This document shows, piece after piece, positions 1-64,000 of a stretch of 64,000 nt of DNA. The translations under genes and the position numbers were made by a program. The notes beneath the pieces were generated by a model. It did no database searches. It worked only from the letters and a program-made list of their open reading frames with translations, and was not told where the DNA came from. This DNA is from Corallococcus sp. AS-1-6. Lineage in GTDB: Bacteria > Myxococcota > Myxococcia > Myxococcales > Myxococcaceae. Position 1 is the stretch's first letter, and each line of letters opens with the position of its first letter. The stretch covers positions 1 through 64,000 of the forward strand of contig NZ_JAIQDE010000006.1 in NCBI RefSeq assembly GCF_020037015.1. The letters run 5' to 3'.

Positions 1-860
1 TGCTGCCTGCGCATCTCCAAGCGCAGCCGCAGCTCCAGCGTGGGCGTCAATGCATCCGCGCCCGCTCCCACCACCGCACCCCATGCGCCACCCTCACCGG
101 GCCGTCCGCCCCAACCGGCAAGCAGGTGGGCCTCGAAGCCCGGCCGCACCAGCACCACGGCGGTGCCGTCCAGATGCGCCAGCGTCACCGAGGGCGCACG
201 CCCTCCGGCGTTCCCCCAGTCATGTACGGCGGAGAGTGCCAGCGTGTAGCGGCCCGGCTCGCGGGGCTGGCCGAAAAGGACGTGCTCCAGGTCCAGCGCG
301 ACTTCCGCTCCCATCAACCGTGCGCCCAGCACGTCCGAGGCGAAGGTCTGCGTGTAGAGGGGACCCAGCGTGCCGGTGAGGAAGCCGCCCGCCGGGTGGT
401 AATCGGGATTGCTCCGGTTGGAGTAGCGCCGCACGAGGTGCGCGGACAACAGGCTGTAGGACTCCAGCGCGCCGAACCAGACGCCCACGGGCGCGTCGTT
501 CGAGCCCAGCTTGAGGCCGCGCACGAGCTGTCCCCAATCAGAGAGGCTGTCCCAGTCCTCCCTCCTCACGAGGCCCGTGCCTTCACCCCACAGGCGCAGC
601 CGCACCGGAGCGCCCAGGTTGAGGCCGAACCCCGCGCCTTCGTCGAGAATGAGGGTCGGCTCTACCTGCACGAATCCTTCATCCGTGCCCACCCCCGCGC
701 GCGGCTGGAACGTCAGCGTTGTTGCCTCCAGCCGTGCCAGTGAAGACCTGGAGCGGGTGAGCTTCTTGGGGACCGAAGCCTCGGAGTCGGGCGAAGCCGT
801 GGCAACTCCTCGCAGGGAAAGAAGCCCCAGCCACAGCACCGCCCACCAGCGGTCGCCCAT
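1..860 (-). CDS. Secreted or outer-membrane protein, partial (3' end outside window)
   Basis: No family is recognised. The 286 visible residues start with a signal peptide (MGDRWWAVLWLGLLSL, cleavage near ATAS). A mature region follows with alternating hydrophobic and Gly/Ala-rich segments such as LTFQPRAGVGTDEG and AGFGLNLGAPVRLRLWGEG, which fits an outer-membrane beta-barrel-like protein (inference). The ATG at 860 is preferred because GGAGG lies 8 nt upstream and the signal peptide begins there. The frame stays open upstream to 1109, but that part lacks a start. The gene runs off the left edge, so its length and C-terminus are unknown. Its real reading is supported by high GC at third positions. 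Confidence 0.75.
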   Translation of the reverse strand, partial: MGDRWWAVLWLGLLSLRGVATASPDSEASVPKKLTRSRSSLARLEATTLTFQPRAGVGTDEGFVQVEPTLILDEGAGFGLNLGAPVRLRLWGEGTGLVRREDWDSLSDWGQLVRGLKLGSNDAPVGVWFGALESYSLLSAHLVRRYSNRSNPDYHPAGGFLTGTLGPLYTQTFASDVLGARLMGAEVALDLEHVLFGQPREPGRYTLALSAVHDWGNAGGRAPSVTLAHLDGTAVVLVRPGFEAHLLAGWGGRPGEGGAWGAVVGAGADALTPTLELRLRLEMRRQ

Positions 861-1109
861 CGCTCGCGCCTCCAGACTGCACTCCGGTGTGGCGTGCAGA
901 AAAGCGTCATATCCGCGGAGTCTGACAACCCGGATGGACCCGTGGTGCACATGTCCCGAGGGAATGGAGGGAGGCGAGAGCCAGAGCCTCAGACCGTGGG
1001 CGTCCGACTCCCTATTCACGGAGCGGTAGGACATGGCGCACCAGATGATGTCCTCCGCGAAGAGCGGCAGCGTCTGCTCCAGGGAGAAGAGGTCCGCCCG
1101 CGCACTCAG
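861..1109 (-). pseudogene. Coding-like remnant upstream of the first gene
   Basis: 83 codons are open in the same frame as the gene starting at 860, bounded upstream by a stop at 1110-1112. The first part reads like protein (LFSLEQTLPLFAEDIIWCAM) with almost all third positions G or C. No ATG or GTG with a ribosome-binding site begins it, and the gene downstream has its own signal peptide and Shine-Dalgarno. I read it as the tail of a decayed gene. A chance open frame is the alternative. Nothing further was recognised in 1110-1237, which separates it from the convergent-side SDR gene end. Confidence 0.3.
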
Positions 1110-1237
1110 TCAGGACCGGAGAGACCTCCCCGTGCGCAGCGCCTGCGGAGCACCATCTCGGCACCTTCGAGCCTGCACGCCCTTGAACCCCGCCGGCGGC
1201 CCACACTGTTGCACACGCGACGCCCCGCCCCGGGGGC

Positions 1238-2032
1238 TCAGGCGATGGAGTCCACCACGCCCCCGTCGACCCGCAGCGCGGCGCCGGTGGTGGCGGAGGC
1301 CTGGGGCGACGCGACGTAGACAATCATGTTCGCCACCTCCTCCACGCTGGACGGGCGGCGGAGGAGGGAGCTGGGCCGGCTCGCCTGGATGAAGTCCACG
1401 GCGAGGTCCTCGAAGGAGCGGCCCGACTTCTCGTGCTCCTCGCGGAACATCTCCCGGACGCCCTCGGAGAGGGTGGGGCCCGGCAGCACGGAGTTGACCG
1501 TGACGCCCGTCCCCGCCATGCGCTTGGCCAGACCGCGCGCGACGGCCAACTGCGCCGTCTTGGTGACGCCGTAGTGGATCATCTCCGTGGGGATGTTCAG
1601 CGCGGACTCGGACGACACGAACACCACGCGGCCCCAGCCCTGCTTCCGCATCCCCGGCAGGTACGCGCGCGACAGCCGCACGCCGGACAGCACGTTCGAC
1701 TCGAAGAAGTGGCTCCAGTCCTCGTCGGACACGTCGAAGAAGTCCTTCGGCCCGAAGATGCCCAGGTTGTTGATGAGGATGTCGCAGTGGGGGTGCGCCG
1801 CGACCAGCGCCGCGCAGGCCTCCGCCGTGCCCAGGTCGCCCGCGAAGCCCTTCACCGTGGCGCCCGGGGCCGCCTCGCGCACCGCCGCGATGGCCCGGTC
1901 CACCGACGCTTGCGTGCGGCCGTTGACGATGACCGCGGCGCCCGCCGCCGCCAGCCCCTTCGCCGTGGCCAGGCCGATGCCGGCCGTGGAGCCGGTGACG
2001 AGGGCGGTCCTTCCAGTGAGTTCGATGCGCAT
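1238..2032 (-). CDS. SDR family NAD(P)-dependent oxidoreductase
   Basis: A 264-residue classical short-chain dehydrogenase/reductase, the usual length for the family. It shows the nucleotide-binding motif TGSTAGIG (residues 13-20), the NNLG motif at 88-91, the structural Asn at 113, and the catalytic Ser141, Tyr154 and Lys158 (YGVTK). Arg39 after the second strand (NGR) suggests NADP(H) preference (inference). The substrate is unknown. An upstream ATG at 2119 would add 29 residues that look non-protein-like. The ATG at 2032 places the Rossmann fold at the N-terminus as usual. It is divergent from the flavin monooxygenase at 2340, so the two could serve one oxidation pathway, though no shared operator is visible. 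Confidence 0.9.
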   Translation of the reverse strand: MRIELTGRTALVTGSTAGIGLATAKGLAAAGAAVIVNGRTQASVDRAIAAVREAAPGATVKGFAGDLGTAEACAALVAAHPHCDILINNLGIFGPKDFFDVSDEDWSHFFESNVLSGVRLSRAYLPGMRKQGWGRVVFVSSESALNIPTEMIHYGVTKTAQLAVARGLAKRMAGTGVTVNSVLPGPTLSEGVREMFREEHEKSGRSFEDLAVDFIQASRPSSLLRRPSSVEEVANMIVYVASPQASATTGAALRVDGGVVDSIA

Positions 2033-2339
2033 GGCGTGTCCCGGGAAAAGAGGAGTACGGCCTTCCGGCCCGTGGGGATGCGGCCCGCGAGCCTCCGAGA
2101 CAATGGCCACGCCGCGCAAACCCGAATCCAGGCGCCGGGCGCGAAATAGGACACCCGCTGGCGTTCCTCGCTGAACACCTGCCCCCGTCCGCGGGGCCCG
2201 GCGGCGCGAGGGCCGGAGCCGCTGAAGCCTCTCATCCCCTCTTCTGTCCTCCCAGCAACGACAGACAGCGCTTCCGACCAGCGTCGATTTCCCTGACAGG
2301 CCGGTAGCATCCGGGCCGTTCGCGCGCTGGGGGGATTCG
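2033..2339. other. Divergent intergenic region (307 nt)
   Basis: This gap must hold the promoters for the SDR gene (leftward) and the monooxygenase (rightward). A GGGGGG run lies 5 nt before the ATG at 2340 and may act as its ribosome-binding site. I see no convincing -35/-10 pair, palindrome or RNA gene. Confidence 0.4.
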
Positions 2340-3560
2340 ATGAAGATGGTCTGTGTTGGCGGTGGCCCTGCCGGGCTCTATTTCTCGATCCTGGCGAAGC
2401 TGTCCAACCCGAAGCACGACATCACCGTCCTCGAGCGCAACCCCGCGGGCGTGACGTATGGCTGGGGCGTGGTGTTCTGGGATGACCTGCTGGACGACCT
2501 CTACCGGAACGACCCGGTGAGCGCGCAGCGGATCGCCCTGTCCGCGGCGCGCTGGGACACGCAGGAGGTGCACCTGCGCGGCCAGTACGCGACGCACATC
2601 GGCGGTTATGGCTTCGCGCTGGGACGCGACCGGCTGCTGGACATCCTCATCCGGCGGGCGCGGGGGCTGGGCGTGGACGTCCGCTTCGAGCACGACGTCA
2701 CGGACCCCGCCGCGTTCATGGACGCGGACCTCGTCGTCGCCTGCGACGGCGTCAACAGCCGGCTGCGCCAGCGCCACGCCCATCATTTCCAGACCCACAT
2801 GGAGGAGGGGCGCAACAAGTACATCTGGCTGGGCACCAACCAGGTGTTCGACGCCTTCACCTTCGCCTTCGAGGAGACGCCCGCCGGCTGGCTCTGGTTC
2901 CACGGCTACCGCTTCAACAGCGAGACCAGCACCTGCATCGTGGAGTGCCAGGAGGCGACCTGGAGGGCCCTGGGCTTCGACACGATGGGGCCGGATGCGA
3001 CGCTCCGGAAGCTGGAGGGCATCTTCCACAGCCGGCTCCAGGGCAGGTCGCTGTTCAACCAGTTGAAGGGCATGGGCAGGGCGCCGTGGCTCAACTTCAA
3101 GCGCATCACCAACGAGCGCTGGTACCACGACAACCTGGTGCTGATGGGCGACGCCGCGCACACCACGCACTTCTCCATCGGCTCCGGGACGAAGCTGGCC
3201 ATGCAGGACGCCATCGGGCTGGCGCGGCAACTGCGAGAGCAGCCGGACGTGCCCACGGCGCTGGAGGCCTATGACGAGGAGCGCAGGGCCTCCCTGCTGG
3301 CCATCCAGTTGGCGGCGCGCAGCAGCTCCGAGTGGTTCGAGAACGTCCCCAGCTACGTGGACCAGGACGCGACGCAGTTCGCCTATTCGCTGCTGAACCG
3401 CCGGGGCAGCTCCGTGTGGAGCTACCTGCTGCTCATGGCCAGCCAGCAGCCCTCGCTCCAGGGGATGCTGCGGAAGATCCACCACTCCAAACAATGGGTC
3501 CGCGAGCAGCGCCGGGGCCGAGGCACCGTGGCCCTGAGCCTCCCGCCGCCTCCGGCCTAG
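2340..3560 (+). CDS. FAD-dependent monooxygenase (aryl-CoA / tryptophan hydroxylase-like)
   Basis: A 406-residue group A flavoprotein monooxygenase that would hydroxylate an aromatic substrate using NAD(P)H and O2. It has the N-terminal dinucleotide motif GGGPAG (residues 7-12), the mid-protein DG motif (CDGVNSRLR, about 134-142) and the second FAD motif GDAAHTTHFSIGSGTK (about 269-284). The last motif and the early GWGVVFWDD stretch resemble the FAD halves of salicylyl-CoA 5-hydroxylase and 2-aminobenzoyl-CoA monooxygenase, and also VioD-type tryptophan hydroxylases. The reductase half of 2-aminobenzoyl-CoA monooxygenase/reductase is absent. The substrate cannot be told from sequence. There are no clear pathway neighbours apart from the divergent SDR. 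Confidence 0.88.
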   Translation: MKMVCVGGGPAGLYFSILAKLSNPKHDITVLERNPAGVTYGWGVVFWDDLLDDLYRNDPVSAQRIALSAARWDTQEVHLRGQYATHIGGYGFALGRDRLLDILIRRARGLGVDVRFEHDVTDPAAFMDADLVVACDGVNSRLRQRHAHHFQTHMEEGRNKYIWLGTNQVFDAFTFAFEETPAGWLWFHGYRFNSETSTCIVECQEATWRALGFDTMGPDATLRKLEGIFHSRLQGRSLFNQLKGMGRAPWLNFKRITNERWYHDNLVLMGDAAHTTHFSIGSGTKLAMQDAIGLARQLREQPDVPTALEAYDEERRASLLAIQLAARSSSEWFENVPSYVDQDATQFAYSLLNRRGSSVWSYLLLMASQQPSLQGMLRKIHHSKQWVREQRRGRGTVALSLPPPPA

Positions 3561-3566
3561 GGAGAC

Positions 3567-3584
3567 GTCGCGGCGTGCCGCGAC
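3567..3584 (+). terminator. Hairpin after the monooxygenase gene
   Basis: GTCGCGG and CCGCGAC form a perfect 7-bp stem with loop CGTG, starting 7 nt after the stop codon. There is no T-tract, so it may stall polymerase or protect the mRNA end rather than act as a strong intrinsic terminator. Confidence 0.4.
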
Positions 3585-3662
3585 AGCTCCCGCGACCGAC
3601 CTCCCGACTCCACGGGAGACGGAGCGCCCCACGACGCTCCGCCTCCGGCGGGAAGCTGGGAG

Positions 3663-4190
3663 CTACTCGATGACGCCGATGGTCTCCGAGCGGTCCACGG
3701 CCTCACCCTTGGTGGTGTAGCCGGAGTACCAGCCGGTCAGGTTGCTGCCGGACTGGTCATACTGCACGTGGACGTGGGGACCCGTGGCGTTGCCCGTACC
3801 GCCCTCGTTGCCCACCTGGCAGCGGTTGCACGTGCGGTCATACGAATCCGACGTCTTGATGAAGTGCCACAGGCGGAACGTCCGGCCGTTGGCGAAGGCG
3901 TGCTTCGCCTCGTTCTGCGTGCCGCTGCCCGTGCCGTTGCAATAGACGCCCGAGGTGCGGATGGTCACGTTCCAGGACAGGGACGCCATCACGCCCGTCT
4001 CCACGCCCCAGTAGTTGCAGCGGCCGCTGGAGATGTCCAACGCGCCGTGGAAGCTGCCGCTGGAGTAGTACGTCGTCGCCGTCACCGTGCCCGGAAAGGG
4101 CGACTTCACCGTGTACGAGTACGCCGCCGCGACGGAGGGGACCGCGAGGGCCAGGACGGCCGCGAAGACCTTCTTCTTCATGTGACGCAT
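3663..4190 (-). CDS. Secreted M23-family (LytM-like) metallopeptidase
   Basis: A 175-residue secreted protein with a signal peptide (MKKKVFAAVLALAVPSVAAA). The zinc site of M23 peptidases is visible: HxxxD at His48/Asp52 (HGALD) and HxH at His139/His141 (HVH), plus a further His109 in RLWHF. Four cysteines (58, 84, 121, 124) could form disulfides. The family cleaves glycyl bonds in peptidoglycan cross-links or, in the beta-lytic type, in prey proteins. A lytic role during predation is an inference. The ATG at 4190 has AAAGGA 9 nt upstream. It is short for the family because no pro-region or LysM domain is present. It lies downstream of the HEAT-repeat genes on the same strand, 49 nt away. Confidence 0.8.
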   Translation of the reverse strand: MRHMKKKVFAAVLALAVPSVAAAYSYTVKSPFPGTVTATTYYSSGSFHGALDISSGRCNYWGVETGVMASLSWNVTIRTSGVYCNGTGSGTQNEAKHAFANGRTFRLWHFIKTSDSYDRTCNRCQVGNEGGTGNATGPHVHVQYDQSGSNLTGWYSGYTTKGEAVDRSETIGVIE

Positions 4191-4239
4191 CGGGGGTGTT
4201 CCTTTCGGGCCGGCGGGTCCGGCCCCATGAGGGTGCCGC

Positions 4240-5229
4240 TCAACGGACCTGTTGCAGCCGCTGCTTCTCTCTCAGGAGCAGGCCCCACTCCTGAACTCCT
4301 GATTCCAAGGCGCGGATCCACGCGTCGATCTCCGGCGCCATGGCGGGGTCCATGCTCCGCAGCTTGCGCAGCTCCGGCACGGCGTCCGCGAAGCCCAGCT
4401 CCGCGATGCTTTGCACCAGCGCCTTGCGCACCCCCACGTCCCGCTCGCCCCGGTACATGCCCACCAGCGCCTCGCGCGCGGGCCCCATCTGCGCCGCCGG
4501 CGCGCTGCCCAGCGCGAGCGCCGCCGAGCGCCGCACGTCCGCGCTCTCGTGGCCCAGCATCCCCAGCAGCTTCTGCCCCGCCTCCGGCCCCATCCTGCGC
4601 GTGTCCAGGGACTCCAGAATCGTCGCCGTCACCTTCGGGTCCGTGGACACCGCCGCCGCGTTCACCGCCGTGTCCGTGGCCGGGCCGTGATAGCCGGAGT
4701 AGACGTGCGCGTTGTCCTCCACGAGGTTCTTCGCCGCCTCCATGCGGACCTCCGGCGAGCCGTCCCGCATGAGCCGCTCGTACATGTCCCCCGTCTTCTC
4801 CAGCGCGCCCGTGCGGCGCATGGCGCGCACGGTGGCGGCGCGGACGGACGGGTCGCGGTCCTCCAGCGCGCGGCGGGCCACGGCCTGGATGGCGTCCTTC
4901 TCCGCCTCGCGCTCGCTGCGCGCCACCAGCGCCGCGGCCAACTGCTCCACCATCGCCGGGTCCGTCTCACGGTCGAACGCCGCGTGCAGCTCGCCCGAAG
5001 GCAGCGACACGGCGGCCTCGCGCAGCACCGCCTGGAGATAGTCGCGGTAGGCCTTGGAGCTGGAGCCCAATCCCTGGCGGAGCTGATCCATCAGCCCCTG
5101 GACCGAACAGCTCTCCCCCCGCAGCGCGGGCTTCGCGGTGGAGGGCGTGGACTGGGCGGTGACGACCGGGGACGCGAACATCAGCGTCAGGCCCCCGAGC
5201 GCGCGAAGACCTTGGAGGTAGCGGGGCAT
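4240..5229 (-). CDS. Secreted HEAT-repeat protein
   Basis: A 329-residue protein with a signal peptide (MPRYLQGLRALGGLTLMFAS, cleavage near VTAQ) followed by helical HEAT-like repeats. Repeated patterns such as DRDPSVRAATVRAMRRTG, DGSPEVRMEAAKNLVE and HESADVRRSAALALGS show the conserved Asp and Arg of HEAT units. HEAT solenoids are protein-binding scaffolds, so no catalytic role is expected. The start at 5229 has GGAG 9 nt upstream. It begins 12 nt after the stop of the gene at 5242, so the two are very probably one operon and may act on the same periplasmic partner. Its precise function is unknown. Confidence 0.8.
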   Translation of the reverse strand: MPRYLQGLRALGGLTLMFASPVVTAQSTPSTAKPALRGESCSVQGLMDQLRQGLGSSSKAYRDYLQAVLREAAVSLPSGELHAAFDRETDPAMVEQLAAALVARSEREAEKDAIQAVARRALEDRDPSVRAATVRAMRRTGALEKTGDMYERLMRDGSPEVRMEAAKNLVEDNAHVYSGYHGPATDTAVNAAAVSTDPKVTATILESLDTRRMGPEAGQKLLGMLGHESADVRRSAALALGSAPAAQMGPAREALVGMYRGERDVGVRKALVQSIAELGFADAVPELRKLRSMDPAMAPEIDAWIRALESGVQEWGLLLREKQRLQQVR

Positions 5230-5241
5230 GGGGCAGGGCTC

Positions 5242-6477
5242 CTAGGTGTGGCGGTCCATGCAGCCGAAGGGGTTCTGGTCCGGCAGCTCGTTCCAGACGC
5301 GGATGAAGTCGACGTGGCCCTGGGCGTAGAGCGTCTCGAAGATGCCGTAGAGCGGCTGGAAGCGCGGATCCACGGTCGCCATGTTCGCCATCACCGGCAG
5401 GGCGTCCCGGCCCGCGACGCGCGCGGAGAAGCGGAACAGCGCCCAGCGCACGCACACGGACTGCTCGCGCTGGAAGGCGTCCGTGAACATCTCCAGCACG
5501 TGCTCCTTGTCGGAGGACATGGCCAGCACCTGCGCCGCCGCGTCGCGGCCGTCCTCGTTGCCCTCGCTGCGCAGGATGCGCTCGAAGCGGGCCGTGGTCT
5601 TCGCGTCCAGCACGGGCGAGTTGTGCAGCGGCGCCGTCTGCGCCAGGTGGCGGATCTGCTCGTCCGGCGCGTCCGTGGCGATGGTGAGGAGCCGGTCGAG
5701 GTATGGCGACGCGTCCCCCAGGTTCTCCGACTCGCGCGCCATCACGCGGCCCAGCGTGCGCGTGGCCGCCCAGCCCGCCTCGGTGGACGCCGGGTCGCGC
5801 GCGAAGTCCGCCATCCGGTCCATCGCGTCCGGCGTCAGGTGCTTCTGCGTGTCGAGCGCGGACAGCATGCCCGCTCGCCGCGCGATGGACAGCCCCTTGT
5901 CCATCCCCGCCTCCAGCAGCCGCGCGGCGACCTGCGGCTTCTGCACCGCGTCCGACCCGCGCAGCCCGGACAGCAACACCTGGAACTCCGCCCCCTGCGC
6001 GTCCCGGGCCCAGTCCACCACCTGCCCCGCCTTCTTCGCGTCGTCGCCAATCAGCTCCGCGAGCTTCGCCTTCAGGTAGTCGCGGACGAGCGGGTCCTTC
6101 GACGCGAGCAGCGGCGCGGCCCAATCGCGGAACGACTCCATCGTCACGCCGTCGTTGAAGCGCGCCAGCTCCGGGAAGCACGTCTGGTCCGAGAAGCGGC
6201 GCTCCGCGGCCTCCGCCTCCGCCACGCCAGCAGGCGCCGCCGCCGCCGCGCCCCCACCGCCGCCATGCGCCCCGCCCGGCTGTGTGCCTTTGGCGGGGGC
6301 CGCCACCGCGGACGGCGCCCGGGCGTCGTCACCGCCACGCCACACCAGACCCACGGCCGCCAGAACGGCCACCAGCCCCGCGCCCGCCAGGACCCAGGGG
6401 ACACGCCGTGCTCGCGGAGGACCGGATGCGGGCGTCTGGGTCGGAGTGGAAGGAACCATGGGAATCAAAATAACCAT
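5242..6477 (-). CDS. Membrane-anchored HEAT-like repeat protein
   Basis: 411 residues. A short cytoplasmic N-terminus precedes one transmembrane segment (VPWVLAGAGLVAVLAAVGLV, about 27-46). An Ala/Gly-rich linker and a long helical solenoid with HEAT-like spacing follow (for example DPLVRDYLKAKLAELIGDDA). The domain is predicted to face the periplasm. AGGGAA lies just upstream of the ATG at 6477. A second ATG at 6459 is possible and would remove only six residues. It is the first gene of a two-gene unit with the secreted HEAT protein at 4240-5229. The region upstream is unusually AT-rich for this genome, as expected for a promoter. The partner and role are unknown. Confidence 0.78.
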   Translation of the reverse strand: MVILIPMVPSTPTQTPASGPPRARRVPWVLAGAGLVAVLAAVGLVWRGGDDARAPSAVAAPAKGTQPGGAHGGGGGAAAAAPAGVAEAEAAERRFSDQTCFPELARFNDGVTMESFRDWAAPLLASKDPLVRDYLKAKLAELIGDDAKKAGQVVDWARDAQGAEFQVLLSGLRGSDAVQKPQVAARLLEAGMDKGLSIARRAGMLSALDTQKHLTPDAMDRMADFARDPASTEAGWAATRTLGRVMARESENLGDASPYLDRLLTIATDAPDEQIRHLAQTAPLHNSPVLDAKTTARFERILRSEGNEDGRDAAAQVLAMSSDKEHVLEMFTDAFQREQSVCVRWALFRFSARVAGRDALPVMANMATVDPRFQPLYGIFETLYAQGHVDFIRVWNELPDQNPFGCMDRHT

Positions 6478-6821
6478 GGATTCCCTGTTTCAATCAAGGA
6501 AAACAGATTGATTGGATTTTTACTGGAACCCGCCCTCCTCCCCTCTTGAGATGGCATCCGCTGACCGCGCGCGTCACAGGAAAAGTCCCCACGTTATGGA
6601 ACGACGCACGGAGCCGACACACTTCGTGTCGCGGTGGCGCAATGACTCTCCGCGCGCGTGTGCCCTCCTGCCCCCCAAGGTCAAAACAGACACGCCTGTG
6701 ACAGCGGGGGCGTGGAGTGTCCGCGATTCAGTGACCGTGTATGATTACGACACGTGGTGGCAGGGCCGGGGGGCTGTAGCCAGCGCATGGCTGCACCGGG
6801 CGGAGGTGCCCGGGTCGCGCC
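6478..6821. other. Divergent intergenic region (344 nt) with AT-rich patch
   Basis: The gap separates the leftward HEAT operon from the rightward kinase operon. Positions about 6465-6530 are markedly AT-rich compared with the surroundings and probably carry the HEAT-operon promoter. A candidate promoter for the kinase lies at 6717-6745. No RNA gene or clear palindrome was seen. Confidence 0.45.
6717..6745 (+). promoter_or_regulatory. Candidate promoter of the kinase-STAND operon
   Basis: The -10 element TATGAT (6740-6745) matches five of six consensus bases. A poor -35, GTGTCC (6717-6722), lies 17 nt upstream. It would start transcription about 70 nt before the kinase ATG at 6822. The call rests mainly on the -10. 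Confidence 0.35.
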
Positions 6822-9880
<3,059 letters not shown>

Positions 9881-9884
<4 letters not shown>

Positions 9885-11146
9885 GAAGCGTCTTGAACAG
9901 GGTGATGAGCAGGTCCGCGGTCGCGTTGTCGCTGCTGCTGGCGCTGGAGTCCGTGCCCGCGTGGGCCCGGGAGCCGGCGCCACGGACAGGCACCGCGAAG
10001 ACGTCCCGGGGCATGAAGAAGAAGCCCACCGCGTCGAAGGCGACGGGCAAGACGAAGCTGCCCGGCACCGGCGCCTCGAAGCGCAAGCGCAAGCCCACCG
10101 CCGCCGAGGCCGCACAGGCCCCCTCGGACGCGCCCCTCTCCAGCTCCCTTCCCATGCCCCCGCCGCCCACGCCCAGGGCCGTGGAGCCCCAGCAGGAGCA
10201 GGCCAGCAGCACGCTGGAGGGCTCGCCCTCCGGCGCGGACGAGCGCCCCTGGGCACAGGGCATCTCCAAGGCGGACCAGGACGCGTCGCTCGCGCTGTTC
10301 GGCGAAGGCAACGTGCTCCTGAAGGAGTCCATCTTCGTGCGGGCGGTGGAGAAGTACCGCCAGGCGCTGGCGCGCTGGGACCACCCGGCCATCCACTACA
10401 ACCTCGCGCTGGCGCTGATGAACCTGGACCAGCCCGTGGAGGTGCACGAGCACCTGGTGGCGGCGCTGCGCTTCGGACCGGCGCCGCTGGAGAAGGAGAA
10501 GTACGAGTACGCCCGCAACTACAAGACGCTGGTGGAGAAGCAGTTGGCGCGTGTGGACATCACCTGCGCCACGCCCGGCGCCACGGTGACCCTGGACGGC
10601 CAGACGCTGTTCGTGGCCCCCGGCCGCTACGAGGCGCTGGTGCGCCCCGGCGCGCACAGCATCGTCGCGACGATGGCGGGCTATGTGCCCAGCGACCAGA
10701 GCCGCACGCTGCTGCCCGGTGAAACGACGACGCTGGACCTGAAGCTCTTCACCTCCGACGACCTCATCCGCTACAAGCGCCGCTGGTCCGCCGCGATGCC
10801 CTGGCTGGTGATGGGCGCGGGCGTGGCCGTGGCGGGCGGCAGCACCTTCCTGCACCTCCAGTCCCGCGACCACTTCCGCGCCTTCGAGTCCGGCATCACC
10901 CAATGCGGGGGCTGCGTGCCGCCCGCCGCCGTCGCCGACGAGCGCTCCCAGGGCAACCTGATGCAGACCGGCGCCATCGCCGGGTACGCCGTGGGCGGCG
11001 CCGTCATCGTCACCGGCGCGGTGCTCGCCGTCCTCAACCAACCCAAGCCGTACCGCATCGAACCGGGCCAGGAGGCGGCGGCCGTGCAGGTCACGCCGCT
11101 CCTCGGCGCGGGGTCGGGCGGTGCCGTGGCCACGTTCCGCTTCTAG
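9881..11146 (+). CDS. TPR and PEGA-domain membrane protein
   Basis: 421 residues. After a signal peptide ([16 protein letters not shown], cleavage near AWA) comes a basic Lys/Pro-rich linker, then one or two TPR-like units ([20 protein letters not shown]). A PEGA domain follows (about 222-270, with [19 protein letters not shown]), and two transmembrane helices (about 305-327 and 364-386) close the protein. PEGA domains bind surface or envelope ligands. The GTG at 9881 is chosen because it overlaps the kinase stop in a GTGA and has GAGG 7 nt upstream; an ATG at 9905 is the alternative. The overlap implies translational coupling and suggests this protein works with the kinase. Its role is inferred only from context. 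Confidence 0.8.
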
Positions 11147-11156
11147 AGGTCCTCGC

Positions 11157-14096
<2,940 letters not shown>

Positions 14097-14270
14097 CGCA
14101 CCGGGCCATGTCTTGCGTCACACGCGAGCGGACCCGGGGGTGGGAGTGGGGGAACGTGCGGTTGACTTCACAGTCGTGGGGGTGGTGAACCGGACGGGCC
14201 CCGGGTAGTCGCGGGCCCGGTGGCCATGCAGCGGTCGTGAACCTCGCTTGCCGCGTCTGGAGCCACATCC

Positions 14271-16718
14271 ATGATGACCCCTCCCCGTCGCCACCGCCGG
14301 AGCCCCTGGCTCTCGCGGTGGCATCCCCTTGTCGCCGCGGGCTTCGCCTCGGCGCTGGTCTCCTGCGCCTCCCCGGAAGCCCCCGCCGACACCCCCGCGC
14401 CTTCCGCGCCTTCCGCGCCCGCGGTGGAGGACATCGCGCAGCGTGAGCAGGAGCTGCTCAGTTGGACCCTGGGCGCGAAGTACGACGCCACGCAGGCGAA
14501 CATCACCTTCAACGTGTACTCGTCGCGCGCCACGCGCATCGAGGTGTGGATCTACAAGACGGCCCAGGGCGCGCAGGAGGCCGTCAGCTACGTGATGACG
14601 AAGAACACGACGACCAACGTCTGGTCGAAGACCGTCTCCGTCTCCACGCTGAAGAACAGCTACGGCGTCACCGGCACCGTCTACTACGGCTACCGCGCGT
14701 GGGGCCCCAACTGGACGTACAACTCCACCTGGACCAAGACGAACAACGCGGTGGGCTTCATCGCGGACGTGGACTCCGCGGGCAACCGCTTCAACCCGAA
14801 CAAGCTCCTGTGGGACCCGTACGCGCTGGAGCTGTCGCACGACCCGGTGAACCCCAGCAACACGGACGCCACGGTGTTCGCGTCCGGCCCGCTGCACCGC
14901 TACAAGGACAGCGGCCCGTTCGCGCCCAAGGGCATCGTGCTGCCGCCGGACGCCACGGCCACGGGCACCAAGCCCACGCGCGCCTTCAAGGACGACATCG
15001 TCTATGAGGTGCACCTGCGCGGCCTGACGAAGCAGGACACCGGCTCCGGGTTGGACGCCGCCTGTCTGGGCACCTACAAGACGGCGGGCCAGAAGGCGGC
15101 GCAGTTGGCGGCGCTGGGCGTGACGGCGGTGGAGTTCCTGCCGCTGCACGAGACGGACAACGGCAACAACGACACCGTCATGAGCACCGCGGGCGACAAC
15201 TACTGGGGTTACATGAACCTCAGCTACTTCGCGCCGGACCGCCGCTACGCGTGCGACCAGACGCCGGGCGGGCCCACGCGCGAGTTCAAGACCATGGTGA
15301 AGGCGTTCCACGACGCCGGCATCAAGGTGCTGGTGGACGTGGTCTACAACCACACCGGCGAGGGCGGCGCGTGGATCAACGGCGACCCGACCACGTACAA
15401 CGTCATGTCGTACCGGGGCCTGGACAACCCCACGTACTACAGCCTGACGAAGGACATGAAGTTCAACTGGGACAACACGGGCGTGGGCGGCAACTTCAAC
15501 ACGTTCAACCCCACGGCCCGCAACGTCATCCTGCATTCGCTGTCCTACTGGAAGGACACGCTGGGCGTGGACGGCTTCCGGTTCGACCTGGCGTCCGTGC
15601 TGGGCAATGTCTACGAACACCAGACGGACACCCACGACGGCTACTTCTACGACCGGGACAACCCGAACACCGCGCTCAACCAAATCACCACGCAGTTGGA
15701 CCCGCGCCCGGAGGCGGGCGGCGCGGGCACGGACTTCATCGCGGAGCCGTGGGCCATTGGCGGCAATTCCTACCAGGTGGGCAACTTCCCGGCGAAGTGG
15801 CGGGAGTGGAACGGCGCGTTCCGCGACACGTTCCGCAAGGACCAGAACCAGTTGGGCGTGGAGAGCGTGACGCCGGCGCAACTGGCCACGCGCTTCGCGG
15901 GCTCGTCGGACCTGTACTCGGATGACGGCCGCAAGCCGGCCGCGTCCGTGAACTTCATGGTGGCCCACGACGGCCTCACCTTGAAGGACCTGTACTCGTG
16001 CAACAGCAAGAACAACAGCCAGCCGTGGCCCTACGGCCCGTCCGACGGCGGCGAGGACAGCAACCACAGTTGGGACCAGGGCGGCAGCGCGGCGCTCCAG
16101 CGGCAGGCGGCGCGCAACGGCCTGGCGTTCATGATGCTGAGCGCGGGCGTGCCCATGCTGACGGGGGGTGACGAGTTCCTGCGCACGCAGTACTGCAACA
16201 ACAACGTCTACAACCTGGACTCGAACAAGAACTGGCTGGACTACGCGTGGAGCGCGGACCAGTCCAACTTCCGCCTCTTCGCCAAGAACCTCATCGCGTT
16301 CCGCAAGGCGCACCCCGCGCTCCGTCCGGCGGACTTCTACAAGACGAACGACAACAACGGGAACGTGATGGAGCAGCACCGCTGGTTCAAGCCGGACGGC
16401 CTGGTCCCGGACGCGGCGTACTTCAACAGCGCGAGCAACCACGCGCTGGCGTACCGCATCGACGCGACGGAGTTCGCCGGTGAGACGGTGAGCGCCATCT
16501 ACGTCGCCTACAACGGCTGGTCCGCCAGCGTGAACTTCCTGCTGCCGTGGCCGGGCAGCGGCAAGCAGTGGTACCGGGTGACGGACACCTGCTCGTGGAT
16601 TGAGAGCCGGGGCGCGGATCAGGTGCTGCTCAACCCGGGCAGCGCGGACCTGATTGGCGGCGAGGCCGCGAGCTACGGCCTGTGCGGCCGCGGCGTGCTG
16701 GTGCTGGTGGCCAAGTAG
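14271..16718 (+). CDS. Lipoprotein isoamylase / glycogen-debranching GH13 enzyme
   Basis: 815 residues. A lipoprotein signal (VAAGFASALVSC) is followed by an N-terminal beta-sandwich module (about 55-175) and a GH13 alpha-amylase barrel. GH13 regions are visible: DVVYNHT (conserved Asn and His), the nucleophile Asp in DGFRFDLAS, the acid/base Glu in FIAEPW and the third acid Asp in VAHDGLTL. The family hydrolyses alpha-1,6 branches of glycogen or amylopectin, and the order of domains matches secreted Pseudomonas-type isoamylase. An export signal suggests extracellular polysaccharide use, unlike cytoplasmic GlgX. A TTGACT (14162-14167) is a possible -35, but no good -10 follows. A hairpin lies just after the stop. 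Confidence 0.88.
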   Translation: MMTPPRRHRRSPWLSRWHPLVAAGFASALVSCASPEAPADTPAPSAPSAPAVEDIAQREQELLSWTLGAKYDATQANITFNVYSSRATRIEVWIYKTAQGAQEAVSYVMTKNTTTNVWSKTVSVSTLKNSYGVTGTVYYGYRAWGPNWTYNSTWTKTNNAVGFIADVDSAGNRFNPNKLLWDPYALELSHDPVNPSNTDATVFASGPLHRYKDSGPFAPKGIVLPPDATATGTKPTRAFKDDIVYEVHLRGLTKQDTGSGLDAACLGTYKTAGQKAAQLAALGVTAVEFLPLHETDNGNNDTVMSTAGDNYWGYMNLSYFAPDRRYACDQTPGGPTREFKTMVKAFHDAGIKVLVDVVYNHTGEGGAWINGDPTTYNVMSYRGLDNPTYYSLTKDMKFNWDNTGVGGNFNTFNPTARNVILHSLSYWKDTLGVDGFRFDLASVLGNVYEHQTDTHDGYFYDRDNPNTALNQITTQLDPRPEAGGAGTDFIAEPWAIGGNSYQVGNFPAKWREWNGAFRDTFRKDQNQLGVESVTPAQLATRFAGSSDLYSDDGRKPAASVNFMVAHDGLTLKDLYSCNSKNNSQPWPYGPSDGGEDSNHSWDQGGSAALQRQAARNGLAFMMLSAGVPMLTGGDEFLRTQYCNNNVYNLDSNKNWLDYAWSADQSNFRLFAKNLIAFRKAHPALRPADFYKTNDNNGNVMEQHRWFKPDGLVPDAAYFNSASNHALAYRIDATEFAGETVSAIYVAYNGWSASVNFLLPWPGSGKQWYRVTDTCSWIESRGADQVLLNPGSADLIGGEAASYGLCGRGVLVLVAK

Positions 16719-16733
16719 CGTGAAGGCCGTGGA

Positions 16734-16763
16734 GGGCCCGGCGCTTTTCCTGGGGCCGGGCCC
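16734..16763 (+). terminator. Terminator-like hairpin after the isoamylase gene
   Basis: GGGCCCGGC (16734-16742) and GCCGGGCCC (16755-16763) form a perfect 9-bp GC stem with a 12-nt loop, 15 nt after the stop. The T-tract is poor (only TT follows), so termination strength is uncertain. Confidence 0.55.
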
Positions 16764-16825
16764 TTCGCGATAAGGCAGGCACTTCACCCCGCGCATGCGT
16801 GGCGGCGAGCCGGTATAAGGCAGCC

Positions 16826-17488
16826 ATGGCCCAGAATGACAGCGCGGTGGCGAAGCGGCTTCAGCAGGAGGACTCGTTCGAAAAGGAGACGTTCGAGGGG
16901 TTGGACCTCCAGGGCGTCGACCTGGGTGACAAGGAATTCTACCAGTGCACCTTCCTGAACTGTGAATTGCAGGAGGGCCGGTGGAAGGACACGCTGCTGG
17001 AGGCGTGTGTGTTCCGGGGCTGCAACCTGACGCGCGCGAACTTCAATGGCATCCGTCTGAGGGACGTGCGCTTCGAGGGTTCGAAGCTGATGGGCATTGA
17101 TTGGACGGGCGTGGCGCCGAACCCGGAGGTGAACTTCGAGGAGTGCGGCCTGCCCTACAGCTCGTTCGTGGCGCTGAGTCTTCGCCAGACGTCCTTCGTG
17201 CGCTGCGTGGCGAGGGAAGCGAACTTCTTCGACATGGACCTGACGGACGCGGACTTCACGGGCGCGGACCTCACCGGCAGCAACTTCCGCGGCTGCACGC
17301 TGACCCGGACGGACTTCTCCGGGGCCACGGGCCTGATGCTCGACCCCGCGCACAACAAGCTGAAGGAGACGCGCATCCCGCAGGACACGGCGATGTCCGT
17401 GGTCCATGAACTGGGCATGCGCGTGGAGGGCTACCACGCGAAGGCGGGTGGACGCGGCGGGGCGAAGAAGACCGGGTCGAAGCGGTGA
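16826..17488 (+). CDS. Pentapeptide-repeat protein
   Basis: 220 residues. Runs of A(D/N)LxX-type pentapeptides are seen from about residue 22 to 175, for example LTDADFTGADLTGSNFRG and LTRTDFSGATGL, which fold as a right-handed quadrilateral helix. Some members mimic DNA and bind gyrase (Qnr/MfpA type), but most have no known role, and nothing here singles out either. The ATG at 16826 has AAGG 6 nt upstream; an in-frame GTG at 16799 would add nine residues. Its stop overlaps the GTG of the next gene by 4 nt, so the two are co-translated. Confidence 0.85.
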   Translation: MAQNDSAVAKRLQQEDSFEKETFEGLDLQGVDLGDKEFYQCTFLNCELQEGRWKDTLLEACVFRGCNLTRANFNGIRLRDVRFEGSKLMGIDWTGVAPNPEVNFEECGLPYSSFVALSLRQTSFVRCVAREANFFDMDLTDADFTGADLTGSNFRGCTLTRTDFSGATGLMLDPAHNKLKETRIPQDTAMSVVHELGMRVEGYHAKAGGRGGAKKTGSKR

Positions 17489-18003
17489 AGGACGGCAGCC
17501 CGTTCGACCTGGTCTCCGTCGTGCGAATCGGCGTGATGGTGGAGATGGGGCTCGTCGGGCTCAAGCAGATCATCGCCTGGGCGGATGCCTGGGTGATGAA
17601 GCTGGATGACCCACCGCGCTGGTTGCTGGAAATGTGCACCGCGCCAGATGCCGACACAGCGCTGGGGCTGATCCGCGACATTCCGATGCTTCCGTTTCCA
17701 GCCACTCCCGAGGAAATCCGCGAGGAGAATGCGGACCACCTGGCGAGCCTGGTCCTCCGCCACCGAAACGGGGCGCTCTCCTGGGGGGATTTCCTCTTTC
17801 AAGCAGGTCAGTATCTGGATCGCGCGCGCAGGGCCGATCAGTGCGAGCGGTTCTTCATGCGGTTGAACCTGCTGGAGCGCATGGGCTTTCCGGAAGACCT
17901 GGTGCAGGCCCAGCGGGAGGACATCGAGCGCGACCTCGTGGACGCGCTGGCACGGATGGAGTCCGCCCATCGGCGGTTCGAGGCGGAGGCGCGCGGGCAC
18001 TGA
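17485..18003 (+). CDS. Conserved-looking hypothetical protein
   Basis: 172 residues, no family recognised. The protein is mostly helical with a hydrophobic start (VVRIGVMVEMGLVGLKQIIAW) and a charged C-terminal half (CERFFMRLNLLERMG). It starts with GTG in a GTGA overlap with the pentapeptide-repeat gene, so it is likely co-translated with it. Base composition at third positions is less extreme than in its neighbours. Its last 149 nt overlap the convergent GntR-type gene on the other strand. Confidence 0.6.
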   Translation: MKDGSPFDLVSVVRIGVMVEMGLVGLKQIIAWADAWVMKLDDPPRWLLEMCTAPDADTALGLIRDIPMLPFPATPEEIREENADHLASLVLRHRNGALSWGDFLFQAGQYLDRARRADQCERFFMRLNLLERMGFPEDLVQAQREDIERDLVDALARMESAHRRFEAEARGH

Positions 18004-19141
18004 AGCCCCGGTAATCCGAGCACGACGCAGGTGGCCCCAGGGCATGAACCATGAAGCGCCAGAGTCGCGCAATCCACCCGCCCAGGCGGCCCCCCGTCTC
18101 CTGCGGCAGTCCAATCCGATGGTCGGACGAGGTCTCCGAGGCCGCGGCCTGCTCGTCCGCCCCGGTGCCATCACCCACGAACTCGTTGAGAACGGGCATT
18201 GGAACGGTTGGCGGCGGCAGCGCCCCACACTCCAGCTCCAGGTGGAGGGCCTCCGCCTGGGGACAGGATGCGCCCCCGAGCGCTCCGATATCCTCCGCGG
18301 CTGGCACACGCGGGCCAAGGTCTCTCTCGTCCACGTCAGGCCGTGCCTTCGGCGCGCCGCACGGCGCGGGAGCTGACGCGGAGGCGCTGAGCGGCGCTTC
18401 CTGAGAGCACGCGGCTTCGGAGGAGACCGGCTCCTGGAGGACGGGAGCGAAGGCCTCCAGCATGCGATCATCGCGCGCCTTCAGCAGCGCCGGCAGTTCG
18501 TGCTGAAGCCTCCGCGCGTCGCGCTCATCCAGCGCCCCCACTGCGCGCCAGGCCCACTCGCGCAGCAACTCTCCCCCCATGAAAGGCTGCAGCCGGTCCG
18601 CGCCTCCCAGGAAGGCCCGTTGCAGGGACTGAACGAGGAGCACATGCCCGGGCCGCTCGGCCACCCGGGCTGCCAGCCGTAGCAACTCGAATTCCGCCTG
18701 GGCGCAAGCTGTACCCGACTCCCAGCGCGCCGCGTCCTGGAGCCGGAAGCACGCGCTCCCCAGCCGGTCCAGGTCGCGGTCCGAGGCCTTCGCGCAGCAG
18801 TCGACCAGCAGTTCCACCAGCACCTGCCGCTTGAGGCTGAAGTACCCATCCAGCAGCCACCGGGCGTCCGGCGAGCGCGCGTCATGCAGCGCCAGGCTCA
18901 GGTTCTCCAGCGTCAGCGATTCATCCAGCGCCACCGCGCGCGTCTTGCGCCCGGGGCGCTGCACCACGAGGCCCCGTGCCGCCAACCGCCGCAGCGCCTC
19001 GCGGATGGTGCCCCGGCATACGCCATAGCGACGTGCCAGCTCCGCTTCGGAAGCGAATCGCCCGCTCGGGTGACACCGCCCCAGCGCGATATCGCTCTCA
19101 ATCCGCGCTTCCACGTACGCCACGAGCCCGCCCCGATTCAT
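17855..19141 (-). CDS. GntR-family DNA-binding regulator with helical effector-like domain
   Basis: 428 residues. The N-terminal winged helix (about 1-70) has the GntR pattern: ASEAELARRYGVCRGTIREA, then LRRLAARGLVVQRPGRKT. The helical part after residue 85 resembles FCD-type ligand domains (for example DDRMLEAF). The last 150 residues are Pro/Ala-rich, poorly protein-like, and run 149 nt past the stop of the convergent gene, so the true end may be upstream. The ATG at 19141 has GAGGG about 8 nt upstream. Two long palindromes at 19266-19339 may be operators or terminators. The target genes are unknown. It is downstream of modC on the same strand, but there is no evidence that it controls molybdate uptake. 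Confidence 0.75.
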   Translation of the reverse strand: MNRGGLVAYVEARIESDIALGRCHPSGRFASEAELARRYGVCRGTIREALRRLAARGLVVQRPGRKTRAVALDESLTLENLSLALHDARSPDARWLLDGYFSLKRQVLVELLVDCCAKASDRDLDRLGSACFRLQDAARWESGTACAQAEFELLRLAARVAERPGHVLLVQSLQRAFLGGADRLQPFMGGELLREWAWRAVGALDERDARRLQHELPALLKARDDRMLEAFAPVLQEPVSSEAACSQEAPLSASASAPAPCGAPKARPDVDERDLGPRVPAAEDIGALGGASCPQAEALHLELECGALPPPTVPMPVLNEFVGDGTGADEQAAASETSSDHRIGLPQETGGRLGGWIARLWRFMVHALGPPASCSDYRGFSARAPPPRTADGRTPSVPARPRGRARCPPAGPAPGLPESPCAPAGSTA

Positions 19142-19265
19142 CCCCATCCCCCCTCTTCGCCTCAGCATCGCCATCCAACCATGGGGGTCTGACATGGGCG
19201 CGAGCCCCCACCGTCCGCGTGGCCTGCTGGAAGGGGGCACCCTCCAGCCCCGAGCGATGCAAACC

Positions 19266-19282
19266 TGTCCGACAGTCGGACA
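19266..19282. promoter_or_regulatory. Palindrome copy 1 (TGTCCGAC-A-GTCGGACA)
   Basis: A perfect 17-bp inverted repeat 125 nt upstream of the GntR-type start. The flanks are not symmetrical on the right side. Its centre at 19274 lies 51 bp from that of copy 2, close to five helical turns. Confidence 0.55.
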
Positions 19283-19310
19283 CGTTCGCGGGTTCAGGCA
19301 TCGTGCGGCG

Positions 19311-19339
19311 AAAACCTGTCCGACAGTCGGACAGGTTTT
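19311..19339. promoter_or_regulatory. Palindrome copy 2 (extended, 29 bp)
   Basis: The same 17-bp core as copy 1 extends by ACC/GGT and then AAA/TTT flanks into a perfect 29-bp inverted repeat centred at 19325. As RNA it would form a strong stem followed by U residues on either strand, so it could also be a bidirectional terminator for modC. Operator and terminator readings cannot be separated by eye. Confidence 0.55.
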
Positions 19340-19503
19340 GAGCCAGCGCGCCCGGCGGGCCGCCTCTGCCGGTGACTCCGCCCTTCCTGACGTCCGCGAA
19401 ATCACCCTGGACTGAGATGGCTCTCCGTTGAACTCCACGAGGCGCGTATCCTGCGGAGTCGTTTCAGGTCCCTGACCTCCTCGACGTGCCTCTGCCCCAC
19501 TGC

Positions 19504-20574
19504 TCAGGAAGTCCGGCCCGCCAGGCGGCGGCAGGCGGAGGACTTCACCGCGAGGTACACGCGCAGCCCCGGGGCAATGCGCAGCTCATGCACGGCGGCG
19601 TGTGTGAGGCGGACCACCCAGTGCACTCCCGTCACGTCCACGTGGGTCGCGCACTCCCCTGCCCCCGCGTCCTCCAGCTTCGTCACCGCGCCTTCGAGCA
19701 CGTTGCGCGCGGAGACGCCGCTCAGCGGCCCGGTGGACAGGAGGATGTCCTCGGCGGGCACGGCGTAGGCGGCTCGGGTGCCGTGGGGCAGCTCCGGCGC
19801 GTCCGGCACCCAGAGCGACAGGCCTTCCGTGACGCGCAGCCGCGTGCCTCCGGATGAGGGATGTTCCAGGGTGCCTTCGAGGATGTTCTCCTCGGGCTCA
19901 CCGGTGAGCAGGCCTCGCGCCACGGTGCCCAGCACCGTGTCCGCGGGGCCCACGGCCTTCACCACGCCGCCGTCCAGGAGCAGCGCCTCGCGGGCCAGGG
20001 CCCGTGCCTCACCGAGTTGGTGGGTGACGTAGAGCAAGGGCACCCGGGCTTCGTCGCGCACGCGCAGGAGGTACGGCAGCACGCGCTCCTTCAACGCGAC
20101 GTCCAGCGCGGCCAGGGGCTCGTCCAGCAACAGCAGCGCGGGGTTCGTCGCGAGCGCCCGCGCCAGCGCGACCCGCTGCTTCTCGCCTCCGGACAGCGTC
20201 ACCGGGTAGCGGTGCAGCAGCGGCTCCAGCTCCAGCAGATGCACGGCCTCGTCCACGCGCGACGGCCGTCCGGCGCGCACGCCGAAGCGCACGTTCTGCC
20301 CGGCGGTGAGGTGCGGGAAGAGCAACGCGTCCTGCGGCACGTAGCCCATGCGGCGCGCTTCGGGCGGCACGTCGATACGAGCGGCCGTGTCGAGGAGCAC
20401 GCGGTCATCGACCACGACGCGCCCTGTGGCGCCCCGCCGCAAGCCCGCGAGCACCTCGAGGAGTGACGTCTTTCCGGAGCCCGAGCGCCCCAGCACCGCC
20501 ACCGACGCGGACGTGAAGCGCGCTTCGACCTCCAGCGTGAAGCGTGCCAGGGGCAACCGCAGGGAGAGCTCCAT
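19504..20574 (-). CDS. modC: Molybdate ABC transporter ATP-binding protein ModC
   Basis: 356 residues, the usual ModC length. The ATPase part has Walker A GRSGSGKTS (about 33), signature LSGGEKQRVALARAL and Walker B LLLLDEPLAALD. The C-terminal 100 residues resemble the TOBE domain that binds molybdate and regulates transport. The protein energises import of MoO4 with ModB. The ATG at 20574 is preferred to a start at 20721 that would overlap modB and add 49 residues with no ABC similarity. It follows modB after a 127-nt gap. Confidence 0.88.
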   Translation of the reverse strand: MELSLRLPLARFTLEVEARFTSASVAVLGRSGSGKTSLLEVLAGLRRGATGRVVVDDRVLLDTAARIDVPPEARRMGYVPQDALLFPHLTAGQNVRFGVRAGRPSRVDEAVHLLELEPLLHRYPVTLSGGEKQRVALARALATNPALLLLDEPLAALDVALKERVLPYLLRVRDEARVPLLYVTHQLGEARALAREALLLDGGVVKAVGPADTVLGTVARGLLTGEPEENILEGTLEHPSSGGTRLRVTEGLSLWVPDAPELPHGTRAAYAVPAEDILLSTGPLSGVSARNVLEGAVTKLEDAGAGECATHVDVTGVHWVVRLTHAAVHELRIAPGLRVYLAVKSSACRRLAGRTS

Positions 20575-20701
20575 CACGAGCGCGCGCCCCTTGCCCGCGT
20601 GGTGCCCCGTCCACCCTCCGTGGACACGCGGTTTCCCGAAGCCGCCGGCTTGGGCATGCGGGACCGCACGGCGTGCATCGCCCAGCGTGCAGGTCCGTGG
20701 C

Positions 20702-21379
20702 TCACGCGAGCCCCCGGGCACCGCGGCGCCGCGTCACCACTTCCGTCACGTACATGGCCCCGAACGCGAGCACCACCGAGACGCCCGCGAGCCTCAGCGC
20801 CTCCGCGTCCTGTCCCACCTGCGTGCGCTGGAAGATGGCCAGCGACAGTGTCTGCGTGCTCCCTGGGATGTTGCCCGCCACCAGCACGGTCGCGCCGAAC
20901 TCCCCCAGCGCCCGTGAGAACGCGAGCAGCGCGCCCGTGAGCACCCCGCGCCAGGCCAGAGGCAGCGTCACCCGGAAGAAGGCCCGCGTGCGCGTGTCCC
21001 CCAGCGTGCGCGCTACGGCCACCAGCCGTGGATCCACCTCCTCGAAGCCCGCGCGCGCGGAGCGCACCAGCAGCGGGAAGGCCATCACCGCGCTGGCCAG
21101 AACCACCGCCTTTGGCGTGAACACCACCTCCACGCCCAGCGCATCCAGCATCCGCCCCAGCGCCGAGTCCCGCGCGAGTAACTCCAGCAGCACCAGCCCC
21201 ACCGCTGTCGGAGGCAGCACCAGCGGCAGGGCCAGCACCGTCTCCACCACGCCGCGCCCCGGGCCCCTCCAGCGTGCGAGCGCGTACGCCGCCGCCACGC
21301 CCGGCACCAGGATGAGCACCGTGGACAGGGCCGCCACCGCCACCGTGAACAGCACCAGCCCTGTCAGTCCGTAGTCCAT
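20702..21379 (-). CDS. modB: Molybdate ABC transporter permease ModB
   Basis: 225 residues, close to the ModB norm of about 230. Five to six hydrophobic helices are seen, beginning LTGLVLFTVAVAALSTVLIL. The EAA-like coupling loop is visible near EFGATVLVAGNIPG. It would form the membrane channel for ModA-delivered molybdate, powered by ModC. The ATG at 21379 is chosen because it puts the first helix right at the N-terminus. An upstream start at 21442 would add 21 unlikely residues. A minisatellite separates this gene from modA, so coupling of the two is looser than in most mod operons. Confidence 0.88.
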   Translation of the reverse strand: MDYGLTGLVLFTVAVAALSTVLILVPGVAAAYALARWRGPGRGVVETVLALPLVLPPTAVGLVLLELLARDSALGRMLDALGVEVVFTPKAVVLASAVMAFPLLVRSARAGFEEVDPRLVAVARTLGDTRTRAFFRVTLPLAWRGVLTGALLAFSRALGEFGATVLVAGNIPGSTQTLSLAIFQRTQVGQDAEALRLAGVSVVLAFGAMYVTEVVTRRRGARGLA

Positions 21380-21554
21380 CACGGCGAGAGATGCCCCGTG
21401 GCCAAGGCCATGCAATGCCTCACCCGCACCGGTGCCAGGCATCGCGGCGAAGCACTGGAGCGAGGGAACTCACGCGCTCCCTTCCCCGCAGCCCACGCCA
21501 GTACTGGCACAACCATCATGGTGCATCCTTCCGTGTGCCCACACCGTCCGGCAT

Positions 21555-22056
21555 CACCCACGCCAGCAGCCAGCGTCACAGCACGTCCTTCCGCGTTCGA
21601 GGCTACGGCCCCAGCACCCACGCCAGCAGCCAGCGTCACAGCACGTCCTTCCGCGTTCGAGGCTACGGCCCCAGCACCCGCGCCAGCAGCCACCGGCACA
21701 GCGCGTCCTTCCGCGTTCGGGGCTACGGCCCCAGCACCCGCGCCAGCAGCCATCGTCAGGGGGCTTCCTTCCGCGTCCGGGCTAGGGCCACAACACCCAC
21801 GCCAGCAGCCATCGTCACGGAGCTTCCTCCCGCGTCCGAGGCTACGGCCCCAGCACCCTCACCAGCAGCCATCGTCACGGTGCTTCCTCCCGCGTCCGAG
21901 GCTACGGCCCCAGCACCCGCGCCAGCAGCCACCGTCACGGGGCTTCCTTCCGCGTCCGCAGCACCCACGCCAGCAGCCGTCGTCATGGCGCGTCCTTCCG
22001 CGTCCGCAGCACCCGCGCCAGCAGCCATCGTCACGGCGCGTCCTTCCGCGTCCCAG
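21555..22056. repeat. Minisatellite of 9 units between modB and modA
   Basis: Six units of 60 nt (one of 59) are followed by three of 48 nt (the last about 47). The 48-nt core is shared; the longer type has a 12-nt insertion. Units 1 and 2 are identical over 60 nt. The modA stop (TCA on the top strand, 22031-22033) lies inside unit 9, so the array looks like repeated duplication of the modA 3' end. A degenerate partial unit precedes it near 21526. In the 651 nt from 21380 to 22030 nothing else was recognised. Confidence 0.85.
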
Positions 22057-22912
22057 CTCCGGACTTCGACGCCGGTACGGCTCGCGGCATCCCTGCATCC
22101 AGTGGCCCCGGGCCACCCGAACTGCCCGGCTCCGTGCCCGTCACTCCCGCGTCCGATGCGGCATTCGCCGTGCTCGCGTCCAGGAAGCCCAGCCGGCGGA
22201 ACTCCTTTCGCGCTTCTTCTGTCTGGAGGAAGCGCACGAACGCGAGCCCGCCTTCCGGTGCCTTGCCCTGCGTCAGCGCCGCCGCCGGATACACGATGCG
22301 CGGCGCGTCCCCCTCCGGCACCGTGAACACCACCCGGACCTTCTTCGATTGCGCCGCGTCCGTCGCGTACACCACGCCCGCGTCCGCCCTGCCCGCTTCC
22401 ACCGCCGCCAGCGCGGCCCGCACGTCCACCGCCGGCACCACGCGCGGCGCCACCTCCGCCCATACGCCCGCCTTCGTCAGCCAAGCCTTCGCGTACACGC
22501 CCGCCGGCACCGCCGCCGGCTCCGCCAACACCACCCGCTTGAGCCCCTTCAGGTCCGCCGGCCCGGCGACCTTCACGGCCGACTTCACCGGCACCACCAC
22601 CACCAGCCGGTTGGACAGCAGGTCCACCCTCGAGCCCGCCTGCACGAGCCCCGCCCGGTCGACCACGTCCAGCTTCGCCTCGTCGGCGGAGAGGAACGCA
22701 TCCGCCGGAGCCCCCGCCACCACCTGACGGGCCAGGTCGCTGGACGCCCCGAAGGCGAACCGCACCCGGTGCCCCGATACCTGCTGGAACGCGGGCGCCA
22801 GCACCTGGAGTGCGTCCGTCGTGCTCGCCGCCGCGAACACCAACACCTCCTCCGCTCGCGCCGCGGACACCGACACCCACGCCAGCAACAACGCCCACCC
22901 CGCATGTCGCAT
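22031..22912 (-). CDS. modA: Molybdate ABC transporter substrate-binding protein ModA
   Basis: 293 residues. A signal peptide (MRHAGWALLLAWVSVSAARA) leads into a type II periplasmic binding fold (EEVLVFAAASTTDAL at the mature N-terminus, then FGASSDLARQV). These segments match the oxyanion-binding loops of ModA-type molybdate and tungstate binders. The C-terminal 40 residues form an Asp/Ala/Gly-rich tail (SDAGVTGTEPGSSGGPGP) outside the fold. The final codons and stop belong to minisatellite unit 9. The ATG at 22912 has GGAGG 8 nt upstream. It is divergent from the MarR gene, so one or both may be controlled from the 89-nt gap. No ModE protein was seen. Confidence 0.87.
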   Translation of the reverse strand: MRHAGWALLLAWVSVSAARAEEVLVFAAASTTDALQVLAPAFQQVSGHRVRFAFGASSDLARQVVAGAPADAFLSADEAKLDVVDRAGLVQAGSRVDLLSNRLVVVVPVKSAVKVAGPADLKGLKRVVLAEPAAVPAGVYAKAWLTKAGVWAEVAPRVVPAVDVRAALAAVEAGRADAGVVYATDAAQSKKVRVVFTVPEGDAPRIVYPAAALTQGKAPEGGLAFVRFLQTEEARKEFRRLGFLDASTANAASDAGVTGTEPGSSGGPGPLDAGMPRAVPASKSGAGTRKDAP

Positions 22913-22992
22913 CGTCCGCTCCTCCCGCCACCGGCCCCGCCGGGAGCCCTTTCCGAGCCTACAAGTTGACCCGCTCCCACCCCGCCGCTAAT

Positions 22993-23017
22993 GAATATTC
23001 TGTGTCACGGAATATCC
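22993..23017. promoter_or_regulatory. Imperfect palindrome over the MarR start
   Basis: The half-sites GAATATTCTGTG and CACGGAATATCC pair at 10 of 12 positions around a central T. This is the size of typical MarR operators (about 16-25 bp). It overlaps the GTG at 23002, so binding would block the regulator's own transcription or translation. A weak -35, TTGACC (22966-22971), with TAATGA (22989-22994) 17 nt downstream, precedes it. The modA start at 22912 is 81 nt away on the other strand. Confidence 0.55.
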
Positions 23018-23487
23018 ATAAAGAGGATGAAGCGCTCTCGAAGGACATCGACCGGTTGCAGGAGTTGATGTTCTCGCTGGGTCGTCGCCGTTCACTCCGT
23101 GACCCCATCGCCAGCACCTGCGAGCAGCTCCAGTTCACGCCGCCCCAGGTGCATGCCCTGCTGTGGCTGGGCCTGGACGGCTCGCTCACCATGGGCGAGC
23201 TGGCCCGGCGACTGGGCGTCACCGAAAAGACCGTCACGGGCGTCGTGGACCGCCTGGAGCGTGAAGGCCACCTCGTCCGCGAACGCGGGGAGACTGACCG
23301 GCGCGTCGTGCGCTGCCGCCTCACCGACAAGGGCAAGCAGACCTTCGCCAAGCTCGACCGCTCCATGCACCGCGCGATGGGCGTGGTGATGGGCATGCTC
23401 GACCCGGACGACCGGCAGGCCCTCTTCCGCGTCCTGGAGAAGGTGCTCAGCAAGCTGGACGCGCCGGACTCCGCGTCCGGGAGCTGA
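23002..23487 (+). CDS. MarR-family transcriptional regulator
   Basis: 161 residues from the GTG, typical for MarR. The winged helix is clear: LTMGELARRLGVTEKTVTGV is the helix-turn-helix and RERGETDRRVVRCRLTDKG the wing. Helices at both ends form the dimer interface. The start is uncertain: the GTG at 23002 keeps the usual first helix (LSKDIDRLQELMFSLG) but lacks a ribosome-binding site and lies in a palindrome, whereas an ATG at 23068 has AGGAG just upstream but shortens the helix. It is divergent from modA and may regulate the mod genes or itself. The effector is unknown. Confidence 0.85.
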   Translation: MSRNIHKEDEALSKDIDRLQELMFSLGRRRSLRDPIASTCEQLQFTPPQVHALLWLGLDGSLTMGELARRLGVTEKTVTGVVDRLEREGHLVRERGETDRRVVRCRLTDKGKQTFAKLDRSMHRAMGVVMGMLDPDDRQALFRVLEKVLSKLDAPDSASGS

Positions 23488-23493
23488 AGGCCG

Positions 23494-24132
23494 TCAGCGC
23501 CTGTCCGGCGCCGGCGCCCGCGCCCACAGGAGGCGCGGGTGCAGGAGCAGCGCGAACGCCTCCCGCACCGTCCAGTACGCCCGGTCCCCCGCGCGCATCC
23601 GCCCGGCGATGGGGGCGGGGCTCGTGGCCACCTCCAGCCCCTCGCGCCGGAAGCACTGCCTCGCGCGCAGCAGGTGATACGGGTCGGAGACCACCACCAC
23701 CCGGCGCGCCCCCCGCTCGCGCAGCACGCGCGCGCTGAACCGCGCGTTGGCCTGCGTGGAGTGGCTGTCCTCCTCCAGCACGCACGCGGACGCGGGCACG
23801 CCCGCCGCCACCGCCAGCTCGCGCATCACGCGCGCCTCGGACGGCGGATGGGCCCCCACGCCTCCGGACAACACCAACCACGGCGCCACGCCCCGGTGAT
23901 ACAGCGCGACCGCCTGCTCCACGCGCGCCACCAGCGCCCCGGACGGCACGCCGCCCGGCAACACCCGCGCGCCCAGCACCACCAGCGCGTCCGCCTCCGT
24001 CACGCGCTCGCGCCGGCCAAAGCGGTCCACCCACCAGGCCAGCCCGAACACACCGCCCGTGAGCACGCCCGCGCACAGGAGCACCGCCCGGCGCGCACGT
24101 CCGGGTCTGGGGAGGAGGGCAAGGGGACGCAC
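23494..24132 (-). CDS. DUF218 (YdcF/ElyC-like) membrane protein
   Basis: 212 residues. An N-terminal transmembrane helix (ARRAVLLCAGVLTGGVFGLAW, about 13-33) anchors a periplasmic DUF218 domain. Its motifs VVLGARV, LSGGVGAHPPSEARVM and EEDSHSTQANA are visible. Family members include ElyC and SanA, which affect envelope polysaccharide or vancomycin resistance. The biochemical activity is not firmly known. It starts with GTG and has AGGG 8 nt upstream. It converges on the MarR gene with a 6-nt gap. No operon partner is seen. Confidence 0.82.
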   Translation of the reverse strand: MRPLALLPRPGRARRAVLLCAGVLTGGVFGLAWWVDRFGRRERVTEADALVVLGARVLPGGVPSGALVARVEQAVALYHRGVAPWLVLSGGVGAHPPSEARVMRELAVAAGVPASACVLEEDSHSTQANARFSARVLRERGARRVVVVSDPYHLLRARQCFRREGLEVATSPAPIAGRMRAGDRAYWTVREAFALLLHPRLLWARAPAPDRR

Positions 24133-24351
24133 CGCCAGGACCCTAGTCCTGCACCGGACATCCCGCGGCCCCGGATACGCCTCCAGCGAGGCAGTGTGTC
24201 CGCGATGACAGGTTTCACGGTGTGAGGTGGACGCACGACCCGGTGAATTGTCGCGATGCGTATCGCCCCGGAGTGGGTCTCAAGACACAATGCGCAAATG
24301 ACCCGGCCGGGGTCCGAGGCGAACCCGGGGCGGCCGGTGGGAGGCATACGG

Positions 24352-24915
24352 ATGGATGTCAAAGGCGTCGCATTCCTGGCACGGCAGACCATGGCGGTGC
24401 AGGCCTTCGGCGAACCGGCATGGAAGGCCTTCCTCGCGGAGCAGGCGAAGCGGGACCCCATCTTCGGGCAGCTCATCATGCCGGTCTCGCGCATCCCGGC
24501 GGACGCCTTCCTCCGCCTCAACGAGGCCTTCACCCAGCGCTTCTACGGCGGCGACACCAAGGCCTACTGGCAATACGGCATCAAGTCCGCCGAGTACGCG
24601 CTGGGCCAGGGCCAGCTCAAGACGATGTTCGGCAAGGACGACTTCCGCCGCTTCGCCCTGTTCACCCCCGGCATCTGGAAGGGCTACTTCACCGAAGGCG
24701 AGCTGACCGCGCAGTTGCAGGGCGACACCGTGGAGCTGCGCATCACCGGCGTGCCCCGGCCGCACATCTACTTCGAGCTCGCGGTGATGGGCTTCGCCTC
24801 CGGGGGCCTCGCGTACCTGAGCGGCCGCAAGGAGATCCACCACGAGGTGCTGAAGGGCTTCAGCAAGGGGGACATGGAGGTCCTCTACCGCTTCACCCTG
24901 CCCACCCCGGCTTGA
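24352..24915 (+). CDS. Hypothetical protein (myxobacterial type)
   Basis: 187 residues, no family assigned. It has no signal peptide or membrane segment. The sequence alternates helices and strands, with aromatic-rich stretches (TKAYWQYGIKSAEYALG, FTPGIWKGYF). The tail VLYRFTLPTPA resembles the end of sensory domains of the 4VR or heme-NO-binding kind, but I cannot support that call. The ATG at 24352 has GGAGG 8 nt upstream. It converges on the endonuclease/phosphatase-like gene with only 3 nt between the stops. Confidence 0.7.
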   Translation: MDVKGVAFLARQTMAVQAFGEPAWKAFLAEQAKRDPIFGQLIMPVSRIPADAFLRLNEAFTQRFYGGDTKAYWQYGIKSAEYALGQGQLKTMFGKDDFRRFALFTPGIWKGYFTEGELTAQLQGDTVELRITGVPRPHIYFELAVMGFASGGLAYLSGRKEIHHEVLKGFSKGDMEVLYRFTLPTPA

Positions 24916-24918
24916 GCC

Positions 24919-25842
24919 TCAGGGCGCCGAGGCGGCCGTGGCCGTGCCCGCGGGCGCGGCTCCAGCCGGAGCCACGACGACCGGAGCCTCGACCGGAGCC
25001 TGGGAGGGCTGAAGCCGCAGGTCCGCCACCACGGGGTAGTGGTCGGACGCGCCCACGCGCAGCACGCGCGTGGCCACCGGGGTGAAGGCGCCGCACGCCA
25101 TCACGTAGTCGATGCGCAGGGACCTCAGGAACAGCGGCATGGGGTAGGTGCCCGTCCCGTCGGAGCGGGTGACGCGCGCCACGTCCTGGAGCTGGCGGCG
25201 CAACAGGCGCACCGGGCGCGAGTCCGGGTCGTCGTTCAGGTCCCCCATCAGGAGCCGGGGCCGGGTGTCCTTCGCCAGCAGCCGCGAGATGAAGACGCTC
25301 TGGCGCACGCGCGCCGCGCCGTTGAAGGGCCGGCGGATGAGGTGCGTGGCGTAGACGCTCACCTCGCGCCCGTCCACGTCCAGCACGGCGTGCGCCAGCG
25401 TGCGCGGCTCCGCGCCCCTCGGCGTGGGCAGCGGGTACTGCGCCAGGGACTGGAACGGGTGGCGCGACAGGAGCGCGATGCCGTACGCGCCGCCGTACAG
25501 CCGCGTGGTGCCGAAGTGCGCGCGGTACTTCAGGCCGGTGAGCGCGGACAGCCGCTCCACCTGGTCCTCGCCGCGCGCGCGCGTGGAGCCCACGTCCACC
25601 TCCTGCAGCGCGACGACGTCCGGGCCCTCCTGGCGGATGACCTCCGCCACCTGCTCCAGCCCCTTGAGGCCGGACTGGATGTTGAAGGTCATCACCCGCA
25701 GGGCGCCCGGGTCGCGCGCGGGGGCGGCGGCGACGGGGGTGGTGCCCGAGGACAGGGTGGGACGCACGGGACCGGAGGCACAGGCCAGGGTTCCCGCGAC
25801 GAACAGGGCGGTCAGCAGGGGGCTCGTTCGCGTCATTCGCAT
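24919..25842 (-). CDS. Lipoprotein of the endonuclease/exonuclease/phosphatase family
   Basis: 307 residues. A lipoprotein signal (LTALFVAGTLAC) precedes an EEP domain with the expected motifs: MTFNIQSG, ALQEVD (catalytic Glu), the ATHLIRRP loop, MGDLNDDP (Asp and Asn) and SDHYPV (Asp and His). The family hydrolyses phosphodiesters or phosphoesters in nucleic acids or lipids. The substrate here is not known. The C-terminal 40 residues are Ala/Pro-rich and likely extended. It would act on the cell surface or in the periplasm. It is not in an obvious operon. Confidence 0.87.
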   Translation of the reverse strand: MRMTRTSPLLTALFVAGTLACASGPVRPTLSSGTTPVAAAPARDPGALRVMTFNIQSGLKGLEQVAEVIRQEGPDVVALQEVDVGSTRARGEDQVERLSALTGLKYRAHFGTTRLYGGAYGIALLSRHPFQSLAQYPLPTPRGAEPRTLAHAVLDVDGREVSVYATHLIRRPFNGAARVRQSVFISRLLAKDTRPRLLMGDLNDDPDSRPVRLLRRQLQDVARVTRSDGTGTYPMPLFLRSLRIDYVMACGAFTPVATRVLRVGASDHYPVVADLRLQPSQAPVEAPVVVAPAGAAPAGTATAASAP

Positions 25843-25932
25843 CAGGGGGGGCGATGGTAGGCCGCCCGCCCTCGCGCTGTCGTCCCGCCCCCCGGGGCCC
25901 GGCCGGAGGGCAGGCGGGCCCGAGGCCCCGGC

Positions 25933-26547
25933 TCAGGACCGGCGGCGGCGGCGCGCGGCCAGCGCCGCGAACACCGCGATGAGCGCCGCGGGAGCGCCGC
26001 CGGTGGCCACGGAGCAGCCGCCCTCGTCCTCCTTGATGGGCGCCGGGTCGCTGCCGCCGGTGACGACGACGTCCAGCGTGGCGTTGGCGTGCGCGTCCCC
26101 CGTGGCGGCGGTGTCGCCGTTCACGGAGTTGCCGGCGGCGTACACCTTGTAGGTGCCGTTGGTGGCCGGGGCCACCAGCGAGAAGTCGAAGCGCGCCGAG
26201 CCGTTGGAGAAGGCCTTGGGCAGCGAGTGCGTCAGCTCGCCGTTCAGCACCTTCGTGCCCGAGCCCGCGGTCAGCGTCGCGCCGTCCGAGGCCACGTTCA
26301 TGCCCGCCTTCGCGCCGGGGCCGCCCGTGATGATCAACGAGTACTGGCCCGTCTGGCCCGCCGTCAGCGCCGTGGGCCCCTCCAGCGTCACCGTGGGGGT
26401 GCTCGAGCCGCCGCCGTGGCAGCCGGACGCGGTGCAGGACACGCTCTGCTTGCCGCTGCGCCCGCTGATGCCGGTGGAGTTGGCGAACGCGGAGCCCGCG
26501 ACAAGGCACACCGCGACCGCGCCCACGGACGGAAGAATGGACCGCAT
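25933..26547 (-). CDS. MYXO-CTERM-anchored secreted protein
   Basis: 204 residues. A signal peptide (MRSILPSVGAVAVCLVAGSA) is followed by an N-terminal CTASGCH motif (Cys38, Cys43, His44), which recalls c-type heme sites but has four residues between the cysteines instead of two. An Ig-like sandwich (TVTLEGPTALTAGQTGQYSL) fills the middle. The C-terminus is the MYXO-CTERM sorting signal: a Cys (EGGCSVA), a hydrophobic helix and an Arg cluster (ARRRRRS). In myxobacteria this tail is processed after export and the protein is displayed at the surface. It may belong to the MXAN_6652 family. Heme binding is not shown. Confidence 0.82.
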   Translation of the reverse strand: MRSILPSVGAVAVCLVAGSAFANSTGISGRSGKQSVSCTASGCHGGGSSTPTVTLEGPTALTAGQTGQYSLIITGGPGAKAGMNVASDGATLTAGSGTKVLNGELTHSLPKAFSNGSARFDFSLVAPATNGTYKVYAAGNSVNGDTAATGDAHANATLDVVVTGGSDPAPIKEDEGGCSVATGGAPAALIAVFAALAARRRRRS

Positions 26548-26666
26548 GGAATGGACCTCCTGGGGGGAAACTCAGGAAAAAGAGGGAGGTCCTCTTGTAG
26601 CGCAGCGCGGCGTGGAGTGCAGCAGGCGACACTCCCCTGCGACGCGGAGGCAGGGCGTACCGCGAC

Positions 26667-27362
26667 CTACAGCCGGGAGAAGGCGTCGTGGAGGGCCTTC
26701 TGGGCGCCGTGCTCCAGCACCTGTCCGTGACAGACGATGACGCGCGCCACGTCCCACTTCAGCGCACGCTGGAGCGAAGCGCGCACGGCCTCCGGGTCCT
26801 TGGTGAACAGGCGCAGGAAGCGCGGGGCGGCGAACCGGCCCAGGACGCCGTCCAGCCACAGGTACGCGCGCAGCTTGAGGCCCTCCGCGTGCGCGTAGTG
26901 GAAGGCCAGGTCGGTGACGAGCGCGGTGCGCGACGGGCGGTGGAAGAAGAGGAACTCGTTGAGCTGGGGCATGCCGCGCACGTGCATCTGTTCCAGCACG
27001 GGGGCCCAGGCGGGGTCCGGGAGGTCCTCCAGCTCCAGGTCGATGCGCAGCGCCGGCTGCTTCGCGCGCAGCCCCCGGGGCGCCACCACGCGGGCGTCGG
27101 GGAAGGCCGCGGCCCAGTCTGGCAGGTGCAGGTGGTGGAAGAGGTTGGGGGCCACCAGGAAGCGCACGGGGCCCAGGGCGGCCACGGCGGCCCTGCGCTC
27201 CGGCGTGAAGGCGACAGGCGAGTGCACCCACAGCCCGCCGTCCGGCAGGCGGAGGACCGTCATGCGGCCGCCCACCGGCACGCCGAACAGGGAGAAGGGG
27301 GCGTCGAACACGTGGACGCCGTCAGCGAGCTGGCGGGGCGAGGTGTCAGGGGGCGTGGGCAT
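26667..27362 (-). CDS. DUF4336 / metallo-beta-lactamase-fold protein
   Basis: 231 residues from the ATG at 27362. The pattern ADGVHVFDAPFSLFGVPVGG, then RMTVLRLPDGGLWVHSPV, then NLFHHLHLPDWAAAFPDA resembles DUF4336 proteins, which have a metallo-beta-lactamase-like fold. The His-rich loop HHLHLPDW would be the metal site but departs from the canonical HxHxDH, so hydrolase activity is not assured. An ATG at 27383 is an alternative. It is divergent from proS across 127 nt. Function unknown. Confidence 0.75.
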   Translation of the reverse strand: MPTPPDTSPRQLADGVHVFDAPFSLFGVPVGGRMTVLRLPDGGLWVHSPVAFTPERRAAVAALGPVRFLVAPNLFHHLHLPDWAAAFPDARVVAPRGLRAKQPALRIDLELEDLPDPAWAPVLEQMHVRGMPQLNEFLFFHRPSRTALVTDLAFHYAHAEGLKLRAYLWLDGVLGRFAAPRFLRLFTKDPEAVRASLQRALKWDVARVIVCHGQVLEHGAQKALHDAFSRL

Positions 27363-27422
27363 GGCGGGTCGTTTTCCAAGCATGGACGGCGTCCAGGGGA
27401 CGAGTCCGGCCTGCGTCCGGCG

Positions 27423-27451
27423 TTGATTTCCGGAACATCCCAGCGTAGGCA
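27423..27451 (+). promoter_or_regulatory. Candidate promoter of proS
   Basis: TTGATT (27423-27428) and TAGGCA (27446-27451) are spaced 17 nt apart, about 40 nt before the proS ATG. Four of six -35 bases but only two of six -10 bases match consensus. Confidence 0.35.
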
Positions 27452-27489
27452 ACCCCCACTTTCCATCCCCTAGCAAGGTTCCCAAGCAC

Positions 27490-28923
27490 ATGGCCGAGAA
27501 GCTCACGCCCCGCGAGAAGGGCTTTTCCGAGTGGTACGTCGACCTGGTCCAGAAGGCGAAGCTCGCCGACTACTCGGACGTGAAGGGCTGCATGGTCATC
27601 CGCCCCAACGGCTACGCGCTGTGGGAGAACATCCAGCGGACGATGGACAAGATGTTCAAGGACACGGGCGTGAAGAACGCCTACTTCCCGCTGCTCATCC
27701 CGGAGTCCTTCCTCAAGAAGGAAGCCGAGCACGTGGAGGGCTTCAACCCGCAGTTGGCGGTCGTCACGCACGCGGGCGGCGCGAAGCTGGAGGAGCCGTA
27801 CGTCATCCGGCCCACGTCCGAGACCATCATCAACCGCAGCTTCTCCAAGTGGATCCAGAGCTACCGGGACCTGCCCCTGCTGGTGAACCAGTGGGCCAAC
27901 GTGATGCGCTGGGAGATGCGCACGCGCCTGTTCCTGCGCACCACGGAGTTCCTCTGGCAGGAGGGCCACACCTGCCATGAGACGGAGGCGGACGCGGAGG
28001 AGCGCACGCTGCAGATGCTGGAGGTCTACCGCACGTTCGCGGAGGACTACATGGCCATGCCCGTGCTGCCGGGGCGCAAGTCGGAGTCGGAGAAGTTCGC
28101 CGGCGCGCTGCGCACGTACAGCATCGAGGCCATGATGCAGGACAAGAAGGCGCTCCAGGCGGGCACCAGCCACAACCTGGGCCAGAACTTCGCCAAGGCC
28201 TTCGACACCACGTTCCAGGGCCGCGACGGCAAGGTGCACCACGTGTGGCAGACGTCGTGGGGCTCCTCCACGCGCCTCATCGGCGGGCTCATCCTCACGC
28301 ACTCGGATGACGCGGGCCTCGTGGTGCCGCCGCGCATCGCGGCCACGCACGTGGTCATCATCCCCATCGCGGGCAAGGCGACGGACGCGGAGAAGACGCA
28401 GGTGATGGAGAAGTCGCACGCGCTCGCCGCGGACCTGCGCAAGGCGGGCCTGGGCGTGGTGGTGGACGACGACGAAACGAAGGGCCCGGGCTTCAAGTAC
28501 AACGAGCACGAGCTCATCGGCACGTGTCTGCGCATCGAGCTGGGGCCCAAGGACCTGGCCAAGGGCTCGTGCGTGATGGTGCGCCGCGACCTGCGCCAGA
28601 AGGAGTTCGTGTCGCTGGACGAGGCCGTCGCCAAGGCACAGGCCATGCTGGACCAGATGCAGAAGGACCTGTTCCAGAAGGCCAGGGACTTCCGCGACTC
28701 GCACACCTTCGAGGTCAACTCCTACGAGGAGCTGAAGGCGCGCGCGGAGGACGGCTTCCTGCTGGCGCACTGGGACCTGGACCCGAAGACGGAGGCGCGC
28801 ATCAAGGAGGAGACGGGCCTCACCACCCGCTGCCGCCCGTTCAGCCTCAAGCAGGAGCCGGGCAAGTGCGTGCTGACCGGCAACCCCTCGCCGGGCCGCA
28901 TCGTGTTCTCCAAGGCGTACTGA
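27490..28923 (+). CDS. proS: Proline--tRNA ligase (short, type 3)
   Basis: 477 residues, the size of the archaeal/eukaryotic-like ProRS without the editing insertion. It charges tRNA-Pro with proline. The class II catalytic core is visible: motif 2 region [20 protein letters not shown] and motif 3 region [20 protein letters not shown]. The anticodon-binding domain begins near [16 protein letters not shown], and a C-terminal zinc-like segment [16 protein letters not shown] ends the protein. The start ATG lies 127 nt from the divergent DUF4336 gene. It is a housekeeping gene followed by a bidirectional terminator-like hairpin. Confidence 0.95.
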
Positions 28924-28950
28924 GCCGGGGAGCGCGTCCGCCGCATCCGC

Positions 28951-28976
28951 GGGGCTGGGAGGCGACTCCCGGCCCC
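28951..28976. terminator. Bidirectional terminator between proS and the cyclase
   Basis: GGGGCTGGGAG pairs with CTCCCGGCCCC through an 11-bp stem with one G-U pair and loop GCGA, in the gap between the two convergent genes. The T-tract is short (GTTGTCATT on the plus side). Confidence 0.6.
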
Positions 28977-28993
28977 GTTGTCATTCCAGCGCG

Positions 28994-30235
28994 TCAGCTC
29001 GCGGCGAGCAGGCCGCGCTTGCGGGGCAGGAAGGTGGCCACCGGCTCCGGCTTGCCCGCGACGGGCAGCGGGGCGGCGGCCTCGAAGTCGAAGGTGTCCC
29101 CGCAGCGCTCGCGCGTGGCGTGGGAGACGAGCACCGGGGCGCCGACCTTCTTCGTCAGGCCCTCGATGCGGCTGGCCAGGTTCACCGCGTCGCCGATGAC
29201 GGTGTACTCGCGGCGCTGCTCGCTGCCGACGGCGCCCACCACCACGCGGCCGGTGTGGATGCCCACGCCGATGTCGAGCGTGAACTCCCCCCGGGCGGCG
29301 CGCTCCTGGTTGAGGGCCTTCAGCGCGTCCAGCATGGCCAGCCCGCAGGCCACGGCGGCCTCCGGGTGGTCGGGCTGCTCCAGGGGCGCGCCGAAGTACG
29401 CGAGGATGCCGTCGCCGATGAACTTGTCCAGGGTGCCGCCGTGGCGGAACACCACCTCCACCATGCGCGACAGGTACTCGTTGAGCAGCGCCACCACCTG
29501 GGGGCTGTCCATCCGGTCCGACAGCGAGGTGAAGCCGCGGATGTCGGAGAACAGCAGCGTCACCTCGCGGTGCTCGCCGGCCTCGCCGTCGGTGCCGCGC
29601 TCGGAGATGCGCCGGGCGACCTCCGGGGAGAAGAAGCGGCCCAGCCGTTCGCGCTGCATCTCCTCTCGCACCACGTCCGTCACCAGCCCCATCACCGTGC
29701 GGCTGATGAAGAAGGCCACGGACGACGCGAGCACCATCACCAGCACCATGCCGGGCAGGAACTGCGAGGGCGAAAGGCCCGCGCTCAAGGTGAGCAGGGC
29801 GACCGCGACGATGCCCAGCGCCGTGGCCCCCGCGACGATGAGCCGCGACAGCGTCACCATGGACACGATGACCACCAGCACCATGTACACGCCCATGGTG
29901 AGCAGCGCGGTGGGCACGCCGTTGGCGGTGGCCGGGATGGCCTGCGCCTGGAGGAAGTAGATGAGCGGCATGTCCAGCAGCGCCACGCCCAGCGCGGGCC
30001 GCCGCAGCAGGTCCGGCACCTTGCGCCCCGCCGCCCACAGCGCCACCGCGAGCGCGAGGTAGGCCCCCAGCACGCCGCGAGACACGCTCCAGTCGTCCGC
30101 CACGGCCATCAGCAGCCACGCGGCGGTGGCGCCGACGCGCGTCAGGCTGAGCCAGGAGCCGACATCGGCCCGCCACTCGCCCAGCCGGCGTTGCAGGGTG
30201 CCTTCGACTCGGGCGCGTGAGAACAGGAACCGCAT
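28994..30235 (-). CDS. Membrane-bound class III adenylyl cyclase
   Basis: 413 residues. The N-terminal half holds about five transmembrane helices (for example [19 protein letters not shown]). A HAMP-like linker ([20 protein letters not shown]) leads into the cyclase domain. The metal Asp residues are in FSDIRGF (about 230) and [10 protein letters not shown] (about 272). The Lys before the second (DKFIGDG) and the Asp in GDAVNLASR are the residues that select ATP, and Asn/Arg for the transition state are in NLASRIEG. It should make cAMP at the membrane. The Met at 30235 is taken as start, with no strong ribosome-binding site seen. No phosphodiesterase is adjacent. Confidence 0.9.
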
Positions 30236-30307
30236 GTCTCCCCGGAGGCTACCCCACGCGTGGGGCCCCTCTCCAGGCGGGGTCCCCGTGCGTTAGGGTC
30301 CCGGCCC

Positions 30308-30853
30308 ATGGCGAGCATCGGGCACGTGGCGGTGGGCATGGCGTTGGGGCGTCATGAGACGGGGGCGGGCGCGCCCTGGCGGCGGCGGGTGGCGGTGATG
30401 GGGTTCCTGTCCCTGCTCGCCCTGCTGCCGGACGCGGACGTGGTGGCGTTCGCGCTGCGCATCCCCTACGCGGCGACGTGGGGACACCGCGGCGCGTCGC
30501 ACTCGCTCGTGTTCGCGGCGGCGGTGGCGCTCGCGGTGGCGGCGCTGGCCCGGTGGAAGGGCGAGTCCGCCACGCGCTGGGGCCTCCTGACGCTGGCGGC
30601 GGTGGCCAGCCACGGCATCCTGGACACGCTCACGGACGGCGGGCTGGGCGCGGCCCTCTTCTGGCCCTTCTCCGACGCGCGCGTCTTCGCCCCGGTGCGT
30701 CCGCTGCCGGTGGCGCCCATTGGCGCGGGCATGCTGTCCGCGCGGGGCCTGTACGTGAGCGGCGTGGAGTTCCTCGTGTTCCTGCCCGCCTGGGCCTACG
30801 CGCTGTGGCCCCGGAAGAGGGCGCGCGCGGTGGGGAGCGTCCAGGTTCCCTGA
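30308..30853 (+). CDS. YdjM-like membrane-bound metal-dependent hydrolase
   Basis: 181 residues with four or five hydrophobic helices. Family motifs are seen: GHVAVGMALGR with a His near the N-terminus, LLPDADVV, and GHRGASHSLVF where His and Asp/Ser cluster, then SHGILDTLTDGG. These fit the DUF457/YdjM group of inner membrane proteins, whose hydrolase activity is only predicted. The ATG at 30308 has AGGGT about 8 nt upstream and is preferred to an in-frame start at 30260. It is followed by thpR after 18 nt, suggesting one transcript. Confidence 0.8.
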   Translation: MASIGHVAVGMALGRHETGAGAPWRRRVAVMGFLSLLALLPDADVVAFALRIPYAATWGHRGASHSLVFAAAVALAVAALARWKGESATRWGLLTLAAVASHGILDTLTDGGLGAALFWPFSDARVFAPVRPLPVAPIGAGMLSARGLYVSGVEFLVFLPAWAYALWPRKRARAVGSVQVP

Positions 30854-30871
30854 AGGAGGAGGTCCTTCGCG

Positions 30872-31423
30872 ATGCGCCTGTTCACCGCCGTGACGTTGGG
30901 AGAGGTCCTCACCGCGCAGACGGAGCGGGGCATCGAGCGCCTGCGCGCCCTGGCTCCGGACGCGAAGTGGGTGCGGCCGGAGGGCGTGCACCTGACGCTG
31001 CTCTTCCTGGGGGACGTGGAGGAGGGCCGCCTGCCGGAGCTGCGCGACGCGCTGGAGCCGGTGGGGCTCTACCACGCGCCGTTCGTGCTGTCGGTGGCGG
31101 GGGGAGGGACGTTCGGTCCGCCGTCCCACCCGCGCGTACTCTGGGCGGACGTGCGCGGGGACACCGCGGCGCTGAAGGCGCTCCAGGCGGACGTGGCCCG
31201 CGCGCTGGAGCCCCTGGGCTTCACGTCGGAGCACGGCGAGTACATCGCGCACCTGACGCTGGCCCGGGCCCGGCCGCCGCGCGGGGACCCGGCGCTGGCG
31301 GCGTGCGCGAGCGAGCTGCAGGGCGCGTCCTGGGGCGAGGGGCGCGTGGACCGGCTGGTGCTGTTCGAGAGCACGCGCGGCCACTACGTGCCCCGCCTGG
31401 AGGTGATGCTGGAGCGCGGCTAG
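30872..31423 (+). CDS. thpR: RNA 2',3'-cyclic phosphodiesterase (2'-5' RNA ligase family)
   Basis: 183 residues, the usual length. Both catalytic HxTx motifs are present: HLTLLFLG (about 43) and HLTLARAR (about 129). The family opens 2',3'-cyclic phosphates on RNA or joins 2'-5' ends; the cellular RNA target is unclear. AGGAGG lies 10 nt upstream of the ATG. Its stop overlaps the stop of the convergent histidine kinase by 4 nt. Confidence 0.9.
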   Translation: MRLFTAVTLGEVLTAQTERGIERLRALAPDAKWVRPEGVHLTLLFLGDVEEGRLPELRDALEPVGLYHAPFVLSVAGGGTFGPPSHPRVLWADVRGDTAALKALQADVARALEPLGFTSEHGEYIAHLTLARARPPRGDPALAACASELQGASWGEGRVDRLVLFESTRGHYVPRLEVMLERG

Positions 31424-33615
31424 CAGGCGCGCAGGGACTCCGCCACGGGCACGGCGGCCGGCAGCGTGACGGTGAGCAGCGTGCCGCGGCCCTCGCGGCT
31501 CTCCGCGCGCAGCGTGCCGCCCAGGCCGGTGACGATGGTGTGGCTGACGGACAGGCCCAGGCCGGTGCTGTGGGGGCGCGCGGTGGCGAAGGGCTCGAAG
31601 ATGTGCGCGAGCGCGTCCTGTGACAGGCCCTTGCCGGAGTCCTGCACCTCCACCACCACCTCGCCGTCCTCGCTGGTGTAGGCCGCCACGCGCAGCACGT
31701 TGTGCGCGGCGTCCTGCGCGTCCATCTGGTGCAGGCCGTTGAGCAGCAGGTTGAGGAAGAGCTGGGTGAGGCGCGCCTCGTCCGCGTCCACCGTGGGCAT
31801 GTCGTGGAAGTCCCGCTCCAGCCGCGCGCGGTGCTGCAGCTCGCCGCGCAGGAGCTTGAGCGCGTTCTCCAGCACCGGCTGCACGGCCACGCGGGCGCGG
31901 TGCTCCGGCGGCTTGCGCGACAGCGTGCGCAGGTCCTGCACGATGTGCTTGAGCCGGGTGGCGCCCTCCACCGTCTCGCCCAGCGCCTCCAGCATGTCGT
32001 CCAGGTCCGCGCGGGGCACGGGCCGGCCTTCGAGCAGCGGCTGCTTCAGGCGGTCCATCTCCTCGCGGATGAACGACAGGTTCGCCAGCACGAAGGCCAG
32101 CGGGTTGTTCATCTCATGGCCCACCGCCGCCGCGAGCGAGCCCAGCGCGGACAGCCGGTCCGCCTGGAACAGCCGCGCCTCCATCTGCTTGCGCAGCGTC
32201 ACGTCGCGCGCGAACACGCGCAGGCCCGGCGGGTCCCAGAGCTGCGCGATGGTGAGCTCCCAGTAGCGCCCGTCCAGGTGCACCGTGGGCGGCGGCTCTC
32301 CCGGGGGCGCGCCCCGCCACGCCCAGACGATGGCGGCGTTCACCAGCGGGTGCTCGGCGCCCTTCTCCACCAGGTCCTGGAAGGCCGCGTGGGTGGCGGG
32401 GTTCGCGTACCGCAGCGCCCCGTCCATGCCCAACTCCAGCAGCGGCTCCGGGTGCAGCAGCGGGAACGACGCCAGCCGGTACAGCGGGTCCTCCAGCGCG
32501 CGCAGGCCGCTGACGTCGCGCACCAGCAGGCCCAGCCGCACGCCCGTGTCCCCGGGCGAGGGCTCGCACGGGGTGATTTCGGCCGCGTAGACGCGCTCGT
32601 CGCCGTTCACGGTGAGCCGGTACTCCAGCCGCCCGTCGGAACCGCCCCGGAGGACGGCGTCGAGCAGGGACATGAGGGGCTTGCTCGCGGCGGTGCCCAG
32701 GACCTCCTCCAGCATGCGCCCCTCCCCACCACGCACGCTCAGGCCGAAGGCGCGGCCGGAGGGGGACCACAGCCGCAGGCAGCGGCCCTCCGCGTCCAGC
32801 TCTCCGGCCAGGTACTCGGCGGTCCCCGTGGGACGCGGGCCGGACGCGGGCGCGTCCAGGCCGGGCGACCGGACGAAGGTCTCCACCCGGAAGGGGCCCA
32901 TGAGCATCTCCAGGCCCGCGCCGTCGGTGTTCATCCGGGTGAGGACGGAGATGAGCGCCTGCGCGTCCGCCTCCGGCATCCGCTTCGTGAGGATGAGGCC
33001 GTCGGCGAGCGTGGGGATGGTGAAGAGGAACGGCGTGAGCCTCGGCGCGTCCGCGCCCAGGTACGTCGTCAGCGTGGCGCGCATCGCGTGCGCGTCCTTG
33101 TGGTTGCAGAAGAGCGCGCACAGGTCCGACTCGCCGCGCAGCACGGCATCCAGCGCCTTGCGGTAGGTCCCCAGGAAGCGCTGCTCGGAGAAGAGCGTGT
33201 CCGGGCGCAGGCCCAGCGACTCCAGGTGGCGCACCGGCAACAGGTGCCCGCCGGTGGAGCGCGGCGCCACCCAGGCCACGCGCTTGCCCGGCAGCGTCTC
33301 CAGCGTCAGCGGCTCGTCCGCGCGGCAGATGAAGGCCGCGTGGTAGTAGCAACTGCCGGAGCGCACCGCGCGCAGCACCGCGCGCGCCTGCGGCTCGAAG
33401 GCGTTGCACTGCTCGGCGGTGCCCCAGGCCATCTCCACCCGGCCCGCCGCGAGCTCCGCCTCCAGGTACTCGTAGGAGGGCGCCATGGACATCACCACCG
33501 GGCGGCCCATCCGCTCCGACAGCGCCCGCGCGAACAGCTCCACGCGCACGTGCTCCCGCACCTCACCGAGGGTCGGATAGAGCAGGCAACGGATGGGCGC
33601 GGTCGATGCGGTCAC
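31420..33615 (-). CDS. Sensor histidine kinase with PhnD-like solute-binding domain
   Basis: 731 residues without a signal peptide or transmembrane helix. Residues about 1-255 resemble periplasmic phosphate/phosphonate-binding proteins (PhnD type: SYEYLEAELAAGRVEMAWGT). One or two PAS-like modules follow (about 275-370 and 395-480). The kinase core has the HisKA His500 in VGHEMNNPLAF and the HATPase boxes NLLLNGLHQ, DSGKGL and GLGLS. It starts with GTG and has GGAGGA 7 nt upstream. Because no export signal exists, the binding-like domain should sit in the cytosol. No response regulator is adjacent. Confidence 0.85.
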   Translation of the reverse strand: MTASTAPIRCLLYPTLGEVREHVRVELFARALSERMGRPVVMSMAPSYEYLEAELAAGRVEMAWGTAEQCNAFEPQARAVLRAVRSGSCYYHAAFICRADEPLTLETLPGKRVAWVAPRSTGGHLLPVRHLESLGLRPDTLFSEQRFLGTYRKALDAVLRGESDLCALFCNHKDAHAMRATLTTYLGADAPRLTPFLFTIPTLADGLILTKRMPEADAQALISVLTRMNTDGAGLEMLMGPFRVETFVRSPGLDAPASGPRPTGTAEYLAGELDAEGRCLRLWSPSGRAFGLSVRGGEGRMLEEVLGTAASKPLMSLLDAVLRGGSDGRLEYRLTVNGDERVYAAEITPCEPSPGDTGVRLGLLVRDVSGLRALEDPLYRLASFPLLHPEPLLELGMDGALRYANPATHAAFQDLVEKGAEHPLVNAAIVWAWRGAPPGEPPPTVHLDGRYWELTIAQLWDPPGLRVFARDVTLRKQMEARLFQADRLSALGSLAAAVGHEMNNPLAFVLANLSFIREEMDRLKQPLLEGRPVPRADLDDMLEALGETVEGATRLKHIVQDLRTLSRKPPEHRARVAVQPVLENALKLLRGELQHRARLERDFHDMPTVDADEARLTQLFLNLLLNGLHQMDAQDAAHNVLRVAAYTSEDGEVVVEVQDSGKGLSQDALAHIFEPFATARPHSTGLGLSVSHTIVTGLGGTLRAESREGRGTLLTVTLPAAVPVAESLRAC

Positions 33616-33877
33616 GACGAATTCCTCCGATGAGCCCCCTCTCCCGCATGCACGGACTGCCGGCGCGCGAGTGCTCCCTGACTACCCCAAAATTTACGGC
33701 GATGCCACACTATTCTTGATTCGCTGTAATAAGTAGATTCCCCAGGTTTACCACGTTCCGACCCAGGGTCGGAGGCGACTTCCGCGCACCGTGAGTGAAA
33801 CCCGACTCCGGAGGGGCTGGCACCCGGGCTGCACTGGGGGTGGGTGGACGGGTGCAACCCAGGGAAGGAGCGGACGG

Positions 33878-34531
33878 ATGCGCTGGCTCGTGAGGGGGCT
33901 GTGGCTGCTGGCCCTCGTGCTGGTGGGGGCGGCGTGGCTGGTGGGCCGCGGGACGCAGGCGGCGCCGCGACAGGCGGAGGGTGTGGCGGCGAAGGTGCGG
34001 ACGGGGGACGTGGTGTTCCAGACGTCGGGATCACGCCAGTCGAAGGCCATCCAGGTGGCCACGCACAGCCCGCTGTCGCACGTGGGGCTGGTGGAGGTGA
34101 CGCCGGAGGGGGTGTTCGTGGTGGAGGCGGTGCAGCCGGTGAAGCGCACGCCGTTCGCGCAATGGAAGGCGCGCGGGGTGAAGGGGCGGCTGTTGGTGAT
34201 GCGCCCGCAGGGGGTGGATGACGCGGCGAAGGCGCGCGCGGTGGAGGAGGCGAAGCGGCACCTGGGCAAGCCGTACGACGCGCTCTTCGGGTGGGGGGAC
34301 GAGGCGATGTACTGCTCGGAGCTGGTGCGCAAGGCGTACGCGGCCGGCGCCGGCGTGGAGTACGGCAGGATGAAGCGGCTGGGCGACCTGGACGTGGCGG
34401 GGCTGCGGCGGGAGATCGCGGAGCGCTACCGGGGGCCGGTGCCGGTGGACCTGGAGCTGGTGACGCCCGCGAGCCTGGCGGCGGATGCCCGGCTCGCGGT
34501 CGTGCATTCGGACTTCCCGCGGGCGCCCTGA
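33878..34531 (+). CDS. YiiX-like (permuted NlpC/P60) secreted or membrane peptidase
   Basis: 217 residues. One N-terminal hydrophobic segment (LWLLALVLVGAAWLVG) is likely an uncleaved anchor or signal. The permuted papain-like fold of the YiiX group is shown by GDVVFQT, THSPLSHVGLVE with the His, and MYCSELVRKAY with the catalytic Cys. The protein might hydrolyse or acylate peptides or lipids; the activity is unknown. The ATG at 33878 has AAGGAG 8 nt upstream. It converges on the Asp-box gene (10-nt gap). The 262-nt region before it is AT-rich near 33690-33760, unlike most of the window. Confidence 0.8.
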   Translation: MRWLVRGLWLLALVLVGAAWLVGRGTQAAPRQAEGVAAKVRTGDVVFQTSGSRQSKAIQVATHSPLSHVGLVEVTPEGVFVVEAVQPVKRTPFAQWKARGVKGRLLVMRPQGVDDAAKARAVEEAKRHLGKPYDALFGWGDEAMYCSELVRKAYAAGAGVEYGRMKRLGDLDVAGLRREIAERYRGPVPVDLELVTPASLAADARLAVVHSDFPRAP

Positions 34532-34541
34532 CGCCCGCGCC

Positions 34542-36938
34542 TCAGCGCTTCACGCGCAGGACCTGGAACCCCTTCCCTCCGGCTCCGAAGCCCTTCAGGT
34601 TCTCCGCCCGCACCACCAGGTCGCCGCCGGGCAGCACGCCCCAGACCTCCACGCGGGCGAGGACGCCGCTGGTGGCCCGCTCGTAGCCGCGGGCCTCCAT
34701 CCACGCCACGCCGTCCGTGCTGGTGAAGAGCCGCGCGAAGAGGTCCGACGCGGGCTGCACGTCGCCCACGTCCGCCCTGGCCGTCCCCAGCACGAAGCCG
34801 CCGCCCGTCAGCGCCTCCAGCGAGTACGCCGGGCCCGGCAAGGTCATCAGCGCGTCCACCCTTCCGCTCGCGTACACGCGCAGGAGCTTCGGGTGCTCGG
34901 GCTCGTAGAGGGTGGACTGCCCCATGAGCAGCTCGCCGCCCGGCAACACCGTCCCCGTCACCGCGTTGGCCGCGTAGCCGCCCATCACCTTCGTCCAGTT
35001 GCGGCCCCCGTCCGTCGAGCGCACCACCGCCGCCTGCGCGCTGCTGCTGCCGAACGTGGCCCACAGCGCGCCGCGCGTCGCGTCCGCGTACAGCGCCGTG
35101 CCGTGCCGGTGGTCCTGGAACGTCGCGCGCGTGGACCACGTCGCGCCCCCGTCCGTGCTCGCCCACAGCCGCAGCGGGGTGCTCTCGGAGGTGAACGTCT
35201 GGTACTCCAGGAAGAACACCGCGCCGCCCAGCTCCGCGAAGCTCGCGGGCGACATCGCGCGGTAGCTCCCGAGCGCCGCCACGTCCGCCCACGTGCGCCC
35301 GCCGTCCGTCGAGCGCTCCAGGTGGTAGCTGCCGCTGCGGCTCATCTGCGCCAGCAGCGTCCCGTCCTTGAGCACCGCCATCACCCAGAACGACGCGCCG
35401 CCCACCCCCTGCCCTCGCGCGCTGAAGGTGCGCCCGCCGTCCGTGCTCGCCAACAGCTTCGAGCGGCTCCCGTCCAGCGCCAGCGCGTACACGGTGCCCG
35501 CGCCGTCCACGGCCAGCACCTCATGCGTCGTGTTCGTGAACACCGGCTCCAGCGTCACCGGCCCCTGCACCCCGCCATCCCCCGGCGGAGTCCCCGCGTC
35601 CACGCCGCCATCCGTGCCCGAGCCCGCGTCCGGAGTCCCCGCGTCCACGCCGGCATCCGTGCCCGTTCCGGCATCCGTGCCCGAGCCGCCATCCGGCGTC
35701 CCCGCGTCGAAGCCGCCATCCGGCGTCCCGCCGTCCTGCCCGGAGCCGCCGCCTTCCGGCTGGCGGGCCAGGGCCACGCGCATCACCCGGCCGCTGGAGT
35801 TCGCGTCCACCGCGTCGCCGTAGAAGCACGGCACCTCCGTGACGCTGTCCGGCAGCACGTCCAGGGTGCTCAGGTAGCCCTTGAAGCTCGTGCGCGAATC
35901 CAGCGTCACCGGGTCGCTGAACACGCCGTTGCGCAGCACCCGCGCGCGGATTTCGTAATCCGTCGCCGTCTGGAAGTGATTGTAGAAGACATACAGCGCG
36001 TCCCCGATGCGCGTCACCGCGGGCTGCAACGCCCAGTCCGGCGTCCCCTCCACCAGGATGCGCGAGCCGAACGACGTCCCGTCGAAGCGCCGGTAGTACA
36101 GCCGCTCCGTCTCGTCCTTGTAGACCAGGTGGATGCCGCCCTTGCCGTCCTCCACCGCGCTCAGCGCCGCGCCGTGGTAGATGCCGTCGGAGAACGCGTC
36201 CCGCTGCGGCCCCCACGTGTCCAGCGGATCCGCCGCGTCACGCACCCGCATCCGCGTGGGCTCGAAGCCGTCGTGCATGGCCCAGAAGAAGACGAGCTTG
36301 GACCCCACGCTGAGCAGCCGTCCCCCGCCCCGCTTCCGCGTCCGCCCCAGGTCCGGCTGCCGCTGGAAGCTCGCGCCGCCGTCCGTGGACACCGCCACCA
36401 CCGCCGTGGCGCCGCCGTCCGCCTCCAGCCGGAACGCCTGCACCCACAGCCGCCCCTTCGAGTCCCGCGCCAGCAGCGCCCGCGAGTACGCCGTCGCGCT
36501 GTCCGCGTTGAACACCCGCACCGCTGGCTCCGGCGTCCAGGTGTCCCCGTCCGCGTCGTAGCGCCACCACTGGAAGTACACGTCGTGCCGCGACGACGCC
36601 GCCAGCGAGGGGGCTTCGTACGCGTAGACCATCGCCACGTCGCGCCCCACCGCGACCAGCTCCGCCCGGTCGTGGTGCGACGCGTCCGGCTGGATTTCCG
36701 CCAGCTTGGAGAAGCTCTGGAACCCGTCCTCGGAACGGAACAGGTTCAGCCCCTGGCCCTCCGCCCCCTGCTGCTGGATGGCCAGGAGCCACGTGGGCGC
36801 ATGCCCGTTGCCTGTTTCAATCCGCACCGCGTGCCGGTGCGCCGGCAGCGTCAGGGCATTGCCCCCGCCGGCCGGCACCATGGGCACTCCTCCCGCCGCC
36901 ACCACCGTGGTCAGCAGGGCCCCCACCCAGGACATCAT
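34542..36938 (-). CDS. Secreted Asp-box (BNR/sialidase-like) repeat protein
   Basis: 798 residues. The signal region (MMSWVGALLTTVVAAGGVP) is followed by two beta-propeller-like blocks containing Asp-box patterns such as STDGGASFQR, STDGGRTFSA, STDGGRTWADV and SADGG-like variants. The blocks are joined by an Asp/Gly/Thr/Ala-rich linker (about 35590-35750 in DNA, PDGG and DAGT motifs). Asp-boxes occur in sialidases and other glycan-binding propellers, but the catalytic Arg triad is not evident, so the protein may only bind. Of the two adjacent ATGs, 36938 is used. Confidence 0.78.
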   Translation of the reverse strand: MMSWVGALLTTVVAAGGVPMVPAGGGNALTLPAHRHAVRIETGNGHAPTWLLAIQQQGAEGQGLNLFRSEDGFQSFSKLAEIQPDASHHDRAELVAVGRDVAMVYAYEAPSLAASSRHDVYFQWWRYDADGDTWTPEPAVRVFNADSATAYSRALLARDSKGRLWVQAFRLEADGGATAVVAVSTDGGASFQRQPDLGRTRKRGGGRLLSVGSKLVFFWAMHDGFEPTRMRVRDAADPLDTWGPQRDAFSDGIYHGAALSAVEDGKGGIHLVYKDETERLYYRRFDGTSFGSRILVEGTPDWALQPAVTRIGDALYVFYNHFQTATDYEIRARVLRNGVFSDPVTLDSRTSFKGYLSTLDVLPDSVTEVPCFYGDAVDANSSGRVMRVALARQPEGGGSGQDGGTPDGGFDAGTPDGGSGTDAGTGTDAGVDAGTPDAGSGTDGGVDAGTPPGDGGVQGPVTLEPVFTNTTHEVLAVDGAGTVYALALDGSRSKLLASTDGGRTFSARGQGVGGASFWVMAVLKDGTLLAQMSRSGSYHLERSTDGGRTWADVAALGSYRAMSPASFAELGGAVFFLEYQTFTSESTPLRLWASTDGGATWSTRATFQDHRHGTALYADATRGALWATFGSSSAQAAVVRSTDGGRNWTKVMGGYAANAVTGTVLPGGELLMGQSTLYEPEHPKLLRVYASGRVDALMTLPGPAYSLEALTGGGFVLGTARADVGDVQPASDLFARLFTSTDGVAWMEARGYERATSGVLARVEVWGVLPGGDLVVRAENLKGFGAGGKGFQVLRVKR

Positions 36939-37110
36939 GTGATTTCGCGCCCCCTGTCGTATCCCCGCCCGAAAGGTAGGGACGGCAGACCCGGGAGCAA
37001 TCCGGCGGAGGCGGACCTGGAGGGTCCGGCCATCTCCGCGCGGACAGGTGAACACACCCCACCGCGCGACGCCCCCGGACTGTTGGGAGCGCCGCGCCGG
37101 TGCCCTGCGA

Positions 37111-37869
37111 CTACTTCGCCTTGCGGCGGCGCGGGGCGGGGGTGCCCGCGTCGGTGGCGGTGCCCGCGTCCATGCCCTCGAGCGTGCCCGCGTCCGCGTC
37201 CGTGCCGGCGTCCGGCGTGGCCGTGGTGACGGCCGGGGGCGGGTTCACCAGCTTCAGCGAGGTGAGGAACTGGTCCGCCGTGGTGTTGGGGTGGTTGGGG
37301 TTGTAGATGACCAGCAGCGTGTACAGGCGCGGGCCCACCAGGAAGTTGCGCGCCTTCACCTCACCGACCACCGGCGAGCTGACCGTGTAGGCCTTGCCGG
37401 GGTAGCCATCCAGGGTGACGTCCGACTCTTCCTTGATGGTGCCCTGGACCTGCTTGACCAGGCCGTCCTTGCCCTCGTTCAGCAGGGCCTCCGGGGGACG
37501 GCTCGACACCAGGCGCTCCGGGTAGTCCGCGGTGCTGACGGAGTAGATGGTGCCGTCCTCGGTGCGCGAGGAGAAGGCCGCGGTGTTCACCGTGTTGGCG
37601 CCCAGCGGGACCTGCTTGCGCTCCACCTGGGGCTCCGTCGGCATCTCGATGGAGAAGCCTTCCGTCGCCTCGTAGGGCTTGAAGGCCGGGGCCGGGGTGG
37701 CCGAGCCCTCGTTGGGCACGTCCTCGATGGTGGAGGTCGCCTGGGGGCCCCCGGTGCCGCCCGACGTGGACGACGAGGAGCCTTCGGTCTTCTGCTGGTT
37801 GGCGCACGCACCTGCGATGAGCGCGAGGGTGGTGAGCGACGCGAGGAGGAGGCGGGACAACGGGCGCAT
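37111..37869 (-). CDS. Lipoprotein of unknown function
   Basis: 252 residues. The signal ends in a lipobox (LTTLALIAGAC). A Ser/Thr/Gly-rich spacer leads to a compact domain with alternating strands (GFSIEMPTEPQVERKQVPLG, then PGKAYTVSSPVVGEVKARN). The C-terminus is Asp/Ala/Thr-rich and ends in basic residues. The middle resembles PsbP/MOG1-like folds, which I cannot confirm. The ATG at 37869 has AGGAAG 8 nt upstream. It sits alone downstream of the liv operon. Confidence 0.72.
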   Translation of the reverse strand: MRPLSRLLLASLTTLALIAGACANQQKTEGSSSSTSGGTGGPQATSTIEDVPNEGSATPAPAFKPYEATEGFSIEMPTEPQVERKQVPLGANTVNTAAFSSRTEDGTIYSVSTADYPERLVSSRPPEALLNEGKDGLVKQVQGTIKEESDVTLDGYPGKAYTVSSPVVGEVKARNFLVGPRLYTLLVIYNPNHPNTTADQFLTSLKLVNPPPAVTTATPDAGTDADAGTLEGMDAGTATDAGTPAPRRRKAK

Positions 37870-38050
37870 GGGCACGCTTCCTGAGAGGGAAGTGGAAGAA
37901 AACAGACTGACTTGTCGGACGGTAGACGAAGTCCTCCGCCGCTGACTACCCGAGTTTCGACACGGCGCGAGCAACTTGCCCACGCGCCGCCCCCGGAAGC
38001 GTCCGGGGGCGGACAACGTGCAGCGAGGCCGGAAAATCGGCGCGGGAGGG

Positions 38051-38803
38051 CTATTCGCCCAGGTACGCGCGCCGCACCTCGGCGCTGTCCAGGAGCGCCT
38101 TGCCGGGGCCGGCCATCACCACCTCGCCCGTCTCCAGCACGTAGCCGTAGTGGGCGGCGTTGAGGGCCAGGTGCGCGTTCTGCTCCACCAGCAGCACGCT
38201 GACGCCGGTGGCGTTCACCTCGCGCAGCGTGCGGAAGATGGTCTCCGTCACCTGCGGCGCCAGGCCCAGGGACGGTTCGTCCAGCAGCAGGAGCTGCGGC
38301 TTGCTGAGCAGCGCCCGGGCGATGGCGAGCATCTGCTGCTCACCGCCGGACAGCGTGCCCGCGAGCTGCTTCTGACGCTCGCGCAGCACCGGGAACAGGC
38401 TGAAGCCCTTGTCCATGTCCAGGCGCACCTGGGCGGTGTCCTTGCGCAGGTACGCGCCCAGCTCCAGGTTCTCCGTCACGGTGAGGTTGGGGAAGATGCC
38501 CCGGCCCTCCGGCGCGTGCGCCATGCCGCGCGGCACCAGTTGGTGCGCCTTGAGGCCGGTGATGTCCTGCCCCGCCAGCGTGATGCGGCCCGCGGACGGC
38601 TTGAGCATGCCGCTCACCGCGCGCAGGGTGCTCGTCTTGCCCGCGCCGTTGGCCCCGATGAGGGCCACCATCTCGCCCCGGCCCACCGTCAGGGACACGC
38701 CCCGCAGCGCCTGGATGGCGCCGTAGCGGACCTGGATGCCCTCCACCGACAGGAGCGGCTCGAACGCGCGCCGCTCGCCCAGCACCTTCACCGGCTCGCT
38801 CAC
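38051..38803 (-). CDS. livF: Branched-chain amino acid ABC transporter ATP-binding protein LivF
   Basis: 250 residues. Walker A GANGAGKTS, the Q-loop region LPNLTVTENL-like FPNLTVTENLELGAYL, signature LSGGEQQMLAIARAL and Walker B LLLLDEPSLGLAP identify the smaller of the two HAAT ATPases. It hydrolyses ATP with LivG to drive import. The GTG at 38803 overlaps the livG stop in a GTGA, so translation is coupled. It is the last gene of the five-gene operon. Confidence 0.93.
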   Translation of the reverse strand: MSEPVKVLGERRAFEPLLSVEGIQVRYGAIQALRGVSLTVGRGEMVALIGANGAGKTSTLRAVSGMLKPSAGRITLAGQDITGLKAHQLVPRGMAHAPEGRGIFPNLTVTENLELGAYLRKDTAQVRLDMDKGFSLFPVLRERQKQLAGTLSGGEQQMLAIARALLSKPQLLLLDEPSLGLAPQVTETIFRTLREVNATGVSVLLVEQNAHLALNAAHYGYVLETGEVVMAGPGKALLDSAEVRRAYLGE

Positions 38804-39678
38804 GCCGCGCCTCCGTGGGACTCCAGGTAGCTGTCGCCCAGGTACGCCTCGATGACCTTGCGGTCGCTGCGAACTTCCGCCGGAGCGCCACGGGCGATGG
38901 TCTCGCCGTGGTCCAGCACGGTGATGCGCTCGCAGATGCCCATCACCAGCTTCATGTCGTGCTCGATGACCAGCACCCCCAGCGAGAACTCGTCGCGCAG
39001 CCGGCGGATGAGCACCATCAGGTCCGCCTTCTCCCGCGTGTTCATGCCCGCCGCGGGCTCGTCCAGCAGCAGCACCTTGGGGCGCGTGCCCAGCGCGCGG
39101 GCGATCTCCAGCCGGCGCTGCTCGCCGTAGGGCAGGTTCTTCGCCTCTTCGTCGCGGCGGTGCGACAGGCCCATGACCTCCAGCAGGTGCTCCGCCTGGC
39201 GCGTCAGCTCGCGCTCCTCGGCCTGGAAGCCGGGGGTGAGCAGCAGCGCGCGCCACCAGTCGCGGTAGTTGCGCATCGCCGTGGCGGCCTTGGCCATGGG
39301 GCCCAGGCGCACCGGGTGCAGCCCGCCTTGAGCGCGGCAGGCCACCTTCACGTTGTCCAGCGCGGTCAGGGCGCGGAACAGGCGGATGTTCTGGAACGTG
39401 CGCGCCAGCCCCAGGTGGTTGATTTGATGCGGCACCCAGCCGTTCACCCGCTGCCCGGCCACGCGCACCTCGCCCTCGGTGGGCTGGTACACGCCGGTGA
39501 GCACGTTGAACGCGGTGGACTTGCCCGCGCCGTTGGGGCCAATGAGGCCCAAGAGGTCGCCCTGGCGCACGGTGAGGTTGAAGTCCGTGAGGGCCTTGAG
39601 GCCCCCGAAGCGGATGCTCACGCCGGACGCTTGCAGCAGCGCGTCGCCAGGAGCGGGAGCGGCGGCAACGGTGCTCAT
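38800..39678 (-). CDS. livG: Branched-chain amino acid ABC transporter ATP-binding protein LivG
   Basis: 292 residues. Walker A GPNGAGKST, the LivG-specific long insert after ARTFQNIRLF, signature LPYGEQRRLEIARAL and Walker B LLLLDEPAAGMN are all visible. LivG pairs with LivF. The ATG at 39678 overlaps the livM stop in an ATGA. The 12-residue N-terminal extension before the first beta strand is Ala-rich. Confidence 0.93.
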   Translation of the reverse strand: MSTVAAAPAPGDALLQASGVSIRFGGLKALTDFNLTVRQGDLLGLIGPNGAGKSTAFNVLTGVYQPTEGEVRVAGQRVNGWVPHQINHLGLARTFQNIRLFRALTALDNVKVACRAQGGLHPVRLGPMAKAATAMRNYRDWWRALLLTPGFQAEERELTRQAEHLLEVMGLSHRRDEEAKNLPYGEQRRLEIARALGTRPKVLLLDEPAAGMNTREKADLMVLIRRLRDEFSLGVLVIEHDMKLVMGICERITVLDHGETIARGAPAEVRSDRKVIEAYLGDSYLESHGGAA

Positions 39679-40745
39679 GTCAGCCCCTTCTTCTTCCGGG
39701 GAAGCCACCGGGGCAGCACGTCCCAGAGCTCCTTCGTGCCGAACAGGCCCTGCGGACGCGCGAGCATCAGCACCACCAGCAGGAGGCCGTACACGGGCAT
39801 GCGGATCTGATCCACCTTCTGCGCCAGGCTGCCCTCGGCGCCCAGCGCGCCGAACAGCGAGCGCAGGCCCTCCGGCAGCAGCGTGAGGAAGATGGCCGCG
39901 ACGATGGCGCCCGTGGTGGAGCCCAGGCCGCCCAGCACCACCATGACGACGATCTCCATGGACTTCACGAAGGTGAACGAGCCCGGGTTGATGATGGGCA
40001 CGAAGTGCGCGAACAGGCCGCCCGCGATGCCCGCGAAGAACGACGAGATGACGAACGCGCGGACCTTGTAGCCGGTGGTGTCCACGCCCATGGCCTCGGC
40101 GGCGACCTCGTCCTCGCGGATGGCCCACAGGCTGCGGCCGTGACTGGAGCCCGCGATGCGCCGGGCCACCAGCACCACCAGGAAGACCCAGAAGTACACC
40201 ATGGCCACGCTGGAGTACTGCGGGATGCCGGACAGGCCCAGCGCGCGGCCGAAGGCCTCCGTGTTCTGCACCACCACGCGGATGATTTCGCCAAAGCCCA
40301 GCGTCACGATGGCCAGGTAGTCCCCGCGCAGCCGCAGGGACGGCAGGCCCACCAGGAAGCCGCACAGCGCCGCGCAGGTGCCGCCCGCGAGCAGCGCCAC
40401 GGTGAAGAGCACCTGGTCGCTGGCGGCCACCGGCAGGAAGGACAGCGCCACCTCCTTGAGCGAAAGGGACGTGACGCCCGCGATGTACGCGCCCACCGCC
40501 ATGAAGCCCGCGTGGCCAATGGAGAACTGGCCCGTCATGCCGTTCACGATGTTGAGGCTCACCGCGAGGATGATGTTCACCCCCACCACGGACAAGAGGT
40601 ACGTGGCGAAGGGCGAGGCGCCCAGCAGCACCTCCGCCAGCGCCAGCACCGGCAGCGCGATGAGCACGGGCAGGATGCCGCGCAGCGCCGGGGGCACGCG
40701 GCCCGCGTCCACGTCGGTCAGCGTCGTTACGCCAGGGGCCGCCAT
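39675..40745 (-). CDS. livM: Branched-chain amino acid ABC transporter permease LivM
   Basis: 356 residues with about nine hydrophobic helices. The family signature is present: NIVNGMTGQFSIGHAGFMAV and then LRLRGDYLAIVTLGFGEIIR, followed by GGLGSTTGA near the coupling region. It forms the channel together with LivH. The start overlaps the livH stop by one base (TGATG). Confidence 0.92.
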   Translation of the reverse strand: MAAPGVTTLTDVDAGRVPPALRGILPVLIALPVLALAEVLLGASPFATYLLSVVGVNIILAVSLNIVNGMTGQFSIGHAGFMAVGAYIAGVTSLSLKEVALSFLPVAASDQVLFTVALLAGGTCAALCGFLVGLPSLRLRGDYLAIVTLGFGEIIRVVVQNTEAFGRALGLSGIPQYSSVAMVYFWVFLVVLVARRIAGSSHGRSLWAIREDEVAAEAMGVDTTGYKVRAFVISSFFAGIAGGLFAHFVPIINPGSFTFVKSMEIVVMVVLGGLGSTTGAIVAAIFLTLLPEGLRSLFGALGAEGSLAQKVDQIRMPVYGLLLVVLMLARPQGLFGTKELWDVLPRWLPRKKKGLT

Positions 40746-41665
40746 CAGACCTTCTCCGCCGCGACGCGGCCGAACAGACCGCCCGGCTTCACCAGCAGCA
40801 CCAGGATGAGGAAGGCGAAGGCCACCGCGTCACGCCAGGTGCTGGCCGCGTAGCCCACGACGAACTCCTCCACCAGGCCCAGCAGCAGCGCGCCCACCAC
40901 GGCGCCCGGCACGTTGCCGATGCCGCCGATGACCGCCGCCACGAAGGCCTTGAGGCCCACGTACAGGCCCATGAGCGGGCTCACGGACGTGTCCTTGATG
41001 GCGTAGAGCAGGCCCGCGCCCGCCGCCAGCGCGCTGGAGAGCATGAACGTCAGCGCGATGATGCGGTCGGTGGGGATGCCCATCAGCGCCGCGGTGCGGT
41101 GGTCGTAGGACACCGCGCGCATCGCCTTGCCGAAGCGCGTCCGGTACACGAGGAACTGGAGCGCGGCCATCAGCCCCACGGCGATGAGGAAGCTGATGAC
41201 CTGCCAGTTCCAGATGACCACGTCCCGGTCGCCAATGATGAACCACTCGCTGGGGGTGATGACCTCCGGGAAGGCCCGGGGGGACGCGCCCGGCAGGAAG
41301 CCGATGTCCAACTGGAAGCCGTACGACAGCGCGAACGAGATGCCGATGGCGGTGATGAGCGCGGTGAGGCGCGGCTTCTCGCGCAGCGGCCGGTAGGCGA
41401 AGCGCTCGATGAGGAAGCCGAGCAGCGCGCACCCCACCATGGCCACCGCGAAGATGACGACCACGCCCCACAGGGACCGCTGCGCCTGACGCCCGAGGGC
41501 GAAGGCGGTCGCGTAGCCCATGTAGACGCCGACCATCATCACGTCGCCGTGGGCGAAGTTGATGAGCTTGAGGACGCCGTACACCATCGTGTAGCCCAGC
41601 GCGACCAGGGCGTAGATGGTGCCGGCGGCCAGACCGTTGATGAGGTGCTGGAGAAGCTGCGACAT
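40745..41665 (-). CDS. livH: Branched-chain amino acid ABC transporter permease LivH
   Basis: 306 residues, the usual LivH length, with eight or so hydrophobic helices. The motif GLAAGTIYALVALGYTMVYG near the N-terminus and GGIGNVPGAVVGALLLG near the C-terminus match the HAAT permease family. It pairs with LivM. The ATG at 41665 follows livJ after an 18-nt gap. Confidence 0.92.
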   Translation of the reverse strand: MSQLLQHLINGLAAGTIYALVALGYTMVYGVLKLINFAHGDVMMVGVYMGYATAFALGRQAQRSLWGVVVIFAVAMVGCALLGFLIERFAYRPLREKPRLTALITAIGISFALSYGFQLDIGFLPGASPRAFPEVITPSEWFIIGDRDVVIWNWQVISFLIAVGLMAALQFLVYRTRFGKAMRAVSYDHRTAALMGIPTDRIIALTFMLSSALAAGAGLLYAIKDTSVSPLMGLYVGLKAFVAAVIGGIGNVPGAVVGALLLGLVEEFVVGYAASTWRDAVAFAFLILVLLVKPGGLFGRVAAEKV

Positions 41666-41683
41666 GCCGGGGGGGGCCCTGGG

Positions 41684-42895
41684 TTACGGCGAGATGGTGG
41701 TGACGTAGGTGGACTTGCCGTCCTGGACCTTCAGCACCACCGCGGACTTCACCGCGTTGCGCTTCGCGTCCAGCGTGATGTTGCCCGCCACGCCGGGGAA
41801 GTCCTTCGTCTGCGCGATGGCCGCGCGCAGCGCCGGGCCGCTGGTGTCCGGGGCCTTCTTGAGCGCTTCAATGGCGACGCGCGCGGCGTCGTAGCCCAGC
41901 GCCGCGAGCGCGTCCGGCACCGCGCCGTTGTTGTCCGCCTTGTAGTCCGCGATGAACTTCTTCACGCGCTCGTCCGGGTTGTCCGGCGAGTAGTGGTTGG
42001 AGAAGTAGCTGCCTTCAATGGCGCTGCCGCCCAGCTCGAAGAGCTTCTCGGAGTCCCAGCCGTCGCCGCCCATCAGCGGGACCTTCAGGCCCAGCTCGCG
42101 CGCCTGGCGGGCGATGATGCCCACCTCGCTGTAGTAGCCCGGCACGTAGATGCCCTCCGGCTGCGTCTTCTTGATGGCGGTGAGCTGCGCGCGGTAGTCC
42201 GTGTCGCCCTGGCTGTAGCTCTCCGTGGCGGTGATCTTCCCGCCCAGCTCCGCGAACTTCTGGCGGAACACCTCCGTGAGGCCGATGGAGTAGGCGCTCT
42301 TGTTGTCCTGGAGCACCGCGACCTTGTTGAGCTTGAGGTTCTCCCGCGCGAACTTCGCCATCACGAAGCCCTGGAACGGGTCGATGAAGCAGACGCGGAA
42401 GATGTTGTCGCCCTTCTCCGTGACGGAGGGGTTGGTGGACGACGGGGTGATCATGGGCACGCCGGCCGCCTGGGCCTTCTCCGCCATGGCCAGGGAGCTG
42501 GACGAGGCCACCTCACCCAGGATGAGCACCACCTTGTCCTGGGTGATGAGGCGGGTGACGGCCTGCGCGGCCTCCTCCGGCTTGCTCTGGTCGTCATACA
42601 CGCGCACGACCAGCTTCTTGCCCTTCACGCCGCCAGCCGCGTTGGCTTCCTTCACCGCCAGCGCGATGCCGTTGCGGGTGGAGATGCCGAAGGTCGCCTG
42701 GCCGCCCGTCAGCGCGCCCACTTCGCCCAGGACGATGACGTCGTCACCCGCCGGGGGGGCGCCGCCGCCCTGCGCCGTGGCCGGGGCCTGCGCCGCAGGC
42801 GCGCCTCCCGCCTCTCCCGTGGGCTGCGTCTTCTTCTCGCAGGCGGCCGCCAGGACGGCGAGCGCGGCGAGGAGCATCGGGGCAAGTCGTCGCAT
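41684..42895 (-). CDS. livJ: Branched-chain amino acid-binding lipoprotein LivJ/LivK
   Basis: 403 residues. A lipoprotein signal (MLLAALAVLAAAC) precedes a type I periplasmic-binding fold: VIVLGEVGALTGGQATFG, then AVKEANAAGGVKGKKL, ITPSSTNPSVTEKGDNIFR and YDAARVAIEALKKA. These match HAAT receptors for Leu/Ile/Val or other amino acids; the ligand is not certain from sequence. The ATG at 42895 has GGAGGA 9 nt upstream. It is the first gene of the operon and is preceded by a good promoter. An Ala/Gly/Pro linker of about 30 residues follows the lipobox. Confidence 0.9.
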   Translation of the reverse strand: MRRLAPMLLAALAVLAAACEKKTQPTGEAGGAPAAQAPATAQGGGAPPAGDDVIVLGEVGALTGGQATFGISTRNGIALAVKEANAAGGVKGKKLVVRVYDDQSKPEEAAQAVTRLITQDKVVLILGEVASSSSLAMAEKAQAAGVPMITPSSTNPSVTEKGDNIFRVCFIDPFQGFVMAKFARENLKLNKVAVLQDNKSAYSIGLTEVFRQKFAELGGKITATESYSQGDTDYRAQLTAIKKTQPEGIYVPGYYSEVGIIARQARELGLKVPLMGGDGWDSEKLFELGGSAIEGSYFSNHYSPDNPDERVKKFIADYKADNNGAVPDALAALGYDAARVAIEALKKAPDTSGPALRAAIAQTKDFPGVAGNITLDAKRNAVKSAVVLKVQDGKSTYVTTISP

Positions 42896-42937
42896 GCGGG
42901 GGCTTCCTCCGGGGGAGATGACGGGCAAAGCCCCGGT

Positions 42938-42966
42938 TTTCTAGGGGAGCCCTCCCCATGGGTCAA
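42938..42966 (-). promoter_or_regulatory. Promoter of the livJHMGF operon
   Basis: Read on the minus strand, TTGACC (-35, 42966-42961) and TAGAAA (-10, 42943-42938) are separated by exactly 17 nt. Transcription would start near 42931, about 36 nt before the livJ ATG. This is the clearest housekeeping-type promoter seen in the window. Confidence 0.6.
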
Positions 42967-43056
42967 GCGCACAGCTTGGCTCCGGAGTCCCGTCAACACC
43001 CCGAAACATCGCTGTGGCGATCCCCTGCCCCGACCCCGAGTGCGCGCCCTGCCCGC

Positions 43057-43377
43057 TCAGGGCTCCAGCCAGAAGTGCTCCCGGCCTGATGGGCCCCGGC
43101 GGATCCTCGGCGGGCCCTGGGCTCCGGCGTCTTGCGCCCCGCCGTCCTCCCAGGCCGGCATGTCCTCGTGCGTCAGCGCCCACCCGGCGCCGGGCGGGTC
43201 CTCGGCGCCCGGCAGCGCGGTGGGCGTCCAGGAGACGGGCTCCAGGGCTGACGCTCTTTCGGGGGCGGGCTCCGGGAGCGCCGCTCCCGCGCGTCGGCGC
43301 AGGAGCCGGCCCGCCACCAGCATTCCCACCGCGCCGGCCATCCATCCGAGTCCCCGGCCAGGCCTCGTGGCTCGCAT
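43057..43377 (-). CDS. Small single-pass membrane protein
   Basis: 106 residues. A hydrophobic N-terminal stretch (LGWMAGAVGMLVAGRLL, about 10-26) is followed by an acidic, Pro-rich tail (EPVSWTPTALPGAEDPPGAG) and a basic end. No family is recognised. AAGGAG lies 6-7 nt before the ATG at 43377. It is divergent from the YsnF-type gene. Confidence 0.55.
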   Translation of the reverse strand: MRATRPGRGLGWMAGAVGMLVAGRLLRRRAGAALPEPAPERASALEPVSWTPTALPGAEDPPGAGWALTHEDMPAWEDGGAQDAGAQGPPRIRRGPSGREHFWLEP

Positions 43378-43738
43378 CGCAGACTCCTTGCTCGCGCGGG
43401 CCGGGCCATCCGGGCCCGCGCCCTCACAGTGAGGTGTGAGGACGCGCGCGGCCAGCGTGAAGCCCCCGGGCTCCGCTGCCGCATGCCTGCCCTCCGGACA
43501 GGGAGCGGGGAGACGTCCGGCGCGGCGTTGCCCACGGCGTGCGGCGTGCCGAGCCCCTGGACCATCCAGCACCAGGGGTTTTCTTGGGCGTCATTGAACC
43601 CACTTTTCGGGTGATGGCCGTGGCGGGCACCTCGCGTCCACTTTCCCCCCAGGAACCCCTCTCCAGCGCGCTGGACGGCCCTGGCGCTCCGCTTGCGACC
43701 ACATCCGACCCGACGTGAAGGCACAAGGAGCCAAGTCC
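43378..43738. other. Divergent intergenic region (361 nt)
   Basis: The gap separates the small membrane protein gene from the YsnF-type gene. A TTGAAC (43594-43599) could be a -35 for the rightward gene, but no -10 follows at 16-18 nt. AAGGAG at 43725-43730 is the ribosome-binding site of the rightward gene. I see no RNA gene, repeat or palindrome. Confidence 0.4.
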
Positions 43739-44641
43739 ATGATGATCAAGCGCAACGACATCAAGGAAGGGATGACGGTCCGCAGCAGCGACGGCGAGAA
43801 GCTGGGCAAGGTGTTCGCCGTGAGCGAGGGCGAGTTCCACATCGAGAAGGGGATGTTCTTCCCGAAGGACTACCTGGTCCGCTACGTGGAGGTGAGCGAC
43901 ATCCGCAACGGGGAGATCTACCTCAACCACGGCCGCGAGGCGCTGCGAGGGCTGTCCGACTCCAGCGACGTGGCGGCGAGCCGGGGCCCCGGCGCGGTGG
44001 GCGCGACGGCGGCGACGGCCACCGGCGCCACGATGGGCGGCATTGGCGCGGGGCTGAAGACGGGCCCCACGAAGGTGGCGGAGGTCCCCCGCACCGGCGC
44101 GGAGAAGGCCGGCATCGCGGAGAAGGTGGGCATCAAGGACCGCGAGCTGAAGGAGCGCGAGCTGCGCACCGACATGCGCGCCGCCGAGCGCATCGCGAAC
44201 GAAGACGTCACGCTGCGCACGCACCATGAGGAGCTGGGCGTCACCAAGCACCAGCGCTCCGCGGGCGAGGCGCAGGTGCGCAAGATTGTCGTCGAGGAGC
44301 TGAAGACGGTGGAGGTCCCGCTGCGCCACGAGGAGGTGGAGGTGGTGCGCCGCGCGGTGAAGGGGGACAACATCCCCGGCGACGTGGCGACCTTCCAGGA
44401 GGAGACCATCCGCATCCCCCTGAGCGCGGAGGAGGCGGAGCTCACCAAGCGCGCGTACACGGACGAGGAGATCACCATCCACAAGCGCCCCATCGAGGAG
44501 CGCCGCAGCATGGAGGGCCGCGTCCGCCACGAGGAGCTGGAGGACGTGAAGGTGGTCCGCACCGAGCCCACCGTGGACGAGGAGAAGCGCCGCGCCGGCT
44601 ACCGCGCGGACTCGGACATCGATCCGCTCAAGCGCTCGTAG
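43739..44641 (+). CDS. YsnF/AvaK (DUF2382) stress protein with PRC-barrel-like DUF2171 N-terminus
   Basis: 300 residues. The N-terminus (MMIKRNDIKEGMTVRSSDGE) fits a DUF2171/PRC-barrel-like domain. A Gly/Ala linker leads to the DUF2382 (YsnF) domain, with VRKIVVEELKTVEVPLRHE and then IPLSAEEAELTKRAYTDE. These domains occur in general-stress proteins of Bacillus and cyanobacteria, and their molecular role is unclear. AAGGAG lies 8 nt before the ATG at 43739, which is preferred to a GTG at 43715. It converges on the GAF-kinase gene with a 54-nt gap. Confidence 0.85.
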   Translation: MMIKRNDIKEGMTVRSSDGEKLGKVFAVSEGEFHIEKGMFFPKDYLVRYVEVSDIRNGEIYLNHGREALRGLSDSSDVAASRGPGAVGATAATATGATMGGIGAGLKTGPTKVAEVPRTGAEKAGIAEKVGIKDRELKERELRTDMRAAERIANEDVTLRTHHEELGVTKHQRSAGEAQVRKIVVEELKTVEVPLRHEEVEVVRRAVKGDNIPGDVATFQEETIRIPLSAEEAELTKRAYTDEEITIHKRPIEERRSMEGRVRHEELEDVKVVRTEPTVDEEKRRAGYRADSDIDPLKRS

Positions 44642-44695
44642 CGCCGCAGGAAGGAAGCCTCACCGTCCTTGTGCTCCGCCCCGCATGCCGCGCCT

Positions 44696-46180
44696 TCACG
44701 CGCGCGGCGTGCGGACGGGCGGCGTCGCGCGGGTGGGGGCTTCCCGCTGGCGATCCACGGCGGTCTCCAGCCGCTGCGATTCGCGCAGCCGGTCCGGGAA
44801 GAGCCGGCCCGCCAGCGCCGCCAGGGCCGTATCGCGCGCGGGAGGACACGCGGACACCAGCCGGTCCGCCATGGCGTGCGCGGAGGGGAAGCGGGCCGCG
44901 GGGTCCTTGGACAGCGCCACCGACAGCACGTTCCACAGGGGCGCGGGCACCTCCGCGGGCTTCGTCAGCTTCTCCTGGCAGATGGCCTTCATGGTGTCCA
45001 ACTCGTCCTCGCGCTCGAAGGCGCGCCGCCCCGTGAGGGCCTGGTAGAGGACGAGCCCCATGGCGAACAGGTCGCTGCGCGCGTCCAGCTTCTGGCCCAG
45101 CGCCTGCTCCGGGGACATGTAGAGCGGCTTGCCCTTCACGATGCCCGGCAGCGTCACCGTGCGCTGCGCGCGCACCTTGGCCACGCCGAAGTCCAGCACC
45201 TTCACCTGGCCGTCGAAGCCCACCATCACGTTGTGGGGTGACAGGTCGCGGTGCACCAACTCCATGGGCGCGCCGTCCTCGCCCTTGAGCGAGTGCGCGG
45301 CGTGCAGCCCCAGGAGCGCCTGCGACACGATGGCGGACGCCACCGCCGGCTCCAGCGGCCCCTTGTTGGCGCGCAAGAGCCGGTCCAGGTCGATGCCGTT
45401 CACCAGCTCCATGGCCATGAAGTACGCGCCCTGCGCCTCGCCGAAGTCGTAGACGTGCACCAGGTTGGGGTGTGACAGCCGCAGGCCGATGCGCGCCTCG
45501 TCCAGGAACTGCTGCACCATCTCCGGCTGCGCCGTCAGGTGGGGCAGGATGCGCTTGAGCGCCACCAGCCGCCCCAACCCCTCCGGCCCGCGCGTGCGCG
45601 CGATGAGCACCTGCGCCATGCCGCCCGTGCCCAGGGGTTTCACGACCTCATAGCGGCCAATGCGCCCGCGGTTGACGGGCGTGCCCTCCACGTCCAGTTC
45701 GTCCAGCCGCTCCAGCGGGCCCCGGCCGTCCGTCAGCGCCAGGAAGGACAGCACCGCGGAGTCCAGTTGCTCGCCAATCGCCTCCACCAGCCCCATCACC
45801 CGCTGGCCGCCGTCCGCGAAGTCCCCGTCCACCACCAGGCCCAGCCCGCCCAGGTTCAGCTTCCCCAGGGTGAGCTGCTGGCAGAAGAGCATCCGGCCTT
45901 CGCGCAAGCGCCGGGGGCCGCTCCAGTGGGCCGCCGCGAAGACGTCCACGCCCAGCTCGCCCAGGACGCGCGTCAGCACGGGCCCCCGCGTGCCCCGCAG
46001 CGACACGAAGCCCGCCTTCGCGTGCACCATGCGGGCGCACTGCGTGAGGAACACATCCAGGCCGGTGTCGAGGTCCAGCCCCCGCTCCAGGCAGTCCTCG
46101 AGGATGTCGTCGGCCATCCGGTTCACGGCCATCAGGCCGCGCAGGAAGGCCAGCTCTTCTTCCGGGGATTGGAACGCCAC
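44696..46180 (-). CDS. Ser/Thr protein kinase with N-terminal GAF-like domain
   Basis: 494 residues from the GTG. The N-terminal 160 residues resemble a GAF-like sensor (for example MADDILEDCLERGLDLDTG, then VHAKAGFVSLRG). The Hanks-type kinase follows with GTGGM (about 184-188), the VALK Lys (about 209), HRDLSPHN (about 311-318), DFGVAK (about 330) and SPEQALGQK. All catalytic residues are kept. The GTG at 46180 is preferred, but its ribosome-binding site is poor; an ATG at 46132 would cut 16 residues. It follows grpE-dnaK and the small membrane protein gene on the same strand, so it may be expressed with the chaperones. Substrate unknown. Confidence 0.85.
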   Translation of the reverse strand: MAFQSPEEELAFLRGLMAVNRMADDILEDCLERGLDLDTGLDVFLTQCARMVHAKAGFVSLRGTRGPVLTRVLGELGVDVFAAAHWSGPRRLREGRMLFCQQLTLGKLNLGGLGLVVDGDFADGGQRVMGLVEAIGEQLDSAVLSFLALTDGRGPLERLDELDVEGTPVNRGRIGRYEVVKPLGTGGMAQVLIARTRGPEGLGRLVALKRILPHLTAQPEMVQQFLDEARIGLRLSHPNLVHVYDFGEAQGAYFMAMELVNGIDLDRLLRANKGPLEPAVASAIVSQALLGLHAAHSLKGEDGAPMELVHRDLSPHNVMVGFDGQVKVLDFGVAKVRAQRTVTLPGIVKGKPLYMSPEQALGQKLDARSDLFAMGLVLYQALTGRRAFEREDELDTMKAICQEKLTKPAEVPAPLWNVLSVALSKDPAARFPSAHAMADRLVSACPPARDTALAALAGRLFPDRLRESQRLETAVDRQREAPTRATPPVRTPRA

Positions 46181-46235
46181 GCGTCCATCAATACCCGAAA
46201 ACCCGGTGGGGATGCAGCGCCCAGCGGGTGGGACG

Positions 46236-46538
46236 TCAGACGCGCTCGCGGTCCACGCGCACCACCGGCGCCAGCCGCTCCGGCAGCTCGGGGGAGGCGC
46301 GGGTGACGGGGTGCTCCAGCATGCCGTGGCGGTCCAGCATGTGCTCCAGGTGCGCCACGCGCGCGCGCAGCCCCTCCAGCTCCACGGCGGACACCTGCCC
46401 CCGGGCCTGGGCCTCGCGCACGCGCAGCCACGTCTCCACCACGGGCTTGAGGGCGAAGCGCAGCGTGAGGCCGAGCAGCGGCACACCGACGGTCATGCCG
46501 GTGACCATGATGACCATGACGGCTTCGGTGACTTCCAT
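46236..46538 (-). CDS. Small membrane protein with coiled coil (PspB-like topology)
   Basis: 100 residues. A transmembrane segment near the N-terminus (VMVIMVTGMTVGVPLLGL, about 8-25) is followed by a basic amphipathic stretch and a leucine-rich coiled coil (LEGLRARVAHLEHMLDRHG). The order resembles PspB, but sequence identity is not evident and no pspA or pspC is near. GGAG lies 8 nt before the ATG at 46538. It lies between dnaK (95-nt gap) and the kinase (55-nt gap) on one strand. Confidence 0.65.
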   Translation of the reverse strand: MEVTEAVMVIMVTGMTVGVPLLGLTLRFALKPVVETWLRVREAQARGQVSAVELEGLRARVAHLEHMLDRHGMLEHPVTRASPELPERLAPVVRVDRERV

Positions 46539-46633
46539 GCGGGAGGCTCCGGGAAAAGAGAGGTGGACCCCGGGCCTACGAACGGGGGGACCGGGCGATT
46601 GCACACCGCCCGGCCCGCGCCCGGGGCGGGGCA

Positions 46634-48463
46634 TCAGCCGGACTTGGCCTGGTCCGTGTAGATGGCGTCCGCGATGCGGTACGCGCTGCCCTCCAGGCGC
46701 TGGAAGGCCTCCTTCAGGGCGCCCGCGTCGGAGGTGTTGAGCACGGCGCGCAGGCGCTCCAGGTCCGCCTGGATTTCGCCGCGGTCCTTCTCCGACAGGA
46801 GGTTGGCGTACTCCTCCAGGCTCTTCTCCGTGGTGTAGATGAGCCCGTCCGCGTTGTTGCGCAGCTCCGCCAGCTCCTTCTTCTTCTTGTCGTCCGCGGA
46901 GTGCGACTGGGCGTCGTTGATCATCGCCTGGATTTCGGCCTCGGACAGGCCGGAGTTGCCCACCACGCGCACCTGCTGCTGCTTGCCGGTGCCCAGGTCG
47001 CGCGCGCTCACGTGCACGATGCCGTTCGCGTCGATGTCGAAGGACACTTCAATCTGCGGCACGCCGCGCGGCGCGGGCGGGATGCCGACCAGCTCGAAGC
47101 GCGCCAGCGTCTTGTTGTCCGCCGCCATCTCGCGCTCGCCCTGGAGGACGTGCACGGACACGAGCGGCTGGTTGTCCACCGCGGTGGAGAACACCTGGCC
47201 CTTCTTGCAGGGGATGGTGGTGTTCTTGTCGATGATCTTCGTGAAGACGCCGCCCGCGGTCTCCACGCCCAGCGACAGCGGCGTGACGTCCAGCAGGAGG
47301 ACGTCCTTCACCTCGCCCTTGAGCACGCCGCCCTGGATGGCGGCGCCCACGGCGACGACCTCATCCGGGTTGATGCCCTTGTGGGGCTCCTTGCCGAAGA
47401 ACTCCTTCACCTTCTGCTGCACGCGCGGCATGCGCGTCATGCCGCCCACCAGGAGGACCTGGTTGATGGCCTGCGCGGTGATGCCCGCGTCCTTGAGCGC
47501 GATGCGGCACGGCTCGATGGAGCGGTCGATGAGGTCCGCGACCAGCGCCTCGAAGGTGGACCGGTCCACGGTCTCCGTGAGGTGCTTGGGGCCGGACGCG
47601 TCCGCGGTGATGAACGGGAGGTTGACCTCCGTCTCCGGGGCGCTGGACAGCTCGTGCTTGGCGCGCTCGGCGGCCTCCTTCAGGCGCTGGAGCGCCATGC
47701 GGTCCTTGCGCAGGTCCAGGCCGTTGTTCTGCTCCGCGAAGCGCTTGGCCAGGTAGTCGATGAGGCGCTGGTCGAAGTCCTCGCCGCCCAGGAACGTGTC
47801 GCCGTTGGTGCTCTTGACCTCGAACACGCCGGCGGTGAGCTCCAGGATGGAGATATCGAACGTGCCGCCGCCCAGGTCGTAGACGGCCACGCGCTCCGTG
47901 GTGGCGTCCTTCACCTTGTCCAGGCCGTACGCGAGCGCCGCGGCCGTGGGCTCGTTGATGATGCGCAGCACGTTGAGGCCGGCGATGCGGCCCGCGTCCT
48001 TGGTGGCCTGGCGCTGGCTGTCGTTGAAGTAGGCGGGGACGGTGATGACGGCCTCGGTGACGGGCTCACCCAGGTAGTCCTCCGCCGTCTGCTTCATCTT
48101 CATCAGCACGATGGCGCTGACTTCCGGCGGGCTGTAGCCCTTGCCCCGGATCTCGACCCACGCGTCGCCGTTGGGGCTGGAGGCCACCTTGAAGGAGGAG
48201 ACGCCAATGGCCTTCTTCGCCTCCGGCGAGTCGAACTTGCGGCCGATGAGGCGCTTGGCCGCGAAGACCGTGTTCTCCGGGTTGGTGATGGCCTGCCGCT
48301 TGGCGATCTGCCCCACCAGGCGCTCACCGGAGTCGGTGAAGCCCACCATGGAGGGCGTGGTGCGGCTGCCTTCGCTGTTGGGGATGACCACCGGCTCGCC
48401 GCCTTCCATGACGGCGACGCAGGAGTTGGTGGTGCCCAGGTCGATTCCAATCACCTTCGCCAT
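46634..48463 (-). CDS. dnaK: Chaperone protein DnaK (Hsp70)
   Basis: 609 residues. The ATPase motifs [28 protein letters not shown] and the adenosine-site segment [13 protein letters not shown] are seen, followed by the linker [13 protein letters not shown] and the substrate-binding domain. The C-terminal lid is helical and ends without the EEVD motif, as expected for bacteria. It folds and protects proteins with GrpE and a DnaJ that is not in this window. The start lies 2 nt after the grpE stop. Confidence 0.97.
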
Positions 48464-48465
48464 GA

Positions 48466-49305
48466 CTACTGCTCCCCCCCGGAGGAACTGTCGGACGGCG
48501 CGGAAGTCTGGGGCTCCGCGCCGCTTTCTTCAGAGGCCTTCGGTGCTTCCGTTGCGGCCGCGGGCGCGGCGGCTTCCGGCGCGCGGGCGACGACGACCAT
48601 GGCGGGACGCACCAGGCGTTCGTTGAGGTAGAAGCCACGCGTCACCTCGAAGAGGACGTGGCCCGCCGGGACGTCCGCGGACTCCACCTGCTGGATGGCC
48701 TCGTGCAGGCGCGGGTCGAAGGGCTGGCCCTTGGCGGAGAAGCCCTTCACGCCGTGGCGGGCAAGCGAGTCCTCGAAGGACTTGCGCGTCATGGCCACGC
48801 CCTTCTGGAAGCTGTCGAAGTCGGGGGACTTGCCCGCGGCGTCGAGCGCGCGGTCCATGTTGTCCACGACGGGGAGCAGGTCCTTGAGGAGCTTCTCCAC
48901 GCCGAACTTCTGGACGTCCTCCTTCTCCTTCTGCGCGCGCTTGCGGTAGTTCTCCAGGTCCGCGGCGGAGCGGATGGCCCGGTCCTGGAAGTCCTTGGCG
49001 CGCTCGTGCGCCTCCTTCAGGCGCTCCAGCGTCTCGCGGGCCTTGGTCTGGCTGAACTCCAACTGCGCGCGCAGCGACTCCACCTCCTGGCGGAGCGCGG
49101 CCGCGTCCTCGGTGGGGGGAGCGACTTCGGGGGTGGAGGCCTCCGCTTCGGCGGCCGGGGGGGAGACGTCCAGCTCCACCTCCGTCTCCGCGCCCGCGCT
49201 GTCCGCGTCTCCGTCCATCCGACGCTCGACGCTGCGAACCGCCTCGTCGATCACGTCCTGCCCGATGTCCGTCTGGATGCTGCCCTTGTCATTGGTACCC
49301 GACAC
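48466..49305 (-). CDS. grpE: Nucleotide exchange factor GrpE
   Basis: 279 residues. The acidic N-terminus ([12 protein letters not shown]) is followed by the long coiled coil and the GrpE core, with the segments [19 protein letters not shown] and [20 protein letters not shown]-like [19 protein letters not shown]. It releases ADP from DnaK. The GTG at 49305 is chosen; a TTG at 49341 would add 12 residues. No CIRCE repeat and no clear sigma-32-type promoter was found in the 101 nt upstream. It is directly followed by dnaK, so the pair is co-transcribed. A C-terminal Ser/Ala/Glu tail is longer than usual. Confidence 0.93.
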
Positions 49306-49406
49306 GGCGCGCACTATCTCACGCGACGGGGAGCGATCCAACAGGACCCGGGGCGGTCGCGCATGCCCGGCGTGCGGGCAGGCGCGACTTCATGGGCAGC
49401 GGAACT

Positions 49407-49919
49407 TCACGTCCCGGGCGCGGGCTTCTTGCGGCCTAGCGTTTTCTTGGAAGCTGGTTTCTTCGGGGCCCTGGCGCCCTTGGCGGCGGCGGGAGCGCCC
49501 GCGGTCTTCTTGCGCCCGATGGACTTGTTGCCGCCCTTGGACGCGCCGGCGCCCTTGGCGCGGGGCGGGCGGCTGGGGGCGGCCTCCTGCTGGGGGGCGG
49601 CCTTGGGAGCCCTGGCTTCGGCGGGGGGCGGAGGGGTGGAGTCGGCGCCGGAGGTGGAGCCGGGCTTGAAGGCCTCCTCCACGGAGGTCTCCACGCGGCG
49701 CACGGCGGTCTCAATCTTCTCCGCGGCGGTCTTGGTGGTGGCGGCGGCCCAGGTGCGCAGTTGCGCGAGGCCTTCCTTCACCTTGGCCTGCTTTTCCGGG
49801 TCCTTCACCTCCTTGAGGAGGCGCTCGGCCTCGCCGCGGAGGTCATCCGTGGTGCGCTTGAGGTCCTCGCCGGTGCGCTTGAGGAAGTCCATCAACTGCC
49901 TGTCCCACTTCTCGGCCAT
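49407..49919 (-). CDS. Histone H1-like basic-tail protein
   Basis: 170 residues. A helical N-terminal half (DRQLMDFLKRTGEDLKRTTD, KDPEKQAKVKEGLAQLRTW) is followed by a Pro/Ala/Lys-rich tail with repeated RKK/KK blocks (GRKKTAGAPAAAKGARAPKK). The tail resembles histone H1-type DNA-binding tails. Binding to DNA is an inference. GGAGG lies 8-9 nt before the ATG at 49919. It is divergent from the nuclease-like lipoprotein gene. No partner is evident. Confidence 0.75.
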   Translation of the reverse strand: MAEKWDRQLMDFLKRTGEDLKRTTDDLRGEAERLLKEVKDPEKQAKVKEGLAQLRTWAAATTKTAAEKIETAVRRVETSVEEAFKPGSTSGADSTPPPPAEARAPKAAPQQEAAPSRPPRAKGAGASKGGNKSIGRKKTAGAPAAAKGARAPKKPASKKTLGRKKPAPGT

Positions 49920-50162
49920 GACGTGTCTCCTCCGTCTGCTCGAACCCATCCAACTGCACGTGTGGACGGCGCGCAAAGCCTTCCGCGCTGTCCATGTAGG
50001 ACGGCGGAGCGCGCCATCGATTGCCGTGTGGCAGTGCGTCAGGGGCCCCGCCGGGGTGCAAGAGGGGGGGACGCGCGACAGTCGGATGGAGGACACGTTA
50101 AGGTGCGTGCCCTCTTCCGGGAAGGCCGCGTTGGGGCGGGCCCGGTGCTGGAGCGTTCCTCT

Positions 50163-52508
50163 ATGTCGTCCCGGTCCTTGCGAGCGCTGTCCTCGCTCGT
50201 CGTGCTCACGTCCCTGTTCGCGCTGGTGGCCTGTGGTTCCAACGAGGCGGAGTCATCCGGGCCGGTGCTGCCCCAGGTGACGCTGCCGGCGGCCACGGTG
50301 GGGACGGCCTACGAGAAGGTGCTGACGGCGACGGGGGGCGCGGCGCCGCTCACGTATTCGGTGGACCAGGTGCCGCCGGGCTTCTCCTTCTATGGAGACA
50401 GCGGGCGGCTGGTGGGCCCCGCGACGACGGCCGGCGAGTGGTCGCTGACGGTGGGGGTGCGCGACGCGAAGGGCCTGCAGCACGCGCGGGGCTACGCGTT
50501 GCGCGTGTGGCCGGCGCCGGTCATCACCACGACGTCGCCGCTGCCCGACGCGAAGGAGGGCAGCGCCTACACCTTCACCTTCACCGCCACGGGCGGGGCG
50601 CCGCCGCTGACCTGGTCCCGGGTGGGCGGCGCGATTCCGGACGGTCTGGAGCTGACGGAGGACGGGGTGCTGACGGGCACGCCGTTTGGCCCGGCGCTGT
50701 ATGAGTTCACGGCGCGGGTGGAGGACGCCAACGGCGCCCACGCGGAGGCGGTCCTCCGGCTGCCCCTGACCACGTCGACCGGCGAGCTGCCCGACGGCGG
50801 CCCGGTGACGGACGGCGGGACGAAGACGGATGGCGGCACGGATGGCGGCACGAAGACGGATGGCGGGACGCAGCCGACGGCGGTGCCGCTGAAGGTGGGC
50901 AACTGGAACATTGAATGGTTCGGCTCCACGGCCGAGGGCCCCACGGACGAGGCGCTGCAGTTGACCAACGCGACGGCGGTCATCGCGGACGCGGGGCCGG
51001 ACGTGCTGGGCGTGGCGGAGATCGTCGGCGTGGACGCGTTCAACTCGTTGAAGGCGGGGCTCAACGGCTACAGCGGCCTGCTCGCGGGTGATGGCTGGTA
51101 CGGCTCCACGGCCCAGAAGGTGGGCCTGCTCTACAAGACGAGCACGGTGGAGCTGGTGAGCGCGAACGTCGTGCTGACGGATTGCGCGCCGGACTTCGCC
51201 TACCGGCCGCCCTTGCGCGTGGACCTGAAGGTGCTCCGGGGCTCCTCGCCGGTGGACCTGACGGTGATGGTGCTGCACATGAAGGCGTACGCGGACTCGG
51301 ATTCGTACCTGCGGCGCAAGGGCGCGGCGGTGTGCCTCAAGGACTACCTGGACACGAACCTGCCGACGCAGAACGTGATGGTGCTGGGTGACTGGAACGA
51401 CGACGTGGACGCGTCCATCTACACGCCCTACGAGTCGCCGTACCTGAACCTGGTGAACGATGCCGCACGCTACAAGTTCCTCACCCAGCCGCTGTCGGAG
51501 TCCGGGGAGCGCTCGACGGTGAGCAACAGCCAGTTCATCGACCATCAACTGGTGACGAACGAGCTGGCGGCGTACCACGTGGCGGACTCCACGAAGGTGC
51601 TCAAGCCGAGCATCGTCAGCTACAAGAGCACCACGTCGGACCACTACCCCATCTTCAGCGACTTCAACTTCGGCTCGGCCGCGCAACCGGGCAGCGTGCG
51701 GGTCACGGCGCCCAATGGCGGCGAGACGCTGCAGGCGGGCACGTCGTTCAACATCACCTGGACGTCCAGCAACGTGTCGCAGGTGAACATCACGTACACG
51801 CTGGACGGGACGGTGTGGCGCTCGGTGGCGTCGAACGTGACGGCGTCCGCTGGCCGCTACGCGTGGACGGTGCCGAGCGAGTCCTCCACCTCCGCGAAGG
51901 TGCGCGTGGCGGACGCGGCGCGCGCGGACGTGGCGGACGCGAGCGACGGGGTGTTCACGCTGACGCGGCCGGTGCCGCAGGTGTTCATCAACGAGTACCT
52001 GCCGCAGCCCAACCCGCCGGCCTCGGGTGGGACGACTCCGGACTACGACCAGCAGTTCGTGGAGCTCTACAACGCGGGTCCGGGGTCGGTGGATCTGAGC
52101 GGCTGGAAGATCCACGACGCGAAGTCGTATACGGGCGCGGAGGCGGCGCGGCACACGTTCGCGTCGGGCACGGTGCTGCCGGCGGGCAAGGCGTACGTGG
52201 TGTACTCGGGGCTGTCCGCGGTGCCGGCGGGGGCGCAGTACGCGACGTACGCGAACAACAACGGCTACGGGCTGCGGTTCGACCGGGGCACGAACCAGTG
52301 GAACGGCACGTCCTACGGAGCGGGTGACGTCGTGTACCTGGTGCGCCCGGACGGGACGGTGCAGGACAGCCACTCGTACCAGAGCACCAGCGTGCCGGTG
52401 ACGTCGGGCCGGTCGTTCAACCGGTCCCCGGACCTGAGCGCCACGGGGACCTGGAACCTGGACTCCGCCCCGACCCCGGGCACCAAGGCGAACGGCTCCG
52501 CGTTCTGA
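50163..52508 (+). CDS. Lipoprotein with Ig-like, endonuclease/exonuclease and lamin-tail domains
   Basis: 781 residues. The signal region ends in a lipobox (LVVLTSLFALVAC). Two Ig-like putative-adhesin modules (about 30-190) precede a Thr/Asp/Gly linker (TDGGTKTDGG type). An EEP hydrolase domain follows (VGNWNIEWFG, then MVLGDWNDDV with Asp/Asn, and SDHYPIFSDF with Asp/His). A beta-sandwich (APNGGETLQAGTSFNITWTS) and a lamin-tail domain (INEYLPQPNPP, then FVELYNAGPGSVDLSGWKI) end the protein. The expected Glu after the first motif is in GVAEIVG, an unusual context. A surface nuclease is the likely role. Confidence 0.85.
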   Translation: MSSRSLRALSSLVVLTSLFALVACGSNEAESSGPVLPQVTLPAATVGTAYEKVLTATGGAAPLTYSVDQVPPGFSFYGDSGRLVGPATTAGEWSLTVGVRDAKGLQHARGYALRVWPAPVITTTSPLPDAKEGSAYTFTFTATGGAPPLTWSRVGGAIPDGLELTEDGVLTGTPFGPALYEFTARVEDANGAHAEAVLRLPLTTSTGELPDGGPVTDGGTKTDGGTDGGTKTDGGTQPTAVPLKVGNWNIEWFGSTAEGPTDEALQLTNATAVIADAGPDVLGVAEIVGVDAFNSLKAGLNGYSGLLAGDGWYGSTAQKVGLLYKTSTVELVSANVVLTDCAPDFAYRPPLRVDLKVLRGSSPVDLTVMVLHMKAYADSDSYLRRKGAAVCLKDYLDTNLPTQNVMVLGDWNDDVDASIYTPYESPYLNLVNDAARYKFLTQPLSESGERSTVSNSQFIDHQLVTNELAAYHVADSTKVLKPSIVSYKSTTSDHYPIFSDFNFGSAAQPGSVRVTAPNGGETLQAGTSFNITWTSSNVSQVNITYTLDGTVWRSVASNVTASAGRYAWTVPSESSTSAKVRVADAARADVADASDGVFTLTRPVPQVFINEYLPQPNPPASGGTTPDYDQQFVELYNAGPGSVDLSGWKIHDAKSYTGAEAARHTFASGTVLPAGKAYVVYSGLSAVPAGAQYATYANNNGYGLRFDRGTNQWNGTSYGAGDVVYLVRPDGTVQDSHSYQSTSVPVTSGRSFNRSPDLSATGTWNLDSAPTPGTKANGSAF

Positions 52509-52529
52509 AGCGCTTCACGGTGACATGAC

Positions 52530-52628
52530 TTGTTCGTCGTCGTCTCAGCGGGCGCGGGGCTCATCCTGCTCGCACCCGCGTTGCTTCTCACGACGCCATC
52601 CGTGTCACCGGCGCAGAGCGCACCATGA
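52530..52628 (+). CDS. Possible 32-residue small membrane peptide
   Basis: A TTG-initiated frame codes for a strongly hydrophobic peptide (FVVVSAGAGLILLAPALLL) and ends in a TGA that overlaps the ATG of the next gene. No strong ribosome-binding site is present. It could be a leader peptide or a decayed signal sequence. Confidence 0.25.
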   Translation: MFVVVSAGAGLILLAPALLLTTPSVSPAQSAP

Positions 52629-53194
52629 TGCACTTGTTCGACCAGATGGAGATACTCGGGCGGGTCCTGCTCGACGACGCTCCGAAGACTCCTGGAAGTG
52701 AGGAGGCCATCCGCACCGCCGCGGCTGCCCTCCAATTCATCGACGCGACGGGGCAGGTTGCTGATTTCGAGGACTACGTCCGGAACCTCGAAGCCTACGC
52801 GCCGCCGCTTGCCATTGCCCGGTTCGACACCCGGCAGGATGCCGATGCCTGGCTGATGGCCCAGAAACGTCCACCGGTGTTTGCCTCCATCCTGGTGGCG
52901 GATGAGTACTACTCGGTCTTCTTCAATCCCACGAGCGGGTGGAGGGCCCTGGGCCGTCAGCCTCGCCTTGAGTTCTATCTCCAGGAGATGGCGGATGAGC
53001 GGCGCCCACCTTCGGGCCTGTCCTTCGCCACGAAGGCAGAGGCGGAGGCGTGGATGAACCAGCAGCCCACGCCTCCCCAGCAGGTGATCATCGACATCGC
53101 GGGGGCGCCGTATCTGGCCGCCTACCACCACCGCATCGACTACCGCGTCCTCTACCCCCTGCCCGCGCCCACGCCTCCGTCACAGGAGACGTGA
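52625..53194 (+). CDS. Hypothetical protein with internal duplication
   Basis: 189 residues. Two copies of a motif are visible: FDTRQDADAWLMAQ...PPVFASI followed by YYSVFF (about 67-98), and FATKAEAEAWMNQQ...PPQQVII followed by YLAAYH (about 136-169). Each looks like a helix-strand module around Ala-Trp. No known family. ATG 52625 is used; the next codon is also ATG. It converges on the beta-barrel gene with 3 nt between stops. Confidence 0.6.
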   Translation: MMHLFDQMEILGRVLLDDAPKTPGSEEAIRTAAAALQFIDATGQVADFEDYVRNLEAYAPPLAIARFDTRQDADAWLMAQKRPPVFASILVADEYYSVFFNPTSGWRALGRQPRLEFYLQEMADERRPPSGLSFATKAEAEAWMNQQPTPPQQVIIDIAGAPYLAAYHHRIDYRVLYPLPAPTPPSQET

Positions 53195-53197
53195 GGA

Positions 53198-53854
53198 CTA
53201 CAGCCGGAACTGCACGCGCACGCCCGGCTGGATCCAGACGTGGAGCTGCTTCGCGTCGTCGGACAGGTCGTTGCTGACTTCGGCCGAACCGCCAAGCCGG
53301 ACCGTTCCCTCGCGGTACTGCCCCACGGACGCGGAGATGTAGGGCCCCACCGCGATGGAGCGGGTGAGCTGGAGGTCCACGCCGAAGTGGGCGTGCCCCA
53401 GGTCATAGCCCTCCAGCTTCAGATAGGAGTTCGCGGCGCCCTCCCCCACTTCCACCTTCCCGATTTCGTAGCCCACGCCCACGCCCACCCACGGCGAGAA
53501 GAAGCCGTCCGGACGGAAGTGGTAGTCCAGGTCGATGCCGAAGCGCAGGACCGTGCTCCTGCAGTTCACCCCGTCCTCGCACTGGTCGCCCGGTCCGGAC
53601 CCGATGCCGTACTGGAAGTAGGCGCCCAGCGAGAGCTGCCGGTTGAAGAAGTAGGAGAGGTCCACCTGCGGCGCCACCGTGCTGCCAAAGGTGTCCTTCA
53701 GCGCGCTCTCCGCGAACGCGTCACCCACGGGAATGCCAATGGCGCCGCGCGCGCCCAGCGCGAGCCCGGAGCTCTTGGGCTCCTGGGCCGCCGCCGGCAG
53801 TGCGCCCAGACAAAAGGTCAGAACCAGCGATGCGATGAAGCGTCGTGAAGTCAT
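53198..53854 (-). CDS. Outer-membrane beta-barrel-like protein
   Basis: 218 residues. A signal peptide (MTSRRFIASLVLTFCLGALP, cleavage near AAAQ) leads into Gly-rich amphipathic strands (ALGARGAIGIPVG, LSLGAYFQYGIGSG, SPWVGVGVGYEIG, IAVGPYISASVG). The C-terminal residues VRVQFRL fit a barrel that ends in an aromatic or Leu residue. The family is not identified. Two cysteines (CEDGVNC) may form a disulfide in a loop. Confidence 0.75.
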   Translation of the reverse strand: MTSRRFIASLVLTFCLGALPAAAQEPKSSGLALGARGAIGIPVGDAFAESALKDTFGSTVAPQVDLSYFFNRQLSLGAYFQYGIGSGPGDQCEDGVNCRSTVLRFGIDLDYHFRPDGFFSPWVGVGVGYEIGKVEVGEGAANSYLKLEGYDLGHAHFGVDLQLTRSIAVGPYISASVGQYREGTVRLGGSAEVSNDLSDDAKQLHVWIQPGVRVQFRL

Positions 53855-54060
53855 GTCGTCCAGGGAGAAGAGGCCGTCATCCGACGGCGTTGGGTGTTGG
53901 CGGCACGCACTGCAAGCCCACGGCCAGGATTCGCAGGATGCGGGCGCCAGGGCTTCGCACGTCTCGGGGTGTTGGGACAGCGCCGAAGCGCGACAGGAAT
54001 GTCAGTCTTTCGTTTCAGGTCATGGCAGGTTCACGCCGTGCCAGAGTCCTGGAGCAAGCC

Positions 54061-54750
54061 ATGTCCTCCCCGCTGACCGAAGACTCCGACATCGTCCGCT
54101 GGCTGCGCGCCGAGCGCGAGACCCGCGGGCTGGCCCGCATCGAGCTGTCCGCTTCGTTGAAGCATCGAGGGGAGCTGCTGGATGACACGTTGCTCTTCAC
54201 GGCGCCGGACGGAGCGCTGACGTTCGGTTCATTGCCGGAAGCGCCACGGGCCCAGGTCCAGGCGCTGATGCAGCGGCATCACGCGTCCGCGCCCGGGCTG
54301 GGGGACGTCTCGCTGTCCATCGTCTGTGACGCGCACGCGGCGCCGCGCCTCCAGATGACGGACGCGGCCACGCGGGAGCATGAGGCGAAGGAGCAGGCCC
54401 GCGCGGAGGCCCGCTTCGATTCGCGCAAGTACGGACGCGCGCTGGCGCAGCGGGTGGCGGAGCTGCTGGACGCGGGAGCGGACCTGTCCATCACGGTCGA
54501 CCCGCGCGAGGGCGTGTCCCGCGCGCTGTGGCGGTCCGGGGATGGCACGTACGCGCAGGGCCACCGGTACCTCCAGGGCGACTCCAGGCCGAAGCGGACC
54601 TTCGCGTCGCGGGAGGAGTTCAGCCGCTGGCTGGCGGAACAGAGCGACGAGTCCCTGGCGAAGGAGGACTTCCCGGACGACCCTCGCAGGTGGGGAGTGG
54701 CGACGTTCAACCGCGAGTTCTTCGCGCGGAAGACGGGCCGGCGTTCTTAG
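54061..54750 (+). CDS. Hypothetical protein
   Basis: 229 residues without signal or membrane segments. Helical stretches (DIVRWLRAERETRGLARIEL) and a basic, acidic-rich middle (REHEAKEQARAEARFDSRKYG) are seen. No family is recognised. The ATG at 54061 has GGAG 7 nt upstream; upstream in-frame starts exist but lie in non-protein-like sequence. The 206-nt gap before it must hold its promoter and that of the divergent barrel gene. Confidence 0.6.
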   Translation: MSSPLTEDSDIVRWLRAERETRGLARIELSASLKHRGELLDDTLLFTAPDGALTFGSLPEAPRAQVQALMQRHHASAPGLGDVSLSIVCDAHAAPRLQMTDAATREHEAKEQARAEARFDSRKYGRALAQRVAELLDAGADLSITVDPREGVSRALWRSGDGTYAQGHRYLQGDSRPKRTFASREEFSRWLAEQSDESLAKEDFPDDPRRWGVATFNREFFARKTGRRS

Positions 54751-54888
54751 GTAGGCCTTCCTCTCAAAGACGCTTGAGGTAGGCTGGTTTTCCTTGTCCA
54801 GCCGCCGCATCCAGAGCCTATCCAGGCCCGTGCATCCCCGTGCGTGTCACCCCTATCTGTTAGGTTTGAAGGATGGAGGTGACCCGTG

Positions 54889-55812
54889 ATGTCGCTGTCC
54901 ACTTCGACCATTCCCCTGGTGCTGACGGTCCTGCTGGGCGCCACGGCGGCGGCTCAGTCCCGCACTCCCGTGCCCCGGGAGCGCAAGGCCCGGCAGCTCA
55001 CGCTGCGTGCGGAGGAGCCTCCGGTGCTGCATCCGCTGCATGTCGCGGCCCATGAAGTGACCACCGTCACCTTCGATGCGCCCATCGTTCCGGAGTCCGT
55101 GGACCGGAGCGTACTCGCGCCCTTCTTCTCCCGCGTGGCAGTGCATGAGGACGTGCTCGTCCTGAAAGCGTCCATGGATGTCCCCTCTGGCAAGGAGCCC
55201 GTGCTCACCGTGCGCTTCGCCGGGCCCGGCGCTCCGGCCCAGGTGGGCTTCGTGCTCACGACCGTGGCGGCGGAGGTGGATTCACAGGTGGAGGTGTTCC
55301 GGCAGGGGCGCACCGCGCAGGACCTCGGGAAGGAGCTCGCGGACCTGCGGGCCCGGTGCGCGGTCACTGAGCCGGGGCTCGCGATGCTGCGGGCACAGTG
55401 CGCGCGCAGTGGGCTGGGCGGCGCGGTGTTGATGGGGGATGTCACCCCTGGCGGCGTCGCGGTGGCTTACCTCCGGGAGCCGTCCGTGAGCCCGGGGATG
55501 CTCGCCAAACGCCCTCATGTGCTCTACCGCACGGAAAGCACCCGTGCCCTGTCGACGTTGCTGATCAACCCCGTGGGGAGCGCCCCCTGGATACCGGGGG
55601 TCGCGCGGATGACACCACGCGGGTCCAATGCACCGCCGGCCCGTGAGTTCCCCCTGCTCATGCAGGTGAATCAGCTGGCGCCTGGGGAGCAGGCCACCGT
55701 GGTGGTGGAATGGCGCGCGCTTCCGGACCTGCCTGCTGGCACGCACTACACCTTGGAGTTGCTGGACTCGAAGGGTAAACGCGGCGTCCGCTGGGAAGAG
55801 GTGGCGCCATGA
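54889..55812 (+). CDS. DUF2381-family secreted protein
   Basis: 307 residues. A signal peptide (MSLSTSTIPLVLTVLLGATA) and two Ig-like halves (for example VHEDVLVLKASMDVPSG and LTVRFAGPGAPAQVGFVL) match the myxobacterial DUF2381/TIGR02268 group. Members usually lie beside a Ser/Thr kinase, and this one overlaps the next kinase gene by 4 nt (ATGA). It may be the sensor partner of that kinase (inference). ATG 54889 has GGAGGT about 8 nt upstream. The function is unknown. Confidence 0.8.
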   Translation: MSLSTSTIPLVLTVLLGATAAAQSRTPVPRERKARQLTLRAEEPPVLHPLHVAAHEVTTVTFDAPIVPESVDRSVLAPFFSRVAVHEDVLVLKASMDVPSGKEPVLTVRFAGPGAPAQVGFVLTTVAAEVDSQVEVFRQGRTAQDLGKELADLRARCAVTEPGLAMLRAQCARSGLGGAVLMGDVTPGGVAVAYLREPSVSPGMLAKRPHVLYRTESTRALSTLLINPVGSAPWIPGVARMTPRGSNAPPAREFPLLMQVNQLAPGEQATVVVEWRALPDLPAGTHYTLELLDSKGKRGVRWEEVAP

Positions 55813-57725
55813 GCCCGCACGAGGCACCGCCCGGCGAACAGCATCATGCCTCCACCCAGCCCGGCAAGAAGGCCCACGGCCCTGCCCGACCTTCCTTGCT
55901 GCTGATGGTGGATGCGCTTCCACCGGGGACCCTTATCGGTCCCTGGCGCGTCCTCCGTCGGGTGGCATCAGGCGGGTACGGCACGGTCTACGTCGTTCAG
56001 GCGAACCACCGGCCTCGCGGCAGGCGGTACGCCCTGAAGCTGGCGCGACAGCCCGACAGCCCCTGGTTCTCACGCGAAGCGGAGGTGCTGTCCCGCCTGC
56101 GGCATTTGGGGGTGCCTCGCCTCATGGAGGCCGGGGCATGGCGGTCAGGGTCCGGAAACTACCCTTTCCTGGTGATGGAGCACGTGGAGGGTGAGTCGCT
56201 CTATGAATGGGCCCGCGCTCGCAACCCCACGGCCCACGAGGTGAGCGCATTGTTCATCCAGGCCGCGGAGGTCCTGGCCTTCGCGCACCAGCACGGTGTC
56301 CTGCACCGCGACGTCAAAGGCGACAACCTCCACGTCCAGCCCGGTGGACGGCTCACCCTTCTGGACTGGGGAGCGGGCTGGCATCCCGAAGCGAAGCCCC
56401 TGACCGGAACGGGCCAGCTTCCTCCTGGCACGGCTCACTACTTGAGTCCCCAGCTCCACCGCTGGCGGATGGCGGCTCCGTCACAGGAGTGTCCTCGCTA
56501 TGGCGAGGCGGATGAGCTGTACGCCCTGGGCGTCACCTTCCATCGATTGATGACCGACAGCTATCCGGCGCTCCCGATGGAAGGTGAAGGGCCTGGACAC
56601 GCATGGCCCAACCCGCTGGTGCCGAGGGCATTGGCTTCGCTCGTCAGCCGCCTGCTCGCGTTCGCGCCCGAAGCACGGCCTCCGAGCGCCTCCGCTCTGG
56701 CCTCCGAACTGCATCAGGTCCTGGCCCATGCGGATACCACCTGGGACCTGCCCCTGTTCGACTGGGCCACACCTCCCTCGGATTCCTCACGCACGACGCA
56801 GGAGGCGCCCGGGATGGTGGGACCGGTGGCACCGGGTCAGGAGGTGCCGCTCCAGCACGCACGCCTTCAGCGTCTGGACCGGGTTCAACGCCTCCGCGAA
56901 GCACGCGAGCTGCGGCGCCGGTCTCCGCGTCATGTCGCTCGGGCGGAGGCCAAGGCCATCCTGGCCGCGAGCACGGTGCGCCGCCGACGGACGTGGCGGC
57001 CCCTGTGGCGTCAGGGTGCCGTGGGATTCGCATGCGTGCTGTTCATGGTCTGGTTGGGCTGGAGCCTGGGACTCTTTTCAAGGTCCGACATCGATGCGCC
57101 AGTTCGCCCTTCCCCGCCTCCCGTGGCGCTGGCGCTTGCGCCCGACCAAGCTGCCGCGTCCGGAGCGGCCCCTCCTTCCCCTGCGCCGCTCCCGCCGGAG
57201 AAGGACCTCATGAGCATTCCCTTGAAGCAGGACCCACCTGTCCGCGGACGTTCACTGTCACGCGGCTGCACGTTGGCTGTCGGTGCGGCGACAACCCTCA
57301 TTGCCTGCGCGGGTGCACAGGTGGTGCCCAAACCCCAGCGATGCCCCACGGAGGCGCTGGAGGCGATGAAAGCGCTGAAGCTGCGGCGGGATGCGAAGGC
57401 AGCCATCACGGTCGACATCCGTTATCCCGACCGCCTGGATGCCATGCTCATGCTCTCCGTGCATGACGGCGACATCGTCAGCGTCCAGGAGGAAAAACGC
57501 GGCGGGCTTCCGAAGGGGACCCTGCTCTACGGACGACTGTGGACAGGGGGAGAACGGGTCATGGGCCGCTACACGCGAGCGGAGACGCCGGACGGCCACA
57601 CCTACCCGGTCTGCTTCGTCCTGGGGAACGACGATGGCTTCTGGCCACTGGAGACGGGCTCCAAGCCCGGCGCCGCGCTCCTTCCCCGGACCGCGGGCTA
57701 CACCGTGGTGGACGCGTTCCCATAA
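55809..57725 (+). CDS. Ser/Thr protein kinase, DUF2381-associated
   Basis: 638 residues. The kinase domain (about 40-300) has a degenerate Gly loop (ASGGYG), the Lys in YALK (77), HRDVKGDN (167-174) and DWG (186-188) in place of DFG; all catalytic residues remain. A transmembrane helix (about 404-423) leads to a C-terminal domain (from about 468) in which a second signal-like segment with lipobox (TTLIAC, Cys500) is seen. That domain has an internal ATG at 57210, listed separately. It is co-translated with the DUF2381 gene by a 4-nt overlap. The substrate and ligand are unknown. Confidence 0.83.
   Translation: MSPHEAPPGEQHHASTQPGKKAHGPARPSLLLMVDALPPGTLIGPWRVLRRVASGGYGTVYVVQANHRPRGRRYALKLARQPDSPWFSREAEVLSRLRHLGVPRLMEAGAWRSGSGNYPFLVMEHVEGESLYEWARARNPTAHEVSALFIQAAEVLAFAHQHGVLHRDVKGDNLHVQPGGRLTLLDWGAGWHPEAKPLTGTGQLPPGTAHYLSPQLHRWRMAAPSQECPRYGEADELYALGVTFHRLMTDSYPALPMEGEGPGHAWPNPLVPRALASLVSRLLAFAPEARPPSASALASELHQVLAHADTTWDLPLFDWATPPSDSSRTTQEAPGMVGPVAPGQEVPLQHARLQRLDRVQRLREARELRRRSPRHVARAEAKAILAASTVRRRRTWRPLWRQGAVGFACVLFMVWLGWSLGLFSRSDIDAPVRPSPPPVALALAPDQAAASGAAPPSPAPLPPEKDLMSIPLKQDPPVRGRSLSRGCTLAVGAATTLIACAGAQVVPKPQRCPTEALEAMKALKLRRDAKAAITVDIRYPDRLDAMLMLSVHDGDIVSVQEEKRGGLPKGTLLYGRLWTGGERVMGRYTRAETPDGHTYPVCFVLGNDDGFWPLETGSKPGAALLPRTAGYTVVDAFP
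57210..57725 (+). other. Possible in-frame second gene: lipoprotein inside the kinase
   Basis: In the kinase frame, ATG 57210 has GGAG 9 nt and AAGGA 4 nt upstream. It would code for a 171-residue lipoprotein: basic start (PVRGRSLSRG), hydrophobic helix and lipobox LIAC. A hydrophobic segment of this kind is odd so soon after the kinase transmembrane helix. Internal initiation is a plausible explanation. Confidence 0.35.
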
Positions 57726-57755
57726 GCGTCGTGCGCCCGAGGTAAGACCCGGGGG

Positions 57756-58022
57756 ATGAGCCACATCCTGGCGAACGAAGCGCTCCGCTCCGTCGTGCTC
57801 TACCAACCCAAGCCCACCGAAGGCTGGCGCTACGCCATCTACACCCAGGAAGGCGTCACGGATGGGAGGCTGCTCGACAGCACCCCATCCACTTCTTTCG
57901 AGGAGGCCCGGGCCCGGATGGAGCAGACGCTGGTGGAACTCTTCGGCCGCTCCTCCCCCCTGCGCTGGAAGGAGACCGCTCCGGGATGGTGGACGGGCGC
58001 AGCGCTGGACGCAGAAGCCTGA
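57756..58022 (+). CDS. Small hypothetical protein
   Basis: 88 residues, unknown. Aromatic and charged residues alternate (RYAIYTQEGVTDGRLLDST). No signal or membrane segment. GGGGG lies directly before the ATG, with AGG 14-16 nt upstream. It lies 30 nt after the kinase and converges on the HEPN-like gene (15-nt gap). Confidence 0.5.
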   Translation: MSHILANEALRSVVLYQPKPTEGWRYAIYTQEGVTDGRLLDSTPSTSFEEARARMEQTLVELFGRSSPLRWKETAPGWWTGAALDAEA

Positions 58023-58037
58023 GCGGCCCACGCCGCG

Positions 58038-59606
58038 CTACTCCAGCAGATCCAGGATCGCCAGGGGCTCCTTGGGCTCCAGCAGGTCCAGCCGATGACG
58101 GGCCTTCACGGCCAGCTCCAGGGGCTGAACACCATGGCGGAACCATGCATGCGCGATGCGGTCGATGCCCGCGCCAATCAACGGCGCCGCCGTCCGCAGG
58201 CTGGCGCGGAGAGCCACTGCGTTCGTCTGCCCACCGTGCAGCACCAGGTTTCGCTGACGATAGAGCCGGCGGAATGCCCGCACCGCGTAGCCCTCCACGT
58301 CCTTCAACTTCTTGCGTGGGTCCTTGAGCAGTCCCTCCATCCGTGCCACCGCCGCCCGGTGGCTCCAGACAGGTCCCTCCCAGGGGAGCGACCGGGCTTG
58401 CTGGATGGCTTCCAACATTCGGGATGCGCGCTCGTGATTGCTCGTGCACTTCAGGAGTTGCTCCTGGAGGGGACTGGCGCTGCTCTTGCTTTGGAGGGAT
58501 GCCAGCAATGTCAGCTCCGCCCTGGGAAACGAACACGCCACCAGGGCGGCCAACCGGTCCCCCGCAGGTGCCTTCTGGCCATCCTCGGGTGCGACCAGCA
58601 ACGCTTCGATGGAGGCCCAGCCAGCGGCCACCGCGACCACGGCGGGCGCATCCAACTGACCGAGCAACTCGAAGGCCGCATCCACACGGCTGAAAGGCCC
58701 GGACGCGAAGAGCTGGTCCTGACGCTCCAGACTGCGGACCTCGACCCGCCGATGCCTGCGGAGCGGCAGCGGCTGCCGGCTGCCTTCGACATATGCGTGC
58801 TCGCCATGCCGCATCTGATGGCCTGTTCCAATGAGGAGCCGCGCGGCCAACTTCTCGACTGTCTCCGAAGCCTGTTCCGCGGCGGAGAAGGCATCGCGGG
58901 CATGAACCGTCAGCAACCAGCCTCCGCCTTGCCGGACGTGGGTGGCGTCGAACCCATTCGCGATGAGCCACTTCGAGACCAAGGGCGCGTCACACCATTC
59001 TCGAGGCAGAGGCCCCTGGAGCCCCAGCGCGCTGCGCACGGTCAAGAGGACCTGGAAGCGAGAGGGCGGCGTCCGGGCCAGGGCATGCGCTTCCTCCAGC
59101 AGCTCCGATAGACGATAGACCTGCGTGGAATGGACGAGTCGGTACGTCAGCCAGCGATGAAGGAAGTCGGGGCTGAACCCCGCATCCAGCAGATGGGAGG
59201 CGACGGCGCGGGCCACCCGCTCTGGCTTCACCGGGATGCCCAGCGCGAGCTGTTCCGCCCAGCGGGACAGATATGACGCATCAATCTCCTCGGTGAGACG
59301 GTGCACCGCGGGCAGCTCCCCCGAGCGGGGCCTCAACGGCGAGCCGAGCAGCCGCTGCAGCAGGCTCCGGGACTGCGGTGAGATGCCTTCATCGGGCCCC
59401 AGCGCTCGGGATAATTCGTTCGCCAGCCACTCGACCGCCTTGTCGGAGAGCACGCCCGCCGGGACGGCTTCCACCGCCTCCAACAGCTCACGGAGGCTGA
59501 GCACCGTTCCCACCTCCCAGAGCCCTCGGAACCAGGCGGTCCAAGCCTCGAAGAACTCCAGGAGACGTGCCGCCACCCGCTGTGAGCTGTCCTTGCTTTC
59601 GAGCAC
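58038..59606 (-). CDS. HEPN-like (Apea-type) large protein
   Basis: 522 residues. The long helical N-terminal region has no recognised domain. The C-terminal part carries RNLVLHGG (Arg452 and His457), an Rx4H motif as in HEPN ribonucleases and Apea-like HEPN proteins, followed by helices. HEPN domains act in toxin-antitoxin and antiphage systems. RNase activity and a defence role are inferences. It starts with GTG (59606) and has AAGG 7 nt upstream. The neighbours are not typical defence genes. Confidence 0.6.
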   Translation of the reverse strand: MLESKDSSQRVAARLLEFFEAWTAWFRGLWEVGTVLSLRELLEAVEAVPAGVLSDKAVEWLANELSRALGPDEGISPQSRSLLQRLLGSPLRPRSGELPAVHRLTEEIDASYLSRWAEQLALGIPVKPERVARAVASHLLDAGFSPDFLHRWLTYRLVHSTQVYRLSELLEEAHALARTPPSRFQVLLTVRSALGLQGPLPREWCDAPLVSKWLIANGFDATHVRQGGGWLLTVHARDAFSAAEQASETVEKLAARLLIGTGHQMRHGEHAYVEGSRQPLPLRRHRRVEVRSLERQDQLFASGPFSRVDAAFELLGQLDAPAVVAVAAGWASIEALLVAPEDGQKAPAGDRLAALVACSFPRAELTLLASLQSKSSASPLQEQLLKCTSNHERASRMLEAIQQARSLPWEGPVWSHRAAVARMEGLLKDPRKKLKDVEGYAVRAFRRLYRQRNLVLHGGQTNAVALRASLRTAAPLIGAGIDRIAHAWFRHGVQPLELAVKARHRLDLLEPKEPLAILDLLE

Positions 59607-59949
59607 CGAGCGCCTTACTTTTCGAGCAGGTCACTGGACCGCTCTCTCTACGGAGGCCGTCCCCACCCGGGAGCTGTTCATCCGCGTGGGTTTCGGCCTC
59701 CAATTTTTTCCGCGGGCAGGGTGACGGCTTCCGCCTCCCCTGCTTCCGCGAACCTCCCCCTGGCTCGATGCAGGATTCGCACCCACAGCCTCCGGCGCCG
59801 GAGACCCTCCCCAATTCGCAACCATCTCCGGGCCCGGCTCAATAAAACGCGCGCCGTGCGTGTGGGGACGACCCGGATTTCGGGGTCATTTCGTATCTCA
59901 TTTCCAGAAGGGGCCCGGCCGGGCGCCTCCATGACACGGAGCATTCCGC
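59607..59949. other. Divergent intergenic region (343 nt)
   Basis: The gap separates the leftward HEPN-like gene from the rightward sigma operon. A short inverted repeat GACCC-N8-GGGTC lies at 59870-59887, 60-80 nt upstream of the sigma start. An AT-rich run near 59697-59715 is also seen. No -35/-10 pair was recognised. No RNA gene was seen. Confidence 0.4.
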
Positions 59950-60648
59950 GTGCTGCCTGGAACCGAGCGGTCAGTCTTGGAGGCCTTCCGCCGGGGTGAC
60001 ACCGCCGTGCTCACCCAGGTCTACCGCGCCTATTCGCCAGAAGTGCTGCGCTACCTGTCCCGGCGCTTCGCCGTCCACTCGGAGACCGGCACGCGCTCCG
60101 TCGCGCTCACGCCCCTGGACCTGGACGCCGCGCACCAGGAGACCTTCGTGCGGGCCTTCCGCCCCCACATGCGCCAGGCCTATGACGGCGTGCGCCCCTA
60201 CCTGGGCTTCCTGCTCACCGTCGCCCGCTCCACCGCCATCGACCTCATGCGCGCCTCCGGCCGCGTGGCCCGGGAGGCCATCCCCCTGGATGACGCCCCG
60301 GAGCTCACCCACGCCCCCACCGAGGGCAAGAGCCCGGAGGAAGAGGCCCTGGGCGCCGAGGTCCGCTCCATCGTGCGCCGCTTCCTGGAGGCCCTGCCCG
60401 CCGAAGGGCGCGCCCTGGCCCAGCTTCGCTTCATGGACGGCCTGTCCCAGGAGTCCGCCGCCGACCAGCTCCAGCTCACCCGCGGCGAGGTGCGGGTGCG
60501 CGAACGCCGCCTGCGGTTGCAGTTCACCGAACACCTGAAGGACTCGGGCTGGCTGGACAGCGATGTCTTGCCGGGACGCCTGCAGTGGGGCGCCCTGCTC
60601 GCCACCCTGGCCCTGCTGTGCGCCATCCCATTCGGGAGCCTCCCATGA
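59950..60648 (+). CDS. ECF-like RNA polymerase sigma factor with C-terminal hydrophobic helix
   Basis: 232 residues. Region 2 is seen in LDLDAAHQETFVRAFRP and GFLLTVARSTAIDLMRASGR. Region 4 is LPAEGRALAQLRFMDGLSQE and the following helix-turn-helix with QLTRGEVRVRERR. After region 4 the protein ends with LQWGALLATLALLCAIPF, a hydrophobic helix not usual for sigma factors. The GTG at 59950 has GGAG about 9 nt upstream. It overlaps the anti-sigma gene by 4 nt (ATGA). It should direct transcription of its own operon (inference). Confidence 0.83.
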   Translation: MLPGTERSVLEAFRRGDTAVLTQVYRAYSPEVLRYLSRRFAVHSETGTRSVALTPLDLDAAHQETFVRAFRPHMRQAYDGVRPYLGFLLTVARSTAIDLMRASGRVAREAIPLDDAPELTHAPTEGKSPEEEALGAEVRSIVRRFLEALPAEGRALAQLRFMDGLSQESAADQLQLTRGEVRVRERRLRLQFTEHLKDSGWLDSDVLPGRLQWGALLATLALLCAIPFGSLP

Positions 60649-61445
60649 AGTGGTACGAGCGACATGTGGACGCGGGACTGACGCGCTGGTCCCTGGGGGA
60701 GCTGTCCACCCCCGAATCCTCGCGGCTCCTGCGCCACGCCCACGCCTGCGCCCGCTGCGGCGCCCGCTACGACAAGTGGGCCCGCGCCCACCGCGTCTTC
60801 GAATCCGGCCAGACGGACACCCCCACCGCCACGGAGCTGGAGACACTCACCGCCGCGGGGCTCGAAGCCGCCCTCACCGCCGCCTCGCCCCCGGACGCCG
60901 CCCCCGCCCGGTGGCCCACCCTCGCGGTGCTCGGCGCCACGCTCGCGGCCCTGTTCCTCGCGGTGGTGGTGACGCCCTCGTCCGTCGCGCCCACCGCCGC
61001 CACCGAACCCACCGAGCCCGAGTTCAGCGTCCGGGGCGCCAGCCATGACCCGGTCGCGCCCCCCGCGCCGGTGGCCCAGGCCGTCCTGCGCGTCTTCTGC
61101 GCGAAGCCCGGCCAGGCCCTGCGCGAGCTGCGCGCCGGGGCCGCGTGCACCCCGGGCGCCACGCTGGCCTTCGCGGCCGGTGCCCGCCCGCCCTACACCC
61201 ACGTCGCGGTGCGCGTGCGCGCCGGCGGCCGCGAGGAGGTCAACGGCCCCTTCCTGCTCAGCGGCAAGGCCGGCGAGGAGCGCCCCCTGGAGCTGACGGT
61301 CGCGCTGCCCGCGGGCGCCGATATGGCGGAGGTCACCGCGACGTTCTCCGCGCACCCGGACGCCACCCTGGCGGCCCTCCGTCAGGGCACGGCGGAGGGG
61401 GTGGTGGTGCTCAGGCAGGAGGTCCGGGTAAAGGAATCTCCATGA
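60645..61445 (+). CDS. Zinc-finger anti-sigma factor-like membrane protein
   Basis: 266 residues. The N-terminus has HxxxCxxC (His31, Cys35, Cys38), the ZAS motif of anti-sigma factors. A transmembrane helix (about 92-110, LAVLGATLAALFLAVVV) leads to a periplasmic domain with Ig-like strands and acidic patches. The family holds the sigma factor inactive until a signal arrives. Overlaps of 4 nt on both sides couple it to the sigma and caspase genes. The signal is unknown. Confidence 0.75.
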   Translation: MKWYERHVDAGLTRWSLGELSTPESSRLLRHAHACARCGARYDKWARAHRVFESGQTDTPTATELETLTAAGLEAALTAASPPDAAPARWPTLAVLGATLAALFLAVVVTPSSVAPTAATEPTEPEFSVRGASHDPVAPPAPVAQAVLRVFCAKPGQALRELRAGAACTPGATLAFAAGARPPYTHVAVRVRAGGREEVNGPFLLSGKAGEERPLELTVALPAGADMAEVTATFSAHPDATLAALRQGTAEGVVVLRQEVRVKESP

Positions 61446-63172
61446 AGAAGCTGGAAGTCCTCCTGGGGGTGGCGCTGCTGGCGGCGGCGCCGGAGGCGGT
61501 CGCGGACACCGTGCGGCGCGCGCTGGTCATTGCCCACAACGGCAGTGACGACCCCGCGCTCGCGCCGCTGCGCTACGCGGACGACGACGGCGTGCTGTGG
61601 GCGGAGACGCTCAAGCGGCTGGGCGTGGAGACCACGCTGCTCGTGGACCCGGACGAGCCCACGCGCAAGAGCGGCAGCCTGGCGCTGAAGTCCGCGCAGC
61701 CGCCCACGCGCGCCGCGGTGGAGCAGGCCGTGAAGCGGCTGCAGGCGGCGGCGCTCGCGGACCACGCGGCGGGACGCCAGACGGACGTGCTCATCGTCTA
61801 CGTGGGTCACGGCAACACGGACGACGCGGGCCGCGCCTACTTCACGCTCGCCGACGCGCGCCTGGACCGCGGCAGCCTCTATTCGGAGCTCGTGGATCCG
61901 CTGGGTGCGGACTACGTGCACGTCATCGCGGATGCGTGCCGCGCCTCCGGCGTGGTGGGCAGCCGAGGCGGGACGCCGGACGCGGCGGTGCTGGCGGAGC
62001 TGCGCGGCGTGCTCGCGCGCGAGCAACTGGCGTCGCGCCCCCACGTGGGCGCCCTCTTCGCGGAGAGCGAGGATGGCGAGACGCACGAGTGGTCCCGCAT
62101 CCGTGCGGGCGTCTTCAGCCACGTGGCCCGCTCCGGCCTGCTGGGCGGCGCGGACATCAACGGCGACGGCCAGGTGGAGTACAGCGAGCTGGCCGCGTTC
62201 GTGGCCGCGTCCCTGCACGGCGTGAAGGGCATGCCCGCGCGCCTGTCCGTCAACGCCTTCGCGCCCACGGCCGAGCCCCGCCGCCCGCTGGTGGGCCCCG
62301 CGCCCGAAGGGCCCCGGGTCACCTTCCCCGCCGGCTTCGAGTACGCGCGCCTCTCCGTGGAGGACGCGGACGGCCAGCGGCTGGTGGACGTGCGGCGCTC
62401 GAAGGAGCAGTGGACGCAGATCCTGCTGCCGCTGCGCGACGTGTACTGGGTGCGCGCGCCGGACGCGGAGGCGCGCATCACGCTGGCGCAGGTGTCCTCG
62501 GGCACGCCGAAGCTGCGCCCGCGCGAGCTCCAGGAAAGAGGTCCCGCGGAGGAGGCGCTCCGCCGGGGCCTGTTCGCCGTTCCGCTGGACCGGTCGTTCT
62601 ACGACGAATACGTCGCCGCCGTGGGGCTGGTGCCGGTGGACTTCGGCGACCCCTTCCAGCCGTCCGTCATCGGCGGGGCGCGCTCGCCGCTGGCCGTGGC
62701 GGCGCCGTCCGACTGGACGTCGCGGTTGGAGCTGGGCCTGGGCGCGGGGCGCTCGCCGCTGGGGCTGGCGAAGTTCGCCGCCGGGCCCAGCCTGTCGTGG
62801 CGCACGCCGTCCTCCGTGGACCTGCTCTACTACGGCGTGCGCGGGGCGTATGGCGTCACGCCGCTCGCGTCCCGGGACGGCATCCGCCTGCACCGCTTCA
62901 CGGTGGAGGGGCTGGTGGGGCTGGAGCGCCCCGCGAACACGCCGCTGTTCGCGGAGGTGGGCCTGGGCTGGGGGCTGCTGGGCCTCACGGCGCCGGGCTT
63001 CCGCCAGGCGGACCCGGCGATGCTCACCGGCCACGTGGCCGCGGGCGTGATGGGGCGGCTCGCGGGCATGCCGCTGCGGCTCTCGGCCCGGGTGGGCATG
63101 GATCGCGTCACCGCCAACGGCCACACCGGCATGGACAAGCAGTACGGCCTGGAGATTTCCCTGAGGCGCTAG
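61442..63172 (+). CDS. Secreted caspase-like (C14) peptidase with EF-hand and barrel-like tail
   Basis: 576 residues. A signal peptide (MKKLEVLLGVALLAAAPEA) leads to a caspase-like fold with His123 in VYVGHGN and Cys166 in IADACRAS, the usual dyad. An EF-hand is visible at about 238-249 (DINGDGQVEYSE). The last 160 residues contain Gly-rich amphipathic strands (ELGLGAGRSPLGLAKF) that resemble a beta-barrel. ATG 61442 overlaps the anti-sigma stop in ATGA. The substrate is unknown. Known caspase-like bacterial proteins include metacaspases and TPR-linked CHAT types; this architecture does not match either. Confidence 0.82.
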   Translation: MKKLEVLLGVALLAAAPEAVADTVRRALVIAHNGSDDPALAPLRYADDDGVLWAETLKRLGVETTLLVDPDEPTRKSGSLALKSAQPPTRAAVEQAVKRLQAAALADHAAGRQTDVLIVYVGHGNTDDAGRAYFTLADARLDRGSLYSELVDPLGADYVHVIADACRASGVVGSRGGTPDAAVLAELRGVLAREQLASRPHVGALFAESEDGETHEWSRIRAGVFSHVARSGLLGGADINGDGQVEYSELAAFVAASLHGVKGMPARLSVNAFAPTAEPRRPLVGPAPEGPRVTFPAGFEYARLSVEDADGQRLVDVRRSKEQWTQILLPLRDVYWVRAPDAEARITLAQVSSGTPKLRPRELQERGPAEEALRRGLFAVPLDRSFYDEYVAAVGLVPVDFGDPFQPSVIGGARSPLAVAAPSDWTSRLELGLGAGRSPLGLAKFAAGPSLSWRTPSSVDLLYYGVRGAYGVTPLASRDGIRLHRFTVEGLVGLERPANTPLFAEVGLGWGLLGLTAPGFRQADPAMLTGHVAAGVMGRLAGMPLRLSARVGMDRVTANGHTGMDKQYGLEISLRR

Positions 63173-63265
63173 CGGACGCGGGCCGTTGGGCCCGACCGTG
63201 TCCGTGCGTGGGTGCGCCGCTGTCCGCGCCCACCGCGCCAACCTCGAGCCCTGACGGTCCCTCCC

Positions 63266-64000
63266 GTGTCCCGTTCATTCCTCGTGTACACCGCGCTGTC
63301 GAGCGCCGCCGTGGCCACCGCCCTGCTGGCCGGCTGCGACCCCATCTGCACGAACGGGGTCTCCAGTCCCGGGCAGGGACAGGTGACCCGGAACGCCGCC
63401 GGCACCTGCGTGCAGTTGGTGGTCACCCACCCCGACGCCGGCGCGGAGGGCGACCCGGACGGGGGCACGGATGGTGGGGTGTGCGGCGCCGGGCCGGGCT
63501 GGACGACGCAGGTGGTGGACGAGGGCATCGACGCCCTCACCGCCACGTTCGTCTTCGACGCGCAGGGCGTGGGCCACTACGCCTATTCGAAGAACTCCAA
63601 CCTCCACATCGGCACCACCCGGCCGGGCGACGTGCCGACGCGGGTGTGGAACGTGTGGACCGCCTACGACGTGAACATGGTGGTGGCCGCGGACGGGACG
63701 CACCGCGTGCTGTACCAGCAGGGAGAGCAGGTCGGCTACGCGACCGACGCCAGCGGGACCTGGACCTTCCACATCCTGGTCCGGGGCTGGGCGAGGGCCA
63801 TCGCGCTCGATTCGCAGGGCCGGGCCCACGTGCTCATCGCCAAACCCTCCCTGGACGGCTACCTGCTTGGCACCGTGGCCGCCAACGGCACCTGGAGCCT
63901 GCCGCCGGTGGAGTCGCTCGGTGCCGCGGGCGACCGCGAGCGGCTGGTCGTGGATGCCAATGGCCACGGCCACCTCGTGTTCGCGCGTGGGTTCGGCACG
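63266..64000 (+). CDS. Lipoprotein, partial (3' end outside window)
   Basis: 245 residues are visible. A lipoprotein signal (ALSSAAVATALLAGC) is followed by a Cys- and Asp-rich spacer and then propeller-like strands (FDAQGVGHYAYSK, AADGTHRVLYQQG, LDSQGRAHVLIAK, VDANGHGHLVFARG). These repeats resemble beta-propeller blades of about 45-50 residues. The GTG at 63266 is the first start in the frame. It lies 93 nt after the caspase stop. Confidence 0.7.
   Translation, partial: MSRSFLVYTALSSAAVATALLAGCDPICTNGVSSPGQGQVTRNAAGTCVQLVVTHPDAGAEGDPDGGTDGGVCGAGPGWTTQVVDEGIDALTATFVFDAQGVGHYAYSKNSNLHIGTTRPGDVPTRVWNVWTAYDVNMVVAADGTHRVLYQQGEQVGYATDASGTWTFHILVRGWARAIALDSQGRAHVLIAKPSLDGYLLGTVAANGTWSLPPVESLGAAGDRERLVVDANGHGHLVFARGFGT

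Follow-up and report, generated by a model that had tools for sequence, protein, structure and literature searches.

We propose that three overlapping genes of Corallococcus sp. AS-1-6, which encode an ECF sigma factor, a membrane-bound zinc anti-sigma factor and an exported caspase homologue, form a trans-envelope unit in which the caspase may act as the site-1 protease, cutting the anti-sigma factor at a [KR]|G bond and so freeing the sigma factor. We judge this reading to be the likeliest of those considered, with even odds of being right. The genes lie in the window analysed here, a stretch of 64,000 nucleotides that comprises positions 1 to 64,000 of the forward strand of contig NZ_JAIQDE010000006.1 (assembly GCF_020037015.1); all features below are on this (+) strand. 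Bacterial caspase homologues have mostly been discussed as cell-death enzymes. Their natural substrates are known in few instances, one reported case being MaOC1, which cuts an antitoxin (PMC7935541).

The sigma gene (59950-60648), the anti-sigma gene (60645-61445) and the gene for the caspase-barrel protein (61442-63172) follow one another in this order and are joined by two ATGA overlaps of 4 nt each, exactly as a first-pass annotation of this DNA had placed them. The anti-sigma gene lies immediately 5' of the caspase gene in 24/24 orthologous loci (5 of them truncated where the contig stops), and the sigma gene is next upstream in all 19 loci with enough contig. The sigma/anti-sigma overlap of 4 nt is found in 18 of these 19, and that between anti-sigma and caspase in 23 of 24. 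The three-gene operon is thus real. A downstream gene, from about 63212, is present in 6/24 orthologous loci and was not counted into it. The first-pass annotation had proposed that an exported caspase is coupled to the sigma/anti-sigma pair and had suggested a comparison of gene order across relatives; with the order kept in 19/19 sufficiently long loci and the His/Cys dyad intact, that coupling stands.

The same annotation had called the coupling rare, and here it was mistaken. Six of the seven caspase homologues found in this genome adjoin a sigma/anti-sigma pair of their own (five trios and one divergent set), and in six selected genomes of the family 28 of 40 caspase loci form the trio (40 of 43 PF00656 matches, three having been left out). 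The other 12/40 do not, and a sigma gene upstream is missing in 11/40. Both in these six genomes and in this one, C14 homologues are found most often in the trio, and the trio recurs in paralogues and in other members of the phylum; this recurrence in paralogues and family genomes rules rarity out. A sigma-70 gene had moreover been reported in an operon with four of the five metacaspases of M. xanthus DK1622, and such operons occur in Anaeromyxobacter, Haliangium, Sorangium, Ralstonia and Fibrobacter as well (Asplund-Samuelsson, 2012, PMC3501461). Those Myxococcus operons share with the present one the pairing of a sigma-70 gene with a metacaspase; the term "anti-sigma" does not occur in that paper, and its passages on these operons mention neither a fusion to a barrel nor a cleavage site, nor do they give a mechanism.

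The anti-sigma factor (266 aa) was recognised from its zinc ligands and its AlphaFold model, and the earlier description of an HxxxCxxC membrane anti-sigma protein is confirmed. The ligands H31-x3-C35-x2-C38 and H7 are invariant in 20/20 orthologues, and there is one TM segment, at residues ~92-110 (60918-60974; from hydropathy, with limits read off the sequence). AlphaFold predicts a four-helix N-terminus (residues 2-16, 22-34, 36-54 and 62-80) and a periplasmic beta-sandwich (residues 146-262, 61080-61430). An H-x3-C-x2-C motif within an N-terminal four-helix domain is what defines class I zinc anti-sigma factors (ZAS), and the protein conforms to this pattern; the Pfam zf-HC2 profile (PF13490) gives 13.4 bits, under its cut-off of 22.2, with 12/20 orthologues matching at E<=1. 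By the pairing of the two genes, this protein may bind and inhibit its cognate sigma factor. A fold search with the model returned nothing at E <0.001 (best 7e-3, assorted beta-sandwich folds), and the fold of the beta-sandwich is therefore left unnamed. The window protein has no match to DUF4384 (PF14326) at E<=1, and two of its paralogues match weakly, scoring 21.6 and 14.2 bits where the cut-off is 27; since the cut-off is not reached, we term the domain DUF4384-like only. Matches above the cut-off are found in 24/77 genomes of the phylum. A DUF4384-like periplasmic domain on an anti-sigma factor appears to be new here. The zinc ligands are less general than the layout: a paralogue in this genome (L035) is without them, and the [HC]-x3-C-x2-C pattern is present in only 17/28 family anti-sigmas, so that the other 11 were named by position, TM segment and linker alone.

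The third gene encodes an exported protein of 576 aa, assigned as a C14 caspase with a barrel from Pfam and AlphaFold, the signal peptide being identified by reading. Its metacaspase-like p20 domain (residues 22-167, 61505-61942) gives 31.8 bits against PF00656 (cut-off 21.4) and aligns with yeast Yca1 (4f6p) at a VIA-align Z of 12.8, with 3.1 A over 124 residues. The dyad residues His123 (61808-61810) and Cys166 (61937-61939), for which the first-pass annotation had asked for a check in alignments, are invariant in 21/21 orthologues and in 44/44 aligned trio caspases; profile, fold and dyad together place the protein among the C14 caspases. Mean pLDDT is 47 over the ten residues surrounding C166, and it is below 50 over residues 167-287 and 362-425. 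Asp49 is retained in 44/44 trio caspases and Asp164 in 35/44, with Ala in the other 9; by reading, these appear to occupy the places of Asp95 and Asp211 in the S1 pocket of TbMCA2, which has specificity for basic residues (PMC4357240). Their conservation is consistent with a basic S1 pocket, i.e. with predicted cutting at Arg/Lys.

An EF-hand had also been read in this protein. In the candidate calcium loop D238-E249 (62153-62188), which is EF-hand-like, the metal-position residues D238, N240, D242, G243 and E249 are invariant in 21/21 orthologues, and D238 and E249 are kept in 44/44 trio caspases, but the Pfam EF-hand score (13.5) lies below the cut-off of 25.9 and the AlphaFold model is poor in this stretch. 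A search of solved structures by sequence retrieved calcium-binding proteins through this EF-hand-like loop and no caspase. Given the conservation of this loop and the general activation of metacaspases by Ca2+ (PMC4357240), the caspase may be calcium-sensitive. The tail, noted earlier as barrel-like, is predicted by AlphaFold to be an 8-strand outer-membrane beta-barrel (residues 422-576, 62705-63169). Foldseek relates it to OmpA, NspA and OmpX (E 4e-6 to 7e-6) and VIA-align to NspA, OprF and OmpA (Z 17.5, 17.1 and 16.9), the predicted fold thus being of the OmpA/OmpX/NspA type; AF2 pLDDT is 71-91 over residues 431-576 (10-residue blocks). The barrel is accordingly predicted to anchor the caspase in the outer membrane. 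Such a fusion of caspase and barrel, as modelled, would be new here, and neither this anchoring nor the candidate cleavage site described next was part of the first-pass annotation.

The candidate cleavage site, R130-G131 (61032-61037), lies in the periplasmic linker of the anti-sigma factor and rests on its conservation, the low pLDDT around it and the comparison of [KR]G between relatives and controls. It is invariant in 20/20 orthologues within a variable linker, and residues 103-143 have a pLDDT below 50, as in a disordered linker. Metacaspases cut C-terminal to Arg/Lys (PMC4357240; PMC6426788). We scored [KR]G as a basic-glycine dipeptide in the juxtamembrane linker, within 40 aa past the TM segment. 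It is present in 5/5 trios of this genome; the divergent caspase-linked anti-sigma L037 (= L119) has Arg-Ser in its place, so that the score of this genome is 5/6. Family anti-sigmas from five other genera carry it in 28/28 cases, against a mean of 15.9 and a maximum of 23 in 2000 composition shuffles. For the phylum set (A1, 19 loci selected by hand among the matches listed) the tally was 9/11 (shuffles mean 4.6, P 0.007). Among DUF4384 TM proteins with a sigma and a caspase nearby it was 47/47 (shuffles mean 24.7, maximum 35); the DUF4384 set as a whole consists of 70 of the 82 matches listed, 11 of the 70 being left out of the tally as they have no TM segment, and "caspase beside" means a profile match anywhere within the fetched ~3-5 kb. 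For L156 and L195 the caspase is shown as upstream since its frame runs into the preceding gene, and both were counted as adjacent.

Away from caspases the dipeptide is scarce. Zinc-finger TM proteins of this genome that are not near a caspase have it in 1/11 cases, counted by eye. These 11 remained from 30 loci after removal of the caspase-linked L114, L119 and L123 and of loci without a row, without a TM segment, with a kinase-like frame (including L105) or with too short a tail (L111); L101, a control of this kind, carries RG. DUF4384 TM proteins that lack both sigma and caspase score 0/4, and DUF4384 anti-sigmas without a caspase in 12-kb stretches score 0/3, all three from one genus, whose genomes do carry one or two C14 genes at other sites. 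A sister genus has a caspase, and its anti-sigma reads AKGG. Counter-cases exist: a caspase whose dyad is intact accompanies both L054 (Arg-Asp) and L055 (no motif), the motif position of L198 is occupied by Met-Gly so that it was scored only through a later RG, and L176 reads RIKG with no caspase within 2.9 kb, the nearest match being ~8.7 kb away. The P1 residue differs between caspase subfamilies (A1 type, R 7, K 3 and none 2; others, K 26 and R 6), a split that tracks ancestry and was set aside as evidence. Of the four weak DUF4384 matches that this genome has, three fall in caspase-linked anti-sigmas. The motif thus goes hand in hand with both the domain and the caspase, and a structural role of [KR]G within the DUF4384-like domain could account for its presence. 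A linker motif tied to caspases in this way appears, from the sequences compared, to be new.

The mechanism that we envisage is as follows. At rest, the zinc four-helix domain of the anti-sigma factor would tether the ECF sigma factor to the inner membrane, as expected from its class. The caspase would be exported and inserted by its barrel in the outer membrane, its catalytic domain facing the periplasm since an N-terminal domain sits on an even-stranded barrel. When a signal arrives, perhaps together with calcium at the EF-hand-like loop, the caspase would dock on the DUF4384-like domain and cut the linker behind the basic residue of [KR]G, here R130|G131. A general site-2 protease and the Clp machinery would then degrade the anti-sigma stub, and the freed sigma factor could act at an ACRACC-N18-CGTATC promoter to drive its own operon and, perhaps, a small regulon. 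The caspase likely acts upon the anti-sigma factor, a direction of signalling that goes beyond the first-pass annotation. The first-pass annotation had suggested a signalling pathway that ties periplasmic proteolysis to transcription, and it is partly supported: an exported caspase is tied to a sigma/anti-sigma pair and the tie is conserved, but it is not rare. More broadly, it may be that most exported myxobacterial caspases are outer-membrane site-1 proteases, each wired by [KR]|G, via a DUF4384-like anti-sigma factor, to an ECF sigma factor of its own; to this we give slightly less than even credence.

Effector genes often sit in sigma operons, and with a promoter upstream of all three genes the expression of the caspase would follow the sigma factor. 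The caspase could accordingly be an effector of the operon, acting for example in periplasmic protein turnover, autolysis or predation, while another protease serves envelope-stress sensing; [KR]G would then have a structural role or be cut by a different protease. The 11/40 family caspases without a sigma gene upstream fit this alternative, as does the autolysis proposed for Myxococcus metacaspases (PMC3501461). It fails, however, to predict [KR]G beside caspases and its absence from the genus that has no caspase close by, and in the divergent set (L037, L039, L040) the partners occur together without a common operon; we consider it unlikely, if deserving of attention. A second alternative takes the caspase-barrel protein as a receptor whose caspase-fold domain, without cutting, touches the periplasmic domain of the anti-sigma factor in the way that FecA touches FecR. 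In the FecI/FecR/FecA system the gene order is likewise sigma, anti-sigma and outer-membrane barrel, and a signal received at the outer membrane is relayed to the anti-sigma factor; FecA is a TonB receptor of 22 strands that carries a signalling domain at its N-terminus and no caspase. The gene order is alike and our barrel is predicted with good confidence, but the barrel here has 8 strands and is joined to a caspase domain, the periplasmic domain of the anti-sigma factor differs, and the caspase-barrel has no match to the TonB-receptor Pfam profile at E<=1. The dyad, which would have to serve another purpose, is kept in 44/44 caspases and is needless for a pure receptor, the divergent caspases (L037, L039, L040) by sequence reading end short of a barrel and keep the caspase domain, and [KR]G is left unexplained, all of which makes this alternative improbable. 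Chance or hitch-hiking of two unrelated neighbouring gene sets, for which we found nothing beyond the non-trio caspases (12/40), has practically no standing: the arrangement recurs among paralogues and elsewhere in the phylum, set against 59 ECF matches in the 9.5 Mb of this genome, and the conserved order, overlaps and divergent variants speak against it too.

The site-1 protease reading has counterparts in known systems. DegS, the site-1 protease of the sigma-E pathway, belongs to the serine proteases and acts at the inner membrane. RseA, the membrane anti-sigma of sigma-E, is cut by DegS and then by RseP and ClpXP (PMC10028731); both systems have a membrane anti-sigma, whereas the proposed site-1 protease here is an outer-membrane caspase. 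In Craspase (type III-E CRISPR Csx29/Csx30/CASP-sigma), a CHAT caspase-fold protease cuts the inhibitor of an ECF-like sigma factor and relieves inhibition (PMC10028731). Craspase, however, is cytoplasmic, RNA-triggered and Cas7-11-dependent, and Csx30 is no zinc membrane anti-sigma, whereas the present caspase is exported, predicted to be in the outer membrane, and C14 rather than CHAT by Pfam; no CRISPR genes were recognised in the reading frames of positions 57000-70000. Proteolysis by a CHAT neighbour has also been proposed as a control for ECF54 sigma factors, which have CHAT, subtilase or carboxypeptidase neighbours (PMC8999054). C14 and DUF4384 occur as fusions in 23 orthocaspases of cyanobacteria (PMC8283722), and in genome G049 the two share a single frame; the cyanobacterial proteins (PMC8283722, PMC7475262) thus unite in one chain what is here split between caspase and anti-sigma. 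Our literature search led to the operon report of 2012; none of the titles and abstracts listed mentions a caspase cutting a membrane anti-sigma.

For dozens of bacterial caspases, the genome evidence points to a partner, to a putative substrate and to one candidate bond within it, and the predicted role is signalling, not killing. If the proposal is true, it would define an envelope counterpart to Craspase, in which a caspase-fold protease from another protease branch and in another compartment frees an ECF sigma factor. Caspase-gated trans-envelope pathways would form a family present in multiple copies, with as many as six in this genome, and exported bacterial C14 caspases would gain a natural substrate class, giving many of them a concrete, testable job.

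The sigma factor itself (232 aa) is of the ECF type, as first annotated, according to TIGR02937 (60.8 bits, cut-off 42.9), Pfam and orthologue comparison. PF04545 and PF07638 match above their cut-offs and PF04542 (region 2) below (19.2 vs 24), and the protein has the class layout of sigma-70 regions 2 and 4 only in ~180-230 aa. Its GTG start codon is retained in 18/19 other loci. Upstream lies an ECF-type promoter-like element, ACGACC-N18-CGTATC (59868-59897); in an alignment of 19 upstream rows (the window and 18 others) the spacing is constant and the -35 core CC and the -10 core CGTAT are invariant. The exact pattern has 6 sites in the 9.5-Mb genome, against 0 for the reversed control, and 1-8 sites in each of five relatives, with 0 or 1 for the controls; it is too seldom shared to define a sigma regulon, and it lies 5' of the operon in three of the five (G047, G031, G042). 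The sigma factor also has a hydrophobic C-terminal tail (residues 214-228, 60589-60633; Kyte-Doolittle), with a 15-aa maximum above 2 in 18/20 orthologues, 1.4 in L029 and 0.55 in L027. We mention the tail as a side remark because L027 (Archangium) is without it; where present, it could be a membrane tail anchor.

The three genes lie on the forward strand where the first-pass annotation had placed them: a sigma factor gene (59950-60648, GTG start), an anti-sigma gene (60645-61445) and a caspase gene (61442-63172), linked by two 4-nt ATGA overlaps. One scan recovered 24 orthologous loci, with identity down to 45%, from Corallococcus (the source of the nearest orthologues), Myxococcus, Pyxidicoccus, Citreicoccus, Hyalangium, Archangium and a groundwater MAG. 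The anti-sigma gene is immediately 5' of the caspase gene in all 24, five of which are truncated by a contig end, and the sigma gene comes next in all 19 loci that extend far enough. The 4-nt overlap is kept in 18 of 19 loci between sigma and anti-sigma genes and in 23 of 24 between anti-sigma and caspase genes, the exception being the groundwater MAG. A record titled Comamonas sp. KCTC 72670 (L025) carries a copy of the operon that is clearly of myxobacterial type, with 62% identity and the same overlaps; this assembly is perhaps mislabelled or contaminated.

The C14 domain of the caspase scores above the Pfam cut-off, and a signal peptide was assigned by reading the sequence. Model comparison indicated a metacaspase-like p20 fold (Z 12.8, 3.1 Å over 124 residues against yeast Yca1) and a barrel of eight strands resembling NspA, OprF and OmpA (Z 17.5, 17.1 and 16.9, respectively). 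The inter-domain stretch is poorly modelled (residues 167-287 and 362-425 at pLDDT below 50), and the ten residues surrounding Cys166 have a mean pLDDT of 47. The annotated His123/Cys166 dyad, whose loss was looked for in alignments, proved invariant in 21 aligned orthologous caspases. All 44 aligned trio caspases retain the His, the Cys and Asp49, as well as the two end residues of the calcium loop, and 35 retain Asp164. By reading, Asp49 and Asp164 appear to stand at places matching Asp95 (helix 1) and Asp211, which excerpts of PMC4357240 list among the S1-pocket residues of TbMCA2. Genome G049 carries a fragmented third copy of the caspase-barrel gene (C1:7114596-7116163), with in-frame stops in two pieces.

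The anti-sigma protein (P0002) scores under the Pfam zinc-finger cut-off; its residues H7, H31, C35 and C38 are invariant in 20 of 20 orthologues. In its AlphaFold model, four N-terminal helices form a domain that is followed by a TM segment, a linker and a beta-sandwich. The linker (residues 103-143) has pLDDT below 50 and is variable among orthologues, yet R130-G131 is invariant in all 20. Cysteines 152 and 168 of the periplasmic domain are equally invariant (20/20), and could possibly form a disulphide and provide a redox input.

The genome, of 9.5 Mb, contains six PF00656 matches and a seventh homologue, found with a profile of the window caspase's family. Five of these seven belong to sigma/anti-sigma/exported caspase trios, one of which (L035) has an anti-sigma without zinc ligands. 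The seventh (L037) is divergent, with sigma and zinc anti-sigma genes on one strand and the caspase on the other, a layout also seen in L039 and L040. By sequence reading, none of these three caspases has a barrel; at L039 and L040 the end of the caspase gene is overlapped or followed by a gene whose product looks exported. The remaining homologue, L031, reads as a soluble protein, and its 7-kb stretch holds no sigma match. Caspase-linked genes account for 6 of the 59 ECF matches in this genome. In six genomes of the family, where 40 of 43 PF00656 matches were examined, an ECF sigma gene lies upstream on the same strand at 29 of the 40 loci, and under a fixed rule 28 count as complete trios; the pattern [HC]-x3-C-x2-C occurs in 17 of these 28 middle proteins. 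In a phylum set of 19 profile matches, chosen among the matches listed, 11 are trios, and the remaining eight have an adjacent same-strand sigma gene (two), a sigma gene 1.8-2.3 kb off (two), a divergent sigma gene (two) or none in the stretch (two). The original interpretation is in part supported and extended; the coupled exported caspase, which it had called rare, is recurrent: 28 of 40 family loci and five trios in the genome itself. At L072 and L081 an orphan pair was seen, in which an anti-sigma-like TM protein with Lys-Gly precedes the caspase and no sigma match lies upstream.

Lys-Gly or Arg-Gly ([KR]G) follows the TM segment in all five own-genome trio anti-sigmas, and the divergent sixth (L037) has Arg-Ser instead. 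Within 40 aa after the TM segment, [KR]G is present in 28 of 28 anti-sigmas from five other genera, against a mean of 15.9 and a maximum of 23 in 2000 composition-preserving shuffles. The looser phylum set has it in 9 of 11 (shuffle mean 4.6, P 0.007), the exceptions being L054 (Arg-Asp) and L055 (no motif). Over all sets it is the commonest dipeptide class after the TM segment (42/44), followed by GA (27). A survey based on DUF4384 took in 70 of the 82 rows listed, and 59 of the 70 had a TM segment. Where sigma and caspase genes shared the stretch, the motif was present in 47 of 47 TM proteins, compared to 24.7 in shuffles; one of them, L198, shows Met-Gly where the motif would stand and is counted only through a later RG.

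Among controls, [KR]G occurred in 1 of 11 own-genome zinc-finger TM proteins away from a caspase, in none of four DUF4384 TM proteins without sigma or caspase, in the single one with a caspase and no sigma match, and in four of seven with a sigma and no caspase seen. Three of these seven, from one genus, lack both the motif and a caspase in their 12-kb stretches; their genomes still carry one or two C14 genes elsewhere. Since all three belong to one lineage, they count as a single evolutionary event and not as three; in the sister genus, which does carry a caspase, the sequence is Ala-Lys-Gly-Gly. Of the other four, L138 combines the motif with a caspase on the opposite strand at a distance of 2.3 kb, L157 and L169 are near contig ends, and L176 is a true exception, which carries the motif with no caspase closer than 2.9 kb. 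By reading, the own-genome zinc-finger frames L104, L108, L118 and L120 resemble Ser/Thr kinase proteins, with a kinase-like stretch after the zinc finger.

Metacaspases and orthocaspases are described as cleaving after Arg or Lys (PMC4357240, PMC6426788, PMC8283722). The simplest account of our findings, which we judge evenly poised between right and wrong, is that the caspase would recognise the periplasmic domain of the anti-sigma and cut it between the Lys or Arg and the Gly of the motif. The main alternative is that [KR]G marks the structural start of the anti-sigma domain; the genus that has no nearby caspase and also no [KR]G speaks against this, as a single case. In the cleavage model, the predicted outer-membrane barrel would put the caspase in a position from which ligands or damage to the envelope could be sensed, and calcium as the trigger is only a possibility. 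Excerpts of PMC8283722 give DUF4384 as an accessory domain in 23 cyanobacterial orthocaspases, and an 800-aa open frame in G049 (C1:4248618-4250612; L077/L159) has both C14 and DUF4384 matches; this suggests that the two domains work together.

A 2012 study (PMC3501461) reported that sigma factors are associated with metacaspases in Myxococcus and in a small number of other genera, and a text search of that article returned no occurrence of the term anti-sigma. This kind of mechanism is already known, since in Craspase a caspase-fold protease relieves inhibition of an ECF-like sigma factor by cutting the inhibitor (PMC10028731, excerpts). Unlike Craspase, the present set combines an exported, predicted outer-membrane caspase with a zinc anti-sigma, a combination not found in a literature search whose reach did not include the 2021 ECF classification.

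The sigma factor exceeds the NCBIfam ECF cut-off. Its C-terminus is hydrophobic (60589-60633; KD above 2 in 18 of 20 orthologues in alignment A3) and could be a membrane tail anchor; the Archangium orthologue (L027) lacks this tail, and none was seen by eye in four own-genome trio paralogues. Upstream of the sigma gene, ACGACC-N18-CGTATC has constant spacing over 19 aligned rows (the window and 18 loci, the MAG left out), with the -35 CC and the -10 CGTAT invariant. This block looks like an ECF promoter, which suggests that the sigma factor may regulate its own operon. A second exact copy of the pattern lies at 24235-24264, and the site is also present, with an identical spacer, in a relative (G047); the gene with a possible start at 24353, 89 nt downstream, is a candidate regulon member.
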